Assembly (NCBI GenBank): GCA_947585865.1
Contig: CANPXH010000004.1
Coordinates: 62,001 to 126,000, forward strand
DNA: 64,000 nt
Direction: 5' to 3'
Source: an uncultured Clostridia bacterium
Lineage (GTDB): Bacteria > Bacillota > Clostridia > Lachnospirales > CAG-274
Numbering within the stretch: position 1 is the stretch's first letter; every line of letters starts with the position of its first letter. The position numbers and the translations under genes are program-made. Of this stretch, positions 1 to 64,000 are shown one piece after another. The notes beneath the pieces are model-generated. The model did no database searches. It saw nothing but the letters and a program-made list of their open reading frames with translations, and was not told where the DNA came from.

Positions 1-1293
1 ACGGCTGACCATAGCGGCAAGGCTTTCAGCCGCATATGAAGATATATCCGCCTTGTCGCTGAAAGCATCGAGAACAGAAGCATCTCCCGTTATCGTACTG
101 CCAAGCTTCATCTCAAGAGCCTTCTTTGCAAGTATCATCATATCCTGTCTTGTAATATTGCTTTCGGGTGAGAACGTGCCGTCGCCGTTTCCGTTGGCAA
201 TGCCCATATCCTTTGCAATACCTACGGCATTTGCATAATATTTTGCCCCATCGACATCGGTGAAATTGGACTGCGGAGCCTTTGTTATATCTACGCCCAT
301 TCCTCTCAGAAGCATTATTATAAAGTCTGCTCTGGTAACGTTGTTGTTTGGTCTGAATGTGGAATCGGGATATCCGTTTACAACACCCTTCTTCGCCATA
401 TCATAGATATAATCCTTGCCCCAGTAATTATCTGCTACATCCGTAAAGGTGATACCCTTGTCCTCAGCAGCTTTTTCCGTTGTAGCCTCGGTAGGTGCTT
501 CGGTAGTTGAGACATTGTTTTCTGCTGCCGCATTGCCGCCGGATACACTGCCGCCGGATGTTCCGCCTGAAGTTCCGCCTGAAGTTCCGCCTGAAGTTCC
601 GCCGGAGGTTCCGCCGCCTTGTACTGACGTGGTGGCCTCTGTTGAAGGCTCTTCATGAGCTCCGCTGCCTACAGTAACGGAAGCGCCGTCTGTATATATT
701 TCAATAGGAACGCCTACATATTCGTCTGCGGAATGACTGCCTTCCGCATCGGTCATCTCTATTTCCGTATAACCGTCTGCTATAGCTTTGAATTTAAATC
801 TGGCAAGGACACCTGTGCCTGTGTAGTTGGCAAGTATAGGTGAGCCGTCTGATGCGGTCTCGGTCGCACTGAGTATGGCCGCAAGCTTAACTATGCCTAT
901 CTCGCCTGCACTCTTCCTGCCGTCTGCAAGTCCGTCATAATCGTCATCGCCTCTTGACGGCACAAACTTTGCTCTGGAATTAACATGGCTGAATGAGAAA
1001 AGAGAATGTGTTATGCCATCGTCTGTTTTATATACTATAAGATCCTCCGGTATATCGGCTATCTCGCAATCGATAGGCCTTATCACTTCGGGATCAAATC
1101 TTACATAGGCTGTCATCGCATTGTATCCGCCTGTGTTTTCCGTTACTATAAAATCGGCATAAAATTCATCTCCGACATCGACTTGACTTTCGCTTACCTC
1201 GCAGCGTATGTCTACCACATCTGCCGCATAGGAAGCAACAGGTACTGCCATTATACCTGCTGAAAGTACAAGGCATAATAATTTCTTGAACAT
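1..1293 (-). CDS. Cohesin-like and SLH-domain surface protein, partial (C-terminus beyond left edge)
   Basis: The gene reads leftward from ATG 1293 and runs off the window, so only the first 431 residues are visible. Residues 1-24 form a signal peptide ending near YAAD. Residues about 25-165 look like a cohesin-type beta domain (sequence DVGDEFYADF, then MTAYVRFDPEVI, typical of cohesin strands). A Gly-Gly-Thr-Ser tandem linker and a Thr/Glu-rich linker follow. From about residue 270 there are S-layer homology repeats (FTDVADNYW; NGYPDSTFRPNNNVTRADF; a second repeat with GDGTFSPESNITRQDM). SLH repeats normally anchor proteins to pyruvylated wall polymers, and cohesins bind dockerins. No dockerin is visible in this window, so a scaffolding role is inference. 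The start is supported by AGGAGG six bases upstream. Confidence 0.85.
   Translation of the reverse strand, partial: MFKKLLCLVLSAGIMAVPVASYAADVVDIRCEVSESQVDVGDEFYADFIVTENTGGYNAMTAYVRFDPEVIRPIDCEIADIPEDLIVYKTDDGITHSLFSFSHVNSRAKFVPSRGDDDYDGLADGRKSAGEIGIVKLAAILSATETASDGSPILANYTGTGVLARFKFKAIADGYTEIEMTDAEGSHSADEYVGVPIEIYTDGASVTVGSGAHEEPSTEATTSVQGGGTSGGTSGGTSGGTSGGTSGGSVSGGNAAAENNVSTTEAPTEATTEKAAEDKGITFTDVADNYWGKDYIYDMAKKGVVNGYPDSTFRPNNNVTRADFIIMLLRGMGVDITKAPQSNFTDVDGAKYYANAVGIAKDMGIANGNGDGTFSPESNITRQDMMILAKKALEMKLGSTITGDASVLDAFSDKADISSYAAESLAAMVSR
560..616 (-). repeat. 12-bp tandem repeat encoding a GGTS linker
   Basis: Four and a half 12-bp units (GTTCCGCCTGAA and a close variant on the plus strand) encode repeated Gly-Gly-Thr-Ser in the linker between the cohesin-like and SLH parts. 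Copy number could change by slippage without breaking the frame. Confidence 0.85.
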
Positions 1294-1333
1294 AAAAAAC
1301 CTCCTGAAAAATTTATTTGTATCTATATAAAAT

Positions 1334-1362
1334 ATTTTATCATCAAAGCACATATTTTGCAA
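1334..1362 (-). promoter_or_regulatory. Probable sigma-A promoter of the SLH gene
   Basis: On the minus strand, TTGCAA (1357-1362), a 17-bp spacer and TAAAAT (1334-1339) lie about 40 bp before the SLH start codon. Confidence 0.5.
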
Positions 1363-1481
1363 TATGTTTATTATTACATATTTTGATCGGCTTCATATTT
1401 GGCAGCTCGGCTTATATGCAATTAAGGTAAGCTTTTAAACGAACGGGCAGGGCGATACCTCAAGGGCGGGGCGCAGATGTA

Positions 1482-1506
1482 AAAAATACGGCGGCGCCGT
1501 GTTTTT
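1482..1506 (+). terminator. GC hairpin flanked by A and T runs
   Basis: ACGGC-GGC-GCCGT is flanked by five A and five T residues. A T-G juxtaposition at 1487/1501 pairs only in plus-strand RNA. The hairpin resembles an intrinsic terminator, but no plus-strand gene precedes it. It may insulate the two divergent genes. Confidence 0.4.
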
Positions 1507-1532
1507 AATGAGTCGGCTTATTTTAAATATAC

Positions 1533-1561
1533 TTGATAAATGTATTTAAGAGATGTATAAT
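1533..1561 (+). promoter_or_regulatory. Sigma-A promoter of the MATE gene
   Basis: TTGATA (1533-1538), a 17-bp spacer and TATAAT (1556-1561). Transcription would start near 1568, just before the ATG at 1583. This excludes the in-frame ATG at 1553 as the start. Confidence 0.75.
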
Positions 1562-1582
1562 ATTTTTTGGGAAGTGAGAAAT

Positions 1583-2929
1583 ATGGCAAAAAAAAGCAAT
1601 TATCTTTTTTCAAACAAGGACTTGGCTATACTTATACTGCCCCTTATAGTAGAGCAGCTTTTGGCAATACTTGTAGGTATCGCCGATACGGTCATGATAT
1701 CTTCTGTAGGCGAAGCGGCAGTGTCAGGTGTATCCCTTGTGGACAGCGTTATGATACTGCTTATAAATCTGTTTGCCGCCTTGGCTACTGGAGGCGCCGT
1801 AGTGGCAGGGCAGTATTTGGGTCAGAAGGATGATGAAAATGCCTGCACGGCCTCTGAGCAGCTCGTATGGTTCATAATGATAATAGCGGCCGTGGTAATG
1901 ATACTTATGTACATATTCCAAGGCATAATATTCAGAGTAGTGTTCGGCTCTATCACCGAGGAGGTCGCTCATCATTCGGATATATATTATAAGATAGTTG
2001 CCCTTTCGATACCGTTCATAGCCGTATACAACGGCGGTGCGGCAATATTCCGTGCCATGGGCAATTCCAGGATATCCATGATAGTCTCAATGATAATGAA
2101 TGCCATAAATGTAGTGGGAAATGCAGTGCTCGTATACGGTCTCCGCTTGGGTACGGCAGGCGTTGCAATACCCACGCTTGTGTCAAGGATAGTGGCGGCA
2201 GTTATAATCATCGCTTTGCTTTGCGATAAAAGACTGCCCTTGCATATAAGAAAAACTCTCAAATATAAATTTCACCGAAATATGGTCGGCAAAATACTTT
2301 ACATAGGCGTGCCCAACGGTATGGAAAACAGTATGTTCCAACTGGGCAAGCTCATCGTTTTGAGCCTTGTGTCCACATTTGGCACATATGCCATTACGGC
2401 AAATGCCGTTTCCAACTCTATAGCTGCCTTTCACATATTGCCCGGGCAGGCTGCGGGGCTTGCCGTCATCACAGTTATTTCCCGCTGCGTGGGAGCAGGG
2501 GATAATGAACAGGTGAGCTATTATACAAAAAAGCTCCATATATTTTCATATGTGTTTATAATACTGACCGTGGGCTCAACATTCCTTATAATGCCCGAAA
2601 TAATGAAGGCTTATAATCTCTCCGAGCTTACGGCAAGGACCACATCGAAAATACTTTATTTCCACGGCACCTGCGCCATGGTCATATGGCCCTTGTCCTT
2701 TACGCTGCCCTCTGTGTTCAGGGCTGCGGGTGATGTTAAATTCGCCATGACGGTGTCTATCGTGTCAATGTGGATATGCAGGATAGTTATGAGCTATGTT
2801 ATAGGCAAATATATGGGCTTGGGCGTATTCGGCATATGGGTGGCAATGGTGCTGGATTGGTGCGTAAGAAGTGTTTGCTTTGTTGCAAGATATAAAAGCG
2901 GAAAGTGGAAAAATAAAGCGGTGGTATAA
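1583..2929 (+). CDS. MATE-family multidrug/Na+ antiporter
   Basis: A 448-residue polytopic membrane protein of the MatE type. It has about twelve hydrophobic helices, an N-terminal PLIVEQLLAILVGIADTVMIS segment and the repeated GNAVLVYG / GTYAITANAVSNSI pattern typical of MATE exporters such as NorM/DinF relatives. Members export cationic drugs or metabolites using a Na+ or H+ gradient; the substrate cannot be told from sequence. The start at 1583 is chosen over an in-frame ATG ten codons earlier because GGAAGTGAG lies just upstream and the promoter -10 box covers the earlier ATG. The gene is monocistronic and is followed at once by a terminator hairpin. Confidence 0.9.
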   Translation: MAKKSNYLFSNKDLAILILPLIVEQLLAILVGIADTVMISSVGEAAVSGVSLVDSVMILLINLFAALATGGAVVAGQYLGQKDDENACTASEQLVWFIMIIAAVVMILMYIFQGIIFRVVFGSITEEVAHHSDIYYKIVALSIPFIAVYNGGAAIFRAMGNSRISMIVSMIMNAINVVGNAVLVYGLRLGTAGVAIPTLVSRIVAAVIIIALLCDKRLPLHIRKTLKYKFHRNMVGKILYIGVPNGMENSMFQLGKLIVLSLVSTFGTYAITANAVSNSIAAFHILPGQAAGLAVITVISRCVGAGDNEQVSYYTKKLHIFSYVFIILTVGSTFLIMPEIMKAYNLSELTARTTSKILYFHGTCAMVIWPLSFTLPSVFRAAGDVKFAMTVSIVSMWICRIVMSYVIGKYMGLGVFGIWVAMVLDWCVRSVCFVARYKSGKWKNKAVV

Positions 2930-2930
2930 T

Positions 2931-2953
2931 AAAAAATCCCTTTCGGGATTTTT
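2931..2953 (+). terminator. Intrinsic terminator after the MATE gene
   Basis: A-run, ATCCC-TTT-CGGGAT, T-run; symmetric, so it can act in both directions. It begins one base after the MATE stop codon. An identical 23-bp copy lies at 3244-3266. Confidence 0.85.
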
Positions 2954-2954
2954 C

Positions 2955-3243
2955 AGCGTGTCGATAAAATCGACACGCTTGAAAGAAATGCTTACATTTC
3001 TTTCAGTTGAATTAAGGTAGGAACCAGCCGTGTTTACTTATATTTTAGCATATTTGCCAAAATATAAGTAAAGTTCCTGTCCTCGGAGGAAATGAATTCC
3101 CTCAGCAACTTTGCTTCGCAAAGCAAGCCGCATTACTCTCTTGCGGTTGCAAACCTGCGGATTAAAGTCTGCGACGCTTTTTTTGCAGGCTGTTTGCTTT
3201 GATAATTCATGTTTTGGGGCGAATTTTACTTTATTGACAGTCT
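2955..3243. repeat. Hairpin-rich intergenic element between two identical terminators
   Basis: No gene is present. The element holds a series of perfect hairpins: an 11-bp stem at 2955-2979 (AGCGTGTCGAT, loop AAA), an 11-bp stem at 2980-3005 (TGAAAGAAATG, loop CTTA), and a long hairpin at 3019-3078 with an AGGAAC/GTTCCT base and a 14-bp TTTACTTATATTTT stem. Shorter ones include CTTTGC/GCAAAG and CCGCA/TGCGG. The last 75 bp are repeated near trpA. Confidence 0.7.
3169..3243 (+). repeat. 75-bp intergenic repeat, copy A
   Basis: Aligns without gaps to the minus strand of 24667-24741, at about 58 of 75 identical positions. Conserved blocks are ACGCTTTTTTTGCA, GCTGTT, AATTC, AATTTTA and TTGACAG. 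Each copy lies downstream of a gene in the same orientation (MATE here, trpA there) and in a convergent intergenic region. Confidence 0.75.
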
Positions 3244-3267
3244 AAAAAATCCCTTTCGGGATTTTTT
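3244..3267 (-). terminator. Intrinsic terminator after the GNAT gene
   Basis: Second copy of the 23-bp A-run/ATCCC-TTT-CGGGAT/T-run hairpin. It abuts the stop codon of the minus-strand acetyltransferase gene. Confidence 0.85.
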
Positions 3268-3761
3268 TAATTAAGCTTCTTGGTCATAAATGTGACGGAA
3301 ACGTATTCTCCGTTTTTATAGGCAAGCTCTCTGAAAGTACACATAGGTATAAAGCCGCAGCGGCTGTGGAGAGAAAGGCTTGCGGTGTTATTGTCTGTGA
3401 TCACGGCGATAAGTATATGATATTTCTTGGCCATCCTTTCCAGCTCAGTTACAAGCATCGTGCCAATGCCCTTGTGTCTGTACTGATGCGATACATATAC
3501 CGATACCTCGGCAGTAGTTCTGTAGCCCGAAAAACGTCTGAACCACGAAAGAGACGCCCAGCCTACGACAATGCCCTCCTTTTCGGCCACTATCACGGGA
3601 TAGTCCTCCGCCATATGCTCGGCATACCACTGCTGAGCCTCTTTAAAGGAACGGGTATGCTCGTTGAGATTATAATTGGTATGCTCTATGGCATAGTTCA
3701 ATATGTCGTTTATTGCAGGCAGATCTTTTTCTTCCGCCGAACGTATCACAATGTTTTTCAT
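3267..3761 (-). CDS. GNAT N-acetyltransferase (phosphinothricin/MnaT-like)
   Basis: A 164-residue single-domain acetyltransferase of the Pat/MnaT (YncA) subgroup. The N-terminus IRSAEEKDLPAINDILNYAI is typical, as are the beta4 segment VVGWASLSWFR and the acetyl-CoA pyrophosphate loop YRHKGIGTML (R/Q-x-x-G-x-G/A motif, about residues 94-103). NNTASLSLHSRCGF follows near the C-terminus. Relatives acetylate the amine of methionine sulfone/sulfoximine or phosphinothricin-like compounds; the substrate here is inferred only. AAAGGAG lies eight bases before the ATG. The gene is monocistronic and convergent with the MATE gene. Confidence 0.85.
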   Translation of the reverse strand: MKNIVIRSAEEKDLPAINDILNYAIEHTNYNLNEHTRSFKEAQQWYAEHMAEDYPVIVAEKEGIVVGWASLSWFRRFSGYRTTAEVSVYVSHQYRHKGIGTMLVTELERMAKKYHILIAVITDNNTASLSLHSRCGFIPMCTFRELAYKNGEYVSVTFMTKKLN

Positions 3762-3871
3762 AAGAATTTCTCCTTTGAACCTATATAAATAAAGTATATT
3801 TCAAATTTACGGATTAGTCAACAGTTGATTTTTTCTCAATAAATATTTATACTTAATACAGAGGTGGTTAT

Positions 3872-4621
3872 ATGAAAATGCAGCAGATACTCTCTCTTGT
3901 AAGGAGGGCTGTGCAGGATTACAATATGATAGACGAAGGCGATAGGATAGCTGTGGGCATTTCGGGAGGCAAGGACAGCCTTACTCTCCTTACTGCGCTT
4001 AAGGCCATGCAGCGTTTTTATCCCAAAAAATATGAGCTTGAGGCCATTACGGTAAGTCTGGGCTTTAAGGGAATGGACTTTACGCCTGTACAAAAGCTGT
4101 GCGATGATATAGGGGTAAACTATACGATAGTGGAAACAGATATAGGACAGATAGTGTTTGACGAAAGAAAGGAGCAAAACCCCTGCGCCCTGTGCTCTAA
4201 AATGCGAAAGGGCGCTCTTAATACAAAAGTAGAAGAGCTGGGCTGCAATAAAATAGCTTTAGGCCACAATAAAGATGATGTCATTGAGACCTTTCTTATG
4301 GCATTGTTATACGAAGGCAGGATACACTGCTTCAGTCCGTATACCTATTTGAGCAAGAGAAAGATAACGGCGATACGGCCTCTCATATATGTGCCTGAAA
4401 GAGATGTGAAAGGCTTTGCCAACAAGGAAAAGCTGCCTGTGGTAAAGAATCAGTGCAAGGCAGACGGCAATACGGTAAGGGAAGATATCAAAAAAATGAT
4501 AAGAGCACTTTCACTGAAGTACGATCACTTTGAAGACCGTACCTTCAATGCGATAAAACGGTCTTATCTGGAAGGCTGGAGGGCGGAAGAATATGGATTA
4601 CCACAACGAGGAAAAAAATAA
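3872..4621 (+). CDS. ttcA: tRNA 2-thiocytidine biosynthesis protein TtcA-like
   Basis: A 249-residue PP-loop ATPase of the TtcA/TtuA family. The ATP-pyrophosphatase motif SGGKDS is at residues 31-36. CALC (about 109-112) and a third cysteine in NQCKADG supply the three ligands known for the TtcA [4Fe-4S] cluster, and GHNKDDVIET is the family's second conserved block. TtcA thiolates cytidine 32 in tRNA. Clostridial paralogues are not all functionally tested, so the exact nucleoside is inferred. GAGGTGG lies four bases before the start. The end overlaps the next gene by 29 bp in another frame, suggesting coupling with the recombinase. Confidence 0.85.
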   Translation: MKMQQILSLVRRAVQDYNMIDEGDRIAVGISGGKDSLTLLTALKAMQRFYPKKYELEAITVSLGFKGMDFTPVQKLCDDIGVNYTIVETDIGQIVFDERKEQNPCALCSKMRKGALNTKVEELGCNKIALGHNKDDVIETFLMALLYEGRIHCFSPYTYLSKRKITAIRPLIYVPERDVKGFANKEKLPVVKNQCKADGNTVREDIKKMIRALSLKYDHFEDRTFNAIKRSYLEGWRAEEYGLPQRGKK

Positions 4622-5633
4622 AACTATTCTTAAGCTGAGGCAGGTGATGAAGGATCTGCCTGTATTTTGCCGAGAATATTTTATGGATATAGCCAATACG
4701 ACACAGGCAAGAACACGCCTTGCTTATGCCTACGATCTAAGGCTTTTTTTCAATTATCTCATAGAGGAGAACTATAAGTTCTCCGGCAAGAGCATAAAGA
4801 GTCTTGTCGTAGAGGATCTTGAAAAAATAGAGCTTACCGATCTAAACGAATTTATGGAATATATAAGCTATTACGTTTCCGAAGAAGGCGTCGAGCAGGA
4901 GAACGGAGAAAACGGCAAGTCCAGAAAGCTGGCGGCAGTGAGAGGACTTTTCAAATATTTTTACAGAACGGAAAAGATAAGATCAAATCCTGCGGCTCTT
5001 GTAAACACTCCCAAGATACATGAGAAAAATATTGTAAGGCTGGAGCCCAATGAGACAGTGGATCTTTTAAACGTAATAGAGACAGGCGACAAGCTCACCG
5101 AAAAGCAAAGGACATACACCCATATAACGGGAAAAAGAGACCTTGCCATAGTCACGCTGCTTTTAGGTACGGGAATGAGAGTATCGGAGTGCGTTGGCAT
5201 AGATATAAATGATATAGACTTTGATACAAACGGCGTAAGGATAGTGCGCAAGGGCGGCAAGGAAATGGTGATATACTTCGGCGATGAGGTGGAGGAGGCT
5301 CTTAAGGGATATCTTAATGAAAGAAAAGAAATGCATCCTCTTCCCGGCCATGAAAACGCATTGTTTTTATCTACGCAAAAGAAAAGGATAGGCGTAAGAG
5401 CCGTTCAGAACCTGGTCAAAAAATATGCGGGAGTGACCACTTTAAAAAAAATATCTCCTCATAAGCTGAGAAGCACCTACGGCACAGCTCTCTATCGTGA
5501 AACGGGAGATATATATCTTGTTGCCGATGTGCTTGGGCATAAGGATGTAAACACCACAAGAAAACACTATGCACAGATGAGCGACGACAACAGAAGGAAT
5601 GCCGCAAGAGTAGTTAAACTCAGGAAGGACTGA
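4593..5633 (+). CDS. Tyrosine recombinase (XerC/XerD-like)
   Basis: A 346-residue integrase. The N-terminal SAM-like core-binding domain covers about residues 15-125 (TRLAYAYDLRLFFNYL). The catalytic domain shows Arg I in GTGMRVSECVGI, the beta-hairpin lysine in VRKGGKEMV, the HKLRST box (H-x-x-R), LGHKDVNTT, and the nucleophile Tyr in RKHYAQM. All catalytic residues are present. Chromosomal Xer proteins are usually near 300 residues; this one is somewhat longer but has no phage neighbourhood. It begins inside ttcA with a GGAGGGCGGAAG ribosome site. It may be the resident dimer-resolution recombinase or a paralogue. Confidence 0.85.
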   Translation: MDYHNEEKNKTILKLRQVMKDLPVFCREYFMDIANTTQARTRLAYAYDLRLFFNYLIEENYKFSGKSIKSLVVEDLEKIELTDLNEFMEYISYYVSEEGVEQENGENGKSRKLAAVRGLFKYFYRTEKIRSNPAALVNTPKIHEKNIVRLEPNETVDLLNVIETGDKLTEKQRTYTHITGKRDLAIVTLLLGTGMRVSECVGIDINDIDFDTNGVRIVRKGGKEMVIYFGDEVEEALKGYLNERKEMHPLPGHENALFLSTQKKRIGVRAVQNLVKKYAGVTTLKKISPHKLRSTYGTALYRETGDIYLVADVLGHKDVNTTRKHYAQMSDDNRRNAARVVKLRKD

Positions 5634-5637
5634 CATA

Positions 5638-5676
5638 GCCGATCCAAGGCTTATATAAAGTAAGCCTTCCTTCGGC
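5638..5676 (+). other. Hairpin after the recombinase gene
   Basis: GCCGA/TCGGC enclose AAGGCTTA-(7 nt)-TAAGCCTT just past the stop codon. There is no T-run, so it may be an RNA-stabilising 3' hairpin rather than a terminator. Confidence 0.45.
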
Positions 5677-5745
5677 ACAAAGGAGAAATAAAGGCTAAAT
5701 ATATATGTTTTTATTTTTTACGTTATATTTTATTTAGGTGATGTT

Positions 5746-7038
5746 ATGGCAAGAGTGATGATAGCGGGAACATCCAGTTCCTGCGGCAAGACCTCTGTGG
5801 TGTGCGGTATTTTAAAGGCCCTTAAGGACAGAGGACACAATATAAAAGCGTATAAATGCGGCCCCGACTATATCGACGGCATGATCCATAAAAAGGCCGT
5901 GGGCATACCTTCCGGTAATTTAGACAGCTTTTTCTGCACCGGGGATGAGCTGTGTTCTCTTTTGGACAGAGACGGTATAAGCATAATAGAAGGGGTAATG
6001 GGATATTATGACGGTATTTCGCTGAGCGAAAAAGCAAGCAGCTATGAAATAGCGGATATGACATCCACTCCCGTTGTGCTGGTCATAAACTGCAGGGGCA
6101 TGAGCAGCTCAGCAGGCGCTGTTATAAAGGGCTTTTGCTCCTATAAAAACGAAAGCCGCATAAAAGGCGTTATATTCAACAGGCTTTCGCCTATGCTCTA
6201 TGACAAAATGAAAGCTCTTTGCCAAAGCATGGGCATAAAGGCATACGGATTTATGCCGGATATAAAGGAAGCTGTGCTGCCCGGCCGCCATTTGGGTCTT
6301 GTGACAGACGAGGATACGGAGCAGTTCAAAGCCAAAATAAATATATTGTCGGAAAATGCGGAAAAATACATAGATATAGACGGCCTTATAAAGCTTGGCG
6401 AAAGTGCAAAGCCCCTTGAATACAGCGGCATAGATATAAAAAGGATATCGAATAGGACCGTAGCCGTAGCCGAGGACAATGCCTTTTGCTTCAATTATGA
6501 GGACAATATCTCTCTTCTTAAGGCTATGGGCTGCGATATAGCGTATTTTTCACCTCTTAAGGACAAGGCTCTGCCGCCCTGCGACAGGCTCATATTAAGC
6601 GGAGGCTATCCGGAGCTTTATGCCGAAGAGCTTTCGGAGAACACAGCCATGCTTGAGGATATACGCAGTAAAATAAAAGGCGGACTCAAGACGATAGCCG
6701 AATGCGGAGGCTTTATGTATCTTAACGAAAGCATAGACGGACACAGTATGGCAGGGGTAATAAAGGGCGGAGCCGAAAACAAAGGCTCCCTGCAAAGCTT
6801 TGGATATATCACCATGACTGCTATGAAGGATAATCCCCTTTGCCTGAAAGGCGAAAAGATAAAGGCTCACGAATTCCACTACTACGGAAGCGAAAACACG
6901 GGCAGTGATCTTTATGCCGTAAAGCCCTTGAGCCAAAAGAGCAGATACACAGGACATTTATCCGAGAATATGTATTGCGGTTTCCCGCATATTTATTTTT
7001 GGGGCAACAGAAAAGCAGCGGAAAATTTTGTGAGGTAA
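5746..7038 (+). CDS. cbiA: Cobyrinate a,c-diamide synthase CbiA
   Basis: A 430-residue enzyme that amidates the a and c side chains of cobyrinate (cobalamin synthesis) with glutamine and ATP. The N-terminal dethiobiotin-synthetase-like domain has its P-loop in GTSSSCGKTS (residues 8-17). KAYKCGPDYIDGMIH and EGVMGYYDG are family signatures. The C-terminal class I glutamine amidotransferase domain carries the nucleophile Cys in AECGGFMYL, with a downstream HEFHY block. First gene of a tight cbiA-cobT-cobU operon, four bases before cobT. AGGTGATGTT precedes the ATG. I searched the leader for a cobalamin riboswitch and saw no B12 box. Confidence 0.9.
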   Translation: MARVMIAGTSSSCGKTSVVCGILKALKDRGHNIKAYKCGPDYIDGMIHKKAVGIPSGNLDSFFCTGDELCSLLDRDGISIIEGVMGYYDGISLSEKASSYEIADMTSTPVVLVINCRGMSSSAGAVIKGFCSYKNESRIKGVIFNRLSPMLYDKMKALCQSMGIKAYGFMPDIKEAVLPGRHLGLVTDEDTEQFKAKINILSENAEKYIDIDGLIKLGESAKPLEYSGIDIKRISNRTVAVAEDNAFCFNYEDNISLLKAMGCDIAYFSPLKDKALPPCDRLILSGGYPELYAEELSENTAMLEDIRSKIKGGLKTIAECGGFMYLNESIDGHSMAGVIKGGAENKGSLQSFGYITMTAMKDNPLCLKGEKIKAHEFHYYGSENTGSDLYAVKPLSQKSRYTGHLSENMYCGFPHIYFWGNRKAAENFVR

Positions 7039-7041
7039 TAT

Positions 7042-8040
7042 ATGAGGGATGTATACAATGCCGTTCAAATGAAATGGGATAGAGTAGCCAAGCCTATTGA
7101 CGGCCTGGGAAGGTTTGAAAAAATAATATGTAAAATAGGTGCAGTAAAAGGCAGTACCGATTTTTCCACAGACAAAAAGGCGGCTGTTATATTTTGCAGC
7201 GACAATGGTATCGTGGAAGAAGGTGTCGCTCAAACAGACAGCGGCGTTACCGCAGCGGTGTGCGCCAATATTTACAAGGGCGAAGCCACAAGCAGCAAAA
7301 TGGCAAGGGTTGCGGGAGCGGACTGTTTTGCCGTAGATGTAGGTATGAGGTATGACGCTCCGGCACATTTTATAAATAAGATATCACAGGGTACAAAAAA
7401 TTTCAGGCATGAAAGAGCCATGACCCCCCTTCAGGCAAGGCAGGCTGTGAGCTGCGGCTGTGAAATGATAGGCAAGCTGGGAGAAAAATATGATATCATA
7501 GCTGTAGGCGAAATGGGTATAGGCAATACCACCACCGCTTCCGCCTGCGGTGCCGCGGTGCTCGGCAAAAGAGCCGAGGAGGTCACGGGCAGAGGCTCGG
7601 GGCTTGCGGATGAGCAGTATCACAATAAGATAAACATAATAAATGAGGCGCTTGACAAATATGCTCCGTCTAAAAATATATATGATATTTTAAGCTGTGT
7701 AGGCGGCTATGATATAGGAGCTATGGCAGGGGCTTTTATAGGCGCAAAGAAATACGGTGTGCCGGTAATAGCTGACGGTGCCGTGAGTATGGCGGCTCTT
7801 CTGCTGGCAAGGCTTGAGGAAAGGGATATAACGGATTATGTCATTGCTTCCCACAGAGGGAAGGAGCCTCTTTCAGCCATTGCCCTTGAAAGCTTAGGGC
7901 TGGATGCGGTAATAAGCGGAGAGCTGGCGCTTGGGGAAGGCACGGGAGGAATAATGCTGTTTCCCCTGCTGGATATGGCAATGGCCGTATATAATAACAA
8001 GACGTTTGATGAATTGGGAATAGAAAGCTATAAGAGATGA
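7042..8040 (+). CDS. cobT: Nicotinate-nucleotide:dimethylbenzimidazole phosphoribosyltransferase CobT
   Basis: A 332-residue CobT, slightly shorter than the usual 350. It makes alpha-ribazole phosphate for the lower ligand of cobalamin. Visible signatures are IDGLGRFEKI near the N-terminus, FCSDNGIVEEGVAQT, GEMGIGNTTTASA (phosphate and base site) and the catalytic glutamate in ALGEGTGG near the C-terminus. It sits between cbiA and cobU; its last codons overlap the cobU start by four bases (ATGA), giving translational coupling. Together the three genes cover a late part of cobalamin assembly; the rest of the pathway is not in this window. Confidence 0.9.
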   Translation: MRDVYNAVQMKWDRVAKPIDGLGRFEKIICKIGAVKGSTDFSTDKKAAVIFCSDNGIVEEGVAQTDSGVTAAVCANIYKGEATSSKMARVAGADCFAVDVGMRYDAPAHFINKISQGTKNFRHERAMTPLQARQAVSCGCEMIGKLGEKYDIIAVGEMGIGNTTTASACGAAVLGKRAEEVTGRGSGLADEQYHNKINIINEALDKYAPSKNIYDILSCVGGYDIGAMAGAFIGAKKYGVPVIADGAVSMAALLLARLEERDITDYVIASHRGKEPLSAIALESLGLDAVISGELALGEGTGGIMLFPLLDMAMAVYNNKTFDELGIESYKR

Positions 8041-8528
8041 AAATATTGATGATAGGCGGGAGCGGAAGCGGCAAGTCCGAGCTTGCCGAAGATATGGCGC
8101 TGAAAATAAAAAAGAATACCGTTTACTATGTTGCCTGTATGCTGCCCTACGGTGCGGAAGGCAAAAGGCGTGTAGAACGCCACAGAAAATTAAGAGAGGG
8201 CAAGGGCTTCATAACTGTGGAGCAGTACCGTGACGCAGACAAAATAAATGTCGGGGATACCGTTATTTTGGAATGCGCATCAAATCTCCTTGCCAACGAG
8301 ATGTTCGGCGATATGCCCAAGAACGGGGAATATGTGTTTCGCTGTATAGATAACATAAAGGCAGAAAACATAATAGTGGTGTCAAATAATATATTTGATG
8401 ACGGCATACTCTATGACAGTTCCACAATGAGATATATGGAAGAGCTTGCCCTGCTCAATTCCAAGCTTGCAGAATGGGCCGATGAGGTATATGAAGCGGT
8501 GTGCGGAATAAGCGTAAGGATACGCTGA
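8037..8528 (+). CDS. cobU: Adenosylcobinamide kinase/guanylyltransferase CobU-like
   Basis: A 163-residue NTPase that phosphorylates adenosylcobinamide and transfers GMP to it. The P-loop is GGSGSGKSE (residues 7-15). The RVERHRKLRE block contains the histidine expected to be guanylylated, followed by FITVEQ in place of W-x-T-x-E. VILECASNLLANEM replaces the usual DCLT box and VVSNNIFDDGI replaces the usual VSNEVG, so the protein is a divergent member. It overlaps cobT by four bases and is the last gene of the operon, ending before a strong bidirectional terminator. Confidence 0.82.
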   Translation: MKILMIGGSGSGKSELAEDMALKIKKNTVYYVACMLPYGAEGKRRVERHRKLREGKGFITVEQYRDADKINVGDTVILECASNLLANEMFGDMPKNGEYVFRCIDNIKAENIIVVSNNIFDDGILYDSSTMRYMEELALLNSKLAEWADEVYEAVCGISVRIR

Positions 8529-8573
8529 AAATTAAAGCAAGCTTCATTTTGTACTTCAGCTAAGTTTATATAT

Positions 8574-8623
8574 AAAAGGCTTGCCTCAAATACCGTTGCC
8601 GGTATTTGAAGCAAGCCTTTTTT
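8574..8623. terminator. Bidirectional terminator between cobU and the pectate lyase gene
   Basis: An 11-bp AAAAGGCTTGC/GCAAGCCTTTT stem is stacked on a CAAATACCG-TTGC-CGGTATTTG stem. A and T runs flank both sides, so it can serve both convergent genes. Confidence 0.85.
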
Positions 8624-8624
8624 A

Positions 8625-11600
8625 TCATTGTTTATCCATTTCAATGCCAAGTGAGTTGACGCCAAGGGTACCTTTCAGCTTGCACCAGTAGTTTATTTCG
8701 CTGGCAAGAGGAGCAGCGCTTGCATTTGTGTACTCGGTCTCCTGAGTAAGAGTGCCTACAACATCGGGCTCTCCGCCGTTATAGGAAATGATGCCCTGTA
8801 CATCGTAGTTATACTCATCGGGCTTAGCACTGTAAAGTCTTACATTTGCACCTGCGTTATCGTATACTTGGCAATTCACTATCTTAAGAGCAGGATTGGA
8901 ATTGGTCGTGATACCGTTGTTGCCGTTGCCGTATGCCTTGCAGTTAATGAGCATATGCTGTACGGCCACATTTTCGCCGCCGCACTTGAAGCCGTTGTTG
9001 CCTCCTGCGTTGTAAGGCGTTTCCGTGCCGTCGGGATTGAGCCTCCAGCCGTTTCTGTAGGATTCGCAGTTTTCAAGAGTGACTGCGCCTATTGCGCCTG
9101 TGCCCACCTTTGTATAAAGATCCCAGCCGTCATCTACATTGTTGTGTGACTTGCAGCCCACAAATCTGTTGCCTTCGCCTACGGTCAGCTTAGCGCCGAA
9201 GCCGTCTGCATTTATCATAGAAGGATCGCAGTTGTTATAGGACTCACAGTTGATCACGGTGTTGTAGGAGGGCCAGTCTTCCTTTTCCTGCAAACCGCTT
9301 ACACGGCTTATCTGAAGACCCATATCCCTGTTGTCGTGGAACTTGCAGTTTTCTATAATATTGTGGCTGCCGCCTAAATGGAAGGCCTTTTGGTTCTCTG
9401 CTGAGTTTACGAACTCTATGCCCTTGAAGTGCCAGTAATTACCTGTGACTATGGCATTGGCGGTAATATTTTGTCCGTCTATTATTACCTTGCCCTCTGT
9501 TTCTGCCTCTACGGTCTTCATCCTGTCGGGTTCGCCGTTATCGCCTAATATTATTTCCAAAGGCTCTGTTCTCTTGTATACGCCGTTTTTGAGTATGAGC
9601 GTCTGTCCGGGCTCAAGGAAGCCCACAGCCGTATCGAGATCATACGGGAATTCCTTTGTGCCGCTTGCTTTAAAGCTGCCGTCAGGGCTTGCATATATAA
9701 CGGGTATGCTTGAGTTATAGCTCTTGTGGTAAATGTTTTCTCTTATTATTATAGGCTCGTAGCTTGTAAGGTTGAGAGTTTCGTCAGGCGTATATACCGC
9801 AACGAGTTTATTTACCGAATTTGCATTAAGGTTAGCCTTAAATTCGCTTATGTTGTTTATAGGCTGATCCTGTGCCACTACCTTGTCATTCATCTTAACG
9901 GTCACTTTGCCGTAGCTGTCATCCACATCCAGCTTGAATCTGTATTCCGTAGATGTGGAATAGCGATCGTCTCTGAAATATATGGCGGGAGTAGACGCCG
10001 TTGTCTCATTGTTTGCTATGGTCTGATCGGTATCCTTCACAGTCTCATAAAACTCTACGTTTTCAACATCTATCTCAGCCCATCTTGAAGCAAAGAAGCC
10101 TACATAAGCCACATTTGGCTCCTGCACAGTAAGGAAGCTGTCGTCATAGTAATATGTATCGAGAGTTTCCTCTGTCTGATAGTTGTAGCATTTTGCGTAA
10201 AGTCCGCCGTTCATTCTTTCCAAAGTAAGCCTGTATTTATTGCCTTCCTTGGGGAAGTCTGAGCTTACGGCATAAGGGCCTATCCTTGTGCCGCCGCCGT
10301 CCGTAGCGGTAACGCCGTTTCTTATAAGAAGATTTATCCTGTTTATGTTGGTATTTTTTTCATAGCTGGGGCTTGCAGGATCTGTAGGCCAGCCTGTGCC
10401 GCTGTAGCCGCCGAAGAGAGCGATGTTGGAGGCAAATACCTTATTGTTGCTCACAGGCGCTGCCACGCCGTTTTCGCCTATCTTGGCGCCGCTTGGATCT
10501 ATTACGACGGAACCGTCTGTGCCTTCAAGGGGAACAACGTCTCTTGCCATTATGCCAAAGGCTTCCTGGCCGTTTCTCTTGGTGTCGTCATTGTCATGCT
10601 CAAGATACTTCACAACAGTGATGTCTGCACTTATCTTAAAATCGCTGCTGCCTGCTATATCTGTGAAGTAATATGTCATACCGTCATGGTCGTTGGTTAT
10701 CTTGCCTGCACCGTCCCATGCCCTTACCGTTATCTTGCCCTGTGCCGTGCCGGGAACCTCCGGTATGGTGCCTACGATTTCGATACCCTTGTCATAGCCT
10801 GAGCTTTGGCCGAATGTAGAGCCTCTCCATGTGTTGTTCATGCTCTCCACTACCGTTATGGGAAGAGTTATGCCCTCGGCAGCGATACCGTCGCTTACTG
10901 TAACGTATGTAGTGCCGGCCTTTGTTGTATCGAACTGAGACTTGTCTACCGAATAATCCTCTACAGGCTCTATATCCCCGTTGTCATATTGTGAAGCGAC
11001 TATCATATCCGTTGCGTCAAAGTCTTCGCCTACTGCGTAGGTAGTCCTTGGATACTTTACCAAAACAGGCTTTTCGTACTTCCTTTCAAGAACATTTACT
11101 GTAAACTCGGCGGACACATCGGGATTGGCAACAGATGTTACCTTAACAGTTTTTGTTCCGGGTACGGTACTCTCAAAGCCTGAAAGCTTATAGTCTTCGG
11201 GCTTCATTATCTCAATTATTTCCTTGCTTACGTCATTTATATATTTGGAGCGCACCGTCATGCCTGTGGTATCGAGCTCATCGCCTAAGTAGTATACGGT
11301 CTTGACAGGAGGAGCGGCCTCAAGCTCAGTCACCTTGCTCTTGTTCACGTTTATGGTAAAGCTGCCTGCCGTGTTGGAATGAAGTCCTTCTTCGGCGATC
11401 CTGCATACCTTTATCTGCTTTTTGCCTGTGCCGGCTATCTTGTCGCCTTCCTTTATCTCTCTGCCGTCCGCCATAAAGTAATACTGGTCGGGTTCAAGAA
11501 GAGCATGAGTGCCGTTTGAATAATCGGCTGATACCTGTATGCCCTGTGTTTTGAAAAGATCGCCCATAGCATAGTCTGTCTTTACAGGGGCATAGTCCAC

Positions 11601-12548
11601 CGTTATGTTAGTCACCTCAAGATCATGCACCTCTACGGGAATGGAAACGGAAGCCGCACCCTTTGAAAGAGTGACCGTCTGCTTGCCCACCTTGTGAGGA
11701 TCGTAACCCTTTACAAGAAAGTCCTTTGTTTCCTCTCTTGTGCCGTTGTCATATATCACCATGCCCTTGAGAGAAGATATATCCAGCTTATCGCCGTATA
11801 TGTATTCCTTTTTGTAATCGCCGGAAAGCTCTATTGAAAGAGCCTTTTTGGTATCTACGGTAAGGTTTACGTCTGTAAACGTTGCCTTTACGTTTCTTGC
11901 TATGTAAAGACACGGGTATATCTCGTCTTCAAGAGACGTCATCTCAACAACCTCCGTATTCTTTCCGCAGGAAAGTGTGTACATATTGCCTTCCTTTACA
12001 ATAGAAAGCTTATAAATACCCAAGCCTGAACCTTCGTTCGCCATAGGATCGGAAAGAGCCTCGCCTACTGTCTTCTTGTCAGAAGAGTTCCTGCTCATAG
12101 CCCTTATTGTCAAGTCATCGGATTTGCTCGGCGCATACGTGCCCAGAAAAATACCGTCGTCATACGAAATATCGTCTGTTTTATGATAAAGGGAGTCCAA
12201 AACACCTATGCCCACAGAACCCTGCTGAGGATTGCTGCTTTCCGCTATGGTGTTGTATTCGTCTATGCTTACAGTTGCCGTAAATATAAAGTTGTTGTCG
12301 TTGGAAAGCTCTTTGGCATAGTATATTATGCTGTCTTCTCCATCGGAAAACTTGCCGTTGTTCGCTTTCTGATTTTCCATCACTACCTTGTTGTCCTCGG
12401 TGGCCGTTACGGTAAAGCTGCTGCTTCCTTCTTTGCCTGTCCAGTCAGCCTTCCATGTGTTGTCTACCGCAGCCACAGACGGCAGAGCGCCTATATTTGA
12501 CAAGGCAAGGCTTATTGCCAGACCTGTGCCGATAAGTCTTTTTTTCAT
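8625..12548 (-). CDS. Secreted multidomain pectate lyase, family PL9
   Basis: A 1307-residue exported protein with a signal peptide at 1-27. An N-terminal beta-rich region is followed by at least four bacterial Ig-like (Big_3-type) repeats at roughly 235-570, each with a GDKLD/MGDLF/LGDELD/VGEDFD opening. A laminin-G/DUF1080-like middle segment follows. The catalytic right-handed beta-helix covers about 940-1300. It carries NADGFGAK (Asp about 1115), VDDGWDLY (Asp 1139, 1140, 1143) and GNNGFKCGG (Lys about 1188). These match the calcium-binding Asp209/233/234/237 and the catalytic Lys273 of Dickeya Pel9A, including the 24-residue spacing. It should cleave polygalacturonate by beta-elimination outside the cell. 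No dockerin or SLH repeat is seen. AAGGGGG precedes the ATG by seven bases. Confidence 0.9.
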   Translation of the reverse strand: MKKRLIGTGLAISLALSNIGALPSVAAVDNTWKADWTGKEGSSSFTVTATEDNKVVMENQKANNGKFSDGEDSIIYYAKELSNDNNFIFTATVSIDEYNTIAESSNPQQGSVGIGVLDSLYHKTDDISYDDGIFLGTYAPSKSDDLTIRAMSRNSSDKKTVGEALSDPMANEGSGLGIYKLSIVKEGNMYTLSCGKNTEVVEMTSLEDEIYPCLYIARNVKATFTDVNLTVDTKKALSIELSGDYKKEYIYGDKLDISSLKGMVIYDNGTREETKDFLVKGYDPHKVGKQTVTLSKGAASVSIPVEVHDLEVTNITVDYAPVKTDYAMGDLFKTQGIQVSADYSNGTHALLEPDQYYFMADGREIKEGDKIAGTGKKQIKVCRIAEEGLHSNTAGSFTINVNKSKVTELEAAPPVKTVYYLGDELDTTGMTVRSKYINDVSKEIIEIMKPEDYKLSGFESTVPGTKTVKVTSVANPDVSAEFTVNVLERKYEKPVLVKYPRTTYAVGEDFDATDMIVASQYDNGDIEPVEDYSVDKSQFDTTKAGTTYVTVSDGIAAEGITLPITVVESMNNTWRGSTFGQSSGYDKGIEIVGTIPEVPGTAQGKITVRAWDGAGKITNDHDGMTYYFTDIAGSSDFKISADITVVKYLEHDNDDTKRNGQEAFGIMARDVVPLEGTDGSVVIDPSGAKIGENGVAAPVSNNKVFASNIALFGGYSGTGWPTDPASPSYEKNTNINRINLLIRNGVTATDGGGTRIGPYAVSSDFPKEGNKYRLTLERMNGGLYAKCYNYQTEETLDTYYYDDSFLTVQEPNVAYVGFFASRWAEIDVENVEFYETVKDTDQTIANNETTASTPAIYFRDDRYSTSTEYRFKLDVDDSYGKVTVKMNDKVVAQDQPINNISEFKANLNANSVNKLVAVYTPDETLNLTSYEPIIIRENIYHKSYNSSIPVIYASPDGSFKASGTKEFPYDLDTAVGFLEPGQTLILKNGVYKRTEPLEIILGDNGEPDRMKTVEAETEGKVIIDGQNITANAIVTGNYWHFKGIEFVNSAENQKAFHLGGSHNIIENCKFHDNRDMGLQISRVSGLQEKEDWPSYNTVINCESYNNCDPSMINADGFGAKLTVGEGNRFVGCKSHNNVDDGWDLYTKVGTGAIGAVTLENCESYRNGWRLNPDGTETPYNAGGNNGFKCGGENVAVQHMLINCKAYGNGNNGITTNSNPALKIVNCQVYDNAGANVRLYSAKPDEYNYDVQGIISYNGGEPDVVGTLTQETEYTNASAAPLASEINYWCKLKGTLGVNSLGIEMDKQ

Positions 12549-12589
12549 TTGGAAACCCCCTTGTGATTTATAAAAGTCTATATATGACC

Positions 12590-12618
12590 ATTATAATATT
12601 TATACGGATAAAAAGCAA
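12590..12618 (-). promoter_or_regulatory. Sigma-A promoter of the PL9 gene
   Basis: On the minus strand, TTGCTT (12613-12618), a 17-bp spacer and TATAAT (12590-12595) lie about 40 bp before the start codon. The rest of 12549-12762 is AT-rich with no further feature seen. Confidence 0.65.
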
Positions 12619-12762
12619 CAAAAGAAAAAGAAAAATTTATTAATTTTTGTTAAATAAAATTTTATTTAAATATTTAAATGACTATGTCCGTGGCGCAAAT
12701 ATAAATTGTATTTTCTTATATCTCTGCAGAGCATAGTCGGATAAGCCAAAGCATAAAAATAA

Positions 12763-12793
12763 GAGATATTGCAGCGGCAAAATGCAATATCTC
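12763..12793 (-). terminator. Terminator after the DUF1292 gene
   Basis: Perfect 11-bp stem GAGATATTGCA/TGCAATATCTC with a 9-nt loop, followed on the minus strand by a T-rich stretch. Confidence 0.75.
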
Positions 12794-12821
12794 CCATTTG
12801 AGCTTATTAAATATCCGTATC

Positions 12822-13172
12822 CTAATCGTCAATATCCTCGAACTCGTATTCCTCATCGTTAAGGTCTTCGTCAAGCATTGCCATAAATGCCTCCTCCACA
12901 ATGTCGAATTCTTCGTTTGATTCAATATTTCTCAGCTCGAAGCCGTCTTCATCGTCTGTTTCCGCATATTCGTAAATATAAGCCTCTTCTCCGTCATCCG
13001 GCACAAGGGCTATGTATTCCTTGCCTTCCAGATCATCGACTTCAAATATGCCCAACACGGTGCATCTTACCTCGGTATCATCCTCCAGCTTGAGCGTCAT
13101 ATACTGTACGTGATCATGTCCGCAGTCACAGTCATGCTCATGGCTGTGCTCCCTTTTTTCATTGTCTCCCAT
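12822..13172 (-). CDS. DUF1292 acidic protein with His/Cys-rich N-terminus
   Basis: A 116-residue, strongly acidic protein of the DUF1292 family, which is common in Firmicutes and has no assigned function. The core (about 24-95) shows the YMTLKLEDDTEVRCTVLGIF and EYIALVPDDGEEAYIYEY strands of the family. Before it is HSHEHDCDCGHDH (residues 9-21), dense in histidine and cysteine and able to bind metal in principle. The C-terminus is nearly all Glu/Asp. It is followed by its own terminator. Metal binding is inference from composition only. Confidence 0.8.
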   Translation of the reverse strand: MGDNEKREHSHEHDCDCGHDHVQYMTLKLEDDTEVRCTVLGIFEVDDLEGKEYIALVPDDGEEAYIYEYAETDDEDGFELRNIESNEEFDIVEEAFMAMLDEDLNDEEYEFEDIDD

Positions 13173-13258
13173 AAAAATCCTCCTTTTATATATAATACCT
13201 ACAGCCTGATTATACCATATATCTTCTGTAAATTACAACCGATTATTACTTTAAAATC

Positions 13259-13456
13259 TTAGTTATCTTCCATATTTTTACTGATTTTTGAAATAAAAAG
13301 CTTTGCAATCAAAAGCCCGATGCCTGCTGTCACCGCAAATACCGCAAAAAGGACTGCGCATTGTATCGCACCGAAGCCCATGGATGTAAGCTTGAGCACA
13401 TACAAAAAAGAGAGTATAACAATAAGCAGTACGCATATAAAATATAGTTTTTTCAT
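13259..13456 (-). CDS. Small two-helix membrane protein
   Basis: A 65-residue hydrophobic protein with two predicted membrane helices (about 4-24 and 29-53) and a short charged tail. Not recognised. The start at 13456 is chosen because AAAGGTGATGAT lies directly upstream and a promoter (TTGCAT-17-TATCAT, 13473-13501) ends just before it. A longer in-frame reading from 13537 would begin upstream of this promoter. It lies between two unrelated minus-strand genes. Confidence 0.65.
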   Translation of the reverse strand: MKKLYFICVLLIVILSFLYVLKLTSMGFGAIQCAVLFAVFAVTAGIGLLIAKLFISKISKNMEDN

Positions 13457-13472
13457 ATCATCACCTTTGTAT

Positions 13473-13501
13473 ATGATAACATATGTACGGATAATATGCA
13501 A
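13473..13501 (-). promoter_or_regulatory. Promoter of the small membrane protein gene
   Basis: Minus-strand TTGCAT (13496-13501), 17-bp spacer, TATCAT (13473-13478). Confidence 0.5.
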
Positions 13502-13591
13502 TATATACCGGCCAAGGCGCAGAGGAAGATCGTTCACGCCTTTTATAAAAGCCGTCGAATATGTGTATTGCTTGTGAAAAAGATATGCCGT

Positions 13592-13624
13592 AAAAAAAAT
13601 AAGCCGAAAAAATATCGGCTTATT
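13592..13624 (-). terminator. Terminator after the SPOCS-LysM gene
   Basis: AATAAGCCGA/TCGGCTTATT stem with a 7-nt loop. On the minus strand it is followed by a run of eight T residues. Confidence 0.85.
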
Positions 13625-13644
13625 CGGATCAATCGTGCAAAATA

Positions 13645-15201
13645 TTAATTTCTTTTCTTTACTATAACAAATTTCTGACCGGGATAAATAAGGTCGGGAT
13701 CTTCTATAGAGTCATTGAGCCTTAGTATATCGGCAACGGTGGTATTGAATTTTTTGGCAAGCTTCCAAAGGGTGTCGCCTTTTTTAACGGTGTATATGAC
13801 GATAGAAGGTATTTTGTCCAGTTCTTCCGGCAGCATAGGCGTAATATCCACATGGGTCACAAGGGTAACGCAGCGCATATCCTTTACAACGGTAACTGTG
13901 TTAAGTGCGCAGCGCACCTCCACCTCTCTGTCCGAAAGCATATTAAAGCCTATGTGAGCGATATTGCTTTGAACGCTTGCATCCATGCCTTCCTTGGCGC
14001 CTCTTGCTTCAACGGTCTGAGAGAAGGGTATGGCTTCCTTGCAGCAGTACACAGGTATCTCATCGTTGCCTGTGATATAGAGGATATCGGTGTTTATAAC
14101 GCCCTCCAAAAGCACACGATCGTCAAATATCTGTATATTGTCTATGTATGCTTTGCCGCCTGTCTTGAATATTTGGAGCATATCCGGGCATCCTTCGGGG
14201 ATAGTGACTATTTCCTTTACGGGGCATTGGCTCCTGTTCCTGCAAACAAGTGCGGTATAGCAAAGCTCCGTAGATGTCATATCCACATTGCTGCCCAGCA
14301 CATAGGCATCCTCAAGCACCTCGTTGGTCTCCTCTGCATTTACGGTGATGTCCGCATTTAATGTGGCATCTATGTCCATAATACGAGGTTCGCCGTTTTC
14401 ATTTTCGACTATATCATAAAACACATTTTTGACGGAAATCACAGCGTCTGCGTACATATCGGTGTCCGCACCTTCGGCTTCAAGGCTGCCGTTAAAGGGT
14501 ATGTCAAATTCATACACCTCCGGGAAGCTGCCTTCGGTGCTTATGTAAAGCATTGTCAAGGACAGGTCGCCGCTTATGTTCACACTGTTTTCGGCTGATC
14601 TTACCTCGCAATTGGATATCGCCGTCTCTATTGTAAGGACTTCACGTATAGGCGGCTTCGTGGCGGGAAGAGTTATCTGCTCCTGTACCGAAAAATCGTC
14701 GCTTTTGTTTACGACGGTCTTGCCGGTCATTATTTGAGTCTTCCTTTGCTGATCCTCGGGCAGGCCGTCTATTGCGGTCACAGCATCTATGTCTATACAT
14801 TGAGTAACGCTGCCCTCTGTTTCCAGCATAGCCTTGTAGGCTGCCTTTCTGTCGTTTACCTTTCTGCATTCCAAATTGGCGATGCGTATATTTATTTGAG
14901 AAAGCATATCTTCTCCGGCGCCCTCTATGCTTATAAAATCACTTATGGGCGCTTCTATGCTCATGCTGTGCAGATCTTTGTCCTTACCCATATAGAGTAT
15001 ATCCACTATCATATTCCCTTTGTAGCTGAGACGATTTTCCTCGGTACGCTTGCAGTCTGTATTGACTGCGGCATCACACTTTAATATAAAGTCTATGTCG
15101 GGCTTGCTGTCGGGAACTATGACCTCTCCCTCTTGTATGAGCTGGGCTGTTTCCCTGCCTATGGCTCTGTCAGCCGAAATGGTCTTGTATGTATTGTCCA
15201 T
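13645..15201 (-). CDS. SPOCS (DUF3794) and LysM domain protein
   Basis: A 518-residue protein with tandem SPOCS/DUF3794 repeats over about residues 1-440, each with the A[11 protein letters not shown] / [11 protein letters not shown] / [17 protein letters not shown] openings. A single C-terminal LysM domain (about 468-515: [27 protein letters not shown]) binds peptidoglycan. In C. difficile the same layout is SipL, which binds SpoIVA and attaches the coat to the forespore; spoIVA is present here at 39-41 kb. SipL-like function is therefore likely but not proven, since clostridia often carry several DUF3794-LysM proteins. The SD (AAGGGAGG) lies nine bases before the ATG, inside a strong hairpin. 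Confidence 0.85.
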
Positions 15202-15210
15202 ATAATAAAA

Positions 15211-15246
15211 CCTCCCTTACTAATATCAGTATATTAATAAGGGAGG
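15211..15246 (-). promoter_or_regulatory. Hairpin sequestering the ribosome site of the SPOCS-LysM gene
   Basis: CCTCCCTTA and TAAGGGAGG form the base of a 36-nt hairpin with an additional TAATAT/ATATTA stem and a CAGT loop. On the minus-strand transcript the 3' arm is the only good Shine-Dalgarno sequence before ATG 15201. The folded form would block initiation. Confidence 0.6.
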
Positions 15247-15280
15247 AGGTTTAGACTTTAAGTTTTTGCGCAAATGTATT

Positions 15281-15667
15281 TTATTTGGTCATAAGCTTTT
15301 TTTGAAGAGCTTCCTGAAGCACGGCAGAAAAATTGATGCCGTGTCTTTCAGCCTCGGCGTTGAGCCAATGGGGGATAGTGCAGTTTTTCCTTACAGCCTT
15401 ATTGTCGTATTTTTTACGATAAGCAAGCAGGTCAACATCTACAAGTGAAACAACGTCATTGTCATTGCTTGCTTTAATGTTAAGATCTGCCTTGGGAAGT
15501 TCTTTTCCGTCATCCTCATAGTCGATAGCCATAAGTGAAATAACATCTCTTGCCATTTCTATTGCTTCGGGGTAATCCTTTCCCTGAGTATTGCAGTTAA
15601 AGGCAGGAACATATACAAGTATGTCCTTGCCTGTGTTTGTCATTATAACGGGATATACAAGCTTCAT
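15281..15667 (-). CDS. hicB: HicB-family antitoxin
   Basis: A 128-residue antitoxin. The N-terminal HicB RNase-H-like fold covers about 1-70 (KLVYPVIMTNTGKDILVYVPAFNCNTQGKDYPEAIEMARDVI style, here with KDYPEAIEMARDVI). The C-terminal helix-turn-helix/ribbon-helix part reads RKNCTIPHWLNAEAERHGINFSAVLQEAL and should bind DNA. The start at 15667 is preferred to an in-frame codon three residues earlier because GAGGTG is six bases upstream. It lies directly downstream of hicA. HicB neutralises the HicA mRNA interferase and represses the operon through its operator. Confidence 0.88.
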   Translation of the reverse strand: MKLVYPVIMTNTGKDILVYVPAFNCNTQGKDYPEAIEMARDVISLMAIDYEDDGKELPKADLNIKASNDNDVVSLVDVDLLAYRKKYDNKAVRKNCTIPHWLNAEAERHGINFSAVLQEALQKKLMTK

Positions 15668-15712
15668 ATAAAACACCTCTTTATATTTAAAGCGAAATTA
15701 AAATGATTTAGC

Positions 15713-15886
15713 TTACTTAAGATTGCGCCTTTTAATAATAGTTTTTGCTAATTCTTCGCTTATTTCCTTGTGTCTTGGAATAGGCTCTATATTATTTCCA
15801 TCGGTATATATATCGTGGCCGCCGCCGTTTCTCTTGAAACGCCAGCCATTTGATTCAAGTAATTTTATTAAATCTTTTCTCTTCAA
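15713..15886 (-). CDS. hicA: HicA-family mRNA interferase toxin (TTG start)
   Basis: A 57-residue toxin. It opens with KRKDLIKLLESNGW, then has the double-stranded-RNA-binding core with the catalytic histidine in GGGHDIYT, and the typical PIPRHKEISEELAKTIIKR C-terminus. HicA cleaves mRNA and halts translation until bound by HicB. The start is TTG at 15884-15886; the only nearby ATG is out of frame, and GAGGA lies nine bases upstream. The length matches the family (about 60 residues). Order is hicA then hicB behind a single promoter. Confidence 0.88.
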   Translation of the reverse strand: MKRKDLIKLLESNGWRFKRNGGGHDIYTDGNNIEPIPRHKEISEELAKTIIKRRNLK

Positions 15887-15917
15887 GTAAGCATCCTCAT
15901 TTCTTTATTCTGTATTT

Positions 15918-15946
15918 ATTATACGCATTTTATGCGTATTTGTCAA
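15918..15946 (-). promoter_or_regulatory. hicAB promoter with operator palindrome in the spacer
   Basis: Minus-strand TTGACA (15941-15946), exact 17-bp spacer and TATAAT (15918-15923): a consensus promoter. The palindrome ATACGCAT-TTT-ATGCGTAT (15921-15939) fills the spacer and touches the -10 box. This is the expected place for a HicB operator. Confidence 0.85.
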
Positions 15947-16030
15947 GAGGATATATTATCCATATTTTGGAATTTATGCCTGTAACCCGGCAATGAAACA
16001 AACCAAGTCAAATATGGATTCATTATGCTT

Positions 16031-16867
16031 CTATCCGAGCTTCTCCACAGCTTTTATAACATTTTCCGTAATGCTTACGAATTCCTGAGCTATCTCTTCC
16101 TTTACCTTATAATAGCCGTTGTCAGCCATACCCGATACGGTCACGTCTGTAGGAAGCTCGCCCAAAAGCTCTATGCCGTTTTCGGCAAGGAACGCATCCG
16201 TGTTTTCTCCCGAAAAAATGCGTATCTTCTCGCCGCAGTGAGGACATATGATATAGCTCATGTTCTCAACAAGACCAATGATAGGGATATTCAGCATCTT
16301 GGTCATATTGATAGACTTTGATACTATCATATTCACCATATCCTGGGGCACGCTTACCATAACTATGCCTGTAAGAGGAATGCTCTGCATAACGGTAAGG
16401 GATATATCTCCCGTTCCCGGAGGCATATCCACTATGAGATAATCCAATTCGCCCCAAAGCGCTTCTACCCAAAATTGCTTTACACAGCTTGAAAGAAGCG
16501 AACCACGCCATATTACAGGCTGATTCTCATCGGGCAGCATAAGATTAAGGCTGAGCACCTTAATGCCGTTTTCATTTTCAACGGGTATTATAAGATTATC
16601 CTGGGCATAGGCTCTTTTGCCTGTAAGACCCATAAGACGGCAGGCACTCGGTCCTGTAATATCGGCATCCATAAGACCTACGCTGTAGCCCTTTGCCGCA
16701 AGCTCCCTTGCCAAAAGAGCGGATACCGTAGACTTGCCTACACCGCCTTTGCCGCTCATAACACCTATTATGTTTTTTACCTTGTTGAGCGGATTGTTCT
16801 CTACGCCACACTGTCCGCTGTCGTTTCCGCACTTGCCCTTTGAAGGACAAGAATCACAGTCTGCCAT
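16031..16867 (-). CDS. mrp: Mrp/NBP35-type iron-sulfur cluster carrier ATPase
   Basis: A 278-residue P-loop ATPase of the Mrp/ApbC group that holds and delivers Fe-S clusters. The N-terminus has a four-cysteine block (CDSCPSKGKC and QC). The deviant Walker A is SGKGGVGKST (about 37-46), followed by MDADITGPS and VDMPPGTGD, both diagnostic. The CPHCGEKI pair near the C-terminus is the bridging cluster ligand. There is no N-terminal DUF59 domain. The start at 16867 is set by GGGAGATG upstream; the in-frame extension to 16951 lacks a ribosome site. The gene is monocistronic and divergent from the ATP synthase operon. Confidence 0.9.
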   Translation of the reverse strand: MADCDSCPSKGKCGNDSGQCGVENNPLNKVKNIIGVMSGKGGVGKSTVSALLARELAAKGYSVGLMDADITGPSACRLMGLTGKRAYAQDNLIIPVENENGIKVLSLNLMLPDENQPVIWRGSLLSSCVKQFWVEALWGELDYLIVDMPPGTGDISLTVMQSIPLTGIVMVSVPQDMVNMIVSKSINMTKMLNIPIIGLVENMSYIICPHCGEKIRIFSGENTDAFLAENGIELLGELPTDVTVSGMADNGYYKVKEEIAQEFVSITENVIKAVEKLG

Positions 16868-17083
16868 AATTTTCATCTCCCAGTCGTATTTTTTATCACA
16901 ATAAATATAGTTTACACTATAATCAAAAAAATGTAAATAAAATATTTGCATTAAAATATTGAATTATTAATAAATATATGAATAAAAATATGGCCCAACA
17001 TTGATTTCCGCATAAATTTATCAGAAAAGTGGTAAATTTTTCATATTTACCTATGGATTTTAACCAAAAGATGGTGTATAATA

Positions 17084-17422
17084 TAACTTATCTGAAGATG
17101 AAAATAAAGCTCGCTTTAATTTTCATCGAAGATAAGTTAACGAAACCTTTTGGTTCGTATACGCAGTATACGGCTCTGCGAATGCAGAGCTATACAAACG
17201 AAGTTTGTATAAAACAAAAGGTTGAGTATCGAATTTTTTCTTTCAGATACGCAGTATCTGCCTTGCGTAAGCAAGGAAAGACAGCCTACGGCTGTCTTAG
17301 AAAGAAAAAATGAGATTACGTAGAGAACGGCTAATGTCGAAAATGGAGCTTGCTCCGGCTTTTGCCGAAGACAAATGAGGCTATGGAAAGAACGGCTAAT
17401 GCCGAAAATGGAGCTCGCTCCG
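17084..17422 (+). repeat. Hairpin and cloverleaf-like array in the ATP synthase leader
   Basis: A long hairpin (17084-17139: TAACTTATCT outer arms, GATGAAAAT/ATTTTCATC and AAAGC/GCTTT inner arms) is followed by two four-way junctions. The first (17144-17223) has the outer stem AACCTTTTG/CAAAAGGTT around three hairpins with loops GCA, GAAT, GAA. The second (17233-17311) has a 12-bp outer stem ATTTTTTCTTTC/GAAAGAAAAAAT around three hairpins with loops GCA, GTAA, TAC. Then come two 64-bp-spaced units, each with AACGGCTAATG and a GGAGC/GCTCC hairpin. A TATAAT at 17077-17082 could start transcription into the array. No protein gene occupies 16952-17472. Confidence 0.7.
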
Positions 17423-17472
17423 ACATTATGAGATCACATATGAAATTTTATCTATAAAAAGGTGTGAACCAT

Positions 17473-17766
17473 ATGAAAGACACCAACAAGGAAAGCGGCA
17501 AGGCACTTGCCCTATTCACCCAACTGGCCATATCCATGATGGTACCCATATTCATATGCCTGTTTATAGGCAAATGGCTGGATTCCCTTTTTCACACAGG
17601 CGGGATATTTCTTATAATATTTCTTATACTTGGGATAGGCGCAGGCTTCAGGAGCATATATTATTTGGTCAAAGGCTTTTGGAAGGACAAGGATACCTAT
17701 ATTGATATAAATGAAATAAAAAACAGAGTACAAAAAGACGAGGATGAGGAAAGCAATGACTTCTGA
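17473..17766 (+). CDS. AtpZ/AtpI-like ATP synthase accessory membrane protein
   Basis: A 97-residue protein with two membrane helices (about 12-32 and 42-64) and an acidic C-terminal tail. It shows the AtpZ-family pattern LFTQLAISMMVPIFICLFIGKWLD and GIGAGFRSIYYLVKGF. AtpZ and AtpI proteins assist c-ring assembly or carry Mg2+/Ca2+ for the ATP synthase. The ATG at 17473 is preferred to GTG 17464 because GGTGTG then serves as ribosome site. First gene of the operon; it overlaps the next start by 11 bases. Confidence 0.8.
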   Translation: MKDTNKESGKALALFTQLAISMMVPIFICLFIGKWLDSLFHTGGIFLIIFLILGIGAGFRSIYYLVKGFWKDKDTYIDINEIKNRVQKDEDEESNDF

Positions 17767-18130
17767 TGTAATAAAGACGAGGAACGGTCTTATAGTGACG
17801 GTAGCCGTAATGTCGGCAGTAATATTTGTAATAGGTCTGTTCATAGCGGATAACAAAATACCATGGCTTGCGGGAATGGCAGTGGGAACTGTGCTTTCCA
17901 TAGGCCGTGTCATATTTCTTACAAGATCTTTGAGCAAGACGGTGGAGATGGACAAGGAAACGGCAAGCAAGGTATCTCAGGCTCACTATATGCTGAGATA
18001 TCTGGCTACTCTTGTAATAGCGGTAGCCGCCATAATACTGGGGGCAAACCCCATAGGTGTGATTGTAGGGCTGATATTGGTACAGCCTGCAGTATATATT
18101 TACAATTTTATATTCAATAAGCAGCAATAA
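17756..18130 (+). CDS. atpI: ATP synthase subunit I (AtpI)
   Basis: A 124-residue membrane protein with four hydrophobic segments (about 13-30, 35-53, 76-95, 99-119), the usual layout of clostridial AtpI. It helps assemble the c ring. The ATG at 17756 is favoured over the one at 17744 because GAGGAAAGCA lies immediately before it. It overlaps the preceding gene and is followed by atpB, the standard atp order. Confidence 0.75.
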   Translation: MTSDVIKTRNGLIVTVAVMSAVIFVIGLFIADNKIPWLAGMAVGTVLSIGRVIFLTRSLSKTVEMDKETASKVSQAHYMLRYLATLVIAVAAIILGANPIGVIVGLILVQPAVYIYNFIFNKQQ

Positions 18131-18168
18131 CGCTGCATTCATTTTTGATGAAAGGAGGAAAAGCTGCT

Positions 18169-18942
18169 TTGGGACTTCATTTATTAGAGGTCAAAAGTCT
18201 TGTGGGTCATCTTATCGGGTGGAATACCGATCCCTCTTCCGATTTGGATGTGGAATCCCGTATTATAGAAAAGCTGCATATAGGCGGGATAGAGATCTGG
18301 ATATCGGAAACCGTGGTCAACACCTGGATAATAATGGCCGCACTTATACTTATTGCTCTCATATTCAGAATTAAAATGAAAAACTATAAGTACAAGCCCG
18401 AAGGCTCTCAAAACGTAATAGAGCTCATTATCGAGTTCATGGACAGCTTTGTAAAGTCCGCCATGAGTGAGAAATATGCTTATTTCGGCAACTGGTTCTT
18501 CGGAGTGTTTGCGCTTATACTGGTATCCAACCTCAGCGGACTGCTGGGCTTCAGACCCCCTACGGCAGACCTTTGCACAACGGCTGCAATTACGCTGACC
18601 ACATTTGTTTTAATTCACTTTATGGGTATATGGACAGGCAAGGGAAGTTATTTCAAGGGATACCTTGAACCTATACCGGTCCTGCTCCCCATTAATATTA
18701 TAAGCGAGCTGGCAACGCCTATATCACTGAGCTTCCGTCTATTCGGCAATATATTGGGCGGTATGATAATTATGGGCATGGTATATATGGCTTTGGGCAA
18801 TCTGCCGAGCATACTTAAGATATTCAACATCGGTGTGCCTGCCGCCCTGCATTTATACTTTGACGTATTTGCCGGCTGTATTCAGACAGTAATATTCGTT
18901 ATGCTGTCAATGACATTTATTAAGGATAAGATAGCCGATTAG
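18169..18942 (+). CDS. atpB: ATP synthase F0 subunit a
   Basis: A 257-residue stator/channel subunit with about six membrane helices. Conserved blocks are NLSGLLGFRPPTADL, the helix with the essential stator arginine ISLSFRLFGNILGG (about residues 188-201) and IQTVIFVMLSMTFI at the C-terminus. An in-frame TTG-ATG pair occurs at 18145, but the strong AAAGGAGG at 18151-18158 lies inside that longer reading. A TTG start at 18169, ten bases past the SD, therefore fits better. It forms the ion path with subunit c. Confidence 0.88.
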   Translation: MGLHLLEVKSLVGHLIGWNTDPSSDLDVESRIIEKLHIGGIEIWISETVVNTWIIMAALILIALIFRIKMKNYKYKPEGSQNVIELIIEFMDSFVKSAMSEKYAYFGNWFFGVFALILVSNLSGLLGFRPPTADLCTTAAITLTTFVLIHFMGIWTGKGSYFKGYLEPIPVLLPINIISELATPISLSFRLFGNILGGMIIMGMVYMALGNLPSILKIFNIGVPAALHLYFDVFAGCIQTVIFVMLSMTFIKDKIAD

Positions 18943-18958
18943 GCACTGTCCGCATTAA

Positions 18959-19261
<303 letters not shown>

Positions 19262-19305
19262 TCAATGTTACGGCAATTCAAATTTTACCGAAAGGAGGCA
19301 GCAAA

Positions 19306-19811
19306 TTGGAAGGCTATGTTATAATACTGGATCAGCATACCCTTGTATTGGTGGCTATCCAGCTTATTAATACCTGCGTACTCTGCTTTGCACTGTCAAA
19401 GCTTCTGTATAAGCCTGTTCTCAATTTTGTAAATGCGAGAAAGGAAAAAATAGCCGAGCAGATAGATACTGCAGAGGCTAAGCTTTCGGAAGCAAATGCC
19501 CTTAAAACAGAGTATGAAAATAAATTAAAGAATATTGACGCCGAGAGAATGGAAATATTGGATCAGGCAAGAGCGCAGGCAAACGAAAACAGCCGGCAGA
19601 TAATCGCCGATGCCAAGACAGAAGCGGACAATATACACAACAGAGCCATAACCGATATAAAGAGAGAGGAAGAGAAGGCTAAGGATGAGATCAAGAAGCA
19701 GATAATCGAGGTCTCCACCATGGTTTCAGGCAAATTCATTGCCGCCAATATGACCGAGGAGGAGCAGCAAAAGCTTGTTGATGACACTATATCTGATCTG
19801 GAGGGTGTTGA

Positions 19812-19824
<13 letters not shown>
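19306..19824 (+). CDS. atpF: ATP synthase F0 subunit b (TTG start)
   Basis: A 172-residue peripheral-stalk subunit with one N-terminal membrane helix (about 8-28) and a long charged coiled coil rich in Lys/Glu/Ala. The start codon is TTG 19306, seven bases after AAAGGAGG (19291-19298); no ATG fits. The last 13 bases overlap atpH. Confidence 0.92.
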
Positions 19825-21883
<2,059 letters not shown>

Positions 21884-21899
21884 TTAGTGAGGTGATATT

Positions 21900-24174
<2,275 letters not shown>

Positions 24175-24188
24175 TAAGGAGGGATATT

Positions 24189-24587
24189 ATGGCTAAGTTA
24201 TCCCTTAAAATTATTACTCCCGAAAGACATATGTTTGAAGGCGAGGTAGATATGGTCATTATGAGGACCACAAGCGGCGATGTAGGTATACTCCACGGAC
24301 ATCAGCCTCTTGTCACAGTGCTTGACTATGGTGTGCTCACCATTAAGAACGAGGGCGATGAGGATAAAAAAGCAGCAGTCCTAGGCGGCTTTGCCGAGGT
24401 CAACGAAAAGGGTATGTCCATACTTACCGATGCTGCGGAATGGTCTGAGGAAATAGACGTGGTAAGAGCACAGAAGGCTAAGGAAAGAGCGGAGGCCCGC
24501 CTTAAGAATATCGACAGCAATGTGGATGTTATGAGAGCGGAGCTTGCACTTAAGAGAGCTTTAGTCAGAATAGGTCTTAAAGGATAA
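24189..24587 (+). CDS. atpC: ATP synthase F1 subunit epsilon
   Basis: A 132-residue epsilon subunit with the N-terminal beta-sandwich (LKIITPERHMFEGEVDMVI; GDVGILHGHQPL) and the C-terminal helical hairpin (RAQKAKERAEARL; LALKRALVRI) that can inhibit hydrolysis. AAGGAGG precedes it. Last gene of the operon; a terminator follows five bases later. Confidence 0.95.
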   Translation: MAKLSLKIITPERHMFEGEVDMVIMRTTSGDVGILHGHQPLVTVLDYGVLTIKNEGDEDKKAAVLGGFAEVNEKGMSILTDAAEWSEEIDVVRAQKAKERAEARLKNIDSNVDVMRAELALKRALVRIGLKG

Positions 24588-24591
24588 ATAT

Positions 24592-24621
24592 AATAAAAGA
24601 GCCGTAAGGCTCTTTTATTAT
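24592..24621 (+). terminator. Terminator of the ATP synthase operon
   Basis: AATAAAAGAGCC-GTAA-GGCTCTTTTATT, followed by a T-rich stretch. Confidence 0.92.
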
Positions 24622-24666
24622 TATTATTATTCAAAATATAAGCCGCCCATTCATAAGGGGAGGTAA

Positions 24667-24741
24667 GGTCTGTCAAAAAAATAAAATTTGACTGAAAATA
24701 GGAATTGCCAGTGCGAACAGCTTGCAAAAAAAGCGTTGCAG
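24667..24741 (-). repeat. 75-bp intergenic repeat, copy B
   Basis: Gap-free relative of 3169-3243, at about 77 percent identity, lying downstream of trpA on the trpA strand. A GGCGGGC/GCCCGCC hairpin (about 24758-24774) lies between it and the trpA stop codon. Confidence 0.75.
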
Positions 24742-24783
24742 GCTGCATTCCACAAGGCGGGCTTTGCCCGCCTGCTCCAAAGC

Positions 24784-25554
24784 TTATTTAAGACCCCTCA
24801 CAAATTCCTTCACCTTTTCCAGATCGCAGCCGGTCTCATGTATCCTTCTTATAATAGCGGAGCCTACAATGCATCCGTCTGCGACCTTGCCGAAGCGTTG
24901 GGTATCTTCCTTACGGGATATGCCAAAGCCTATGCAGGCAGGAGTATCCGTATATTCCTTTACCTTTGCCGCAAAGGAATCAACTCTTGAATCGAATTCT
25001 TTTCTTTCTCCTGTAACGCCAAGAGAAGAAACGCAGTATATAAAGCCTTTTGCATTTTTAACGAGCATAGGTATCCTGTCATTTGAAGTAAGGGCGATGA
25101 GAGGTATCATATAAAGCTCGGTATTTTCCAAAACGGGAAGCATCTCATCATATTCTTCATAGGGCAGATCGGGGATTATAAGGCCGTCTACCCCCGCTTC
25201 TATACATTCTGCCACGAATTTTTCCTTGCCATAGCCCAATATTGAGCTGTAGTATATCATAATGGCAAGAGGTATCTGAGATCTTTTTCTTACGTTCTTC
25301 ACAATATCAAACACATATTTGATCTTAAAACCGCCCGAAAGCGACCTTACGGAAGCCGCCTGTATAACAGGGCCGTCTGCAAGCGGATCGGAGAAAGGAA
25401 CTCCCAGTTCTATTATATCCGCACCTGCCTCTTCAAGGGCATATACAAGCTTTTCCGTAGATTTGCAGTCGGGATCCCCCGAGCAAATATATGGTATCAA
25501 TGCCTTTTTGCCTTCTGCCTTGAGCTGTGCAAATTTTTCATCTATTCTGTTCAT
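24784..25554 (-). CDS. trpA: Tryptophan synthase alpha chain
   Basis: A 256-residue TIM barrel that releases indole from indole-3-glycerol phosphate. It has the catalytic glutamate in IELGVPFSDPLADGP (about 48), the second acid in GLIIPDLPYEE and the phosphate-binding GFGISR and GCIVGSAIIRRI loops. It is three bases downstream of trpB and is the last gene of the operon. Confidence 0.95.
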   Translation of the reverse strand: MNRIDEKFAQLKAEGKKALIPYICSGDPDCKSTEKLVYALEEAGADIIELGVPFSDPLADGPVIQAASVRSLSGGFKIKYVFDIVKNVRKRSQIPLAIMIYYSSILGYGKEKFVAECIEAGVDGLIIPDLPYEEYDEMLPVLENTELYMIPLIALTSNDRIPMLVKNAKGFIYCVSSLGVTGERKEFDSRVDSFAAKVKEYTDTPACIGFGISRKEDTQRFGKVADGCIVGSAIIRRIHETGCDLEKVKEFVRGLK

Positions 25555-25557
25555 AAA

Positions 25558-26742
25558 TTATATCTCCCTTCCCAAGTATTTGGCAACAGTATTTACATCC
25601 TTATCTCCTCTGCCCGAAAGACATATAACAATTATATCATCCTTGCTCATCTTAGGCGCATCCTTCATAGCTTCCGCAAGAGCATGAGAGCTTTCTATGG
25701 CAGGCATTATGCCTTCATACTTGCAAAGCGCCTGGAAAGCATCTATAGCCTCGTTGTCCTTTATGGATGTATATTTTACTCTGCCTATATCATGGAGATA
25801 GGAATGCTCCGGGCCTACGCCGGGATAATCCAAGCCTGCGCTTATGGAATAGGCTGTTTTTATCTGGCCGTCATCATCCTGCAGAAGATATGTTTTCATA
25901 CCGTGGAGAACGCCTATTCTTGCGTCGGGAGCAAATCCTGCGGCGTGCTTGCCCGTTTCAATGCCTTGGCCCGCCGCTTCAACGCCTATGAGCTCCACTT
26001 CCTTGTCCTCTATAAAGGGATGGAACATACCTATGGAATTGCTGCCGCCGCCTACACAGGCATATACTCTGTCGGGCAGCCTGCCTTCCATATCCAGCAT
26101 TTGCTTTCTTGTTTCCTCGCCTATTATTTTTTGGAATTCCCTTACCATAGTGGGATAGGGATGAGGGCCTACGGCGGAGCCTAAAATATAAAATGTGTCC
26201 TCGGCTTCCGCTACCCATGTCCTTATAGCTTCGTTTGTAGCGTCTTTAAGAGTGCCTGTGCCGCTTGTTACCGGCACCACCCTTGCGCCTAAAAGCTCCA
26301 TTCTGAAAACATTGAGCTTTTGTCTTTCTATATCTTCAACGCCCATAAACACACGGCAGTCCATATCGAAAAGCGCTGCCACGGTAGCTGTCGCAACGCC
26401 GTGCTGGCCTGCACCCGTTTCGGCTATTACCCTTGTTTTGCCCATTTTTTTGGCAAGAAGAGCCTGAGCTATGGCGTTGTTTATTTTGTGAGCGCCTGTG
26501 TGATTAAGATCCTCTCTTTTAAGATATATCTTGGCGCCGCCCAAAGCCTTTGTAAGCCTTTCCGCATAGTAGAGCACAGAAGGTCTGCCTACATATTGCT
26601 TCATATAATACATATAATCTTTTCTGAACTCATCGGAATAGCAGTATTCCTTAAACTCCCTTTCCAGCACCTTCAAAACGTTCATAAGCGTTTCGGGCAC
26701 AAACTGGCCGCCAAAAACACCGAAGTCCTTATTTAATTCCAT
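25558..26742 (-). CDS. trpB: Tryptophan synthase beta chain
   Basis: A 394-residue PLP enzyme joining indole and serine. The PLP lysine is in [12 protein letters not shown] (about residue 82), followed by AETGAGQHG and the phosphate-binding [12 protein letters not shown] loop. This is the canonical TrpB1 type. It overlaps trpF by 14 bases. Confidence 0.96.
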
Positions 26743-27358
26743 ATTCGTCTTCCTTTCTTATGGTATATATTAATTCCTTTATTTTTTCGTGATCTTTGAA
26801 ACCGTCTGTTTCAACGGAGGAGCTCATATCCACAACGTTCGGTCTCACCGTATCATAGGCAGCCATTATATTTTTGGCGTTTATGCCTCCGGCAAGCACT
26901 GTAAAATATTTTTGAGAAAAGCTTTTTGCAATATCCCAGTCAAATGTTTTGCCGATGCCGCCTCTTTTGCTGCCGCTGTCCGAATCCAGCACAAAGCCTT
27001 GTACATTCGTATACCGCTTTGCTTTTTCAAGGCTTGAAGCATCCTTCATGGATATGGATTTCCATACGGGTATTTGTATCCTGCCGCAGTCCTCGTTTGT
27101 TTCATCGGAATGCAGCTGGCATATGTCAAAGCCTGCCCTTTCTATGATATCCGTTATATCGCTGATATCGTATTCCGCAAACACTCCGACAGTCTTGATA
27201 TCGGGTCTCAGCCTTTTCTTTATTTCAAGTACCTCATCCACTGTGACCTTTCTTTTGCTACGCTCGAAGAATACAAAGCCCGCATATTTTATTTCTTCAA
27301 ACTCGCTTATATATTCTGCATCTGCAGGCCGCCGAAGTCCGCATATCTTAATATCCAT
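26729..27358 (-). CDS. trpF: Phosphoribosylanthranilate isomerase
   Basis: A 209-residue barrel enzyme. The catalytic cysteine is in [13 protein letters not shown] (residue 6), the general acid aspartate in [20 protein letters not shown], and [10 protein letters not shown] and [18 protein letters not shown] are the phosphate loops. It overlaps trpC by 11 bases and trpB by 14. Confidence 0.94.
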
Positions 27359-28124
27359 AGGCGTCTCTGAACTCCTTTGCTTTTTCCGCTATATTTCCGC
27401 TTTTCATAAAGCTTTCTCCCACAAGCACGCCGTTTACGCCTGCGCCCTTAAGTATCTTTATATCTTCTGCCGTATGTATGGAGCTTTCGCTTACGACTAC
27501 CTTACGGTCGGGTATGAGCTCACGAAGTCTTACCGTAGTGTATATATCCTCGGAAAAATCCTTTAAATTTCTGTTGTTTATACCTATTATATCAGCTCCT
27601 GCGCTGAGTGCAAGGTCAATTTCTTCCTCGTTGTGAGTTTCCACAAGAGGCTCAAGACCGACCTCCCTTGCCGTGCGTATGAATCTGTAGAGCATATTTT
27701 TTTCGTTGAGTATGGCGGCTATTAAAAGTAACGATGAAGCTCCCAGTTCTCTGGCTTCGTATATCTGCAATGTGTCTATCACAAAGTCCTTCCTCAGAAG
27801 AGGAAGCTTTACCTCTTCGTGTATAGCCCTGAGATATTCGGGGCATCCCATAAAAAAGTCTTCTTCCGTAAGTACGGATATGGCGTCGACTGCTTTTTCA
27901 TATTCCTTTGCTATGGCAACGGGATCGAAATCAGGCTTTATAAGCCCCCTTGAAGGCGATGCTTTTTTTACCTCGCCTATTATGGACAAGCCGTTTTTGT
28001 TCAAGGCGTCGTAAAAGGATGGCACAGGCTTTTCCATTGCGGCGCAAAGTCTTTTGCCGTCAAATTTATAAGGATGCTCTTTAAGAGTTATTTTCTTTTT
28101 TGCAACTATATCATCAAGTATCAT
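27348..28124 (-). CDS. trpC: Indole-3-glycerol phosphate synthase
   Basis: A 258-residue barrel enzyme. It has the catalytic segments IGEVKKASPSRGLI (about 50-63), LLRKDFVID, IIGINNRNLKDF and VVSESSIHTAED. It follows trpG by 11 bases, exactly where trpD would usually stand. Confidence 0.95.
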   Translation of the reverse strand: MILDDIVAKKKITLKEHPYKFDGKRLCAAMEKPVPSFYDALNKNGLSIIGEVKKASPSRGLIKPDFDPVAIAKEYEKAVDAISVLTEEDFFMGCPEYLRAIHEEVKLPLLRKDFVIDTLQIYEARELGASSLLLIAAILNEKNMLYRFIRTAREVGLEPLVETHNEEEIDLALSAGADIIGINNRNLKDFSEDIYTTVRLRELIPDRKVVVSESSIHTAEDIKILKGAGVNGVLVGESFMKSGNIAEKAKEFRDAYGY

Positions 28125-28135
28125 AATTTTTCCCT

Positions 28136-28702
28136 CTAATATTTTCCTGCTATAAAATTCTTGATTATCTGTATGCCTTGGGGAGTATTTATGCTCTCAG
28201 GGTGGAACTGAAGCCCTACAACATCGTATTTCTTATGCTTTATTGCCATTATCTCTCCATCTGCCTTTGCCGTTACTTCAAGGCAGTCCGGCACAGTATC
28301 CTCCTTTACGGAAAGGCTGTGATACCTTGCCACCTCCATAGGGTTGGGGCAGTCCTCGAATATTCCCTTGCCGTTATGCATCATCATAGAGCTTTTGCCA
28401 TGGAAAAGCTCCTTTGCATTGCTTACAACAGCGCCGTAGGCAACTGCTATGGACTGATGGCCTAAGCACACGCCTAAAATAGGTATCCTTCCGCCTACAG
28501 TTTTTATTATCTCTATGGAGTTTCCCGCTTCCTTGGGAGTCTTGGGCCCCGGAGATATAACGACTCTGTCCGGCTTCATTTCAAGTATTTGCCTGCCGTT
28601 TATCTCATCGTTGCGAAACACTCTTATATCGCTGTCAAACTCTCCTATATACTGATACAGATTAAATGTAAAGCTGTCGTAATTATCTATCAGAATCACC
28701 AT
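28136..28702 (-). CDS. trpG: Anthranilate synthase glutamine amidotransferase component
   Basis: A 188-residue class I amidotransferase. The nucleophile cysteine is in LGVCLGHQSI, with the catalytic His/Glu in QFHPESI. It ends at 188 residues with no phosphoribosyltransferase fusion. It touches trpE by one base (ATGA-type coupling). It may also serve PabB. Confidence 0.94.
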   Translation of the reverse strand: MVILIDNYDSFTFNLYQYIGEFDSDIRVFRNDEINGRQILEMKPDRVVISPGPKTPKEAGNSIEIIKTVGGRIPILGVCLGHQSIAVAYGAVVSNAKELFHGKSSMMMHNGKGIFEDCPNPMEVARYHSLSVKEDTVPDCLEVTAKADGEIMAIKHKKYDVVGLQFHPESINTPQGIQIIKNFIAGKY

Positions 28703-30093
28703 TATACCTCACCTCCTATCGTCTTTACAAGAGCCCTTACCTTATTGTGGCTTTCTTCATATTCCATGGTGGGAACGGAGTCGGCTACTATGCCTGCTCC
28801 CGCCTGCATATATACATTGTGTTCTTTTATTATCATTGTTCTTATGGCAATGCACATATCCATATTCCCGTTGAAGCTGAAATAGCCTACGGCACCGCCG
28901 TACAGCCCTCTTTTTTCTTCTTCAAGCTCTTCTATTATCTCCATAGCCCTTATCTTCGGCGCACCTGAAAGCGTGCCTGCGGGAAGGAATGTGGAAAGTA
29001 CATCGAAGCTGTCCATGCCGTCTCTCTTAGTGCCCTCTACAAGGGATACAAGATGCATAACATGGGAGTAATAATGTACCTGCATAAATTCCTTTACATC
29101 AACGCTTCCTATTTCAGCCACTCTGCCCATATCATTTCTGGCAAGATCCACAAGCATTATGTGCTCGGCTCTTTCCTTGGGATCGGCCAGAAGGTCTTCC
29201 GCAAGAGCTATGTCCTCCTTGATATTTGCGCCTCTTTTCCTTGTGCCCGCTATAGGACAAGTCCTTACCGTATTGCCTGCCACCTCCACAAGCATTTCGG
29301 GCGAAGAGCCTGCCACATGGTATGTACCGAAGTTAAAGAAAAACAAATAAGGAGAAGGATTTATTGCTCTCAGTCTTCTGTAAAGGTCTATCGGCTTTTG
29401 GTTCGTTTTGGCTGTAAGCCTTTGCGAAAGCACTACCTGGAAAATATCCCCTTCGTATATATACTGCTTTGCCTTTTTAACTATGCTCTCGTATTTTTCC
29501 TGAGTCATATTTGAGGTGAACTTTATAGGCTCAGGCTCTTTTATTGCATAGTGCTCTGCGGGAACGGAGGACTTTACCTCCTTTTCCATTTCGTCAAGCG
29601 CCTTCTCCGCCCTTTCCTCATCATTTGGAGCTGCCAGCACTATTAGTTTTATTCTGTCGTGAAGGTGGTCATACACTATGAATTTATCAAAAACCATAAG
29701 GTGGACAGTGGGCGTATCCACTATCTCCTTATTTTCATCGGGTATTTTTTCATACTGCCTTATGACGTCATAGCCCACGGCGCCTACTGCGCCGCCTATG
29801 AAATCCATATTGAGATCGGTCTCCACATTAAAGTTTTGCAAATATTCCCTTACGCTGTCCAGCAGCCTTCCCTTGCACACTATAGGGTCTTTGCCTTTTT
29901 CCTCTATAGTCAGCACGTCATTGCCGTAAAGCACAGCCATAGGGTCTTTTCCCATGACCGAAAAATTTGTTTTGCCTTCGCCTCTGCTTTCCAGCAGGAA
30001 GCCTTTTTCATCTCCCACATATTTGTAGAAAAGTGTTATAGGAGTTTCCGTATCTCCCGAAAACTCTCTTACGAATGTTTTAAGCTTTGTCAT
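28702..30093 (-). CDS. trpE: Anthranilate synthase component I
   Basis: A 463-residue chorismate-using enzyme. FLLESRGEGK contains the LLES feedback-inhibition motif, and DIFQVVLSQRL, TCPIAGTRKRG and GTLSGAPKIRAMEII are the chorismate-binding blocks. AGGAGG lies seven bases before the ATG. First gene of the trp operon, under T-box control. Confidence 0.96.
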   Translation of the reverse strand: MTKLKTFVREFSGDTETPITLFYKYVGDEKGFLLESRGEGKTNFSVMGKDPMAVLYGNDVLTIEEKGKDPIVCKGRLLDSVREYLQNFNVETDLNMDFIGGAVGAVGYDVIRQYEKIPDENKEIVDTPTVHLMVFDKFIVYDHLHDRIKLIVLAAPNDEERAEKALDEMEKEVKSSVPAEHYAIKEPEPIKFTSNMTQEKYESIVKKAKQYIYEGDIFQVVLSQRLTAKTNQKPIDLYRRLRAINPSPYLFFFNFGTYHVAGSSPEMLVEVAGNTVRTCPIAGTRKRGANIKEDIALAEDLLADPKERAEHIMLVDLARNDMGRVAEIGSVDVKEFMQVHYYSHVMHLVSLVEGTKRDGMDSFDVLSTFLPAGTLSGAPKIRAMEIIEELEEEKRGLYGGAVGYFSFNGNMDMCIAIRTMIIKEHNVYMQAGAGIVADSVPTMEYEESHNKVRALVKTIGGEV

Positions 30094-30308
30094 ATGATTA
30101 CCTCCTGTTTATGCGGTAAGTTTTTGTTTGTGATCCGATCGATATACGAGAGATAATATGGCTCCTTGGGCAGATGTTAGGCGCACGCCGATGCAAACAA
30201 GCTGTTTTTGTACATAAGCAAAGAGCTCTTTGCATTGACTGCATAAGGACAGGCTGCCCGGCGAACAGATGCAAGGCTGTCCGCAGACTCCGTAAAGCTT
30301 CGTTATCT

Positions 30309-30535
30309 TAAAAAAAAGACTTTGCCCAAATTGGACAAAGTCATAAATAACTAAAAAAAGCCACCAATTCGCAGATACGATCATATCCTGTCTCTGTAAC
30401 GGGAGAACCCGCTGTAAGCTACTGTTGTTTCACCACAGGTCTCATAAGTCCATTCGCCAAAAGCGCCTGCACCGACTTGCACCTACCGTCGGCTCTCTGA
30501 AGCATTGTCTTAAGGTTACTACTCTTAATCATCGA
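30309..30535 (-). promoter_or_regulatory. T-box riboswitch for tRNA-Trp upstream of trpE
   Basis: Reading leftward there is a stem I with an AGAGAG start, and GAATGGAC with the specifier codon UGG (Trp) at 30450-30452. Next come an ACAGTAG segment and the stem III hairpin CGGG-TTCT-CCCG. The bulge UGGC (30360-30363) complements the GCCA end expected of tRNA-Trp. AATTGG (30364-30369) can pair with CCAATT (30329-30334) as antiterminator. That pairing competes with the terminator GACTTTGTCC/GGGCAAAGTC plus T-run (30309-30342). Uncharged tRNA-Trp should open trp expression. The 14-base T-box core is degenerate. Confidence 0.9.
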
Positions 30536-30556
30536 CATTAGTTTTAAGTTAAAAAG

Positions 30557-30585
30557 AGTATAGCATAATAAATCCCATTTGTAAA
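30557..30585 (-). promoter_or_regulatory. trp operon promoter
   Basis: Minus-strand TTTACA (30580-30585), 17-bp spacer, TATACT (30557-30562), directly upstream of the T-box. Confidence 0.7.
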
Positions 30586-30683
30586 GAGGAAATTTTAAAA
30601 CTTTTTTTGAACATCTGAGCGGTGCGGCGGGAATGCCTGAAAACAATACTTTTTAAATACTTTTTAACAATAATAAACACATC

Positions 30684-30837
30684 AGTCAAGGATATTCGTA
30701 CTACGCTTTCGCTACGTACTCATAACCGACGGCTTTTGCCAAAGCCTTTGTATTCAGCAGGAGCTTGCACCCCTGCTGAATACAAAAGTAAGTACTCGCC
30801 GCTTATAGAAGCGGGAGACTTATCCGTCGGTTAAAAA
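30684..30837 (+). repeat. 154-bp structured direct repeat, copy 1
   Basis: Differs from 31615-31768 at only two positions. An AACCGAC/GTCGGTT outer stem encloses three hairpins: GGCTTT-TGCC-AAAGCC, a long TTTGTATTCAGCAGG/CCTGCTGAATACAAA stem, and CCGCTT-ATAG-AAGCGG. A GTAC-rich hairpin precedes it. No reading frame of interest. Copy 1 is flanked by TACTTTTTAAC (30658-30668) and its complement GTTAAAAAGTA (30830-30840). Confidence 0.9.
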
Positions 30838-30884
30838 GTATTATATTATATAACGTTTTTATAACAATATGTCACATTAAAGTA

Positions 30885-30913
30885 TTGACTTTTGTGTTGT
30901 TTTGGCGTATTAT
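30885..30913 (+). promoter_or_regulatory. Promoter of the 49-residue gene
   Basis: TTGACT (30885-30890), 17-bp spacer, TATTAT (30908-30913), followed after about 25 bp by GAGGAGG and an ATG. Confidence 0.7.
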
Positions 30914-30947
30914 GATTTTAATACGAGTTGTATGAGGAGGTGGCAAA

Positions 30948-31097
30948 ATGTACAGTACCGAATACATAATAGAAGTATTGGCTGAGCTTACGAAAAAAAT
31001 ATATAAGGAAAGACCCGACAATATAGGGATAATTTTAAACGATAAGGATATTAATATATACGGCTGCAAGGACGGCTGTTATGTTAGACTAATATAA
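30948..31097 (+). CDS. Hypothetical 49-residue protein
   Basis: A small intact gene between the two 154-bp repeats. It has a near-consensus promoter, a strong GAGGAGG ribosome site and a terminator hairpin just past the stop. The product is soluble, with an amphipathic N-terminal helix (YIIEVLAELTKKIYKE) and a probable beta hairpin (GIILNDKDINIYGCKDGCYVRL) with two cysteines. I do not recognise the family. Convergent with the small terminase gene. Confidence 0.65.
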   Translation: MYSTEYIIEVLAELTKKIYKERPDNIGIILNDKDINIYGCKDGCYVRLI

Positions 31098-31100
31098 AAA

Positions 31101-31123
31101 GCCTGCGGCATTAAGCCGCAGGC
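31101..31123. terminator. Terminator between the 49-aa gene and the terminase gene
   Basis: GCCTGCGGC-ATTAA-GCCGCAGGC. On the minus strand a run of T follows, so it best serves the terminase gene; plus-strand use is also possible. Confidence 0.8.
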
Positions 31124-31130
31124 CTTTGGT

Positions 31131-31541
31131 CTATATGTCTTCTTTTATTATTACGGAAGAATTGTTTCCTTCGGCTTTTTCTTTATAAAGGCCGTATCTC
31201 TTGCATAGAAGCTCGGCTGCCTTCATGCGCAGCGTACCGCTCATAGGGCTTTCCACAGCCTCAAATACCGTTTCGCCTTTTTCGTTTTTGCTCTTTACAA
31301 GTTCGGTCTCCTTTTCCTCGCCTCTCATCACTCTGAAAAGATATCGTATCACTTCATCGCTTTCATTGCCGCAGCTTTTCTCCATTATACGCTGCTCAAT
31401 GTATTCTCTTATTTCCTCTTTGTTGAAAAACAGAGCATATGTCTTGGCGTATTTTTCGCTGTAGCCGGCATTTATAAGGGCAGTATACCCATCGCTGCCC
31501 TCTGCAAAAAGATCCGCAGCCTTTTTCTGCCTGTCATTCAA
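31131..31541 (-). CDS. Orphan phage terminase small subunit (TTG start)
   Basis: A 136-residue TerS-like protein. The N-terminal helix-turn-helix NDRQKKAADLFAEGSDGYTALINAGYSEKYAKTYA is the classic Terminase_2 opening, and a helical oligomerisation part follows. In phages TerS recognises the pac/cos site and recruits the large subunit; no large terminase, portal or capsid gene is nearby. The start is TTG 31541, eight bases after AAGGAG. The longer frame from 31568 would begin at or before the transcription start of the promoter TTGTCG-17-TATAAT (31567-31595). The frame and expression signals are intact, so it may be domesticated. Confidence 0.82.
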   Translation of the reverse strand: MNDRQKKAADLFAEGSDGYTALINAGYSEKYAKTYALFFNKEEIREYIEQRIMEKSCGNESDEVIRYLFRVMRGEEKETELVKSKNEKGETVFEAVESPMSGTLRMKAAELLCKRYGLYKEKAEGNNSSVIIKEDI

Positions 31542-31566
31542 ATTATCATCTCCTTGTGAAGGGTGC

Positions 31567-31595
31567 ATTATATTTTATCACAGTGTGAGCGACAA
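31567..31595 (-). promoter_or_regulatory. Promoter of the terminase small subunit gene
   Basis: Minus-strand TTGTCG (31590-31595), 17-bp spacer, TATAAT (31567-31572). Confidence 0.65.
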
Positions 31596-31614
31596 ATGAT
31601 GACAAAATTTATAT

Positions 31615-31768
31615 AGTCAAGGATATTCGTACTACGCTTTCGCTACGTACTCATAACCGACGGCTTTTGCCAAAGCCTTTGTATTCAGCAGGAGCTTACA
31701 CCACTGCTGAATACAAAAGTAAGTACTCGCCGCTTATAGAAGCGGGAGACTTATCCGTCGGTTAAAAA
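31615..31768 (+). repeat. 154-bp structured direct repeat, copy 2
   Basis: Same length and orientation as 30684-30837, with two substitutions, both in the central long hairpin. One of them breaks a base pair near the loop. It lies between the terminase promoter and the end of the amidase gene. Confidence 0.9.
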
Positions 31769-31788
31769 AATTGTTGAAGCAGGCTGTT

Positions 31789-32481
31789 TTATGCCACTCC
31801 CTCTCCGTAGTAGTCCAGTATTCCCATATATATTGCCCATGCCAGCTTTTCTTGATATTCGCTGCTCATAAGCTTGTCGTGTTCAACGCCGTTGCTCAGA
31901 AATCCACACTCCACAATGACCGAAGGTATCTTTATTTCCTTGAGTACATAGTATGCCGTGTTGGACTTGGCGGCTCTTGTGTTGTTCATATCCACGACCT
32001 CCCGAAGTCTTGCCTGTATGCTTTCTGCCAGTCTTTTTCCCTCCTGAGAACCCTTGTAATAAAATACCTGAGCCCCCTTTGCCCCCGGCTGGGGAAAGGA
32101 ATTTTGGTGTATGCTTATGAACATATCCGCATTTTTGCCGTTGGCCATATCCGCTCTGCATTTAAGATCGGCTCTTTTGCTTTGGGAAAGTGAGCTGTCT
32201 TCCGTTCTTGTAGCCATAACTATGGCGCCGCCTTGCTCCAAAAAGCCTTGAAGCTTTTCGGCGATGGCCAGATTTATCGTCTTTTCCGTAACGCCGTCGC
32301 TTGCCACCTTTCCGGGATCGAAGCCGCCGTGTCCGGGATCGAGTATTATACATTTTTTATCAACGGGCATAACGGAAACGGCAATGTTTTCATCGTAATA
32401 TGTTTTGCCTACGCCTATGAATATTATAAGTATATAAAGGATCGTAAGAGTCTTGTTTCTCGATACGTTTATATGACGCAA
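31789..32481 (-). CDS. cwlD: N-acetylmuramoyl-L-alanine amidase, CwlD-like
   Basis: About 230 residues. An N-terminal membrane anchor (TLTILYILIIFIGVG) is followed by an Amidase_3 zinc domain with IILDPGHGGFDPG (first Zn His), the glutamate in TEKTINLAIA, SIHQNSF (second His) and the catalytic glutamate in VIVECGFLSN. CwlD makes muramic-delta-lactam in spore cortex together with PdaA. Start: a TTG at 32481 after AAGGCAGTGG is preferred; the frame stays open to 32583 without a clear ribosome site. The cwlD name is inferred from size and N-terminal anchor. Confidence 0.8.
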   Translation of the reverse strand: MRHINVSRNKTLTILYILIIFIGVGKTYYDENIAVSVMPVDKKCIILDPGHGGFDPGKVASDGVTEKTINLAIAEKLQGFLEQGGAIVMATRTEDSSLSQSKRADLKCRADMANGKNADMFISIHQNSFPQPGAKGAQVFYYKGSQEGKRLAESIQARLREVVDMNNTRAAKSNTAYYVLKEIKIPSVIVECGFLSNGVEHDKLMSSEYQEKLAWAIYMGILDYYGEGVA

Positions 32482-32763
32482 AATACCACTGCCTTTATAA
32501 GCTATATATAAATATATGCCGTTCTCGGCAGCAGTTATTACATATATAGCGTATAAGAAAGGGCGGATATCCCGTATTGGCAAAATAGCAATATATACAA
32601 AAGATATATAACTTTTATCCTATAGATTATATAACATCAAAAATATATGCACAAAAATTTCAAATAATGTATGCAAATGACAAGGTTATTTGTACATATT
32701 GACTATATTGATTTTTTAAATAGTAAAAAGTTTAACAAAAACAATAAAACAGCGCAAATATTA

Positions 32764-32792
32764 TTGAATGTTTTTGTATATTATGATAGAAT
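32764..32792 (+). promoter_or_regulatory. Promoter of a short terminated transcript
   Basis: TTGAAT (32764-32769), 17-bp spacer, TAGAAT (32787-32792). Confidence 0.5.
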
Positions 32793-32799
32793 AATATAA

Positions 32800-32875
32800 A
32801 CGGAAGTTAGTAAATTGGGAGAAGAATTAGGTAAAAGAAGTAATGCCATTGCTTATGCAATGGCATTTTTCTTTT
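32800..32875 (+). ncRNA. Candidate small RNA of about 75 nt
   Basis: A promoter-like element is followed only 50 bp later by an intrinsic terminator AATGCCATTGC-TTAT-GCAATGGCATT plus a T-run (32842-32870). The purine-rich 5' part contains GGGAGAAG and AGGTAAAAGAAG. A 20-codon TTG frame runs through it but ends inside the terminator, so a peptide is unlikely. The rest of 32482-32763 is AT-rich with nothing recognised. Confidence 0.4.
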
Positions 32876-32878
32876 GAT

Positions 32879-33559
32879 CTATTTGTTCAACAGATCGGGT
32901 CTCTTTTTTTCGGTGCGCTTGAGAGACTGTTCCCTGCGCCACTTTTCCACATTGCCGTGGTGACCGCTGAGAAGGACCTCCGGCACCCTTCTGCCCATAA
33001 ATTCCGGCGGCCTTGTATACTGGGGATATTCCAGTAGGCCATCGGAAAAGCTTTCGTTCATATGGCTCTCTTCTTTGTTAAGCACTCCCGGTATGAGCCT
33101 TGAAACGGCATCAACTACAGTCATTGCCGCAAGCTCGCCGCCTGTCAGTATAAAATCGCCTATGGAGATCTCCTCTGTGACTATTTCTTCTATTATTCTT
33201 TCGTCAATGCCTTCATAATGTCCGCACAAAAGCACCGCATCCTCAAGGGCGGAAAGCTCCTGCGCCTTATCCTGAGTGAAGGTCCTGCCCTGGGGGCTCA
33301 TATATATGACGGGGCAATTATCGCTGAGCTTGTGCTTTATGCTCATATAGGCGTCATATATAGGCTGGGGCTGCATCACCATGCCTGCGCCGCCGCCATA
33401 GGGATAGTCGTCTACTCTTTTGTGCTTGTCCTTTGAAAAATCCCGTATGTTGACGGCTTCTATATCTATAATGCCTTCATCGATGCCTCTTTTTATTATA
33501 GAATGGCTCAGACCCTCTTCAATCATTTCGGGGAAAAGAGTGAGTATATAGAACTTCAT
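32879..33559 (-). CDS. trmD: tRNA (guanine-37 N1)-methyltransferase
   Basis: A 226-residue SPOUT-fold enzyme methylating G37 next to the anticodon with S-adenosylmethionine. Signatures are [13 protein letters not shown] at the N-terminus, [26 protein letters not shown] and the trefoil-knot segment [16 protein letters not shown]. It overlaps the rimM stop by one base. The usual next gene rplS is absent. Confidence 0.96.
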
Positions 33560-34065
33560 TATATCAGCCCCTCCAGCAGTCTGACAGTCATTACCTTGTT
33601 TTCAACGTCTACATTGAGTATACACTCTTTTATGGCAGGTATGAGTATGTCCTTCCCCTGATCCGGAGTTACGACATACACATCGTTTGCTCCCGTAAAG
33701 AGTATATCCGTTATGATGCCCAGTTCCTTTTTATCTTCGGTCACGACCTTCATATCGTAAAGATCTTTTATATAATACTCGTCTTCCTCACAGGGTATGG
33801 CCATATCCTCGGTTATTTTAACGATGCTTCCCTTAAGGGCTTCCGCCGCTGTCATATCGTCTATGCCCTTTAGCTTAAGAAGCACGAACTGCTTGTGGAA
33901 ACGCACGCCCTCCACGGCGTATTCCTTTACAGCGCCCTTTCTCTCCACATATACCTTTTTAAGGAGCTTAAAGCGCATTATATCGTCAACTGTAGGCATT
34001 ATACGCATTTCACCCTTTATGCCCTGGGTGTTTACTATGTTTCCTATTGTAAAATAATTTTCCAT
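33559..34065 (-). CDS. rimM: 16S rRNA processing protein RimM
   Basis: A 168-residue 30S maturation factor. The N-terminal RimM domain begins [18 protein letters not shown], and the C-terminal PRC-barrel reads [36 protein letters not shown]. It binds S19/16S during assembly. Coupled to trmD as in most Firmicutes. Confidence 0.94.
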
Positions 34066-34151
34066 ATATTACCTCATCGGATCCTGTTCAAGGTGCTGCT
34101 TTTAAATGTAAATATGCAAGGCAAGCATATGCTTAAGCTGTGCCCATTAAG

Positions 34152-34187
34152 TAAAAAAAATAAAAAAGGGCACTAACGCACCCTTTT
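34152..34187 (-). terminator. Terminator-like hairpin between khpA and rimM
   Basis: AAAAGGG/CCCTTTT arms with a TGCGTTAGTG centre, followed on the minus strand by a long T-run. It could reduce read-through from khpA into rimM-trmD. The remaining 34066-34150 bases hold nothing obvious. Confidence 0.6.
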
Positions 34188-34189
34188 CA

Positions 34190-34417
34190 TTACATAATCT
34201 TTACTACAACCTTTTTGTCCTCACGGCCGGCAGCAGATTTAATAAAGGTACGGATAGCCTTGGCGATCCTGCCCTGCTTACCTATGACCTTACCAATATC
34301 ATCCTGAGCAACGCTCAGTTCCAAAATGAGCGCATCGTCATCCATTCTTTCGTTGACCTTGACCTCTTCGGGATTGTCAACAAGGTTCTTAGCAAGAATT
34401 TCAAGTAATTCCTTCAT
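34190..34417 (-). CDS. khpA: KH-domain RNA-binding protein KhpA
   Basis: A 75-residue single KH domain (formerly YlqC). The GKQGRIAKAIRTF helix-turn contains the GxxG loop (GKQG, about residues 47-50). KhpA proteins bind RNA with KhpB/Jag and affect cell elongation. Standard position between rpsP and rimM. Confidence 0.93.
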   Translation of the reverse strand: MKELLEILAKNLVDNPEEVKVNERMDDDALILELSVAQDDIGKVIGKQGRIAKAIRTFIKSAAGREDKKVVVKIM

Positions 34418-34432
34418 GCTGTCCTCCTGCTA

Positions 34433-34687
34433 TCAGTTCTCATAAACACCGGCCTTTTTTAATAAAGCCTTTGCAGTATCAGTAGGCTGGGCGCCGTTGC
34501 CTAACCACTTTTTAGCCTCTTCAACGTTTACCTTCAGCTCAACAGGCTCTGTGCATGGATTGTAATATCCCAATTCAGCGATAGCCATACCGTTTCTCTG
34601 AGTTCTTGAATCAGCTACTACTATTCTATAGAAAGGTGACTTTTTAGCACCAATTCTTGTTAATCTGATCTTTACCACAACTTTCAC
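34433..34687 (-). CDS. rpsP: Ribosomal protein S16
   Basis: An 84-residue S16. The N-terminus [24 protein letters not shown] and LGYYNP box are diagnostic. AGGAGGTG lies just before the ATG. Between ffh and khpA as in other Firmicutes. Confidence 0.96.
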
Positions 34688-34744
34688 CTCCTGTATATAT
34701 TTAAGTTTTATATAACCAATTCACATATGTGAACCAATTGTCGC

Positions 34745-36082
34745 CTAAAAGGGGAGCTTGAACTTGCCGAGGCCAAGGCCTCTTCCCTTTTGCATACCTG
34801 ACATCATCTTCATCATTTTCTTCATATCCTCAAATTGCTTTAAAAGCTTGTTGACCTCTTGGATAGTTCTGCCTGAGCCTCTTGCTATCCTTTTTTTGCG
34901 TGAGCCGTTGAGAATACCTGGATCTTGTCTTTCCCTTTTTGTCATGGACTGTATTATTGCCTCAATATGCTTTGTGGCATTGTCATCGATGTCGAGATCG
35001 TCTATGTTAAGCTTGCCCATACCCGGCAGCATTTTCATAATATCCTTGAGAGGACCCATTTTCTTTATTTGCTGGAGCTGAGTGAGAAAATCGTCAAGGT
35101 CGAATTCCTGTGTACGCATTTTCTTCTCAAGAGCCTTTGCCTGTTCCTCATCATAGGCTTGCTGGGCTTTTTCTATAAGGCTCAGCACATCGCCCATGCC
35201 AAGTATACGTGAGGCCATCCTGTCCGGATAGAAGGGCTCCAGATCCTCAAGCTTTTCGCCCATACCCACATATTTAATAGGCTTGCCCGTTACCGCTCTT
35301 ACGGAAAGAGCCGCACCGCCTCTTGTATCACCGTCCATTTTGGTGATTATAACGCCGTCTATGCCAAGCTTTTCGTTAAAGGACTCTGCCACATTCACTG
35401 CATCCTGGCCTGTCATGGCATCTATAACAAGAAGTATTTCCTGGGGTCTTACCTCGTTTTTGATATTTAAGAGCTCATCCATAAGCTCTTCATTTATATG
35501 CAGACGGCCTGCCGTATCTATTATGACTATGTCATGGCCGTTGCTTTTGGCATATTCCACAGCCTTTTTGGATATCTCCACAGGGTCGCCCTGACCCATT
35601 TCAAAAACAGGTATATTGTAGGCGGAGCCTACTACCCGGAGCTGCTTTATAGCGGCGGGTCTGTATACGTCACAGGCAACGAGCAAGGGCTTTCTGCCCT
35701 GCTTTCTGAGCTGCCCCGCAAGCTTGCCTGTAGTGGTGGTCTTGCCTGCGCCTTGTAATCCCGCCATCATATATATGGTAGGGGATTTTGAGCTGAAGGT
35801 CAGCTTTGACTGAGTGCTGCCCATAAGATCCACAAGCTCATCGTTTACTATCTTTATGACCTGCTGCCCCGGATTGAGCCCCGAAAGGACCTCCTCTCCC
35901 ACAGCCTTTTCGCTTACTTTATTTATAAAATCCTTTACTATCCTAAAGTTGACATCAGCCTCTAAAAGCGCCAGCTTTACTTCTCTTAAGGCAGCCTTTA
36001 CGTCTTTTTCGGTAAGCTTGCCCTTGCCTCTGAGGTTGTTGAAAACCTCCTGGAGCTTTCCGGATAAACTTTCAAAAGCCAT
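34745..36082 (-). CDS. ffh: Signal recognition particle GTPase Ffh
   Basis: A 445-residue SRP54 protein. The N-domain bundle is followed by the G-domain with P-loop GLQGAGKTTT (about 107-116), DTAGRL, TKMDGD, and then the methionine-rich M-domain (MMKMMSGMQKG at the end) that holds the signal peptide and 4.5S RNA. It follows ylxM directly. Confidence 0.97.
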   Translation of the reverse strand: MAFESLSGKLQEVFNNLRGKGKLTEKDVKAALREVKLALLEADVNFRIVKDFINKVSEKAVGEEVLSGLNPGQQVIKIVNDELVDLMGSTQSKLTFSSKSPTIYMMAGLQGAGKTTTTGKLAGQLRKQGRKPLLVACDVYRPAAIKQLRVVGSAYNIPVFEMGQGDPVEISKKAVEYAKSNGHDIVIIDTAGRLHINEELMDELLNIKNEVRPQEILLVIDAMTGQDAVNVAESFNEKLGIDGVIITKMDGDTRGGAALSVRAVTGKPIKYVGMGEKLEDLEPFYPDRMASRILGMGDVLSLIEKAQQAYDEEQAKALEKKMRTQEFDLDDFLTQLQQIKKMGPLKDIMKMLPGMGKLNIDDLDIDDNATKHIEAIIQSMTKRERQDPGILNGSRKKRIARGSGRTIQEVNKLLKQFEDMKKMMKMMSGMQKGRGLGLGKFKLPF

Positions 36083-36430
36083 TTATATCTTCTCCCAGTC
36101 TTCTATTTCAGATAAAATTTCTTTCACTTTAACAAGCTGTGTATTTCCCTTTTCTATCTCTTTGTCTATAAGTGCATAGGCCTTTTCTATGCTTGCCTTA
36201 CGCTTAAGATATTTGTCCACCAGCATAAGCTTTTGCTCATATTTTTCAAGAAGCTTTTCCGTTCGTTTGAGCATATCCTGCACAGATTGACGTGTAATGC
36301 CTTGAATCTCAGCTATTTCGTTTAGGGAACAGTCGCTGAAATAATGATCGCTCATCACTGCTCTTTGCTTTTTGGTAAGCAGATCTCCGTATATATCTAT
36401 AAGCAGCGTAATGTAATAGATCCTGTCCAT
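36083..36430 (-). CDS. ylxM: YlxM-family helix-turn-helix protein
   Basis: A 115-residue UPF0122 protein with a sigma-4-like helix-turn-helix (LTKKQRAVMSDHYFSDCSLNEIAEIQGITRQSVQDML). It is always found before ffh and is thought to modulate SRP genes. The stop abuts the ffh start. The promoter at 36470-36498 lies upstream. Confidence 0.92.
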   Translation of the reverse strand: MDRIYYITLLIDIYGDLLTKKQRAVMSDHYFSDCSLNEIAEIQGITRQSVQDMLKRTEKLLEKYEQKLMLVDKYLKRKASIEKAYALIDKEIEKGNTQLVKVKEILSEIEDWEKI

Positions 36431-36469
36431 CTTATCACCTGTAAAGTATTTTTCCCTTACACCTAAATT

Positions 36470-36498
36470 ATGATACTATACAAATGTTTTTTTGTCAA
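36470..36498 (-). promoter_or_regulatory. Promoter of the ylxM-ffh-rpsP operon
   Basis: Minus-strand TTGACA (36493-36498), 17-bp spacer, TATCAT (36470-36475). Confidence 0.7.
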
Positions 36499-36508
36499 GT
36501 ATAAATTT

Positions 36509-37420
36509 CTATATTTTCTTATTTACTGTATATATACCCAGACATACGAGCAAAAGAGAGACAGCGGTCTTTATATTGAATATGTTTTCTCCCAGCATTA
36601 TGCCTGAAAGTATTATGCCGAACACGGGATTCAAAAAGCAGTACACCGATATTTTGCCAACGGGGTTGTATTTTAAAAGCTGAGCCCACAAAGTGAATGC
36701 CAAAGATGAGAGCACCGCAAGATACAAAAGCATCATAAGCGCCTTCAGGCTTGGCAAGGCAAGTGTTCCGCCGAATATTATGCCTATGACGATAAGCACG
36801 GCGCCGCCTATGGCAAGCTGCCAGCCCGTTACGGTAACGCTGTCGCTTTTCCTTGTTATGAACTTGGTCATAACAGAGCCTGCCGCAAAGCAGAAGGCGG
36901 CAATAAGTATAAAGCCGTCGCCTCTGAATTTAAAAGAAAAGTCGAGACCCTGTTCAAAGCAGCACAGCACTACTCCCGAAAAGCCCAGCAGACAGCCCAA
37001 GGCCTTTCTGCCGTTTATTTTGTCATCCTTAAAAGCAAAGTGAGCTATTATAACGGCAAAGAAATTGCCTATGCTGTTTAATATAGAGCCCTTCACGCCT
37101 GTGAGATATACCAGCGACAAATAAAAAAAGATGTATTCCAGCGTAGTCTGGACAAGACCCAAAGCAACTATACTTTTTATCTCGTCTTTTTTGGGATATA
37201 TAAATCTTTTGCAGGCAATGCAGTTGAACGCTATCACAAATATACCCGCAATGAAAAATCTTATGCCGGCAAACAGCAGCTTGACGGGAACGGTGCTTTC
37301 CGTTATGCCGAAAAGCTCATAGCCTATTTTGATAGCGGGTATGGCGCTGCCCCAAAGCGCCGTGGCGATAGCCGCAATAATCAGTATATTAAAGGGCTTT
37401 GTAAAAAATTTGCTACTCAT
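36509..37420 (-). CDS. EamA-family drug/metabolite transporter
   Basis: A 303-residue membrane protein with ten predicted helices in two EamA repeats (IAAIATALWGSAIPAIKIGYELF first; GDGFILIAAFCFAAGSVMTKFI second). These proteins export amino acids, sugars or other small metabolites; the substrate is unknown. Its start overlaps the end of the lipoprotein gene by eight bases, so the two are probably cotranscribed. Confidence 0.88.
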   Translation of the reverse strand: MSSKFFTKPFNILIIAAIATALWGSAIPAIKIGYELFGITESTVPVKLLFAGIRFFIAGIFVIAFNCIACKRFIYPKKDEIKSIVALGLVQTTLEYIFFYLSLVYLTGVKGSILNSIGNFFAVIIAHFAFKDDKINGRKALGCLLGFSGVVLCCFEQGLDFSFKFRGDGFILIAAFCFAAGSVMTKFITRKSDSVTVTGWQLAIGGAVLIVIGIIFGGTLALPSLKALMMLLYLAVLSSLAFTLWAQLLKYNPVGKISVYCFLNPVFGIILSGIMLGENIFNIKTAVSLLLVCLGIYTVNKKI

Positions 37421-38030
37421 TTCCTTCCACCGTTCCGCTGCCGCCTACATTTTGCAGCACATTTACATCAAAGTAATATGTGAGAAAGCCGCCTGTAAGA
37501 TCGTCATATATACCCACATTGCTTTCTATTACCCATTTCCCGTCTTGCTTTATAAAGTCTATGGAAGAATCTCTTTCCGTCATGGGAGGATTCTTTGTAT
37601 AGGAAGCAACTATTTTTTCAAGCTCCTTGTCCATATCTATATTTTTGTAGGAATCGGGATTTTGCTTATACAGATTTGTAAAATTATAAACTATGTTGCT
37701 GAGTATGGTTATTGCATCGGCTGTTTTGATATGCAATGTTACATTGGCCGTGTCGCCGAAATCGTTTCCTCCCGTTATCTCCACCTCCAAATTATCCGTA
37801 AGCGTATCGAAGAGCATGGCGTTTATTTTTTCATCCTTGTTGTACATACCGCTTAAATAAGGATATTTGTCGTTTGTCATCTCATACATGGATTCAAAGT
37901 TTTTGTAGCTGTAGGCATTTACAAATCGGTTTGCAATGTCTATACACTCCTGTGGAGCTTCGTGCTTGCTGCAGGCAGCGGCGCAAAGCAGCATTACCGC
38001 AGATATAAGTACAATAAATAATTTTTTCAT
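37413..38030 (-). CDS. Putative lipoprotein
   Basis: A 205-residue exported protein with a lipoprotein signal (MKKLFIVLISAVMLLCAAAC, acylated Cys about residue 20). The following domain (ANRFVNAYSYKNFESMYEMT ... GDTANVTLHIKTADA ... DGKWVIESN) resembles NTF2-like/DUF5105 lipoproteins of clostridia. It should sit on the outer face of the membrane. Overlap with the EamA transporter suggests a shared function, unknown. Confidence 0.75.
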   Translation of the reverse strand: MKKLFIVLISAVMLLCAAACSKHEAPQECIDIANRFVNAYSYKNFESMYEMTNDKYPYLSGMYNKDEKINAMLFDTLTDNLEVEITGGNDFGDTANVTLHIKTADAITILSNIVYNFTNLYKQNPDSYKNIDMDKELEKIVASYTKNPPMTERDSSIDFIKQDGKWVIESNVGIYDDLTGGFLTYYFDVNVLQNVGGSGTVEGNE

Positions 38031-38152
38031 ATGTGACCTCCGTATATCATTTTAATAAGTATATCACACTTTTGACTATATTTATCACAAAATTTTATTT
38101 TTTTAATACATTAATATTGAGAGGGGGATAAAAAAGCAGGAGGTAAATTATT

Positions 38153-39019
38153 ATGGGAATATTCGATTTCGCAACAAACACAGTATCAGGCAGCAATAAG
38201 GTAAAAGACGAATGCATAATCGCCTTTAAGGTATATGATGCCTGCCGTCAGCAGGACTGCCTTGATCCTTCTGTGCTGGGAGCTTCAAGGGCTGCCGTAA
38301 ACACGACTTATTGCGGCATAAGCGTAGATGCGGGCGAGGTCATCACTCCGCCTTCAAATGCCGCTGCCGTAAGCGTAGGCAATGTTGCAGTGGAAAGAGT
38401 CGTTATAGTAAGCAAGACTCAGAGCCCATTCAGAGTAGGCTACTGGGATATTGACTTGAAGTATGTGTTTGCATATACTCTCACTTTCAGAGATATCAAC
38501 GGCGGCGCACTTTGTTCCGTACCTGCCCAAAGCGTATACAACAAGACTATCACGCTCTTCGGCTCAGTTACGACAGAGTCCTCAATATCTACGGACCTTC
38601 TTACATCAACGGGCAACACTATCGATGTAAACGCAGACCCCTTTGTATATGTTGAGTCAAAGGCCGTTGCTCTTAAGGCTGAGCTCAGCTACGGCTGCTG
38701 CTGCGGCAACAACGACAATGCCGAAAGCGTAAGCGTAACTATCGGCCTGTTCACCATTATCAAGCTGTTCAGACTTGTCAATCTTCTCGTTGAGTCAAAG
38801 GGCTTCTGTATCCCTGAGGAATGCACTAACACAGGCGGCATAAACGTATGTGACGACTTTGACAATTTGGACTTCCCTATGGACGTATTTGCTCCGCCTC
38901 AGAAGAGAGAGTTTCTCGCAGGCATAAGCAGCAACATCCCAAATGACAACACGGATAATGACAGCGATTGCAGCTGCGGATGTTCAAGCGGCGGCTGTGG
39001 CTGTACCTGCAGGAGATAA
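38153..39019 (+). CDS. Cysteine-tailed clostridial protein, possibly spore-surface
   Basis: A 288-residue protein without signal peptide or membrane helix. DECIIAFKVYDACRQQDCLDP opens a long beta-rich body (residues about 20-240) with a CCCGNND turn, VTIGLFTIIKLFRLVNLLVESKGFC and FPMDVFAPPQKREFLAG. The last 20 residues alternate Cys, Ser and Gly (CSCGCSSGGCGCTC). I recall close relatives in many spore-forming clostridia, usually labelled hypothetical. The cysteine-rich tail and the position beside spoIVA suggest a disulfide-linked coat or exosporium component, which is inference. AGGAGG precedes the ATG. Confidence 0.75.
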   Translation: MGIFDFATNTVSGSNKVKDECIIAFKVYDACRQQDCLDPSVLGASRAAVNTTYCGISVDAGEVITPPSNAAAVSVGNVAVERVVIVSKTQSPFRVGYWDIDLKYVFAYTLTFRDINGGALCSVPAQSVYNKTITLFGSVTTESSISTDLLTSTGNTIDVNADPFVYVESKAVALKAELSYGCCCGNNDNAESVSVTIGLFTIIKLFRLVNLLVESKGFCIPEECTNTGGINVCDDFDNLDFPMDVFAPPQKREFLAGISSNIPNDNTDNDSDCSCGCSSGGCGCTCRR

Positions 39020-39045
39020 TAAAAGAACTGTTAACCAATAAAAAA

Positions 39046-39067
39046 CCCCGTCACATAAGTGACGGGG
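39046..39067. terminator. Strong hairpin after the cysteine-tailed gene
   Basis: CCCCGTCAC-ATAA-GTGACGGGG. A run of six T follows it on the minus strand and a weaker T-rich stretch on the plus strand. Confidence 0.75.
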
Positions 39068-39073
39068 ATATCT

Positions 39074-39226
39074 TTCTGTAAAGCTCTGTAATGGAAGTTA
39101 GAAAGGGTAGGGGGAGAACTTCGTTCATTATAGAGCTTTAGGTAAAACCAATGGACAAGGGATACCTTGTTCATCAGCTTAAATACATTATATAACACGA
39201 AGCATATAATGTAAATAGTTTTTTTG
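39074..39226 (+). ncRNA. Structured RNA resembling CsfG of endospore formers
   Basis: A stem of about 20 bp (39080-39099 with 39117-39139) closes a G-rich 17-base loop, AGAAAGGGTAGGGGGAG. A second hairpin GGACAAGG-GATA-CCTTGTTC (39153-39172) follows. A terminator-like TACATTATAT/ATATAATGTA with seven T (39184-39225) ends it. Both stems contain one pair that is G-U only if the plus strand is transcribed. A conserved G-rich stretch of about 19 bases between complementary arms is how I recall the sporulation RNA CsfG. No Rfam search was possible. Nothing else is seen in 39226-39349. Confidence 0.55.
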
Positions 39227-39349
39227 TGAAATAAATGAGAACTTTTTTTGCAAAATCGTGTAAAAACAACTATAAATTTAATAAAAAATATATAAATATG
39301 TCTATAAAAACAAATAATATGAATAATTTGTGAATTCCATTACGTTTTG

Positions 39350-40828
39350 TTATAGCAGTATGCATATTATGCCGCCGCTGCCCTCGTTTATTATTTTTTG
39401 AAGGCTTTCCTTAAATTTGAACTGAGTGTCCTCAGACAGGCGCATAAGCTTTGTGTTAAGGTCATCTGTTATAAGCTCTCTGAGTGTTCTGCCGAAAATG
39501 CTGTATTCCCATATGCTGCCGGGATCCTGGCTGTACTGAGAACCAAGATAATCCACAAGCTCCTTGGATTGTTCTTCGCTGCCTACGATAGGGGCAACAG
39601 CCGTTTTTATATTTGTTTTTATAAGGTGTATGCCCGGCGCCTCAGCCTTTATCTTTATGCCGTATCGGCTGCCTTGCTTAAGCACCTCCGGCGCCTCCAG
39701 TACCATATCCTCAACGGAAGGCGTAACTATGCCGTAGCCTTTTTTGTTCACCTCATCAAGGGCATTTTTGATCTTGTCGTATTCCTTTTTGGCTTGGGTC
39801 AGCAATTTAATGGTAGAGATGAGCTCAAATTCACTGTTTATTTCGGTGCCCGTTGTTTCCGTAAGCACATCGTAAAACAGGTTGTCATTTAAGAAAAGCT
39901 CTATGTAAGCCTTGCCCTCGCCCAGATCTATATTTTCGGAATATATCTTCTTTACATTTTCATTATCCCCCAGTATGCTTGCGGCGGAGGGAATATCCTT
40001 TATGCCGTTTATATTTTCCGCCATAGCCTTAGCCGAGTCGATTATGCTGCTTTTTATATGGTAGCTGTTGTCCATGGCTTCCAGCCACTTGGGTATTGCT
40101 ATATCCACTTCTCCCAGGGGGAAAGCATAGAGCGCCTCTGAAAGTATGCCGCTTATGTCATCCTGAGTCATATTTTTGCAGTTGACGGCAAGCACGGGCA
40201 TTTTGTATTTATTTTCCATTTGCGCTTTTATTTCCTGAGTGTTCTTGTCGTTGGGGTCATTGCAGTTAAGTATGATAACAAAGGGCTTTCCCGTGTCCTT
40301 AAGCTCTTTTATGACTCTGGCCTCACTGTTTATGTAATTTTCCCTGGGGATATCGGTAACGGTACCGTCTGCCGTGATAACTATGCCTATAGTTGCATGA
40401 TCCGCTATCACCTTATGTGTGCCCAGCTCTGCCGCCATGGCAAAGGGCATTTTATTTTCCGACCACGGAGTGGATACCATTCTTGGGGAGTTGTTTTCGG
40501 TATGCCCCTTTGCCCCGTCTACTATGTAGCCTACGCAGTCTATGAGCCTTACGTTTAATTCTATGCCGTCTGCGGGGCTTATCCTGACCGCTTCGTTAGG
40601 CACGAATTTAGGCTCTGTAGTCATTATGGCTGTGCCTTCCGCCGACTGGGGCAGTTCATCCCTTGTCCTTGTTTTTACGTGTTCGTTTTCAATATTGGGT
40701 ATAACAAGCTTTTCCATAAAGTTTTTTATAAAGGTGGATTTTCCCGTGCGCACAGGGCCTACAACACCTATATAAATATCTCCGCCTGTTCTTTCTGCTA
40801 TATCCTTATATACATCATAGCTGTTCAT
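39350..40828 (-). CDS. spoIVA: Stage IV sporulation protein A
   Basis: A 492-residue cytoskeletal ATPase that polymerises on the forespore surface as the base of the coat. The Walker A is GPVRTGKSTF (about residues 24-33), with the RTRDELPQSAEGTAIMTTEPKFVPNEA and RLIDCVGYIVDGAKGH blocks unique to SpoIVA, and the conserved C-terminal SpoVM-sensing region. Full length. The leader region 40829-41080 is AT-rich with no other gene. Confidence 0.97.
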   Translation of the reverse strand: MNSYDVYKDIAERTGGDIYIGVVGPVRTGKSTFIKNFMEKLVIPNIENEHVKTRTRDELPQSAEGTAIMTTEPKFVPNEAVRISPADGIELNVRLIDCVGYIVDGAKGHTENNSPRMVSTPWSENKMPFAMAAELGTHKVIADHATIGIVITADGTVTDIPRENYINSEARVIKELKDTGKPFVIILNCNDPNDKNTQEIKAQMENKYKMPVLAVNCKNMTQDDISGILSEALYAFPLGEVDIAIPKWLEAMDNSYHIKSSIIDSAKAMAENINGIKDIPSAASILGDNENVKKIYSENIDLGEGKAYIELFLNDNLFYDVLTETTGTEINSEFELISTIKLLTQAKKEYDKIKNALDEVNKKGYGIVTPSVEDMVLEAPEVLKQGSRYGIKIKAEAPGIHLIKTNIKTAVAPIVGSEEQSKELVDYLGSQYSQDPGSIWEYSIFGRTLRELITDDLNTKLMRLSEDTQFKFKESLQKIINEGSGGIICILL

Positions 40829-41080
40829 AACATACCTCCGTTCAAAGCTATAATCATTGTATGAAAGACAGCGGGCAAATATGTAAAATTAAACTTTATG
40901 AAAAACTAACAAAAATCAAGTCATTAATTTGTAAACTATTACCAAAATGGCTTTTTGTGTTTCATAAACATTACTTCAATGTTGAAAAATTGTATCATTA
41001 AACGGATTTTTACTGATTAAAGGCCAAAAAACGGGGCACAACTGTGCAAAATTTACAAATAGGGAACGTAAAAAATAAAT

Positions 41081-41109
41081 TTGACAAAACTTCAAATTCA
41101 AGTTATTAT
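41081..41109 (+). promoter_or_regulatory. Promoter of the HPr-like gene
   Basis: TTGACA (41081-41086), 17-bp spacer, TATTAT (41104-41109). Confidence 0.75.
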
Positions 41110-41166
41110 TACATTGTAACAATTAATTTTTTGGATTTTTATCCATTTAAAGGGAGGTAAACGATT

Positions 41167-41397
41167 ATGAAAAATTTAACCCTTAAATTAGACTCAATTG
41201 ACAAGGTAAAGGATTTTGTAAACATTATAAGCACATTTGACGGTGACTTTGATCTGGCTTCAGACAGATATGTTGTAGATGCAAAGTCAATAATGGGTAT
41301 CTTCTCATTAGATGTTAGCAAGCCTATACGCCTTGATGTACATGACGATGCTGAGTTTGATGCTGTTAAGGCTAAATTAAGCAAGTATGAAGCATAA
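41167..41397 (+). CDS. HPr-like protein lacking the active-site histidine
   Basis: A 76-residue HPr fold. The regulatory-serine segment KSIMGIFSLD (Ser about 44, the HprK site in HPr) is present. The usual LHARPA loop with His15 is replaced by DSIDKVKDFVN, so it cannot take phosphate from enzyme I. Bacillus Crh also lacks His15 and acts as a CcpA corepressor; a similar signalling role is possible but unproven. Own promoter, AAAGGGAGG site and terminator; monocistronic. Confidence 0.85.
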   Translation: MKNLTLKLDSIDKVKDFVNIISTFDGDFDLASDRYVVDAKSIMGIFSLDVSKPIRLDVHDDAEFDAVKAKLSKYEA

Positions 41398-41442
41398 TAA
41401 AAACAATATAGCGGGCTTTGATATGCCCTAAAAACAAAAAAG

Positions 41443-41475
41443 TCACCGCATTTGTATAAATGCGGTGATTTTTTT
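41443..41475 (+). terminator. Terminator after the HPr-like gene
   Basis: TCACCGCATTT-GTAT-AAATGCGGTGA followed by seven T. Confidence 0.9.
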
Positions 41476-41524
41476 ATTGACGTGCTTTTTGCCGGCATAA
41501 CTAAAAACAAATTTGATGCAAATA

Positions 41525-41554
41525 AAAGGGAGACCTGAATTCAGGCCTCCCTTT
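41525..41554 (-). terminator. Terminator after the pectin esterase/peptide unit
   Basis: AAAGGGAGGCCTGA/TCAGGTCTCCCTTT on the minus strand; the single irregular pair is G-U on that strand. A T-rich tract follows. Confidence 0.8.
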
Positions 41555-41581
41555 GTTGTCGACAAAGCTGTATGGATCGTA

Positions 41582-41743
41582 TTATTTGTGTAAGTTGCCG
41601 AACTGAATTACACCTTCGTTATGATTATTACCATCGCCACTAAAAGTCTGCGGTGTTCCTCTTACCGCTGCTGACACAGAAATAATATCAGGAGCAGAAT
41701 AGCATACTACTTCAGCCTTTGGACTAACATATAATTTTTTCAT
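41582..41743 (-). CDS. Small 53-residue peptide downstream of the giant pectin esterase
   Basis: Starts 18 bases after the esterase stop codon, with AAGGAGGGAAAAGAT before its ATG, and ends before a terminator, so it is the second gene of that unit. The N-terminus MKKLYVSPKAEVVCYSAPDI followed by a Ser/Ala stretch recalls short MKKY-x-x-P-x-x-EVV peptides I have seen in gut bacteria, whose function is unknown. The C-terminal half is Gly/Asn/His-rich (SGDGNNHNEGVIQF). There is no membrane helix. A secreted peptide, modified peptide or regulator are all possible. Confidence 0.7.
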   Translation of the reverse strand: MKKLYVSPKAEVVCYSAPDIISVSAAVRGTPQTFSGDGNNHNEGVIQFGNLHK

Positions 41744-41760
41744 ATCTTTTCCCTCCTTCA

Positions 41761-44700
41761 TTACTGTGATACAGTTTCTTCGTGAATAGTACCATATACC
41801 TTGTGACCGTCTATCTCTGAATATGTGGATACATAGAATGTTTTACCACTGGTTAAACCGGGAACCTTGATAGCTGCGATATATTTATCACCTTCAGCTT
41901 TAATTTCTTTTGTCAATGTTCCTTCATCAACAACCTCTGCAAATACAGTATCTGTTTCTAATTCGGAAGCATCGTCAGCCAATGCGCCTGCCTTTGACAT
42001 AGCAGCATTTATACCGACCATGCTTGCATCAGCTAATGATGCATTTGTAGCCATCTCACCGATTACATAAGCTGTATCATTGCCATCGTTGTAAACAACA
42101 TCTTTAAATACAAATGCTGGTTCAGGAATTTCGCCTGTGGTTGTAAGGGTGATTTTATCTAAGTAACCAGTACCACTACCGGCAACAATCTCGATATAAT
42201 CCTTATCTTCATTTACTTTAACGGTTTTAGATTCACCATTACTTTGTGCTGTAAATGATTCTCCATTAATTGTTAATGTTGTATTTCCATAGGCTGAAAC
42301 TGTAACCTCATCACCAACAGCGAAAACAGGAACTTTGATTACAGCACCGTCATTGAATATTGCCCATTGCTGATTACGAACTTGGAATTTACTCTGTTCG
42401 CCGCCCTTAGTTGTATCAACATATAATGATACTCCTGCTGTATCTGATTGATATCCGGCTGTCTCTATGTTGGTGTTTGATCCTGTATCTTTCTGAACAA
42501 TATCTATTGGTAAATCTGTAACTACTGACTGGTTGAGATTCCATGTAATAGTTTTCTTTTCCTTAACCTTATCGGTTAAAGCACCTGTTGTTTTAACAGT
42601 AAGTCCCTTAGAATAGAAAGCACTTGTTGTTATACCTTCAAGCTTGATCTTTACAATATCGCCTGCCTTAAGGTCTTTTAATGTAGCATTAGCTGTAGCA
42701 TTATTAGTACTATCTGTTGTAGTAATATCAAGTGCTTCTATAGTCTTTACATCATTTACATAAACAACAGCATTGCCCTTGTTTTGTTCGTATGAAGTGC
42801 TCAGTATTATTTCTGTTGTATCTGCATCTTCCGCCATTGTGAATGTTAAAACTCCGGTATTATTTGCAGTAGCACCATATCGATCCTGATGTCTATTGAA
42901 ATTCGTTATTTCAAGTATTCCCTTTCCGTCTTTACTCATAAGAGTAGTCGGCATAGGATTACCTTGTGATAAATTGTCAACAACAAAATCAAATTCATAA
43001 GTATTCATGGCAACAGGCTCATAAAGAGTACGGAGACTAATGCTGTAAAGGTATGTATTACCCGTTGCAACCAAATCAATACCCTTACCGACATCATCAG
43101 CTTCTGCCGTGATCTCTGTTGTCGCACTTTCTGCCGGTTTGTCCTTTACACTATATTGCGTATCATATGCATTAATTGTAATTATATCGCCTGCCTGATA
43201 TACAGGAATAGTAATCTTTGTATTCTCGTTAAACTGAGCGTCAGCATCAGGATTTCTCTGCTGTAATTTGCCGCTAGTCGCATCTACATTTAAGGCAACT
43301 GTGCCAAGCTTATCATCTTGTACAGTAACAGTACCGGTCTTGCTCTGAATTGCACCATTTTCACCTAAGCTTGTGTTGCGCGTCTTGAAATTCCATGTTA
43401 CAAGTGAGCCTTCAATTTCAGGTATCACATAAGGAACATGCTTTTCAGGAAGCCAATCTTCTGAATAGAAGTTATAATCATTTTCTGCTGCAAGAATATC
43501 TGCTTCTTCCTTTGTAAGCTGCGCACCATTAAGAGTTGACTTAAATTCCACATCGCCGGTTGTAGTATTGCCGTACTCTTTGAAAGTAGCCTGCTCAGGC
43601 TGAACACCACTCATTTCATTCCAGCCTTTTTCTAATATAAGCCCATTAGTTTTAGTATTTATAAATGTAACATCGGCTGAAGTACCCCATGGTCTTCCGT
43701 AATATCCCGGTTCAACTGTTTCTGCGCTTGTATCGATTTTACCGCTTTCTACGCTGCAATCTCTTAATATGATCTTGCCCTGTGTAGCAGTAATATAACC
43801 CGGCTTACTCTTACCTGCAAGCGCATTATAGCCTGACCAAAGAAGCTTACAATTATCAAATGCTGTAAATGAGCCTGCACCACCGAATATATAGTCAGTC
43901 TGACCCATTATTTCACAATCCTTGAAATAATAGAGACCTGTCTTTACATAAAGGGTATCCTGTGAGCTCTTGAGCTTACACTTGTAGATAGAAGCCTTAG
44001 CGTTATCAAGAACAAGTGCTGCTGCTCTCTCTGTAGCTGCTGCTGCCTTGACATCTGTATCTATTGTTCTTACAACTTCGGTATTAAGTTTATTTGCATC
44101 AATTTCCTGAGCTGTAGCAAGAGTAACACCATCATCAATTTCATCCTGAGTCATATATCTGTTGAAAGAATTTTCAAATGTAATACCCTCTGCATAGAAG
44201 TTGTCGCCTGTAACTTGTACAGCAGTACCCCATCTGTCTACGGTAGCGGTAAGATTATGCTTATCATAAGCATACTCTATGTCATAAAGGCCTCTGTAAT
44301 AAGATCCGCCTGACCAACTAGAAGCAGTGTTTTTTGTCGGTACAGGCTTTATGCTGTAGTATTTGTAGCCTACGCCATAGTACCATGTAAGTGTAACCTC
44401 ACCGTCATCAAAATTGCCGTTGCCGTTATAGTCTGATGTAAGTGTAACATTATTTGCATCAACTATTATCTGCTCTCTGTAAGTGCCTGCCTTAATACGA
44501 ACTGTCCACTTATCTGTTGCAGAAGATGATATGCTTGACGCCTTTATACCTGCAATAGCTTCATTTACTGTAGGATAATGTACGCCATCATAGCTTGTAT
44601 CATCAGGATCTACATATATTTCTTTATTTGATGCTGTTGCAGGAACTGCATTCTTCTTATAAAGAACGTTGTTAAAGTTATTAGCTGTATCTGAAGCGCT

Positions 44701-47421
44701 TACTGTAAATTCATCACTTGAAAGTGTTGATATTGTATAGCCTTCAAGCTCTGAAGCTTCTACTTCGTATGTACCGGGAGCAAGCTGCATTTCATAAGCA
44801 CCGGTAGAGTTATCAAAGTTAACCTGAGTTTCTACATTAGTGACAGTATTTTTATATTTAATAGTTACACCATCAGGAATTTCAGTCTTACCCTGTACTG
44901 TAACAGTACCCTTGAATGTAACATTTTCTATCTTTGTAAGTGTAACCTCAGGATTTTCTACGCCCTGTGTAACCGTAAGTGTACCTGAATATGCCGTACC
45001 ATCCTTTGTAAGTACAAGAGGATATTCGCCCTCATTAAAGAAGTAAGACTGACCTACAGTATATTCCTGTCCGTTGATGGTATACGTACCCTCAGTAACA
45101 GGATCGGTTCCATCGATCTTAAAGGAAGGTGTTACCTGTACCTGTGCTTTTACATCTACAGTAATTTTATTTACATATATAGCTTTTGTATTGCTTACAA
45201 GACTGTATGTCTTACCTGCTTCAAGCTTAACAGGTTTTTTCTCATTAGTAACATAATTACCCTTGCCGTTAGTTGAACCAACAGTTACATCTGTGGCTCC
45301 GCCTTTAAGCATAAGGTTTCTGTCATCATCACCTGATGTAGCATAGCTTACTGTCAGATATGCTTCCTTACCTACGAGATCGCCTGTGCTGAACTTGATA
45401 CCTGCTTTACTGCCTATGTTTATTCTCTTGTTTGCTGTATCAAGAGTGGCAGTATTTGTATCAACAGCTTCAAGTTCAAAATAATACGGACCTGACAAGT
45501 GCTGATTTACTTGCTGGACTATATCATTGTTTTCGCCTGTCCATTCAATTTTTCCTTCGTTTATAGCTGTACGAGCAGTTGTCTCCGGGAATTCAACAGT
45601 AAAATCAACATCACCATCTACTTTCCATGTATAGGAATTATTGTCAAGTACAAGCTCTTTTGTACCGACCTTAACTGACGGATAATGGTTGCCATCATTA
45701 GGAGTTGCTGTAAGCTTAAGCTCTGTTTCGCCATCAACCTGTGTACCGCTGGATACAGAATCATTGCCGTTAGTCTTTACGAGAGTAACACTACCATTTT
45801 CAGGTGATCCTGTATAAGTAACTTTACCTGATAAACGTGTGATGAGTGCGCCGTCTCCCGGTTCTGTTGCTTCACCATTTGCAACTATATCAGTAAATGT
45901 AATATCTGCATTTCTTGCTGCAAAGAAACCGGGATATATATATCCTGACATCTGCTCATCGGAAAGCGTATACTCTTTGATAAAGTTGCCATAAGGCGTC
46001 TTATAAGAAGTTGCATACCTATTCCCATATTTTACGATTTTAACCGTTACTTCATCACCTGCTGCAGGTACAGCCGGAAGAACATCGCCTGTAGTCATTG
46101 TAGAGGTAGCCTTATCAACTGAAAAGCTGCTGTTCGGTTTACCTGATGACATATTTACAGGACCTGCTGCAACATAATTGAAGTTTGCTCCGGATTCATT
46201 AGTGTCAATTTTTATCTCATCTGAAATAATGGCACCGAATGAAACCTGATCATTGGAGCTGTTAATACTATTTATATGCGCTTTTGCAGATACCTGATAA
46301 ATGTTTGTATTAGCAGGAATACAAGTAAAGTACATGGCAATACCATTTGCTGATGAAGAAACCTTACCCTTGTCACCGGCCTTGCCTGCTACTATCTGAA
46401 CCTTATTTTCATCCGGTGTTTCTGTTATATCAAAATTATTTTTATTTACAGCTCCGCCTACGTCACCAAATACTGTAGCATACCAATCTTCTTTTGTTGT
46501 AGTCCATAAACTGCTTTTATTTGTTTCTAATTCTTCAAGTGAATAATCGCCCTCTTTAGGTGGTTGATAACCCGGATTTTGTTTTAAATCCTCTTCCTCT
46601 GTAGGCTCCTGAGGATCAGCAACAAATAAATCCTTTAACCCATTCTGAGCATTTTTTGCTATTAAGCAGGCAACCATCTTTGCACCATAGTTGTTAAGAT
46701 GTGTATTGTCTACTGTTTTTTCATTTATCCATGCGTGATATTTCTTAGCTGCTTCAAGATCTGTATATTTTTCCTTAGTAAGAGTTGTAAGATCTATACA
46801 ATCGATACTACATTCGATTGCTAACTCTTTAATATCCTGAGCATAATCTCCGCCATTATCCTTATGCACATCCTTATCGGTCCAATCAGAACCTGACGGA
46901 TGTCTTACTATAGGAGTACATAATACAGGCGTAACGCCTTTATTCTGAGCAGGCTTAATATAATTTTCATAAAGAGAATTCTTGAATGTACCTGCTTCGT
47001 CTTTAGTACCGCCGGGACTTGTATATAATGCAGCATCACTTTGCTTTTCATCATTATGACCAAAAGCAATTATAAGATAATCACCTGACTGCATACCGGC
47101 AGTACCATCTGTGCCCATTAATTTCTTGTAATTATTTTCACTTAAAAAGCTTTTGGAGCTTCTGCCTGATAATGCAAGATTTTCCACTTTTGCCTTATCA
47201 CTTTGCACATAATCTTTAAGCTTTGTGCCAAAGCCTACCCTTTTGTAATAATAAGTCGCATCGTCTGCTTCTTTGTAATCACAGCTTGTGGAATCGCCTA
47301 CTATCCAAATTGTAGGTGTGCCTTCTGCTGCGCTTACAGTCACCGCCATATTGCACAGCATAGCAGACAGCGCCATTACAAAAGCCAGCAATCCGCTTAA
47401 TCCTTTCCTGAATTTTTTCAT
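41761..47421 (-). CDS. Giant secreted pectin/rhamnogalacturonan esterase (CE12 + CE8)
   Basis: 1886 residues with a signal peptide at 1-32. An SGNH hydrolase of CE12 type follows (Ser44 in IVGDSTS, LALSGRSSKSF, IIAFGHNDE, and DNTHLNNYGA with the catalytic Asp/His), which should deacetylate rhamnogalacturonan. Middle beta-rich modules include several laminin-G/CBM-like stretches. A CE8 pectin methylesterase covers about 925-1285 with QDTLY, GQTDYIFGG and YYGRPWG holding the catalytic residues. Further beta modules end the protein; no SLH or dockerin is seen. Both esterases prepare pectin for lyases such as the PL9 at 8.6 kb. The start at 47421 is set by GGGAGG ten bases upstream; a 13-codon extension to 47460 is possible. 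Confidence 0.88.
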   Translation of the reverse strand: MKKFRKGLSGLLAFVMALSAMLCNMAVTVSAAEGTPTIWIVGDSTSCDYKEADDATYYYKRVGFGTKLKDYVQSDKAKVENLALSGRSSKSFLSENNYKKLMGTDGTAGMQSGDYLIIAFGHNDEKQSDAALYTSPGGTKDEAGTFKNSLYENYIKPAQNKGVTPVLCTPIVRHPSGSDWTDKDVHKDNGGDYAQDIKELAIECSIDCIDLTTLTKEKYTDLEAAKKYHAWINEKTVDNTHLNNYGAKMVACLIAKNAQNGLKDLFVADPQEPTEEEDLKQNPGYQPPKEGDYSLEELETNKSSLWTTTKEDWYATVFGDVGGAVNKNNFDITETPDENKVQIVAGKAGDKGKVSSSANGIAMYFTCIPANTNIYQVSAKAHINSINSSNDQVSFGAIISDEIKIDTNESGANFNYVAAGPVNMSSGKPNSSFSVDKATSTMTTGDVLPAVPAAGDEVTVKIVKYGNRYATSYKTPYGNFIKEYTLSDEQMSGYIYPGFFAARNADITFTDIVANGEATEPGDGALITRLSGKVTYTGSPENGSVTLVKTNGNDSVSSGTQVDGETELKLTATPNDGNHYPSVKVGTKELVLDNNSYTWKVDGDVDFTVEFPETTARTAINEGKIEWTGENNDIVQQVNQHLSGPYYFELEAVDTNTATLDTANKRINIGSKAGIKFSTGDLVGKEAYLTVSYATSGDDDRNLMLKGGATDVTVGSTNGKGNYVTNEKKPVKLEAGKTYSLVSNTKAIYVNKITVDVKAQVQVTPSFKIDGTDPVTEGTYTINGQEYTVGQSYFFNEGEYPLVLTKDGTAYSGTLTVTQGVENPEVTLTKIENVTFKGTVTVQGKTEIPDGVTIKYKNTVTNVETQVNFDNSTGAYEMQLAPGTYEVEASELEGYTISTLSSDEFTVSASDTANNFNNVLYKKNAVPATASNKEIYVDPDDTSYDGVHYPTVNEAIAGIKASSISSSATDKWTVRIKAGTYREQIIVDANNVTLTSDYNGNGNFDDGEVTLTWYYGVGYKYYSIKPVPTKNTASSWSGGSYYRGLYDIEYAYDKHNLTATVDRWGTAVQVTGDNFYAEGITFENSFNRYMTQDEIDDGVTLATAQEIDANKLNTEVVRTIDTDVKAAAATERAAALVLDNAKASIYKCKLKSSQDTLYVKTGLYYFKDCEIMGQTDYIFGGAGSFTAFDNCKLLWSGYNALAGKSKPGYITATQGKIILRDCSVESGKIDTSAETVEPGYYGRPWGTSADVTFINTKTNGLILEKGWNEMSGVQPEQATFKEYGNTTTGDVEFKSTLNGAQLTKEEADILAAENDYNFYSEDWLPEKHVPYVIPEIEGSLVTWNFKTRNTSLGENGAIQSKTGTVTVQDDKLGTVALNVDATSGKLQQRNPDADAQFNENTKITIPVYQAGDIITINAYDTQYSVKDKPAESATTEITAEADDVGKGIDLVATGNTYLYSISLRTLYEPVAMNTYEFDFVVDNLSQGNPMPTTLMSKDGKGILEITNFNRHQDRYGATANNTGVLTFTMAEDADTTEIILSTSYEQNKGNAVVYVNDVKTIEALDITTTDSTNNATANATLKDLKAGDIVKIKLEGITTSAFYSKGLTVKTTGALTDKVKEKKTITWNLNQSVVTDLPIDIVQKDTGSNTNIETAGYQSDTAGVSLYVDTTKGGEQSKFQVRNQQWAIFNDGAVIKVPVFAVGDEVTVSAYGNTTLTINGESFTAQSNGESKTVKVNEDKDYIEIVAGSGTGYLDKITLTTTGEIPEPAFVFKDVVYNDGNDTAYVIGEMATNASLADASMVGINAAMSKAGALADDASELETDTVFAEVVDEGTLTKEIKAEGDKYIAAIKVPGLTSGKTFYVSTYSEIDGHKVYGTIHEETVSQ

Positions 47422-47504
47422 TCTTTCTGAACCTCCCGTTCTTTTATTTTCTTTCCGCATTTTACATAGTAATAGGAAAGAACTTTTTTTACAAGAAATA
47501 TTTT

Positions 47505-47534
47505 ATCATACCCCCCCCCCCTTAAATCAAGCAA
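47505..47534 (-). promoter_or_regulatory. Promoter of the giant esterase with an 11-base G tract in its spacer
   Basis: Minus-strand TTGCTT (47529-47534), an 18-bp spacer containing eleven G (47511-47521) and TATGAT (47505-47510). Gain or loss of a G would change spacer length, the arrangement used for phase variation in other bacteria. The -35 box also lies in an inverted repeat. Confidence 0.6.
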
Positions 47535-47566
47535 CAGCTTTAATTTTTTAAGCTATTGCTTGATTT
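47524..47566. other. Inverted repeat over the -35 region of the esterase promoter
   Basis: AAATCAAGCAA-c-AGCTT and AAGCT-a-TTGCTTGATTT with a 9-base centre; one mismatch. It could be an operator or a terminator-like hairpin. Confidence 0.6.
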
Positions 47567-47696
47567 CAGCGTTTTGCATAATTATTTTGTAAATTTTTTA
47601 TTAATAGTGCCAAGGAGGAAAAAGGTTTTAAAATTTAATGTATAATTTGATATTTATGCCGCAAATTTACAATTATATTACATACAAAACCTTTAC

Positions 47697-47725
47697 TTGA
47701 TATATTTGTAATTTTTGGTTATAAT
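47697..47725 (+). promoter_or_regulatory. Promoter of the two-component genes
   Basis: TTGATA (47697-47702), 17-bp spacer, TATAAT (47720-47725). Confidence 0.75.
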
Positions 47726-47759
47726 TTATATATAAGTATATTTTGAGGAGGTGTTTTGT

Positions 47760-48446
47760 ATGGCAAAAGTACTTGTGGTAGATGATGAAGCAAGTATAGT
47801 AAATATCATATCATACAATCTCAAAAAAGAGGGCTATGAGGTAATAACGGCCGAAGACGGAGAGAACGGCCTGGAGCTTGCCTTAAGCGAAAGCCCCGAT
47901 CTGATATTGCTGGATATAATGATGCCAAAGATGGACGGCTATGAAGTATGCCGCAAGGTCAGGGAGAAAAGCAATGTTCCCATAATAATGCTGACAGCCA
48001 GAGCAGATGAGGTGGACAAGGTAATCGGTCTTGAAATGGGCGCAGACGACTATGTTACAAAGCCCTTTGGCAACAGGGAGCTTATAGCAAGGGTGAAGGC
48101 TCATCTGAGAAGAAGCGCGGCAAAGGATATGCCTGAGACCAACGGCAACGTACAGACTTTTGGCGATCTTACCATAGACTTCGACAGATATGAAGTAACT
48201 AAGAGAGGCGATGTTATCAATCTTACATTGAGAGAATTTGAATTGCTGACATTCCTTGCCACTCAAAAGACTCAGATATTCAACAGAGAAACACTGCTGG
48301 AGAAGGTGTGGGGCTATGAATATTTCGGAGACGTAAGGGCTGTAGATGTGACTATAAGGCGCCTCAGAGAGAAGATCGAAGACGATCCCGGAAAGCCAAG
48401 ATATATTATTACCAAGAGAGGTATCGGCTATTATTTCAGTTCATAA
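47760..48446 (+). CDS. OmpR-family response regulator (WalR/PhoP type)
   Basis: A 228-residue regulator. The receiver has Asp/Asp near the N-terminus (VVDDE), the phosphorylated Asp in [14 protein letters not shown] (about 52), Thr in MLTARADE and Lys in YVTKPF. The C-terminal winged helix ends in RGIGYYFSS. The sequence is close to WalR (YycF), which controls wall hydrolases, but PhoP is similar; the walHI neighbours are missing. The ATG 47760 follows AGGAGG by eight bases. The kinase gene follows nine bases after the stop. Confidence 0.9.
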
Positions 48447-48455
48447 GGTGATTTG

Positions 48456-50222
48456 ATGAAAAGTATTCGTTGGAAGCTGGTATTTCTGTATCTTTCATTA
48501 GTATTTATAGTAATGATAATTACAGGTACCGTTCTCGTTATCAGTACCGAAAACCGTGAAAAAAACAAGGCAAGCGAGGAATTAAGACAGTACGCTATAT
48601 ATATCGAGGAGCAGGTTATCGATCAGTACGACAGCAGATATTTTCAGGACAGTATTGCCAATCTGTCTTTCATAAGCTCTTCGCAAAGAACCATAAGCGG
48701 ACATATACTGGATCAGAACGGCAACACCATTGCCAGTTCAACTGCCGCCAATGCAGAGGAATTCCCCAGGTTTACCAATTCGGGCATTATCTCCGCACTT
48801 AACGGACAGGAAGCTTTTACCGACAATATAAAAGTTACCGACAGCAACGGGCAGACCACCAATGTTATGGGCTATTCCTATCCCTGCAAAGACGAAAACG
48901 GCAGCGTGCAGTATGTTGCATACGTACAGATGGCGGCAGACGCCATAGAATCTACCATCGCTCAGACTACAAGAAGCATTGTTGTGGCAAGCGTGCTTGC
49001 CCTTATATTCACCGCCATAATAGGCTTTATATTTGCAAACACCATAACGGCGCCTATAGCCGTGCTTACAAAAAAGGCGGATATGATGGCTAAGGGCCGG
49101 CTGGAGCAGAGAGCCGTTGTGAAAAGCAATGACGAGATAGGCCAGCTTACAAAGAGCTTCAACACAATGGCACGAGAGCTTAAAAAAAGCTTAGGTGAAA
49201 TGGTGGATCAGAGAAACAAGCTTGAGATCGTGCTCCACAACATGACAGACGGTATACTCGCCTTTGACGAAAGAGGAAATCTTATACATATAAATAAGTC
49301 CTCTTATGAAATGCTTGATATAGACGATGTGAATATTTCGCTTAAGTGGCTTTTGAAAAAGCTGAATATAGGCGTTTCCGATATAAGACCAAATTCCATA
49401 ATGGATCTTACCATAAATGAAAATGACAAATATATCTCCGTTGCCCTTATACCATATGCCATTAAGAGCAAGACAAACGGAATAATAGTGGTTCTTCACG
49501 ATGTCACAAAGCAGAGCCAGCTTAACAATATGCGCCAGGAATTCGTGGCAAACGTAAGCCACGAAATAGGCACTCCCCTTACTACTATAAAGGGTTATGC
49601 CGAGCTGCTCCTTGACGGAGCTATAGACGACAAGAGCGTGGCTATGGATTTCCTGAGAGAAATAAATGTGGCGGCAGACAGGATGAAGCTTTTGAGAGAT
49701 GACCTTTTGGATCTGTCACGTTTCGATACCAAGGTGAACAAGCTGAATCGTACCGAGGCCGATCTGGTGGAGATCGTTAAGGGCTGCTGCCGACAAAATG
49801 TGATAGTGGCGGAGAATAAAAATCAGACCATACTTTTTACGCCGCCTAATAAGAAGATGCCTATTTATGCCGATGTGGGCAGAGTAAATCAGGTCATCAC
49901 CAACATAATGTCCAACGCTATGAAATACAGCGGCGAGGGTGCGGTCATCAAGATAAATATAAATGAAAAGAAAACTACCTACCACCTTGAGATAGCGGAC
50001 AACGGCATAGGAATGCCCAAGGAGGCTCTTGACAGGATATTTGAAAGATTCTATAGAGTAGATAAGGCAAGGAGCAGGGCCATGGGCGGAAACGGCTTGG
50101 GTCTTGCTATCGCCAAGGAGATAATGGATGCTCACGGCGGCAGGATAGAGGTGTACAGCGAACTGGGCGTGGGCACGACTATGGTGCTCATATTCCCTAA
50201 ATCACGGGGCATAAATGAATAA
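48456..50222 (+). CDS. Membrane sensor histidine kinase (WalK/PhoR type)
   Basis: A 588-residue kinase. Helix 1 (about 8-28), an extracellular sensor of about 145 residues, and helix 2 (about 170-192) are followed by HAMP (PIAVLTKKADMMAKGRLEQRA), PAS (MTDGILAFDERGNLIHINKSS), the H-box FVANVSHEIGTPLTTIKGY, and the ATPase N (MSNAMKYSG), G1 (IADNGIGMP), F and G2 (GNGLGLAIAK) boxes. The E-I-G-T rather than E-L-R-T H-box matches some WalK proteins. AAGGTG precedes the ATG. Partner of the upstream regulator. Confidence 0.9.
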   Translation: MKSIRWKLVFLYLSLVFIVMIITGTVLVISTENREKNKASEELRQYAIYIEEQVIDQYDSRYFQDSIANLSFISSSQRTISGHILDQNGNTIASSTAANAEEFPRFTNSGIISALNGQEAFTDNIKVTDSNGQTTNVMGYSYPCKDENGSVQYVAYVQMAADAIESTIAQTTRSIVVASVLALIFTAIIGFIFANTITAPIAVLTKKADMMAKGRLEQRAVVKSNDEIGQLTKSFNTMARELKKSLGEMVDQRNKLEIVLHNMTDGILAFDERGNLIHINKSSYEMLDIDDVNISLKWLLKKLNIGVSDIRPNSIMDLTINENDKYISVALIPYAIKSKTNGIIVVLHDVTKQSQLNNMRQEFVANVSHEIGTPLTTIKGYAELLLDGAIDDKSVAMDFLREINVAADRMKLLRDDLLDLSRFDTKVNKLNRTEADLVEIVKGCCRQNVIVAENKNQTILFTPPNKKMPIYADVGRVNQVITNIMSNAMKYSGEGAVIKININEKKTTYHLEIADNGIGMPKEALDRIFERFYRVDKARSRAMGGNGLGLAIAKEIMDAHGGRIEVYSELGVGTTMVLIFPKSRGINE

Positions 50223-50273
50223 AAATAATACCCTTTTCAGTAAGTGATATCCCCACTGAAAAGGGTATTATTT
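50222..50273. terminator. Bidirectional terminator between the kinase gene and rnc
   Basis: AATAATACCCTTTTCAGT and its complement around a 13-base loop, with A and T runs on both sides. Confidence 0.9.
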
Positions 50274-50937
50274 ATTTCTTAAGCATTTTAATGGCTTGAG
50301 CGGCGGCATTTTGCTCAGCTTCCTTTTTGCTGTGACCCACGCCTTTTCCAAGCATTTTGCCGTTGTGCTTGACAACAGCCTCAAATATCTTGCTGTGGGC
50401 AGGCCCGCTTTCCCCTGTTATTTCATACTCTATGGGATTCATGCTGTCCTTTTGTATGATCTCCTGCAGCATTGTTTTGGAATCCATTTTTTCAAACGAA
50501 GTACAAAGGGTCTCTATCTCTTCGGCAAGCATTGAAAGTATAAATTTCTTGACAGGCTCTATGCCTCCGTCAAGATATACCGCACCTATTATTGCTTCCA
50601 CAGCATCGGCAATTATCGAACTGCGGTCGTTTCCCCCGGTGAGCTTTTCGCCCCTGCCCAAGGCAAGATCCTCATTTATGCCCAGATCTCTGCCCTTTTT
50701 GGCAAGCATGGTCTCGCACACTACGCTTGCCCTGAGCTTTGAAAGCTTGCCCTCAGGCCACAAGGGAAACTTTGAATAGAGATACTCCGCTATGACAAAG
50801 CCAAGTATGGAATCGCCTAAAAATTCCAAACGCTCGTTACACTCTATGCCCTCGTCCTTATGCTCGTTGGCATAGGAGCTGTGACAAAGAGCCGCTGTCA
50901 TAAGCGCCTTATCTTTAAAAGTATATCCTATATCCAT
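50272..50937 (-). CDS. rnc: Ribonuclease III
   Basis: A 221-residue double-strand-specific RNase. The signature NERLEFLGDSILGFVIAEYL holds the metal-binding acids, with a second acidic cluster in DAVEAIIGAVYLDGG. The C-terminal double-stranded RNA-binding domain (about 150-220) ends KKEAEQNAAAQAIKML. It matures rRNA and structured RNAs. Order acpP-rnc is the usual Firmicute one. Confidence 0.96.
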   Translation of the reverse strand: MDIGYTFKDKALMTAALCHSSYANEHKDEGIECNERLEFLGDSILGFVIAEYLYSKFPLWPEGKLSKLRASVVCETMLAKKGRDLGINEDLALGRGEKLTGGNDRSSIIADAVEAIIGAVYLDGGIEPVKKFILSMLAEEIETLCTSFEKMDSKTMLQEIIQKDSMNPIEYEITGESGPAHSKIFEAVVKHNGKMLGKGVGHSKKEAEQNAAAQAIKMLKK

Positions 50938-50986
50938 AACTATCCTTTCTCCGGCACAAAAAATGCCAAAACATCCATAAAAATTT

Positions 50987-51010
50987 ATGCTGCAGAATTC
51001 TCTGCAGCAT
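50987..51010 (-). terminator. Terminator after acpP
   Basis: ATGCTGCAGA-ATTC-TCTGCAGCAT followed by a short T-run on the minus strand. Confidence 0.8.
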
Positions 51011-51027
51011 AGCCTTGCAAATATTTA

Positions 51028-51252
51028 TCAAGCCTGAGCTTTTGTAATGCACTCGATCACATCGGCAACGGTCTTGATATCGGCAGATTCCTCATTGTCA
51101 AACTCAACATCAAATTCGTCTTCAAGTGTGTTGATAACCTGGAATAGATCCAATGAGTCAGCATCTAAGTCTTCAAAAGAAGTCTCTAATGTGATCTCGC
51201 TCTCATCTCTGCCAAGTTCTTCTGCAATAATAGCTATAACCTTTTCTTCCAT
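51028..51252 (-). CDS. acpP: Acyl carrier protein
   Basis: A 74-residue acidic four-helix protein carrying the acyl chain in fatty-acid synthesis. The phosphopantetheine serine is in LDADSLDLFQ (about residue 36). AGGAGGGAT lies before the ATG. Follows plsX in the fatty-acid/phospholipid cluster. Confidence 0.96.
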   Translation of the reverse strand: MEEKVIAIIAEELGRDESEITLETSFEDLDADSLDLFQVINTLEDEFDVEFDNEESADIKTVADVIECITKAQA

Positions 51253-51398
51253 TACTCTATCCCTCCTTGGATAATTATTAACAATTATATGACAATTGCT
51301 TGTCTAATAATACTATACTAGATAATCCTATATTTTACAAGCATAAATTTTATAAAATTGTAAAAACTTAACAGACAATAAGACAATATCCGCTTATT

Positions 51399-52388
51399 TT
51401 ACAATTTCTCCGCTATTTTATCGATCATATCCGTATCTATAAATTTTTCGCACTGCTTTATGGCTCCTATCACAGCGCCGGCATTCGAGCTGCCGTGCGC
51501 CTTTACCACAAGACCCTTAAGACCCAAAAACGGTGCGCCGCCTATATTGTCATACTCAAAATAATTTTTCTTTAATCTCTTAAAGGCGCCTGACGCCATG
51601 AGAGCGCCCAGCTTTGACATTGTGCCTGACATAAGCTCTTTCTTTATTATTCTGAGTATACTTTTGCCGAAGCCTTCCATAAATTTAAGTATCACATTGC
51701 CTACAAAGGCATCGCATACTATTATATCCGTATCTCCCGATGTTATGTCTCTTGCCTCGGTATTGCCTACAAAGTTTATGCCCTGAGCCTGCTCAAGAAG
51801 AGCATATGCTTCCTTGGACAAGGCATTTCCTTTTTCTCTTTCCGCACCTATGTTCACAAGGCCTACACTGGGATTTTTCTTGCCTACCACATTTTCATAA
51901 TATGCCGAACCCATTTTGGCATACTGCACAAGATATTCCGGCTTTGCATCAACATTGGCTCCCGCATCCAGCATGAGCGTATGTCCTTTTTCCGTAGGGA
52001 GCATAGTGCCTAAGGCAGGGCGCTGCACTCCCTTTATCCTGCCTACTATCACAGTGGCGCCTGTAAGCAAAGCTCCTGTGTTGCCTGCCGAAACAAATGC
52101 CTTGGCATCTCCCGACCTGACCATATTCATACCAACTACCATGGATGAGTCCTTTTTATGCTTTATGGCGTCTGTGGGAGTGTCACAGTTTTCTATTACC
52201 TCGGTGGCGTTTACCACCTGTATCTTGCTTTTGTCGCAGTCATATTTCTTAAGCTCGGAATATATGACATCCTCCTTTCCCACAAGAGCAAGCTTGTATT
52301 TCACAGTCTTTGAAGCCTCTACGGCGCCCTTTATTATCTCAGCGGGAGCATTGTCTCCGCCCATAGCGTCTATAGCTATAACTTCCAT
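51399..52388 (-). CDS. plsX: Phosphate acyltransferase PlsX
   Basis: A 329-residue enzyme making acyl-phosphate from acyl-ACP for phospholipid synthesis. IAIDAMGGDNAP at the N-terminus, FVSAGNTGALL, LDAGANVD and APFLGLKGLVVKAHGSS are the family blocks. Its ribosome site ATAGGAGG overlaps the stop of the preceding small gene. No rpmF precedes it. Confidence 0.96.
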   Translation of the reverse strand: MEVIAIDAMGGDNAPAEIIKGAVEASKTVKYKLALVGKEDVIYSELKKYDCDKSKIQVVNATEVIENCDTPTDAIKHKKDSSMVVGMNMVRSGDAKAFVSAGNTGALLTGATVIVGRIKGVQRPALGTMLPTEKGHTLMLDAGANVDAKPEYLVQYAKMGSAYYENVVGKKNPSVGLVNIGAEREKGNALSKEAYALLEQAQGINFVGNTEARDITSGDTDIIVCDAFVGNVILKFMEGFGKSILRIIKKELMSGTMSKLGALMASGAFKRLKKNYFEYDNIGGAPFLGLKGLVVKAHGSSNAGAVIGAIKQCEKFIDTDMIDKIAEKL

Positions 52389-52399
52389 AAATTATCCTC

Positions 52400-52561
52400 C
52401 TATAAATCAGAACCTTCCATAAACGTCACCGTCTCTGTGGTAGCCTCGCTGTTCTCCACAGCATTCGTAAGCCTGTTGAGACTTATGTAGGTTATCATAC
52501 AGAAAAACAGAAAAAGCACGACCAATATCGCAAGTATTATTTTGGCAGTATCTCTGTTCAT
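52400..52561 (-). CDS. Small single-span membrane protein
   Basis: 53 residues with one hydrophobic helix (about 7-26, KIILAILVVLFLFFCMITYI) and a short acidic, Thr-rich tail. AAGGAGG lies eight bases before the ATG. Its stop codon TAG forms part of the plsX ribosome site, so it is embedded in the alaX-plsX operon. Not recognised; the tail would probably be outside the cell. Confidence 0.7.
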   Translation of the reverse strand: MNRDTAKIILAILVVLFLFFCMITYISLNRLTNAVENSEATTETVTFMEGSDL

Positions 52562-52562
52562 G

Positions 52563-53717
52563 TTATACCTCCTTAAAGAAATTTTCTATATCGGACCACT
52601 TGCAGTTGACAGAACCCTGGGCAAAGAACGGCTTTCCTCCGCCCCGCCCGTTAAGAGCAGCATTCATATTCCTTATAAATTCCCTGATATCTCCGTCTTT
52701 TTGGCAGACAGCATATTTATAGCCTTCCCCGTCATTGCCCGAAAACACGGAGCATATGCCCTGCGCACCGTTTTCCATAAGCATATTTGCAAGATTCCTT
52801 ACGCTGTCGGGAGAAAGCCCCTCTTCCCTTATAAGCACTGAGTTTTCACCCTTATGACTTTGAGCAAGCGTCTCAAGCTTTTCCTTTTCATAGCCTATAA
52901 GCTGTGCCTTCATGGCTCTGTTTTCCGTTAAGAGCCTGTCCGCCGCCTTAGCCGTTTCCCCTGTCTTGGCAGAAAGAAGATTTGATATAGCCTTGTTTTG
53001 CTCAAGCTGCAAATTAATATGATCAAGGGCTCTGCCTCCGCAAAGCATCTCTATCCTCACGCCCTGATGGAATTTTTGGCAGGAGAACATCTTTATGATA
53101 CCAAGCTCGCCGCTGCTTCCCACATGGGTGCCGCAGCAGGCGCACATATCCGCACCGGGAAAAGAAATAAGCCTTACTATGCCCTTAAGAGGCTTTTTGC
53201 TCCTGTAATCCATTTTCTCTCTTTCCGCCTCATCGGGATAGAGAGCAGCGCTCCTTACATTTGCCCATACGTATTCGTTGGCCTGTCTTTCCACCTCTTG
53301 TACCTGCTCCCAGGTTATCTCCTTATCCAAGTCAAGGGTTATCATATCCTTGCCCATATGGAAGCCTACGTTGTTGCAGCCGTACTTTTCGTGGAACATA
53401 CCGCTTACTATATGCTCTCCCGAATGCTGCTGCATAAGGTCAAAGCGCCTTTCCCAGTCTATTACGCCCTTTACTTCGGCGCCTTTTTCTATAGGCTCAT
53501 CGGTGTAGTGTACGACCTCGTCATCCTTTTCTCCCACATATGTAACGGCTATGCCGTTTAATGTGCCAAGATCGCAGGGCTGTCCGCCGCCCTCCGGATA
53601 AAAGGCAGTATTCTCAAGTATAAGCGCATATCCCTTTTTGTCCTTTTCGCAGCTTACGACCTTAGATGTAAATTCCCTGATATACGCATCTTTATAGTAA
53701 AGTCTTTCTAGATCCAT
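52563..53717 (-). CDS. Alanyl-tRNA editing protein (AlaX-like with DHHA1 domain)
   Basis: A 384-residue stand-alone editing factor that hydrolyses mischarged Ser- or Gly-tRNA-Ala. The N-terminal AlaRS-like barrel has TAFYPEGGGQPCDLG, the zinc site HSGEHIVSG (about 95-103) and the second half CACCGTHVG. A coiled coil (about 235-285) is followed by a C-terminal DHHA1-type domain (NGRGGGKPFFAQGS). It overlaps mtaB by 10 bases. Confidence 0.88.
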   Translation of the reverse strand: MDLERLYYKDAYIREFTSKVVSCEKDKKGYALILENTAFYPEGGGQPCDLGTLNGIAVTYVGEKDDEVVHYTDEPIEKGAEVKGVIDWERRFDLMQQHSGEHIVSGMFHEKYGCNNVGFHMGKDMITLDLDKEITWEQVQEVERQANEYVWANVRSAALYPDEAEREKMDYRSKKPLKGIVRLISFPGADMCACCGTHVGSSGELGIIKMFSCQKFHQGVRIEMLCGGRALDHINLQLEQNKAISNLLSAKTGETAKAADRLLTENRAMKAQLIGYEKEKLETLAQSHKGENSVLIREEGLSPDSVRNLANMLMENGAQGICSVFSGNDGEGYKYAVCQKDGDIREFIRNMNAALNGRGGGKPFFAQGSVNCKWSDIENFFKEV

Positions 53718-55006
53718 ATTAATTCTCCCATCATTGTTTCTTCTTTAACGATCTTCTTTAGTTTAACTCTTATGAGCTTGTTTGTCAAATCTTCATCACT
53801 TTTTGCAAGAACTTTTATATAGTTGGCGGTGTGACCCTCGTAATATCCGTTTTCAAATCGCTCGAAAAGCACCTCCGCCTCTTTTCCCTCAAACCGTGAC
53901 ATAAACTGCCTGCTGAGCATATTGCTAAGGGCTATCATTTCCTCGGAGCGCCTGTCCTTTACATCGGGAGGTATCTGCTCCTTCATTTTGGCGGCGGGAG
54001 TGCCCTCCTTCGGAGAATAGGGAAAAACATGAATTTTGCTGAGCTTCATTTTTTCGGCAAAGCTCAGGCTCTCTCTATAGTCCTCGTCTCTTTCTGCGGG
54101 AAAGCCCACTATTATGTCTGTGGTCACAGCCACATTGGGAAAAGCATTCCTCAGCTTATCGCAGGCGGCGGCATATTCTTCTGAGGTATAGCGTCTGTTC
54201 ATGGCTTTAAGGGTTTTGTTGCAGCCGCTTTGAAGAGAAAGATGATAGTGATCGCATACCTTCGGCAGCTTTTTTATCCTCTCTATGAAGTCATCGGTTA
54301 TCACCGTAGGCTCCACTGAGCTGAAGCGTATCCTCTCTATACCCTCTGTGTCGTGTACCTGCTCTATTATGTCGCAAAAAGTTATATCGCCCAGATCTGC
54401 GCCATAGCTTGCAACGTGTATGCCTGTCAGCACTATTTCCTTAAAGCCGTTTTGGGCAAGCCTTTCCACCTCGGATATGATATCCTCAGGCCTTCGGCTC
54501 CTTACAGGGCCTCTTGCATAGGGTATTATGCAGTAGGTACAGTAGCGGTCGCAGCCCTCCTGTATCTTTATAAAGGCTCTTGTCCTGTTGGCAAGTCTGT
54601 TTATTCTCAGAGGCTCGAACTCCTTTTCGCCCCTTATGTCGGTAACGGCATTTACAACGCCCTTGCCTTCATATCCTTCTATTATTTCCACTATCCTGCT
54701 TCTGTCCTTTGTGCCAAGCACTATGTTTATGCCCTCTATCGCCGACACCTTTTCAGGCGCCACTTGGGCATAGCAGCCTGTGGCGGCAACTATTGCATTG
54801 GGGTTTTTGCGCCTTGCCCGCCTTATCATCTGGCGGGATTTCTTGTCTCCGAAGTTTGTGACGGTGCAGGTGTTTATTATGTATATGTCCGCAAGGTCAT
54901 CAAAGTCCACTATCCTGTAGCCTTTATCGGCAAAAAGCTCCATCATTGCTTCCGTATCATACATATTGACTTTGCAGCCCAGTGTTGTAAATGCTATACT
55001 TTTCAT
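53708..55006 (-). CDS. mtaB: tRNA t6A37 methylthiotransferase MtaB
   Basis: A 432-residue radical-SAM enzyme adding a methylthio group to t6A37 of tRNA. The N-terminal cluster cysteines lie in LGCKVN, NTCTVTNF and TGCYAQVAP. The radical SAM motif is CDRYCTYC, followed by PYARGPVRSR, with a C-terminal TRAM domain. The start at 55006 follows GGAG by six bases; the frame stays open far upstream to 55525 but that part is antisense to the next gene and is not coding. Divergent from the acidic His-tailed gene. Confidence 0.92.
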   Translation of the reverse strand: MKSIAFTTLGCKVNMYDTEAMMELFADKGYRIVDFDDLADIYIINTCTVTNFGDKKSRQMIRRARRKNPNAIVAATGCYAQVAPEKVSAIEGINIVLGTKDRSRIVEIIEGYEGKGVVNAVTDIRGEKEFEPLRINRLANRTRAFIKIQEGCDRYCTYCIIPYARGPVRSRRPEDIISEVERLAQNGFKEIVLTGIHVASYGADLGDITFCDIIEQVHDTEGIERIRFSSVEPTVITDDFIERIKKLPKVCDHYHLSLQSGCNKTLKAMNRRYTSEEYAAACDKLRNAFPNVAVTTDIIVGFPAERDEDYRESLSFAEKMKLSKIHVFPYSPKEGTPAAKMKEQIPPDVKDRRSEEMIALSNMLSRQFMSRFEGKEAEVLFERFENGYYEGHTANYIKVLAKSDEDLTNKLIRVKLKKIVKEETMMGELIWI

Positions 55007-55100
55007 GATATTCTCCATAAAATTGAAATTTACTCTTTTAAATATACCACAAATAGTGTAAAATAGAAATAGAAAATTTACAAAAAAGGAGAATATCATG
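55004..55100. promoter_or_regulatory. Divergent promoter region framed by a 13-bp inverted repeat
   Basis: CATGATATTCTCC (55004-55016) and GGAGAATATCATG (55088-55100) are exact complements. Each arm contains the ribosome site and start codon of one of the two divergent genes. The 71 bases between are AT-rich and should hold both promoters. Confidence 0.6.
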
Positions 55101-56471
55101 GATAACAATATTGAAAACAAATTAATAAGATCCGCTTTATATAAAATAAAGGATTCGCTCTTAAATGCAATAAATGATATAAACGAAGATCCGAGGCCGG
55201 AATATGCCATGCCCGAAAGGGTAGAAAAAATATATTCCGATATATGCAGCGCATATACAGAGCTTGACGATATACTTGACAAAAGCGACAGAAGCAAATA
55301 TATGGAAAAGCTGGATGCGATAGAAGAGGATATCAAAAAGGCGGCTTGGGATACCAACAGATATATTTCCGCAAACGACAAAATAGGCGAAAGGCTCATA
55401 AACGAATATAAGCTCAAGCATATTATGCAGGAAGACACGGATATACCTCTTAACAACGGCATAGTAGTACATACGGCGGAGCATTTCCTGACCCATCTGG
55501 AGGATGATATGGAGGATCTGTTCAATATGTCGGAATTGGTTGCTTCAGTGCCTCTCAGAATGACAAAAGAAAGATATAGCTCTTATATAAAAGACGGAAT
55601 TGAACTTATTACAAAGGATATGTCTATAGAATTTATTGCGGGATGTATGGAAAGACTTAAGGATATGTATTATCCCATACCCGGCGACAGCCTTAAAAAC
55701 GACTTTCCTTTTATATATGATAAGCTTATGCTCATACATGAAGAGGATATGACCAAGCTGACTGCCGAAGATATAGAAGAGCGCCTTGGCGATATTGACG
55801 GCAATTTGAATACGCTGAGCGAATTTATTGAAGTATTGAGCATATATTACAATGATGTAAACTACCTTCGCATAATTGCTACATTTGCAACGGACAGGGA
55901 TTTTCTCTTTGATGAGGACATGATGCTCAAGGATCTGTACTATGCTCTGTGCAGCAGCATAAAAAACAAGGACAAATCGTTTAAGGATGAGATAGAGGAA
56001 AGGACCTGCGATGAAATAGAAAACCGCTTTGAAGACTCCAGAGATCTTGAAGATGAGATCATGCACATAATAGACGATGAACAGGACAATGAAGATCTGC
56101 CCGAAAGCACAAGGCTTGTTATGAATGTAAATACCTCCATACTGGAAATGTATTACTCCGAGCTCTTCAACTCCCTTATGCATGAAAAGACGGATATGGA
56201 CAAGGAGCAGCTTGCAAACAGCCTTATAGAATACATCAACGATACCCATATCCCTTCTGAGCACAGGAAGTTCATAAGGCAAATATTCCTAAAGCATCTG
56301 CCCTGCCCTATGAGTCATAAGGAAGTAACGGAATATATTGCTTATGCTCTCGACGGCATAAACGACAAATATGTGAGCCTTGTGACATACGGAGATATTT
56401 TCAAGCTCACCGAACACGAGCATGAGGATGAGGATGAGCATGAACATCACCACCATCACCATCACCATTGA
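55098..56471 (+). CDS. Acidic hypothetical protein with a natural polyhistidine tail
   Basis: A 457-residue, mostly helical and acidic protein with no signal peptide or membrane helix. Many short charged helices (DILDKSDRSKYMEKLDAIEEDI; DEIENRFEDSRDLEDEIMHI) fill the body. The last 20 residues alternate His, Glu and Asp and end in eight consecutive histidines. I do not recognise the family. The tail resembles the metal-storing tails of HypB or SlyD, so Ni2+ or Zn2+ binding is plausible but unproven. Strong AAAAGGAG site; terminator shared with rpoC. Confidence 0.8.
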   Translation: MDNNIENKLIRSALYKIKDSLLNAINDINEDPRPEYAMPERVEKIYSDICSAYTELDDILDKSDRSKYMEKLDAIEEDIKKAAWDTNRYISANDKIGERLINEYKLKHIMQEDTDIPLNNGIVVHTAEHFLTHLEDDMEDLFNMSELVASVPLRMTKERYSSYIKDGIELITKDMSIEFIAGCMERLKDMYYPIPGDSLKNDFPFIYDKLMLIHEEDMTKLTAEDIEERLGDIDGNLNTLSEFIEVLSIYYNDVNYLRIIATFATDRDFLFDEDMMLKDLYYALCSSIKNKDKSFKDEIEERTCDEIENRFEDSRDLEDEIMHIIDDEQDNEDLPESTRLVMNVNTSILEMYYSELFNSLMHEKTDMDKEQLANSLIEYINDTHIPSEHRKFIRQIFLKHLPCPMSHKEVTEYIAYALDGINDKYVSLVTYGDIFKLTEHEHEDEDEHEHHHHHHHH

Positions 56472-56479
56472 TATATAAC

Positions 56480-56514
56480 AAAAGAGACTGCCGAAATTTG
56501 ACAGTCTCTTTTTT
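56480..56514. terminator. Bidirectional terminator between the His-tailed gene and rpoC
   Basis: AAAAGAGACTG/CAGTCTCTTTT arms with a short centre and T-runs on both sides. Confidence 0.88.
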
Positions 56515-56517
56515 ATT

Positions 56518-59500
56518 TTATTCTTCTTCGGCACTTACAGCATCCGGGCTTATATCCTCGGGAGTTATCATTTCCTCGGCATAGCTTTCTTCAACTGTAG
56601 GTTCCGGCACATAATCGGGCTTATCCAGCTTAAGGTCGACTCTTCTGTAAAGATTCATACCTGTGCCGGCAGGGATAAGCTTACCTATTATAACATTTTC
56701 CTTAAGGCCGATCAGCGGATCCAGCTTGCCCTTTACGGCAGCATCCGTAAGAACCTTCGTAGTCTCCTGGAAGGAAGCTGCTGAAAGGAAGGAATCCGTA
56801 GCAAGAGATGCCTTTGTGATACCCAACAGTGTTCTTGTGCCCTTTGCAGGCTCCTTGCCCTCGGCAGCAGCCTTGGCATTGGCGTCTTCAAAGGCAAGCC
56901 AGTCTACCTGTGAACCGGGAAGCATATCCGTATCGCCTTCGGACTCGACTCTGACTCTCTTGAGCATTTGTCTTACTATTACTTCAATGTGCTTATCGTT
57001 TATCTCAACGCCCTGAAGGCGGTACACTCTCTGTACCTCCTTGAGGATATAGTCCTGTACTCCACGTACACCGTTTATTCTCAGTATATCCTGGGGATTG
57101 ATAGAACCCTCAGTTATCTGATCGCCGTCGTTTATAACATCGCCGTTGAGCACGCATATTCTGGAGCCGTAGGGTATGGAGTATTCCTTTACCTCGCCGT
57201 TAGGCGCAGTTACTATAACTTCTTCCTTCTTGTTGCCCGCAGTACCCGTTACGTTTATGGTGACCCTGCCGCCGAATTCTGCTATAATGGAACGGCCCTT
57301 GGGATTTCTTGCCTCAAAGAGCTCCTCAACTCTGGGAAGACCTTGTGTAAGGTCGTTGCCTGAGATACCGCCTGTATGGAATGTTCTCATTGTAAGCTGA
57401 GTACCCGGCTCGCCTATGGACTGAGCCGCAATGATACCTACGGCCTCGCCTATCCTTACCTGTCTGCCGCTTGCCATATTGGCGCCGTAGCACTTGGAGC
57501 ATACGCCGTTGTGACAGCGGCACGTAAGTATAGTCCTTATCCTTACCTTTTCGATGCCTGCCTTTATTACAGCCTCAGCCATATCGGGAGTGATAAGCGT
57601 ATCCACAGGCACTATAACATCGCCTGTATCGGGATGTTTGATATCCTCTGCGGAATATCTGCCTCTGATCCTGTGCTCAAAAGGCTCTATGGTCTCCTGA
57701 CCGTCCATAAAGGCACTTACTTCCATATAAGGCTTTTCATCGGTATCCGCTGAGCAGTCGTACTCTCTTACTATTATATCCTGTGATACATCTACAAGAC
57801 GTCTTGTAAGATAACCTGAGTCCGCTGTCTTAAGGGCTGTATCGGTAAGTCCTTTTCTGGCGCCGTGAGCTGAAATAAAGTATTCCTGAACAGTAAGGCC
57901 TTCACGGAAGTTAGCCTTGATAGGAAGCTCTATAGTCTCGCCGGAGGGTGAAGCCATAAGTCCACGCATACCTGCAAGCTGCTTTATCTGCCTGTTTGAA
58001 CCTCTCGCACCTGAAAGAGCCATCATATAGATATCGTTGTACTGACCAAGATTTGCAATAAGCGCATTTGTTATCTTGTCATCTATCTTTTCCCATACTT
58101 CTATTACCTTGTTGTGTCTTTCCTCATCGGTCATAAGACCTCTGCGGTACATCTTTGTGATCTTGTTTACTTCTTCCTCGCCTTCGTCAAGAAGCGTATT
58201 CTTAGCCTCGGGTATCTTCATATCGGATACGGAAACGGTAAGAGCGCCCTTTGTGGAATACTTGAAGCCAAGACTCTTGATGTCATCCAAAACAACGGCA
58301 GTCTCTGTGGCGGGATGCTTGTGTATGCATCTGTCTATTATCCTGCCAAGCTCCTTCTTGCCAGTAAGGAAATCTACCTCATACCTGCATATATTTTCCT
58401 CAACGCTTCTGTCTACAAAGCCTAAGTCCTGAGGTATTATCTCGTTGAATATTATCCTGCCGACCGTAGTATCTACAATATCTGTCCTCTTTAAGCCGTT
58501 GAGCTCAACGCTTCTTCTTACCCTTATCTTGGCATGAAGGCTTATTACATGATTGTCATAGGCAAGAAGCGCCTCGTTTTCATCCATAAATACCTTGCCT
58601 TCGCCTTTTTCGCCTTCCTTGGCAAGAGTAAGATAATATATGCCAAGTACCATATCCTGTGAAGGAACGGCAACAGGCTCTCCGTCTGACGGTTTAAGAA
58701 GATTGTTAGGCGCAAGGAGAAGGAAGCGGCACTCTGCCTGTGCTTCTACGCTAAGCGGAACATGGACAGCCATCTGGTCACCGTCGAAGTCGGCATTGTA
58801 TGCCGTACAAACAAGGGGATGAAGCTTTAATGCCCTGCCCTCTACAAGCACCGGCTCAAAGGCCTGTATACCAAGTCTGTGAAGTGTAGGCGCTCTGTTG
58901 AGCATAACGGGATGCTCCTTTATCACCTGCTCCAGCACATCCCATACCTCGGGCTTGAGCTGCTCAACCATTCTCTTGGCGCTCTTTATATTGGCTGCTA
59001 TCTCGTCTGTAACAAGCTTCTTCATAACGAAGGGCTTGAAAAGCTCAATTGCCATTTCCTTAGGCAAGCCGCACTGATAAAGCTTAAGAGTAGGGCCTAC
59101 CACTATAACGGAACGGCCTGAATAATCCACTCTCTTGCCTAAAAGGTTTTGACGGAAACGGCCCTGCTTGCCCTTTAACAGATCTGAAAGTGACTTTAAT
59201 GCTCTGTTGCCGGGTCCTGTTACGGGTCTGCCTCTTCTGCCGTTGTCTATAAGAGCATCAACTGCCTCCTGAAGCATCCTCTTTTCGTTTCTTACTATGA
59301 TATCGGGCGTACCCAATTCCAAAAGCTTCTTAAGTCTGTTGTTTCTGTTTATTACTCTTCTGTAAAGATCGTTAAGGTCGGATGTGGCAAAACGGCCGCC
59401 GTCAAGCTGCACCATAGGTCTCAGCTCGGGAGGTATCACCGGGATCACGTCCATTACCATCCACTCGGGTCTGTTGCCGCTGAGCCTGAAAGCCTCCACT

Positions 59501-60153
59501 ACCTCAAGTCTCTTTATTATTTTTGCCTTCTTTTGGCCGGAAGCATCCAAAAGCTCCTTTTTTAATTCCTCTGATTCCTTGTCAAGATCTATGGCTTCCA
59601 AAAGCTCCTTTATGGCCTCGGCACCCATGCCTACTCTGAAAGAGCCTCTGCCGTACTTTTCCTCGGTCTCTCTTCTCTGCTGGTCTGTGATGACCTCCTT
59701 GTACAAAAGGTTGGTCTCTCCTGAGTCAAGCACTATATAATTGGCAAAGTAAAGCACCTTCTCAAGCTCCTTGGGGCTCTTGCCCAGTATGGTGCCCATT
59801 TTTGAAGGGATACCCTTGAAGTACCATATATGGGATACGGGAGCGGCAAGCTCTATATGACCCATTCTTTCACGCCTTACCTTGCTCTTTGTTATCTCAA
59901 CGCCGCAGCGGTCGCATATGATACCCTTATGTCTTATTCTCTTATACTTGCCGCAGTGGCACTCCCAGTCCTTTGTGGGACCGAATATCCTTTCGCAGAA
60001 AAGGCCGTCTCTTTCGGGCTTAAGTGTTCTGTAGTTAATGGTTTCCGGCTTCTTTACCTCGCCGTAGGACCACTTTCTTATCTTCTCAGGAGATGCCAAG
60101 CCGATCTTGATCGAATCAAAAATTATCTGCTTTTCGGTATCATTATTGTTCAT
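56518..60153 (-). CDS. rpoC: RNA polymerase beta' subunit
   Basis: A 1211-residue subunit. The N-terminal zinc site is [20 protein letters not shown] (about 60-79), the catalytic magnesium loop is NADFDGDQM (about 448-456), and the second zinc cluster is in [13 protein letters not shown]. The trigger loop, bridge helix ([12 protein letters not shown]) and C-terminal jaw are intact. It follows rpoB by four bases. Confidence 0.97.
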
Positions 60154-60157
60154 AATT

Positions 60158-64000
<3,843 letters not shown>

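Follow-up and report, generated by a model that had tools for sequence, protein, structure and literature searches.

A poly-G tract in the promoter spacer of a predicted secreted pectin esterase gene, and related promoters in an order of gut Clostridia, as probable sites of slippage-based control

The window, by which we mean the whole 64-kb stretch of clostridial DNA that was analyzed, carries on its minus strand (41761..47421) a gene for a large secreted protein that combines an N-terminal GDSL esterase domain with a pectinesterase domain at residues 1128-1303, both recognized by Pfam. Solved pectinesterases match this second part as well, and the NCBIfam model PemA matches it far below its cut-off. 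The mechanical open reading frame reaches 47460 (1899 aa), but the ribosome-binding site and a comparison with a sister species make a start at 47421, giving 1886 aa, the likelier one. The N terminus contains a hydrophobic stretch (hydropathy 2.55, a hydropathy score as distinct from the output of a signal-peptide predictor), and the gene would thus appear to be a secreted or surface gene, as in systems of the porA type. On the plus strand a response regulator (47751-48446) and a sensor histidine kinase (48453-50222) form a divergent two-component pair (47751..50222), before which the promoter scan lists a separate promoter-like site, TTGATA-17-TATAAT (47697..47725, plus strand).

The promoter region of the esterase gene, 83 nt before the likely ATG, reads on the minus strand TTGCTT-GATTTAA-G11-TATGAT (TTGCTTGATTTAA-G11-TATGATAAAAT around the tract). 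A sequence-only reading had placed 11 G of the coding strand between TATGAT and TTGCTT with a spacing of 18 bp, and this can be read directly at 47505-47534: the tract occupies 47511..47521 (minus strand; a C run on the plus strand), flanked by TATGAT at 47505..47510 (5/6 matches to consensus, kept in the sister species) and TTGCTT at 47529..47534 (3/6). The further proposal that one G fewer would give the optimal 17 bp holds in that register, but the register is one of three, its -35 matches at 3/6, and the scan does not list the pair. An alternative -35, TTGATT (47525..47530, minus strand, 4/6), stands 14 bp from TATGAT, or 19 bp from an alternative -10, TAAAAT (47500..47505, minus strand, 5/6), which a preceding TGA makes an extended -10 and which reads TAGAAT in the sister. 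The scan of the window, which returned 10 promoter-like sites vs 6.6 in shuffles, requires at least 4/6 matches in each hexamer, and the TTGCTT pair goes unlisted because TTGCTT falls short of this. As the -35 is weak and ambiguous, and the exact -35 and -10 are uncertain, the optimal number of Gs is also uncertain; the tract lies inside the spacer under all three readings, however, so the idea of a slippery spacer survives each of them.

Comparison with the sister genome (G002; CANQBT010000011.1, an uncultured Clostridia MAG whose isolate name, "Lapin", suggests a rabbit host) reveals that the promoter is conserved apart from the length of the tract. The sister esterase is 87-88% identical in protein sequence across ~171 residues, after which its contig ends, and a search of 48 family genomes with 95 bp of promoter DNA returned matches in the window's own genome and in the sister only. 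Within a block that extends to the -10 (47505..47608, minus strand), 95 of 104 columns are identical, and the sole gap falls in the G run, which has 9 G in the sister (locus L042) vs 11 in the window, so that across the two species compared the tract length differs at an otherwise conserved promoter. Identity falls to 28/53 columns 3' of the -10 and returns to 45/54 at the ribosome-binding site and start, while further upstream the DNA differs, the sister having the end of a coding sequence and a site that resembles a terminator where the window has the two-component genes; we infer that the conserved block is an active promoter. The only site that the scan lists over the sister's tract is TTGATT-17-TGA-TAGAAT, in a scan (3 sites vs 1.6 in shuffles) that is not by itself above chance. 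Among more distant esterase homologs (L023-L026, L028-L041), the fetched DNA holds no run of at least 7 G except one elsewhere in L037, and several of these loci, which match an internal portion of the gene only, may stop short of its start.

The G11 tract is the sole run of at least 7 G or C in the window and the longest of the 11 runs of at least 8 G in the 2.58-Mb genome. Base composition predicts 18.5 runs of at least 8 G, 4.0 of at least 9, and 0.18 of at least 11, and the genome has 11, 8, and 1, respectively; G runs are thus not enriched overall, and G11 by itself is only mildly unusual. Its position beside a -10 is unusual: two of the eight runs of at least 9 G adjoin TATRAT, where 0.0075 are expected (binomial 2.5e-5), and the same two are the ones that do so among all 11 runs of at least 8 G, namely the esterase promoter and a site on contig C39.

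This second poly-G promoter (G000:C39:16696-16704), in which the G run lies between a clear TTGACA and a clear TATAAT (TTGACA-ATTTA-G9-TATAAT), precedes a gene for a secreted pectate lyase. No Pfam family was found in the 481-aa stretch available on C39; its ortholog in genome G004, 97% identical over 191 aa, matches a solved pectate lyase (9buj, E = 3e-78), with the NCBIfam model PelZ below its cut-off. The G004 ortholog is 1,163 aa long and also contains BspA-type repeats and a dockerin domain that scores 23.3 bits against a cut-off of 22.9. The promoters in the two genomes both have exactly 9 G and a 14-bp spacer. Both genomes hold a further copy of the lyase gene (L139/L140 on G004:C19 and C6; L095/L099 on G000:C39 and C22), the copies being 91% identical in DNA over 3,622 columns in G004 and 95% over 527 columns, where the contigs end, in G000; the region upstream of the second copies is unrelated, with no G run in the inspected upstream stretch. 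A single genome can thus hold similar pectate lyase genes of which just one has a poly-G promoter. In the sister, the lyase ortholog (L094; G002:C30, upstream of 4529) is preceded by a standard TTGACA-17-TATAAT promoter, and a degenerate site, TTGGTT-TTCAA-G9-TAAATT, lies closer to the gene, likewise with 9 G and 14 bp. A G9 run occurs within the 200 bases upstream of three of nine pectate-lyase-like genes (G000:C39, G004:C19, and G002:C30), a count of nine that leaves out three other loci.

Promoters of this kind recur beyond the two genes. A G run beside TATRAT, searched as GGGGGGGTATRAT, is found at 14 sites in 11 of the 48 family genomes, with none for the reversed control; two of the sites are those of the window and its sister, a -35 matching at 5-6 of 6 positions accompanies 9 of the 14, the site in G001 has no recognizable -35, and those in G051 and G059 appear by eye to be coding or chance. 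The corresponding C run (CCCCCCCTATRAT) occurs beside TATRAT in 0/48 family genomes. Across the order, the stricter pattern TTGACA-N3-13-G7+-N0-2-TATRAT yields 20 sites in 17 of 392 genomes (reversed-pattern control 0), with the run directly adjoining the -10 in 19; the 20 include ortholog pairs (L066/L067, L069/L070, and L062/L064) and are therefore not independent events. Outside the order the pattern is found in 0 of 196 genomes, the remainder of a sample of 199 of which three belong to the order, and of those three only the window's own matched. Four of the 20 sites lie in a single genome of another family, G085 (L075, L078, L079, and L080), each a TTGACA/TATAAT promoter whose spacer contains a G run; one precedes a gene whose product carries the sensor domain of a chemotaxis receptor, and another precedes what is by eye a lipoprotein gene.

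The spacers of these promoters are scattered, at 13 (one site), 14 (four), 16 (three), 17 (two), 18 (three), 19 (four), and 20 bp (three). Ordinary TTGACA/TATAAT pairs in G000 and G002 cluster tightly, with 104/147 at 17 bp, and spacers of 16-18 bp account for 8/20 poly-G sites vs 125/147 ordinary ones (Fisher p = 3.4e-5), the background being two genomes, spacers of 13-21 bp, and TATAAT only, and including those genomes' own two poly-G sites. Length variation is also seen between orthologs of a protein of genus g5 that has five homologs in the 48 genomes: the promoter reads TTGACA-AAAATCAGC-G11-TATAAT (spacer 20) in G023 and TTGACA-AATGTCAGT-G9-TATAAT (spacer 18) in G049, and in a third ortholog (L107; G046:C134) it reads TTGACA-AAGGTCATT-GGGAAAGGG-TATAAT, with GGGAAAGGG in place of nine Gs and the spacer unchanged at 18. 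The G046 promoter is possibly a frozen switch with its spacing kept, and could also represent an older state. The distant homologs in G041 and G047 have no G run in the inspected upstream stretch.

Secreted or membrane proteins lie downstream of the order's poly-G promoters more often than not. An open reading frame with a plausible ribosome-binding site follows 18 of the 20 order sites, and in 13 of these 18 it begins with a strong hydrophobic segment, compared with 8/21 control genes (one-sided p = 0.034), the controls coming from 29 loci with ordinary 17-bp promoters in 16 of the 17 genomes, of which eight have no such open reading frame and two are nearly the same gene. Adding five further GGGGGGGTATRAT sites gives 17/23 (p = 0.018). 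By this test, which is one of crude hydropathy rather than signal-peptide prediction, the enrichment is only modest.

Our preferred reading, to which we give a probability of roughly 0.7, is that G11 is the slippery spacer of a sigma-A-type promoter of the pectin esterase gene, that slippage alters the amount of enzyme, and that this promoter belongs to a group with poly-G spacers that recurs in this Clostridia order. Replication slippage would add or remove Gs, each change would shift the -10 relative to the -35 region and its inverted repeat, both in distance and in helical phase, and cells of one clone would come to make differing amounts of the enzyme. The sequence-only reading had proposed phase-variable expression from the G-tract promoter, and the proposal gains from the conserved block with its 2-G change, the second poly-G promoter, the recurrence with scattered spacers, and frame breaks at other runs of the genome; its -35/-10 assignment and its optimal G number remain uncertain. 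The locus is a real, conserved poly-G promoter region that probably acts as a slippage switch or rheostat, a mechanism of known type for which the group of bacteria and the class of gene are new. We infer that slippage takes place within a strain and changes transcription, and gains and losses of Gs are probably a means by which microbes of this order switch or tune some of their genes for digestion and for the cell surface.

The alternative that survives best, although we consider it unlikely, is that the poly-G is a real and conserved promoter element without being a switch, its length changing over evolutionary time only and its G beside the -10 being kept for promoter strength, as an extended -10 G, or for DNA shape. 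Such an element would agree with the strand bias in the family, where the run beside TATRAT is G on the coding strand at all 14 sites and never C, as pure slippage would be indifferent to strand; the simplest idea is that the G may double as the extended -10 G, and the -10 of C. phytofermentans is described as carrying an upstream TG (PMC5171806). The pectate lyase promoters of three species, all with 9 G (at 14 bp in G000, G004, and the degenerate G002 site), could likewise reflect stable lengths. However, it is not obvious why an element kept for strength should call for 9-11 unbroken Gs, or for a spacer of 14 or 20 bp, and the G046 promoter, whose tract is broken while the spacer length stays the same, suggests that promoter shape does not require unbroken Gs. 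Long G runs are also unstable in general.

Upstream of the tract, and overlapping the -35, lies a 43-bp inverted repeat (47521..47569, core 47524-47566, no strand assigned) that could serve as an operator or form a hairpin. The sequence-only reading had noted this repeat as containing the -35, and the repeat search and fold bear it out: the arms (47521-47543 and 47547-47569, 3 nt apart) are 87% complementary, the DNA fold has z = -7.65, and no other inverted repeat of at least 12 nt occurs in 47400-47760. It is kept in the sister species, which is as far as the evidence goes in favor of the second layer of control that had been proposed for it. That a regulator bound over the -35 exerts the main control, with the tract merely setting the distance to the -10, strikes us as quite improbable: the repeat is strong and conserved, and the -35 that it overlaps is weak, as would fit an activator, but a half-site at 0-1 mismatch occurs solely at this promoter among five genus genomes, so that no regulon is visible, and those other poly-G promoters that were inspected by eye have no matching repeat. 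Control through the repeat and a slippery spacer are compatible with each other. Other roles for the repeat were considered and rejected: an operator of a regulon (no further site with fewer than two mismatches in the five genomes), an RNA family (all matches far below gathering scores), a terminator (none reported there by the window scan), and an invertible promoter, for which the geometry is unfit, as the repeats lie upstream of the -10 and do not flank the promoter.

Least probable of all is a chance run or an assembly artefact, for although runs of at least 8 G are not in excess, with ~0.18 of at least 11 G expected from composition, and homopolymer lengths in assemblies can be off, the separately assembled sister genome has a G run at the same place and the position beside the -10 is far above chance.

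Most known cases of phase variation by slippage come from host-adapted pathogens. A review raises the same bias and, in the part available to us, names inversions in C. difficile and in glycan-use loci of Bacteroides, and no slippage promoter in Clostridia (PMC11868660); among the matches listed for the open-licence PMC literature, there was no report of slippage promoters for pectin or fibre enzymes, or in Clostridia. The closest precedents are porA of Neisseria meningitidis and tp0126 of Treponema pallidum, described as controlled by a poly-G between -35 and -10 with the best spacing at a total of 17 nt (PMC7864442). The former, like the esterase, is a surface gene in which the G run sets the -35/-10 distance; porA is a Gram-negative porin, however, whereas here we have a secreted pectin enzyme of a gut clostridium, an inverted repeat over the -35, and putative switching. 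The OmpW-like tp0126 product is an outer-membrane protein of a spirochete, and its length dependence was measured, whereas that of the esterase promoter is predicted from sequence. For fetA/frpB of Neisseria gonorrhoeae, a homopolymer between -35 and -10 is likewise reported to alter expression (PMC5320596), but it is a C run, a type absent beside TATRAT in our family genomes. The C. difficile invertible promoters are a case of phase variation in Clostridia, and the invertase-mediated variation of glycan use in Bacteroides one of nutrient acquisition in gut bacteria (PMC11868660), but both proceed by DNA inversion and not slippage. In the gut commensal Akkermansia muciniphila, slippage switches have been proposed at long G runs of capsule genes, an acyltransferase gene among them (PMC3048395); unlike the present tract, the runs described lie inside genes and not in a promoter spacer, and homopolymers inside genes are also the subject of PMC2831843.

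More tentatively, the gut Clostridia of this order may carry a set of poly-G promoter switches through which the cells of a clone come to differ in their plant-fibre enzymes and surface proteins. Labour would then be divided by slippage, with the cost of secreting pectin-degrading enzymes falling on a fraction of the cells only. If this is true, fibre digestion in gut Clostridia would be a stochastic, bet-hedged trait, and a G run beside TATAAT would offer a simple genomic signature with which to survey poly-G promoters.

Other runs in the genome of the window were inspected by eye, and some poly-G/C runs fall at breaks in reading frames. A third run, on C6, consists of G8 followed by TACATT, and the large protein encoded after it looks similar to the protein that follows G9-TATAAT in G001; further runs are found on C3, at C4:5995, and on C35. 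At G000:C14:19952-19960 (L010), a G9 lies in an acyltransferase gene whose frame breaks at the run, the N-terminal piece matching Acyl_transf_3 and the next piece continuing in another frame, with no match for the C-terminal piece; this run is possibly a translational switch. Two neighbouring paralogs (L014/L015; G000:C29:27313-27321 and 28207-28214) have C9 and C8 runs with apparent frame breaks near their starts. On C23 (L012; G000:C23:29303-29311), a G9 marks the point where the start of a short open reading frame and a longer frame do not join, near a gene that by eye is lysin-like and possibly belongs to a prophage. Finally, a G9 on C66 (L021; G000:C66:3788-3796) lies ~150 bp upstream of a divergent secreted protein, on whose strand it reads as a C run.
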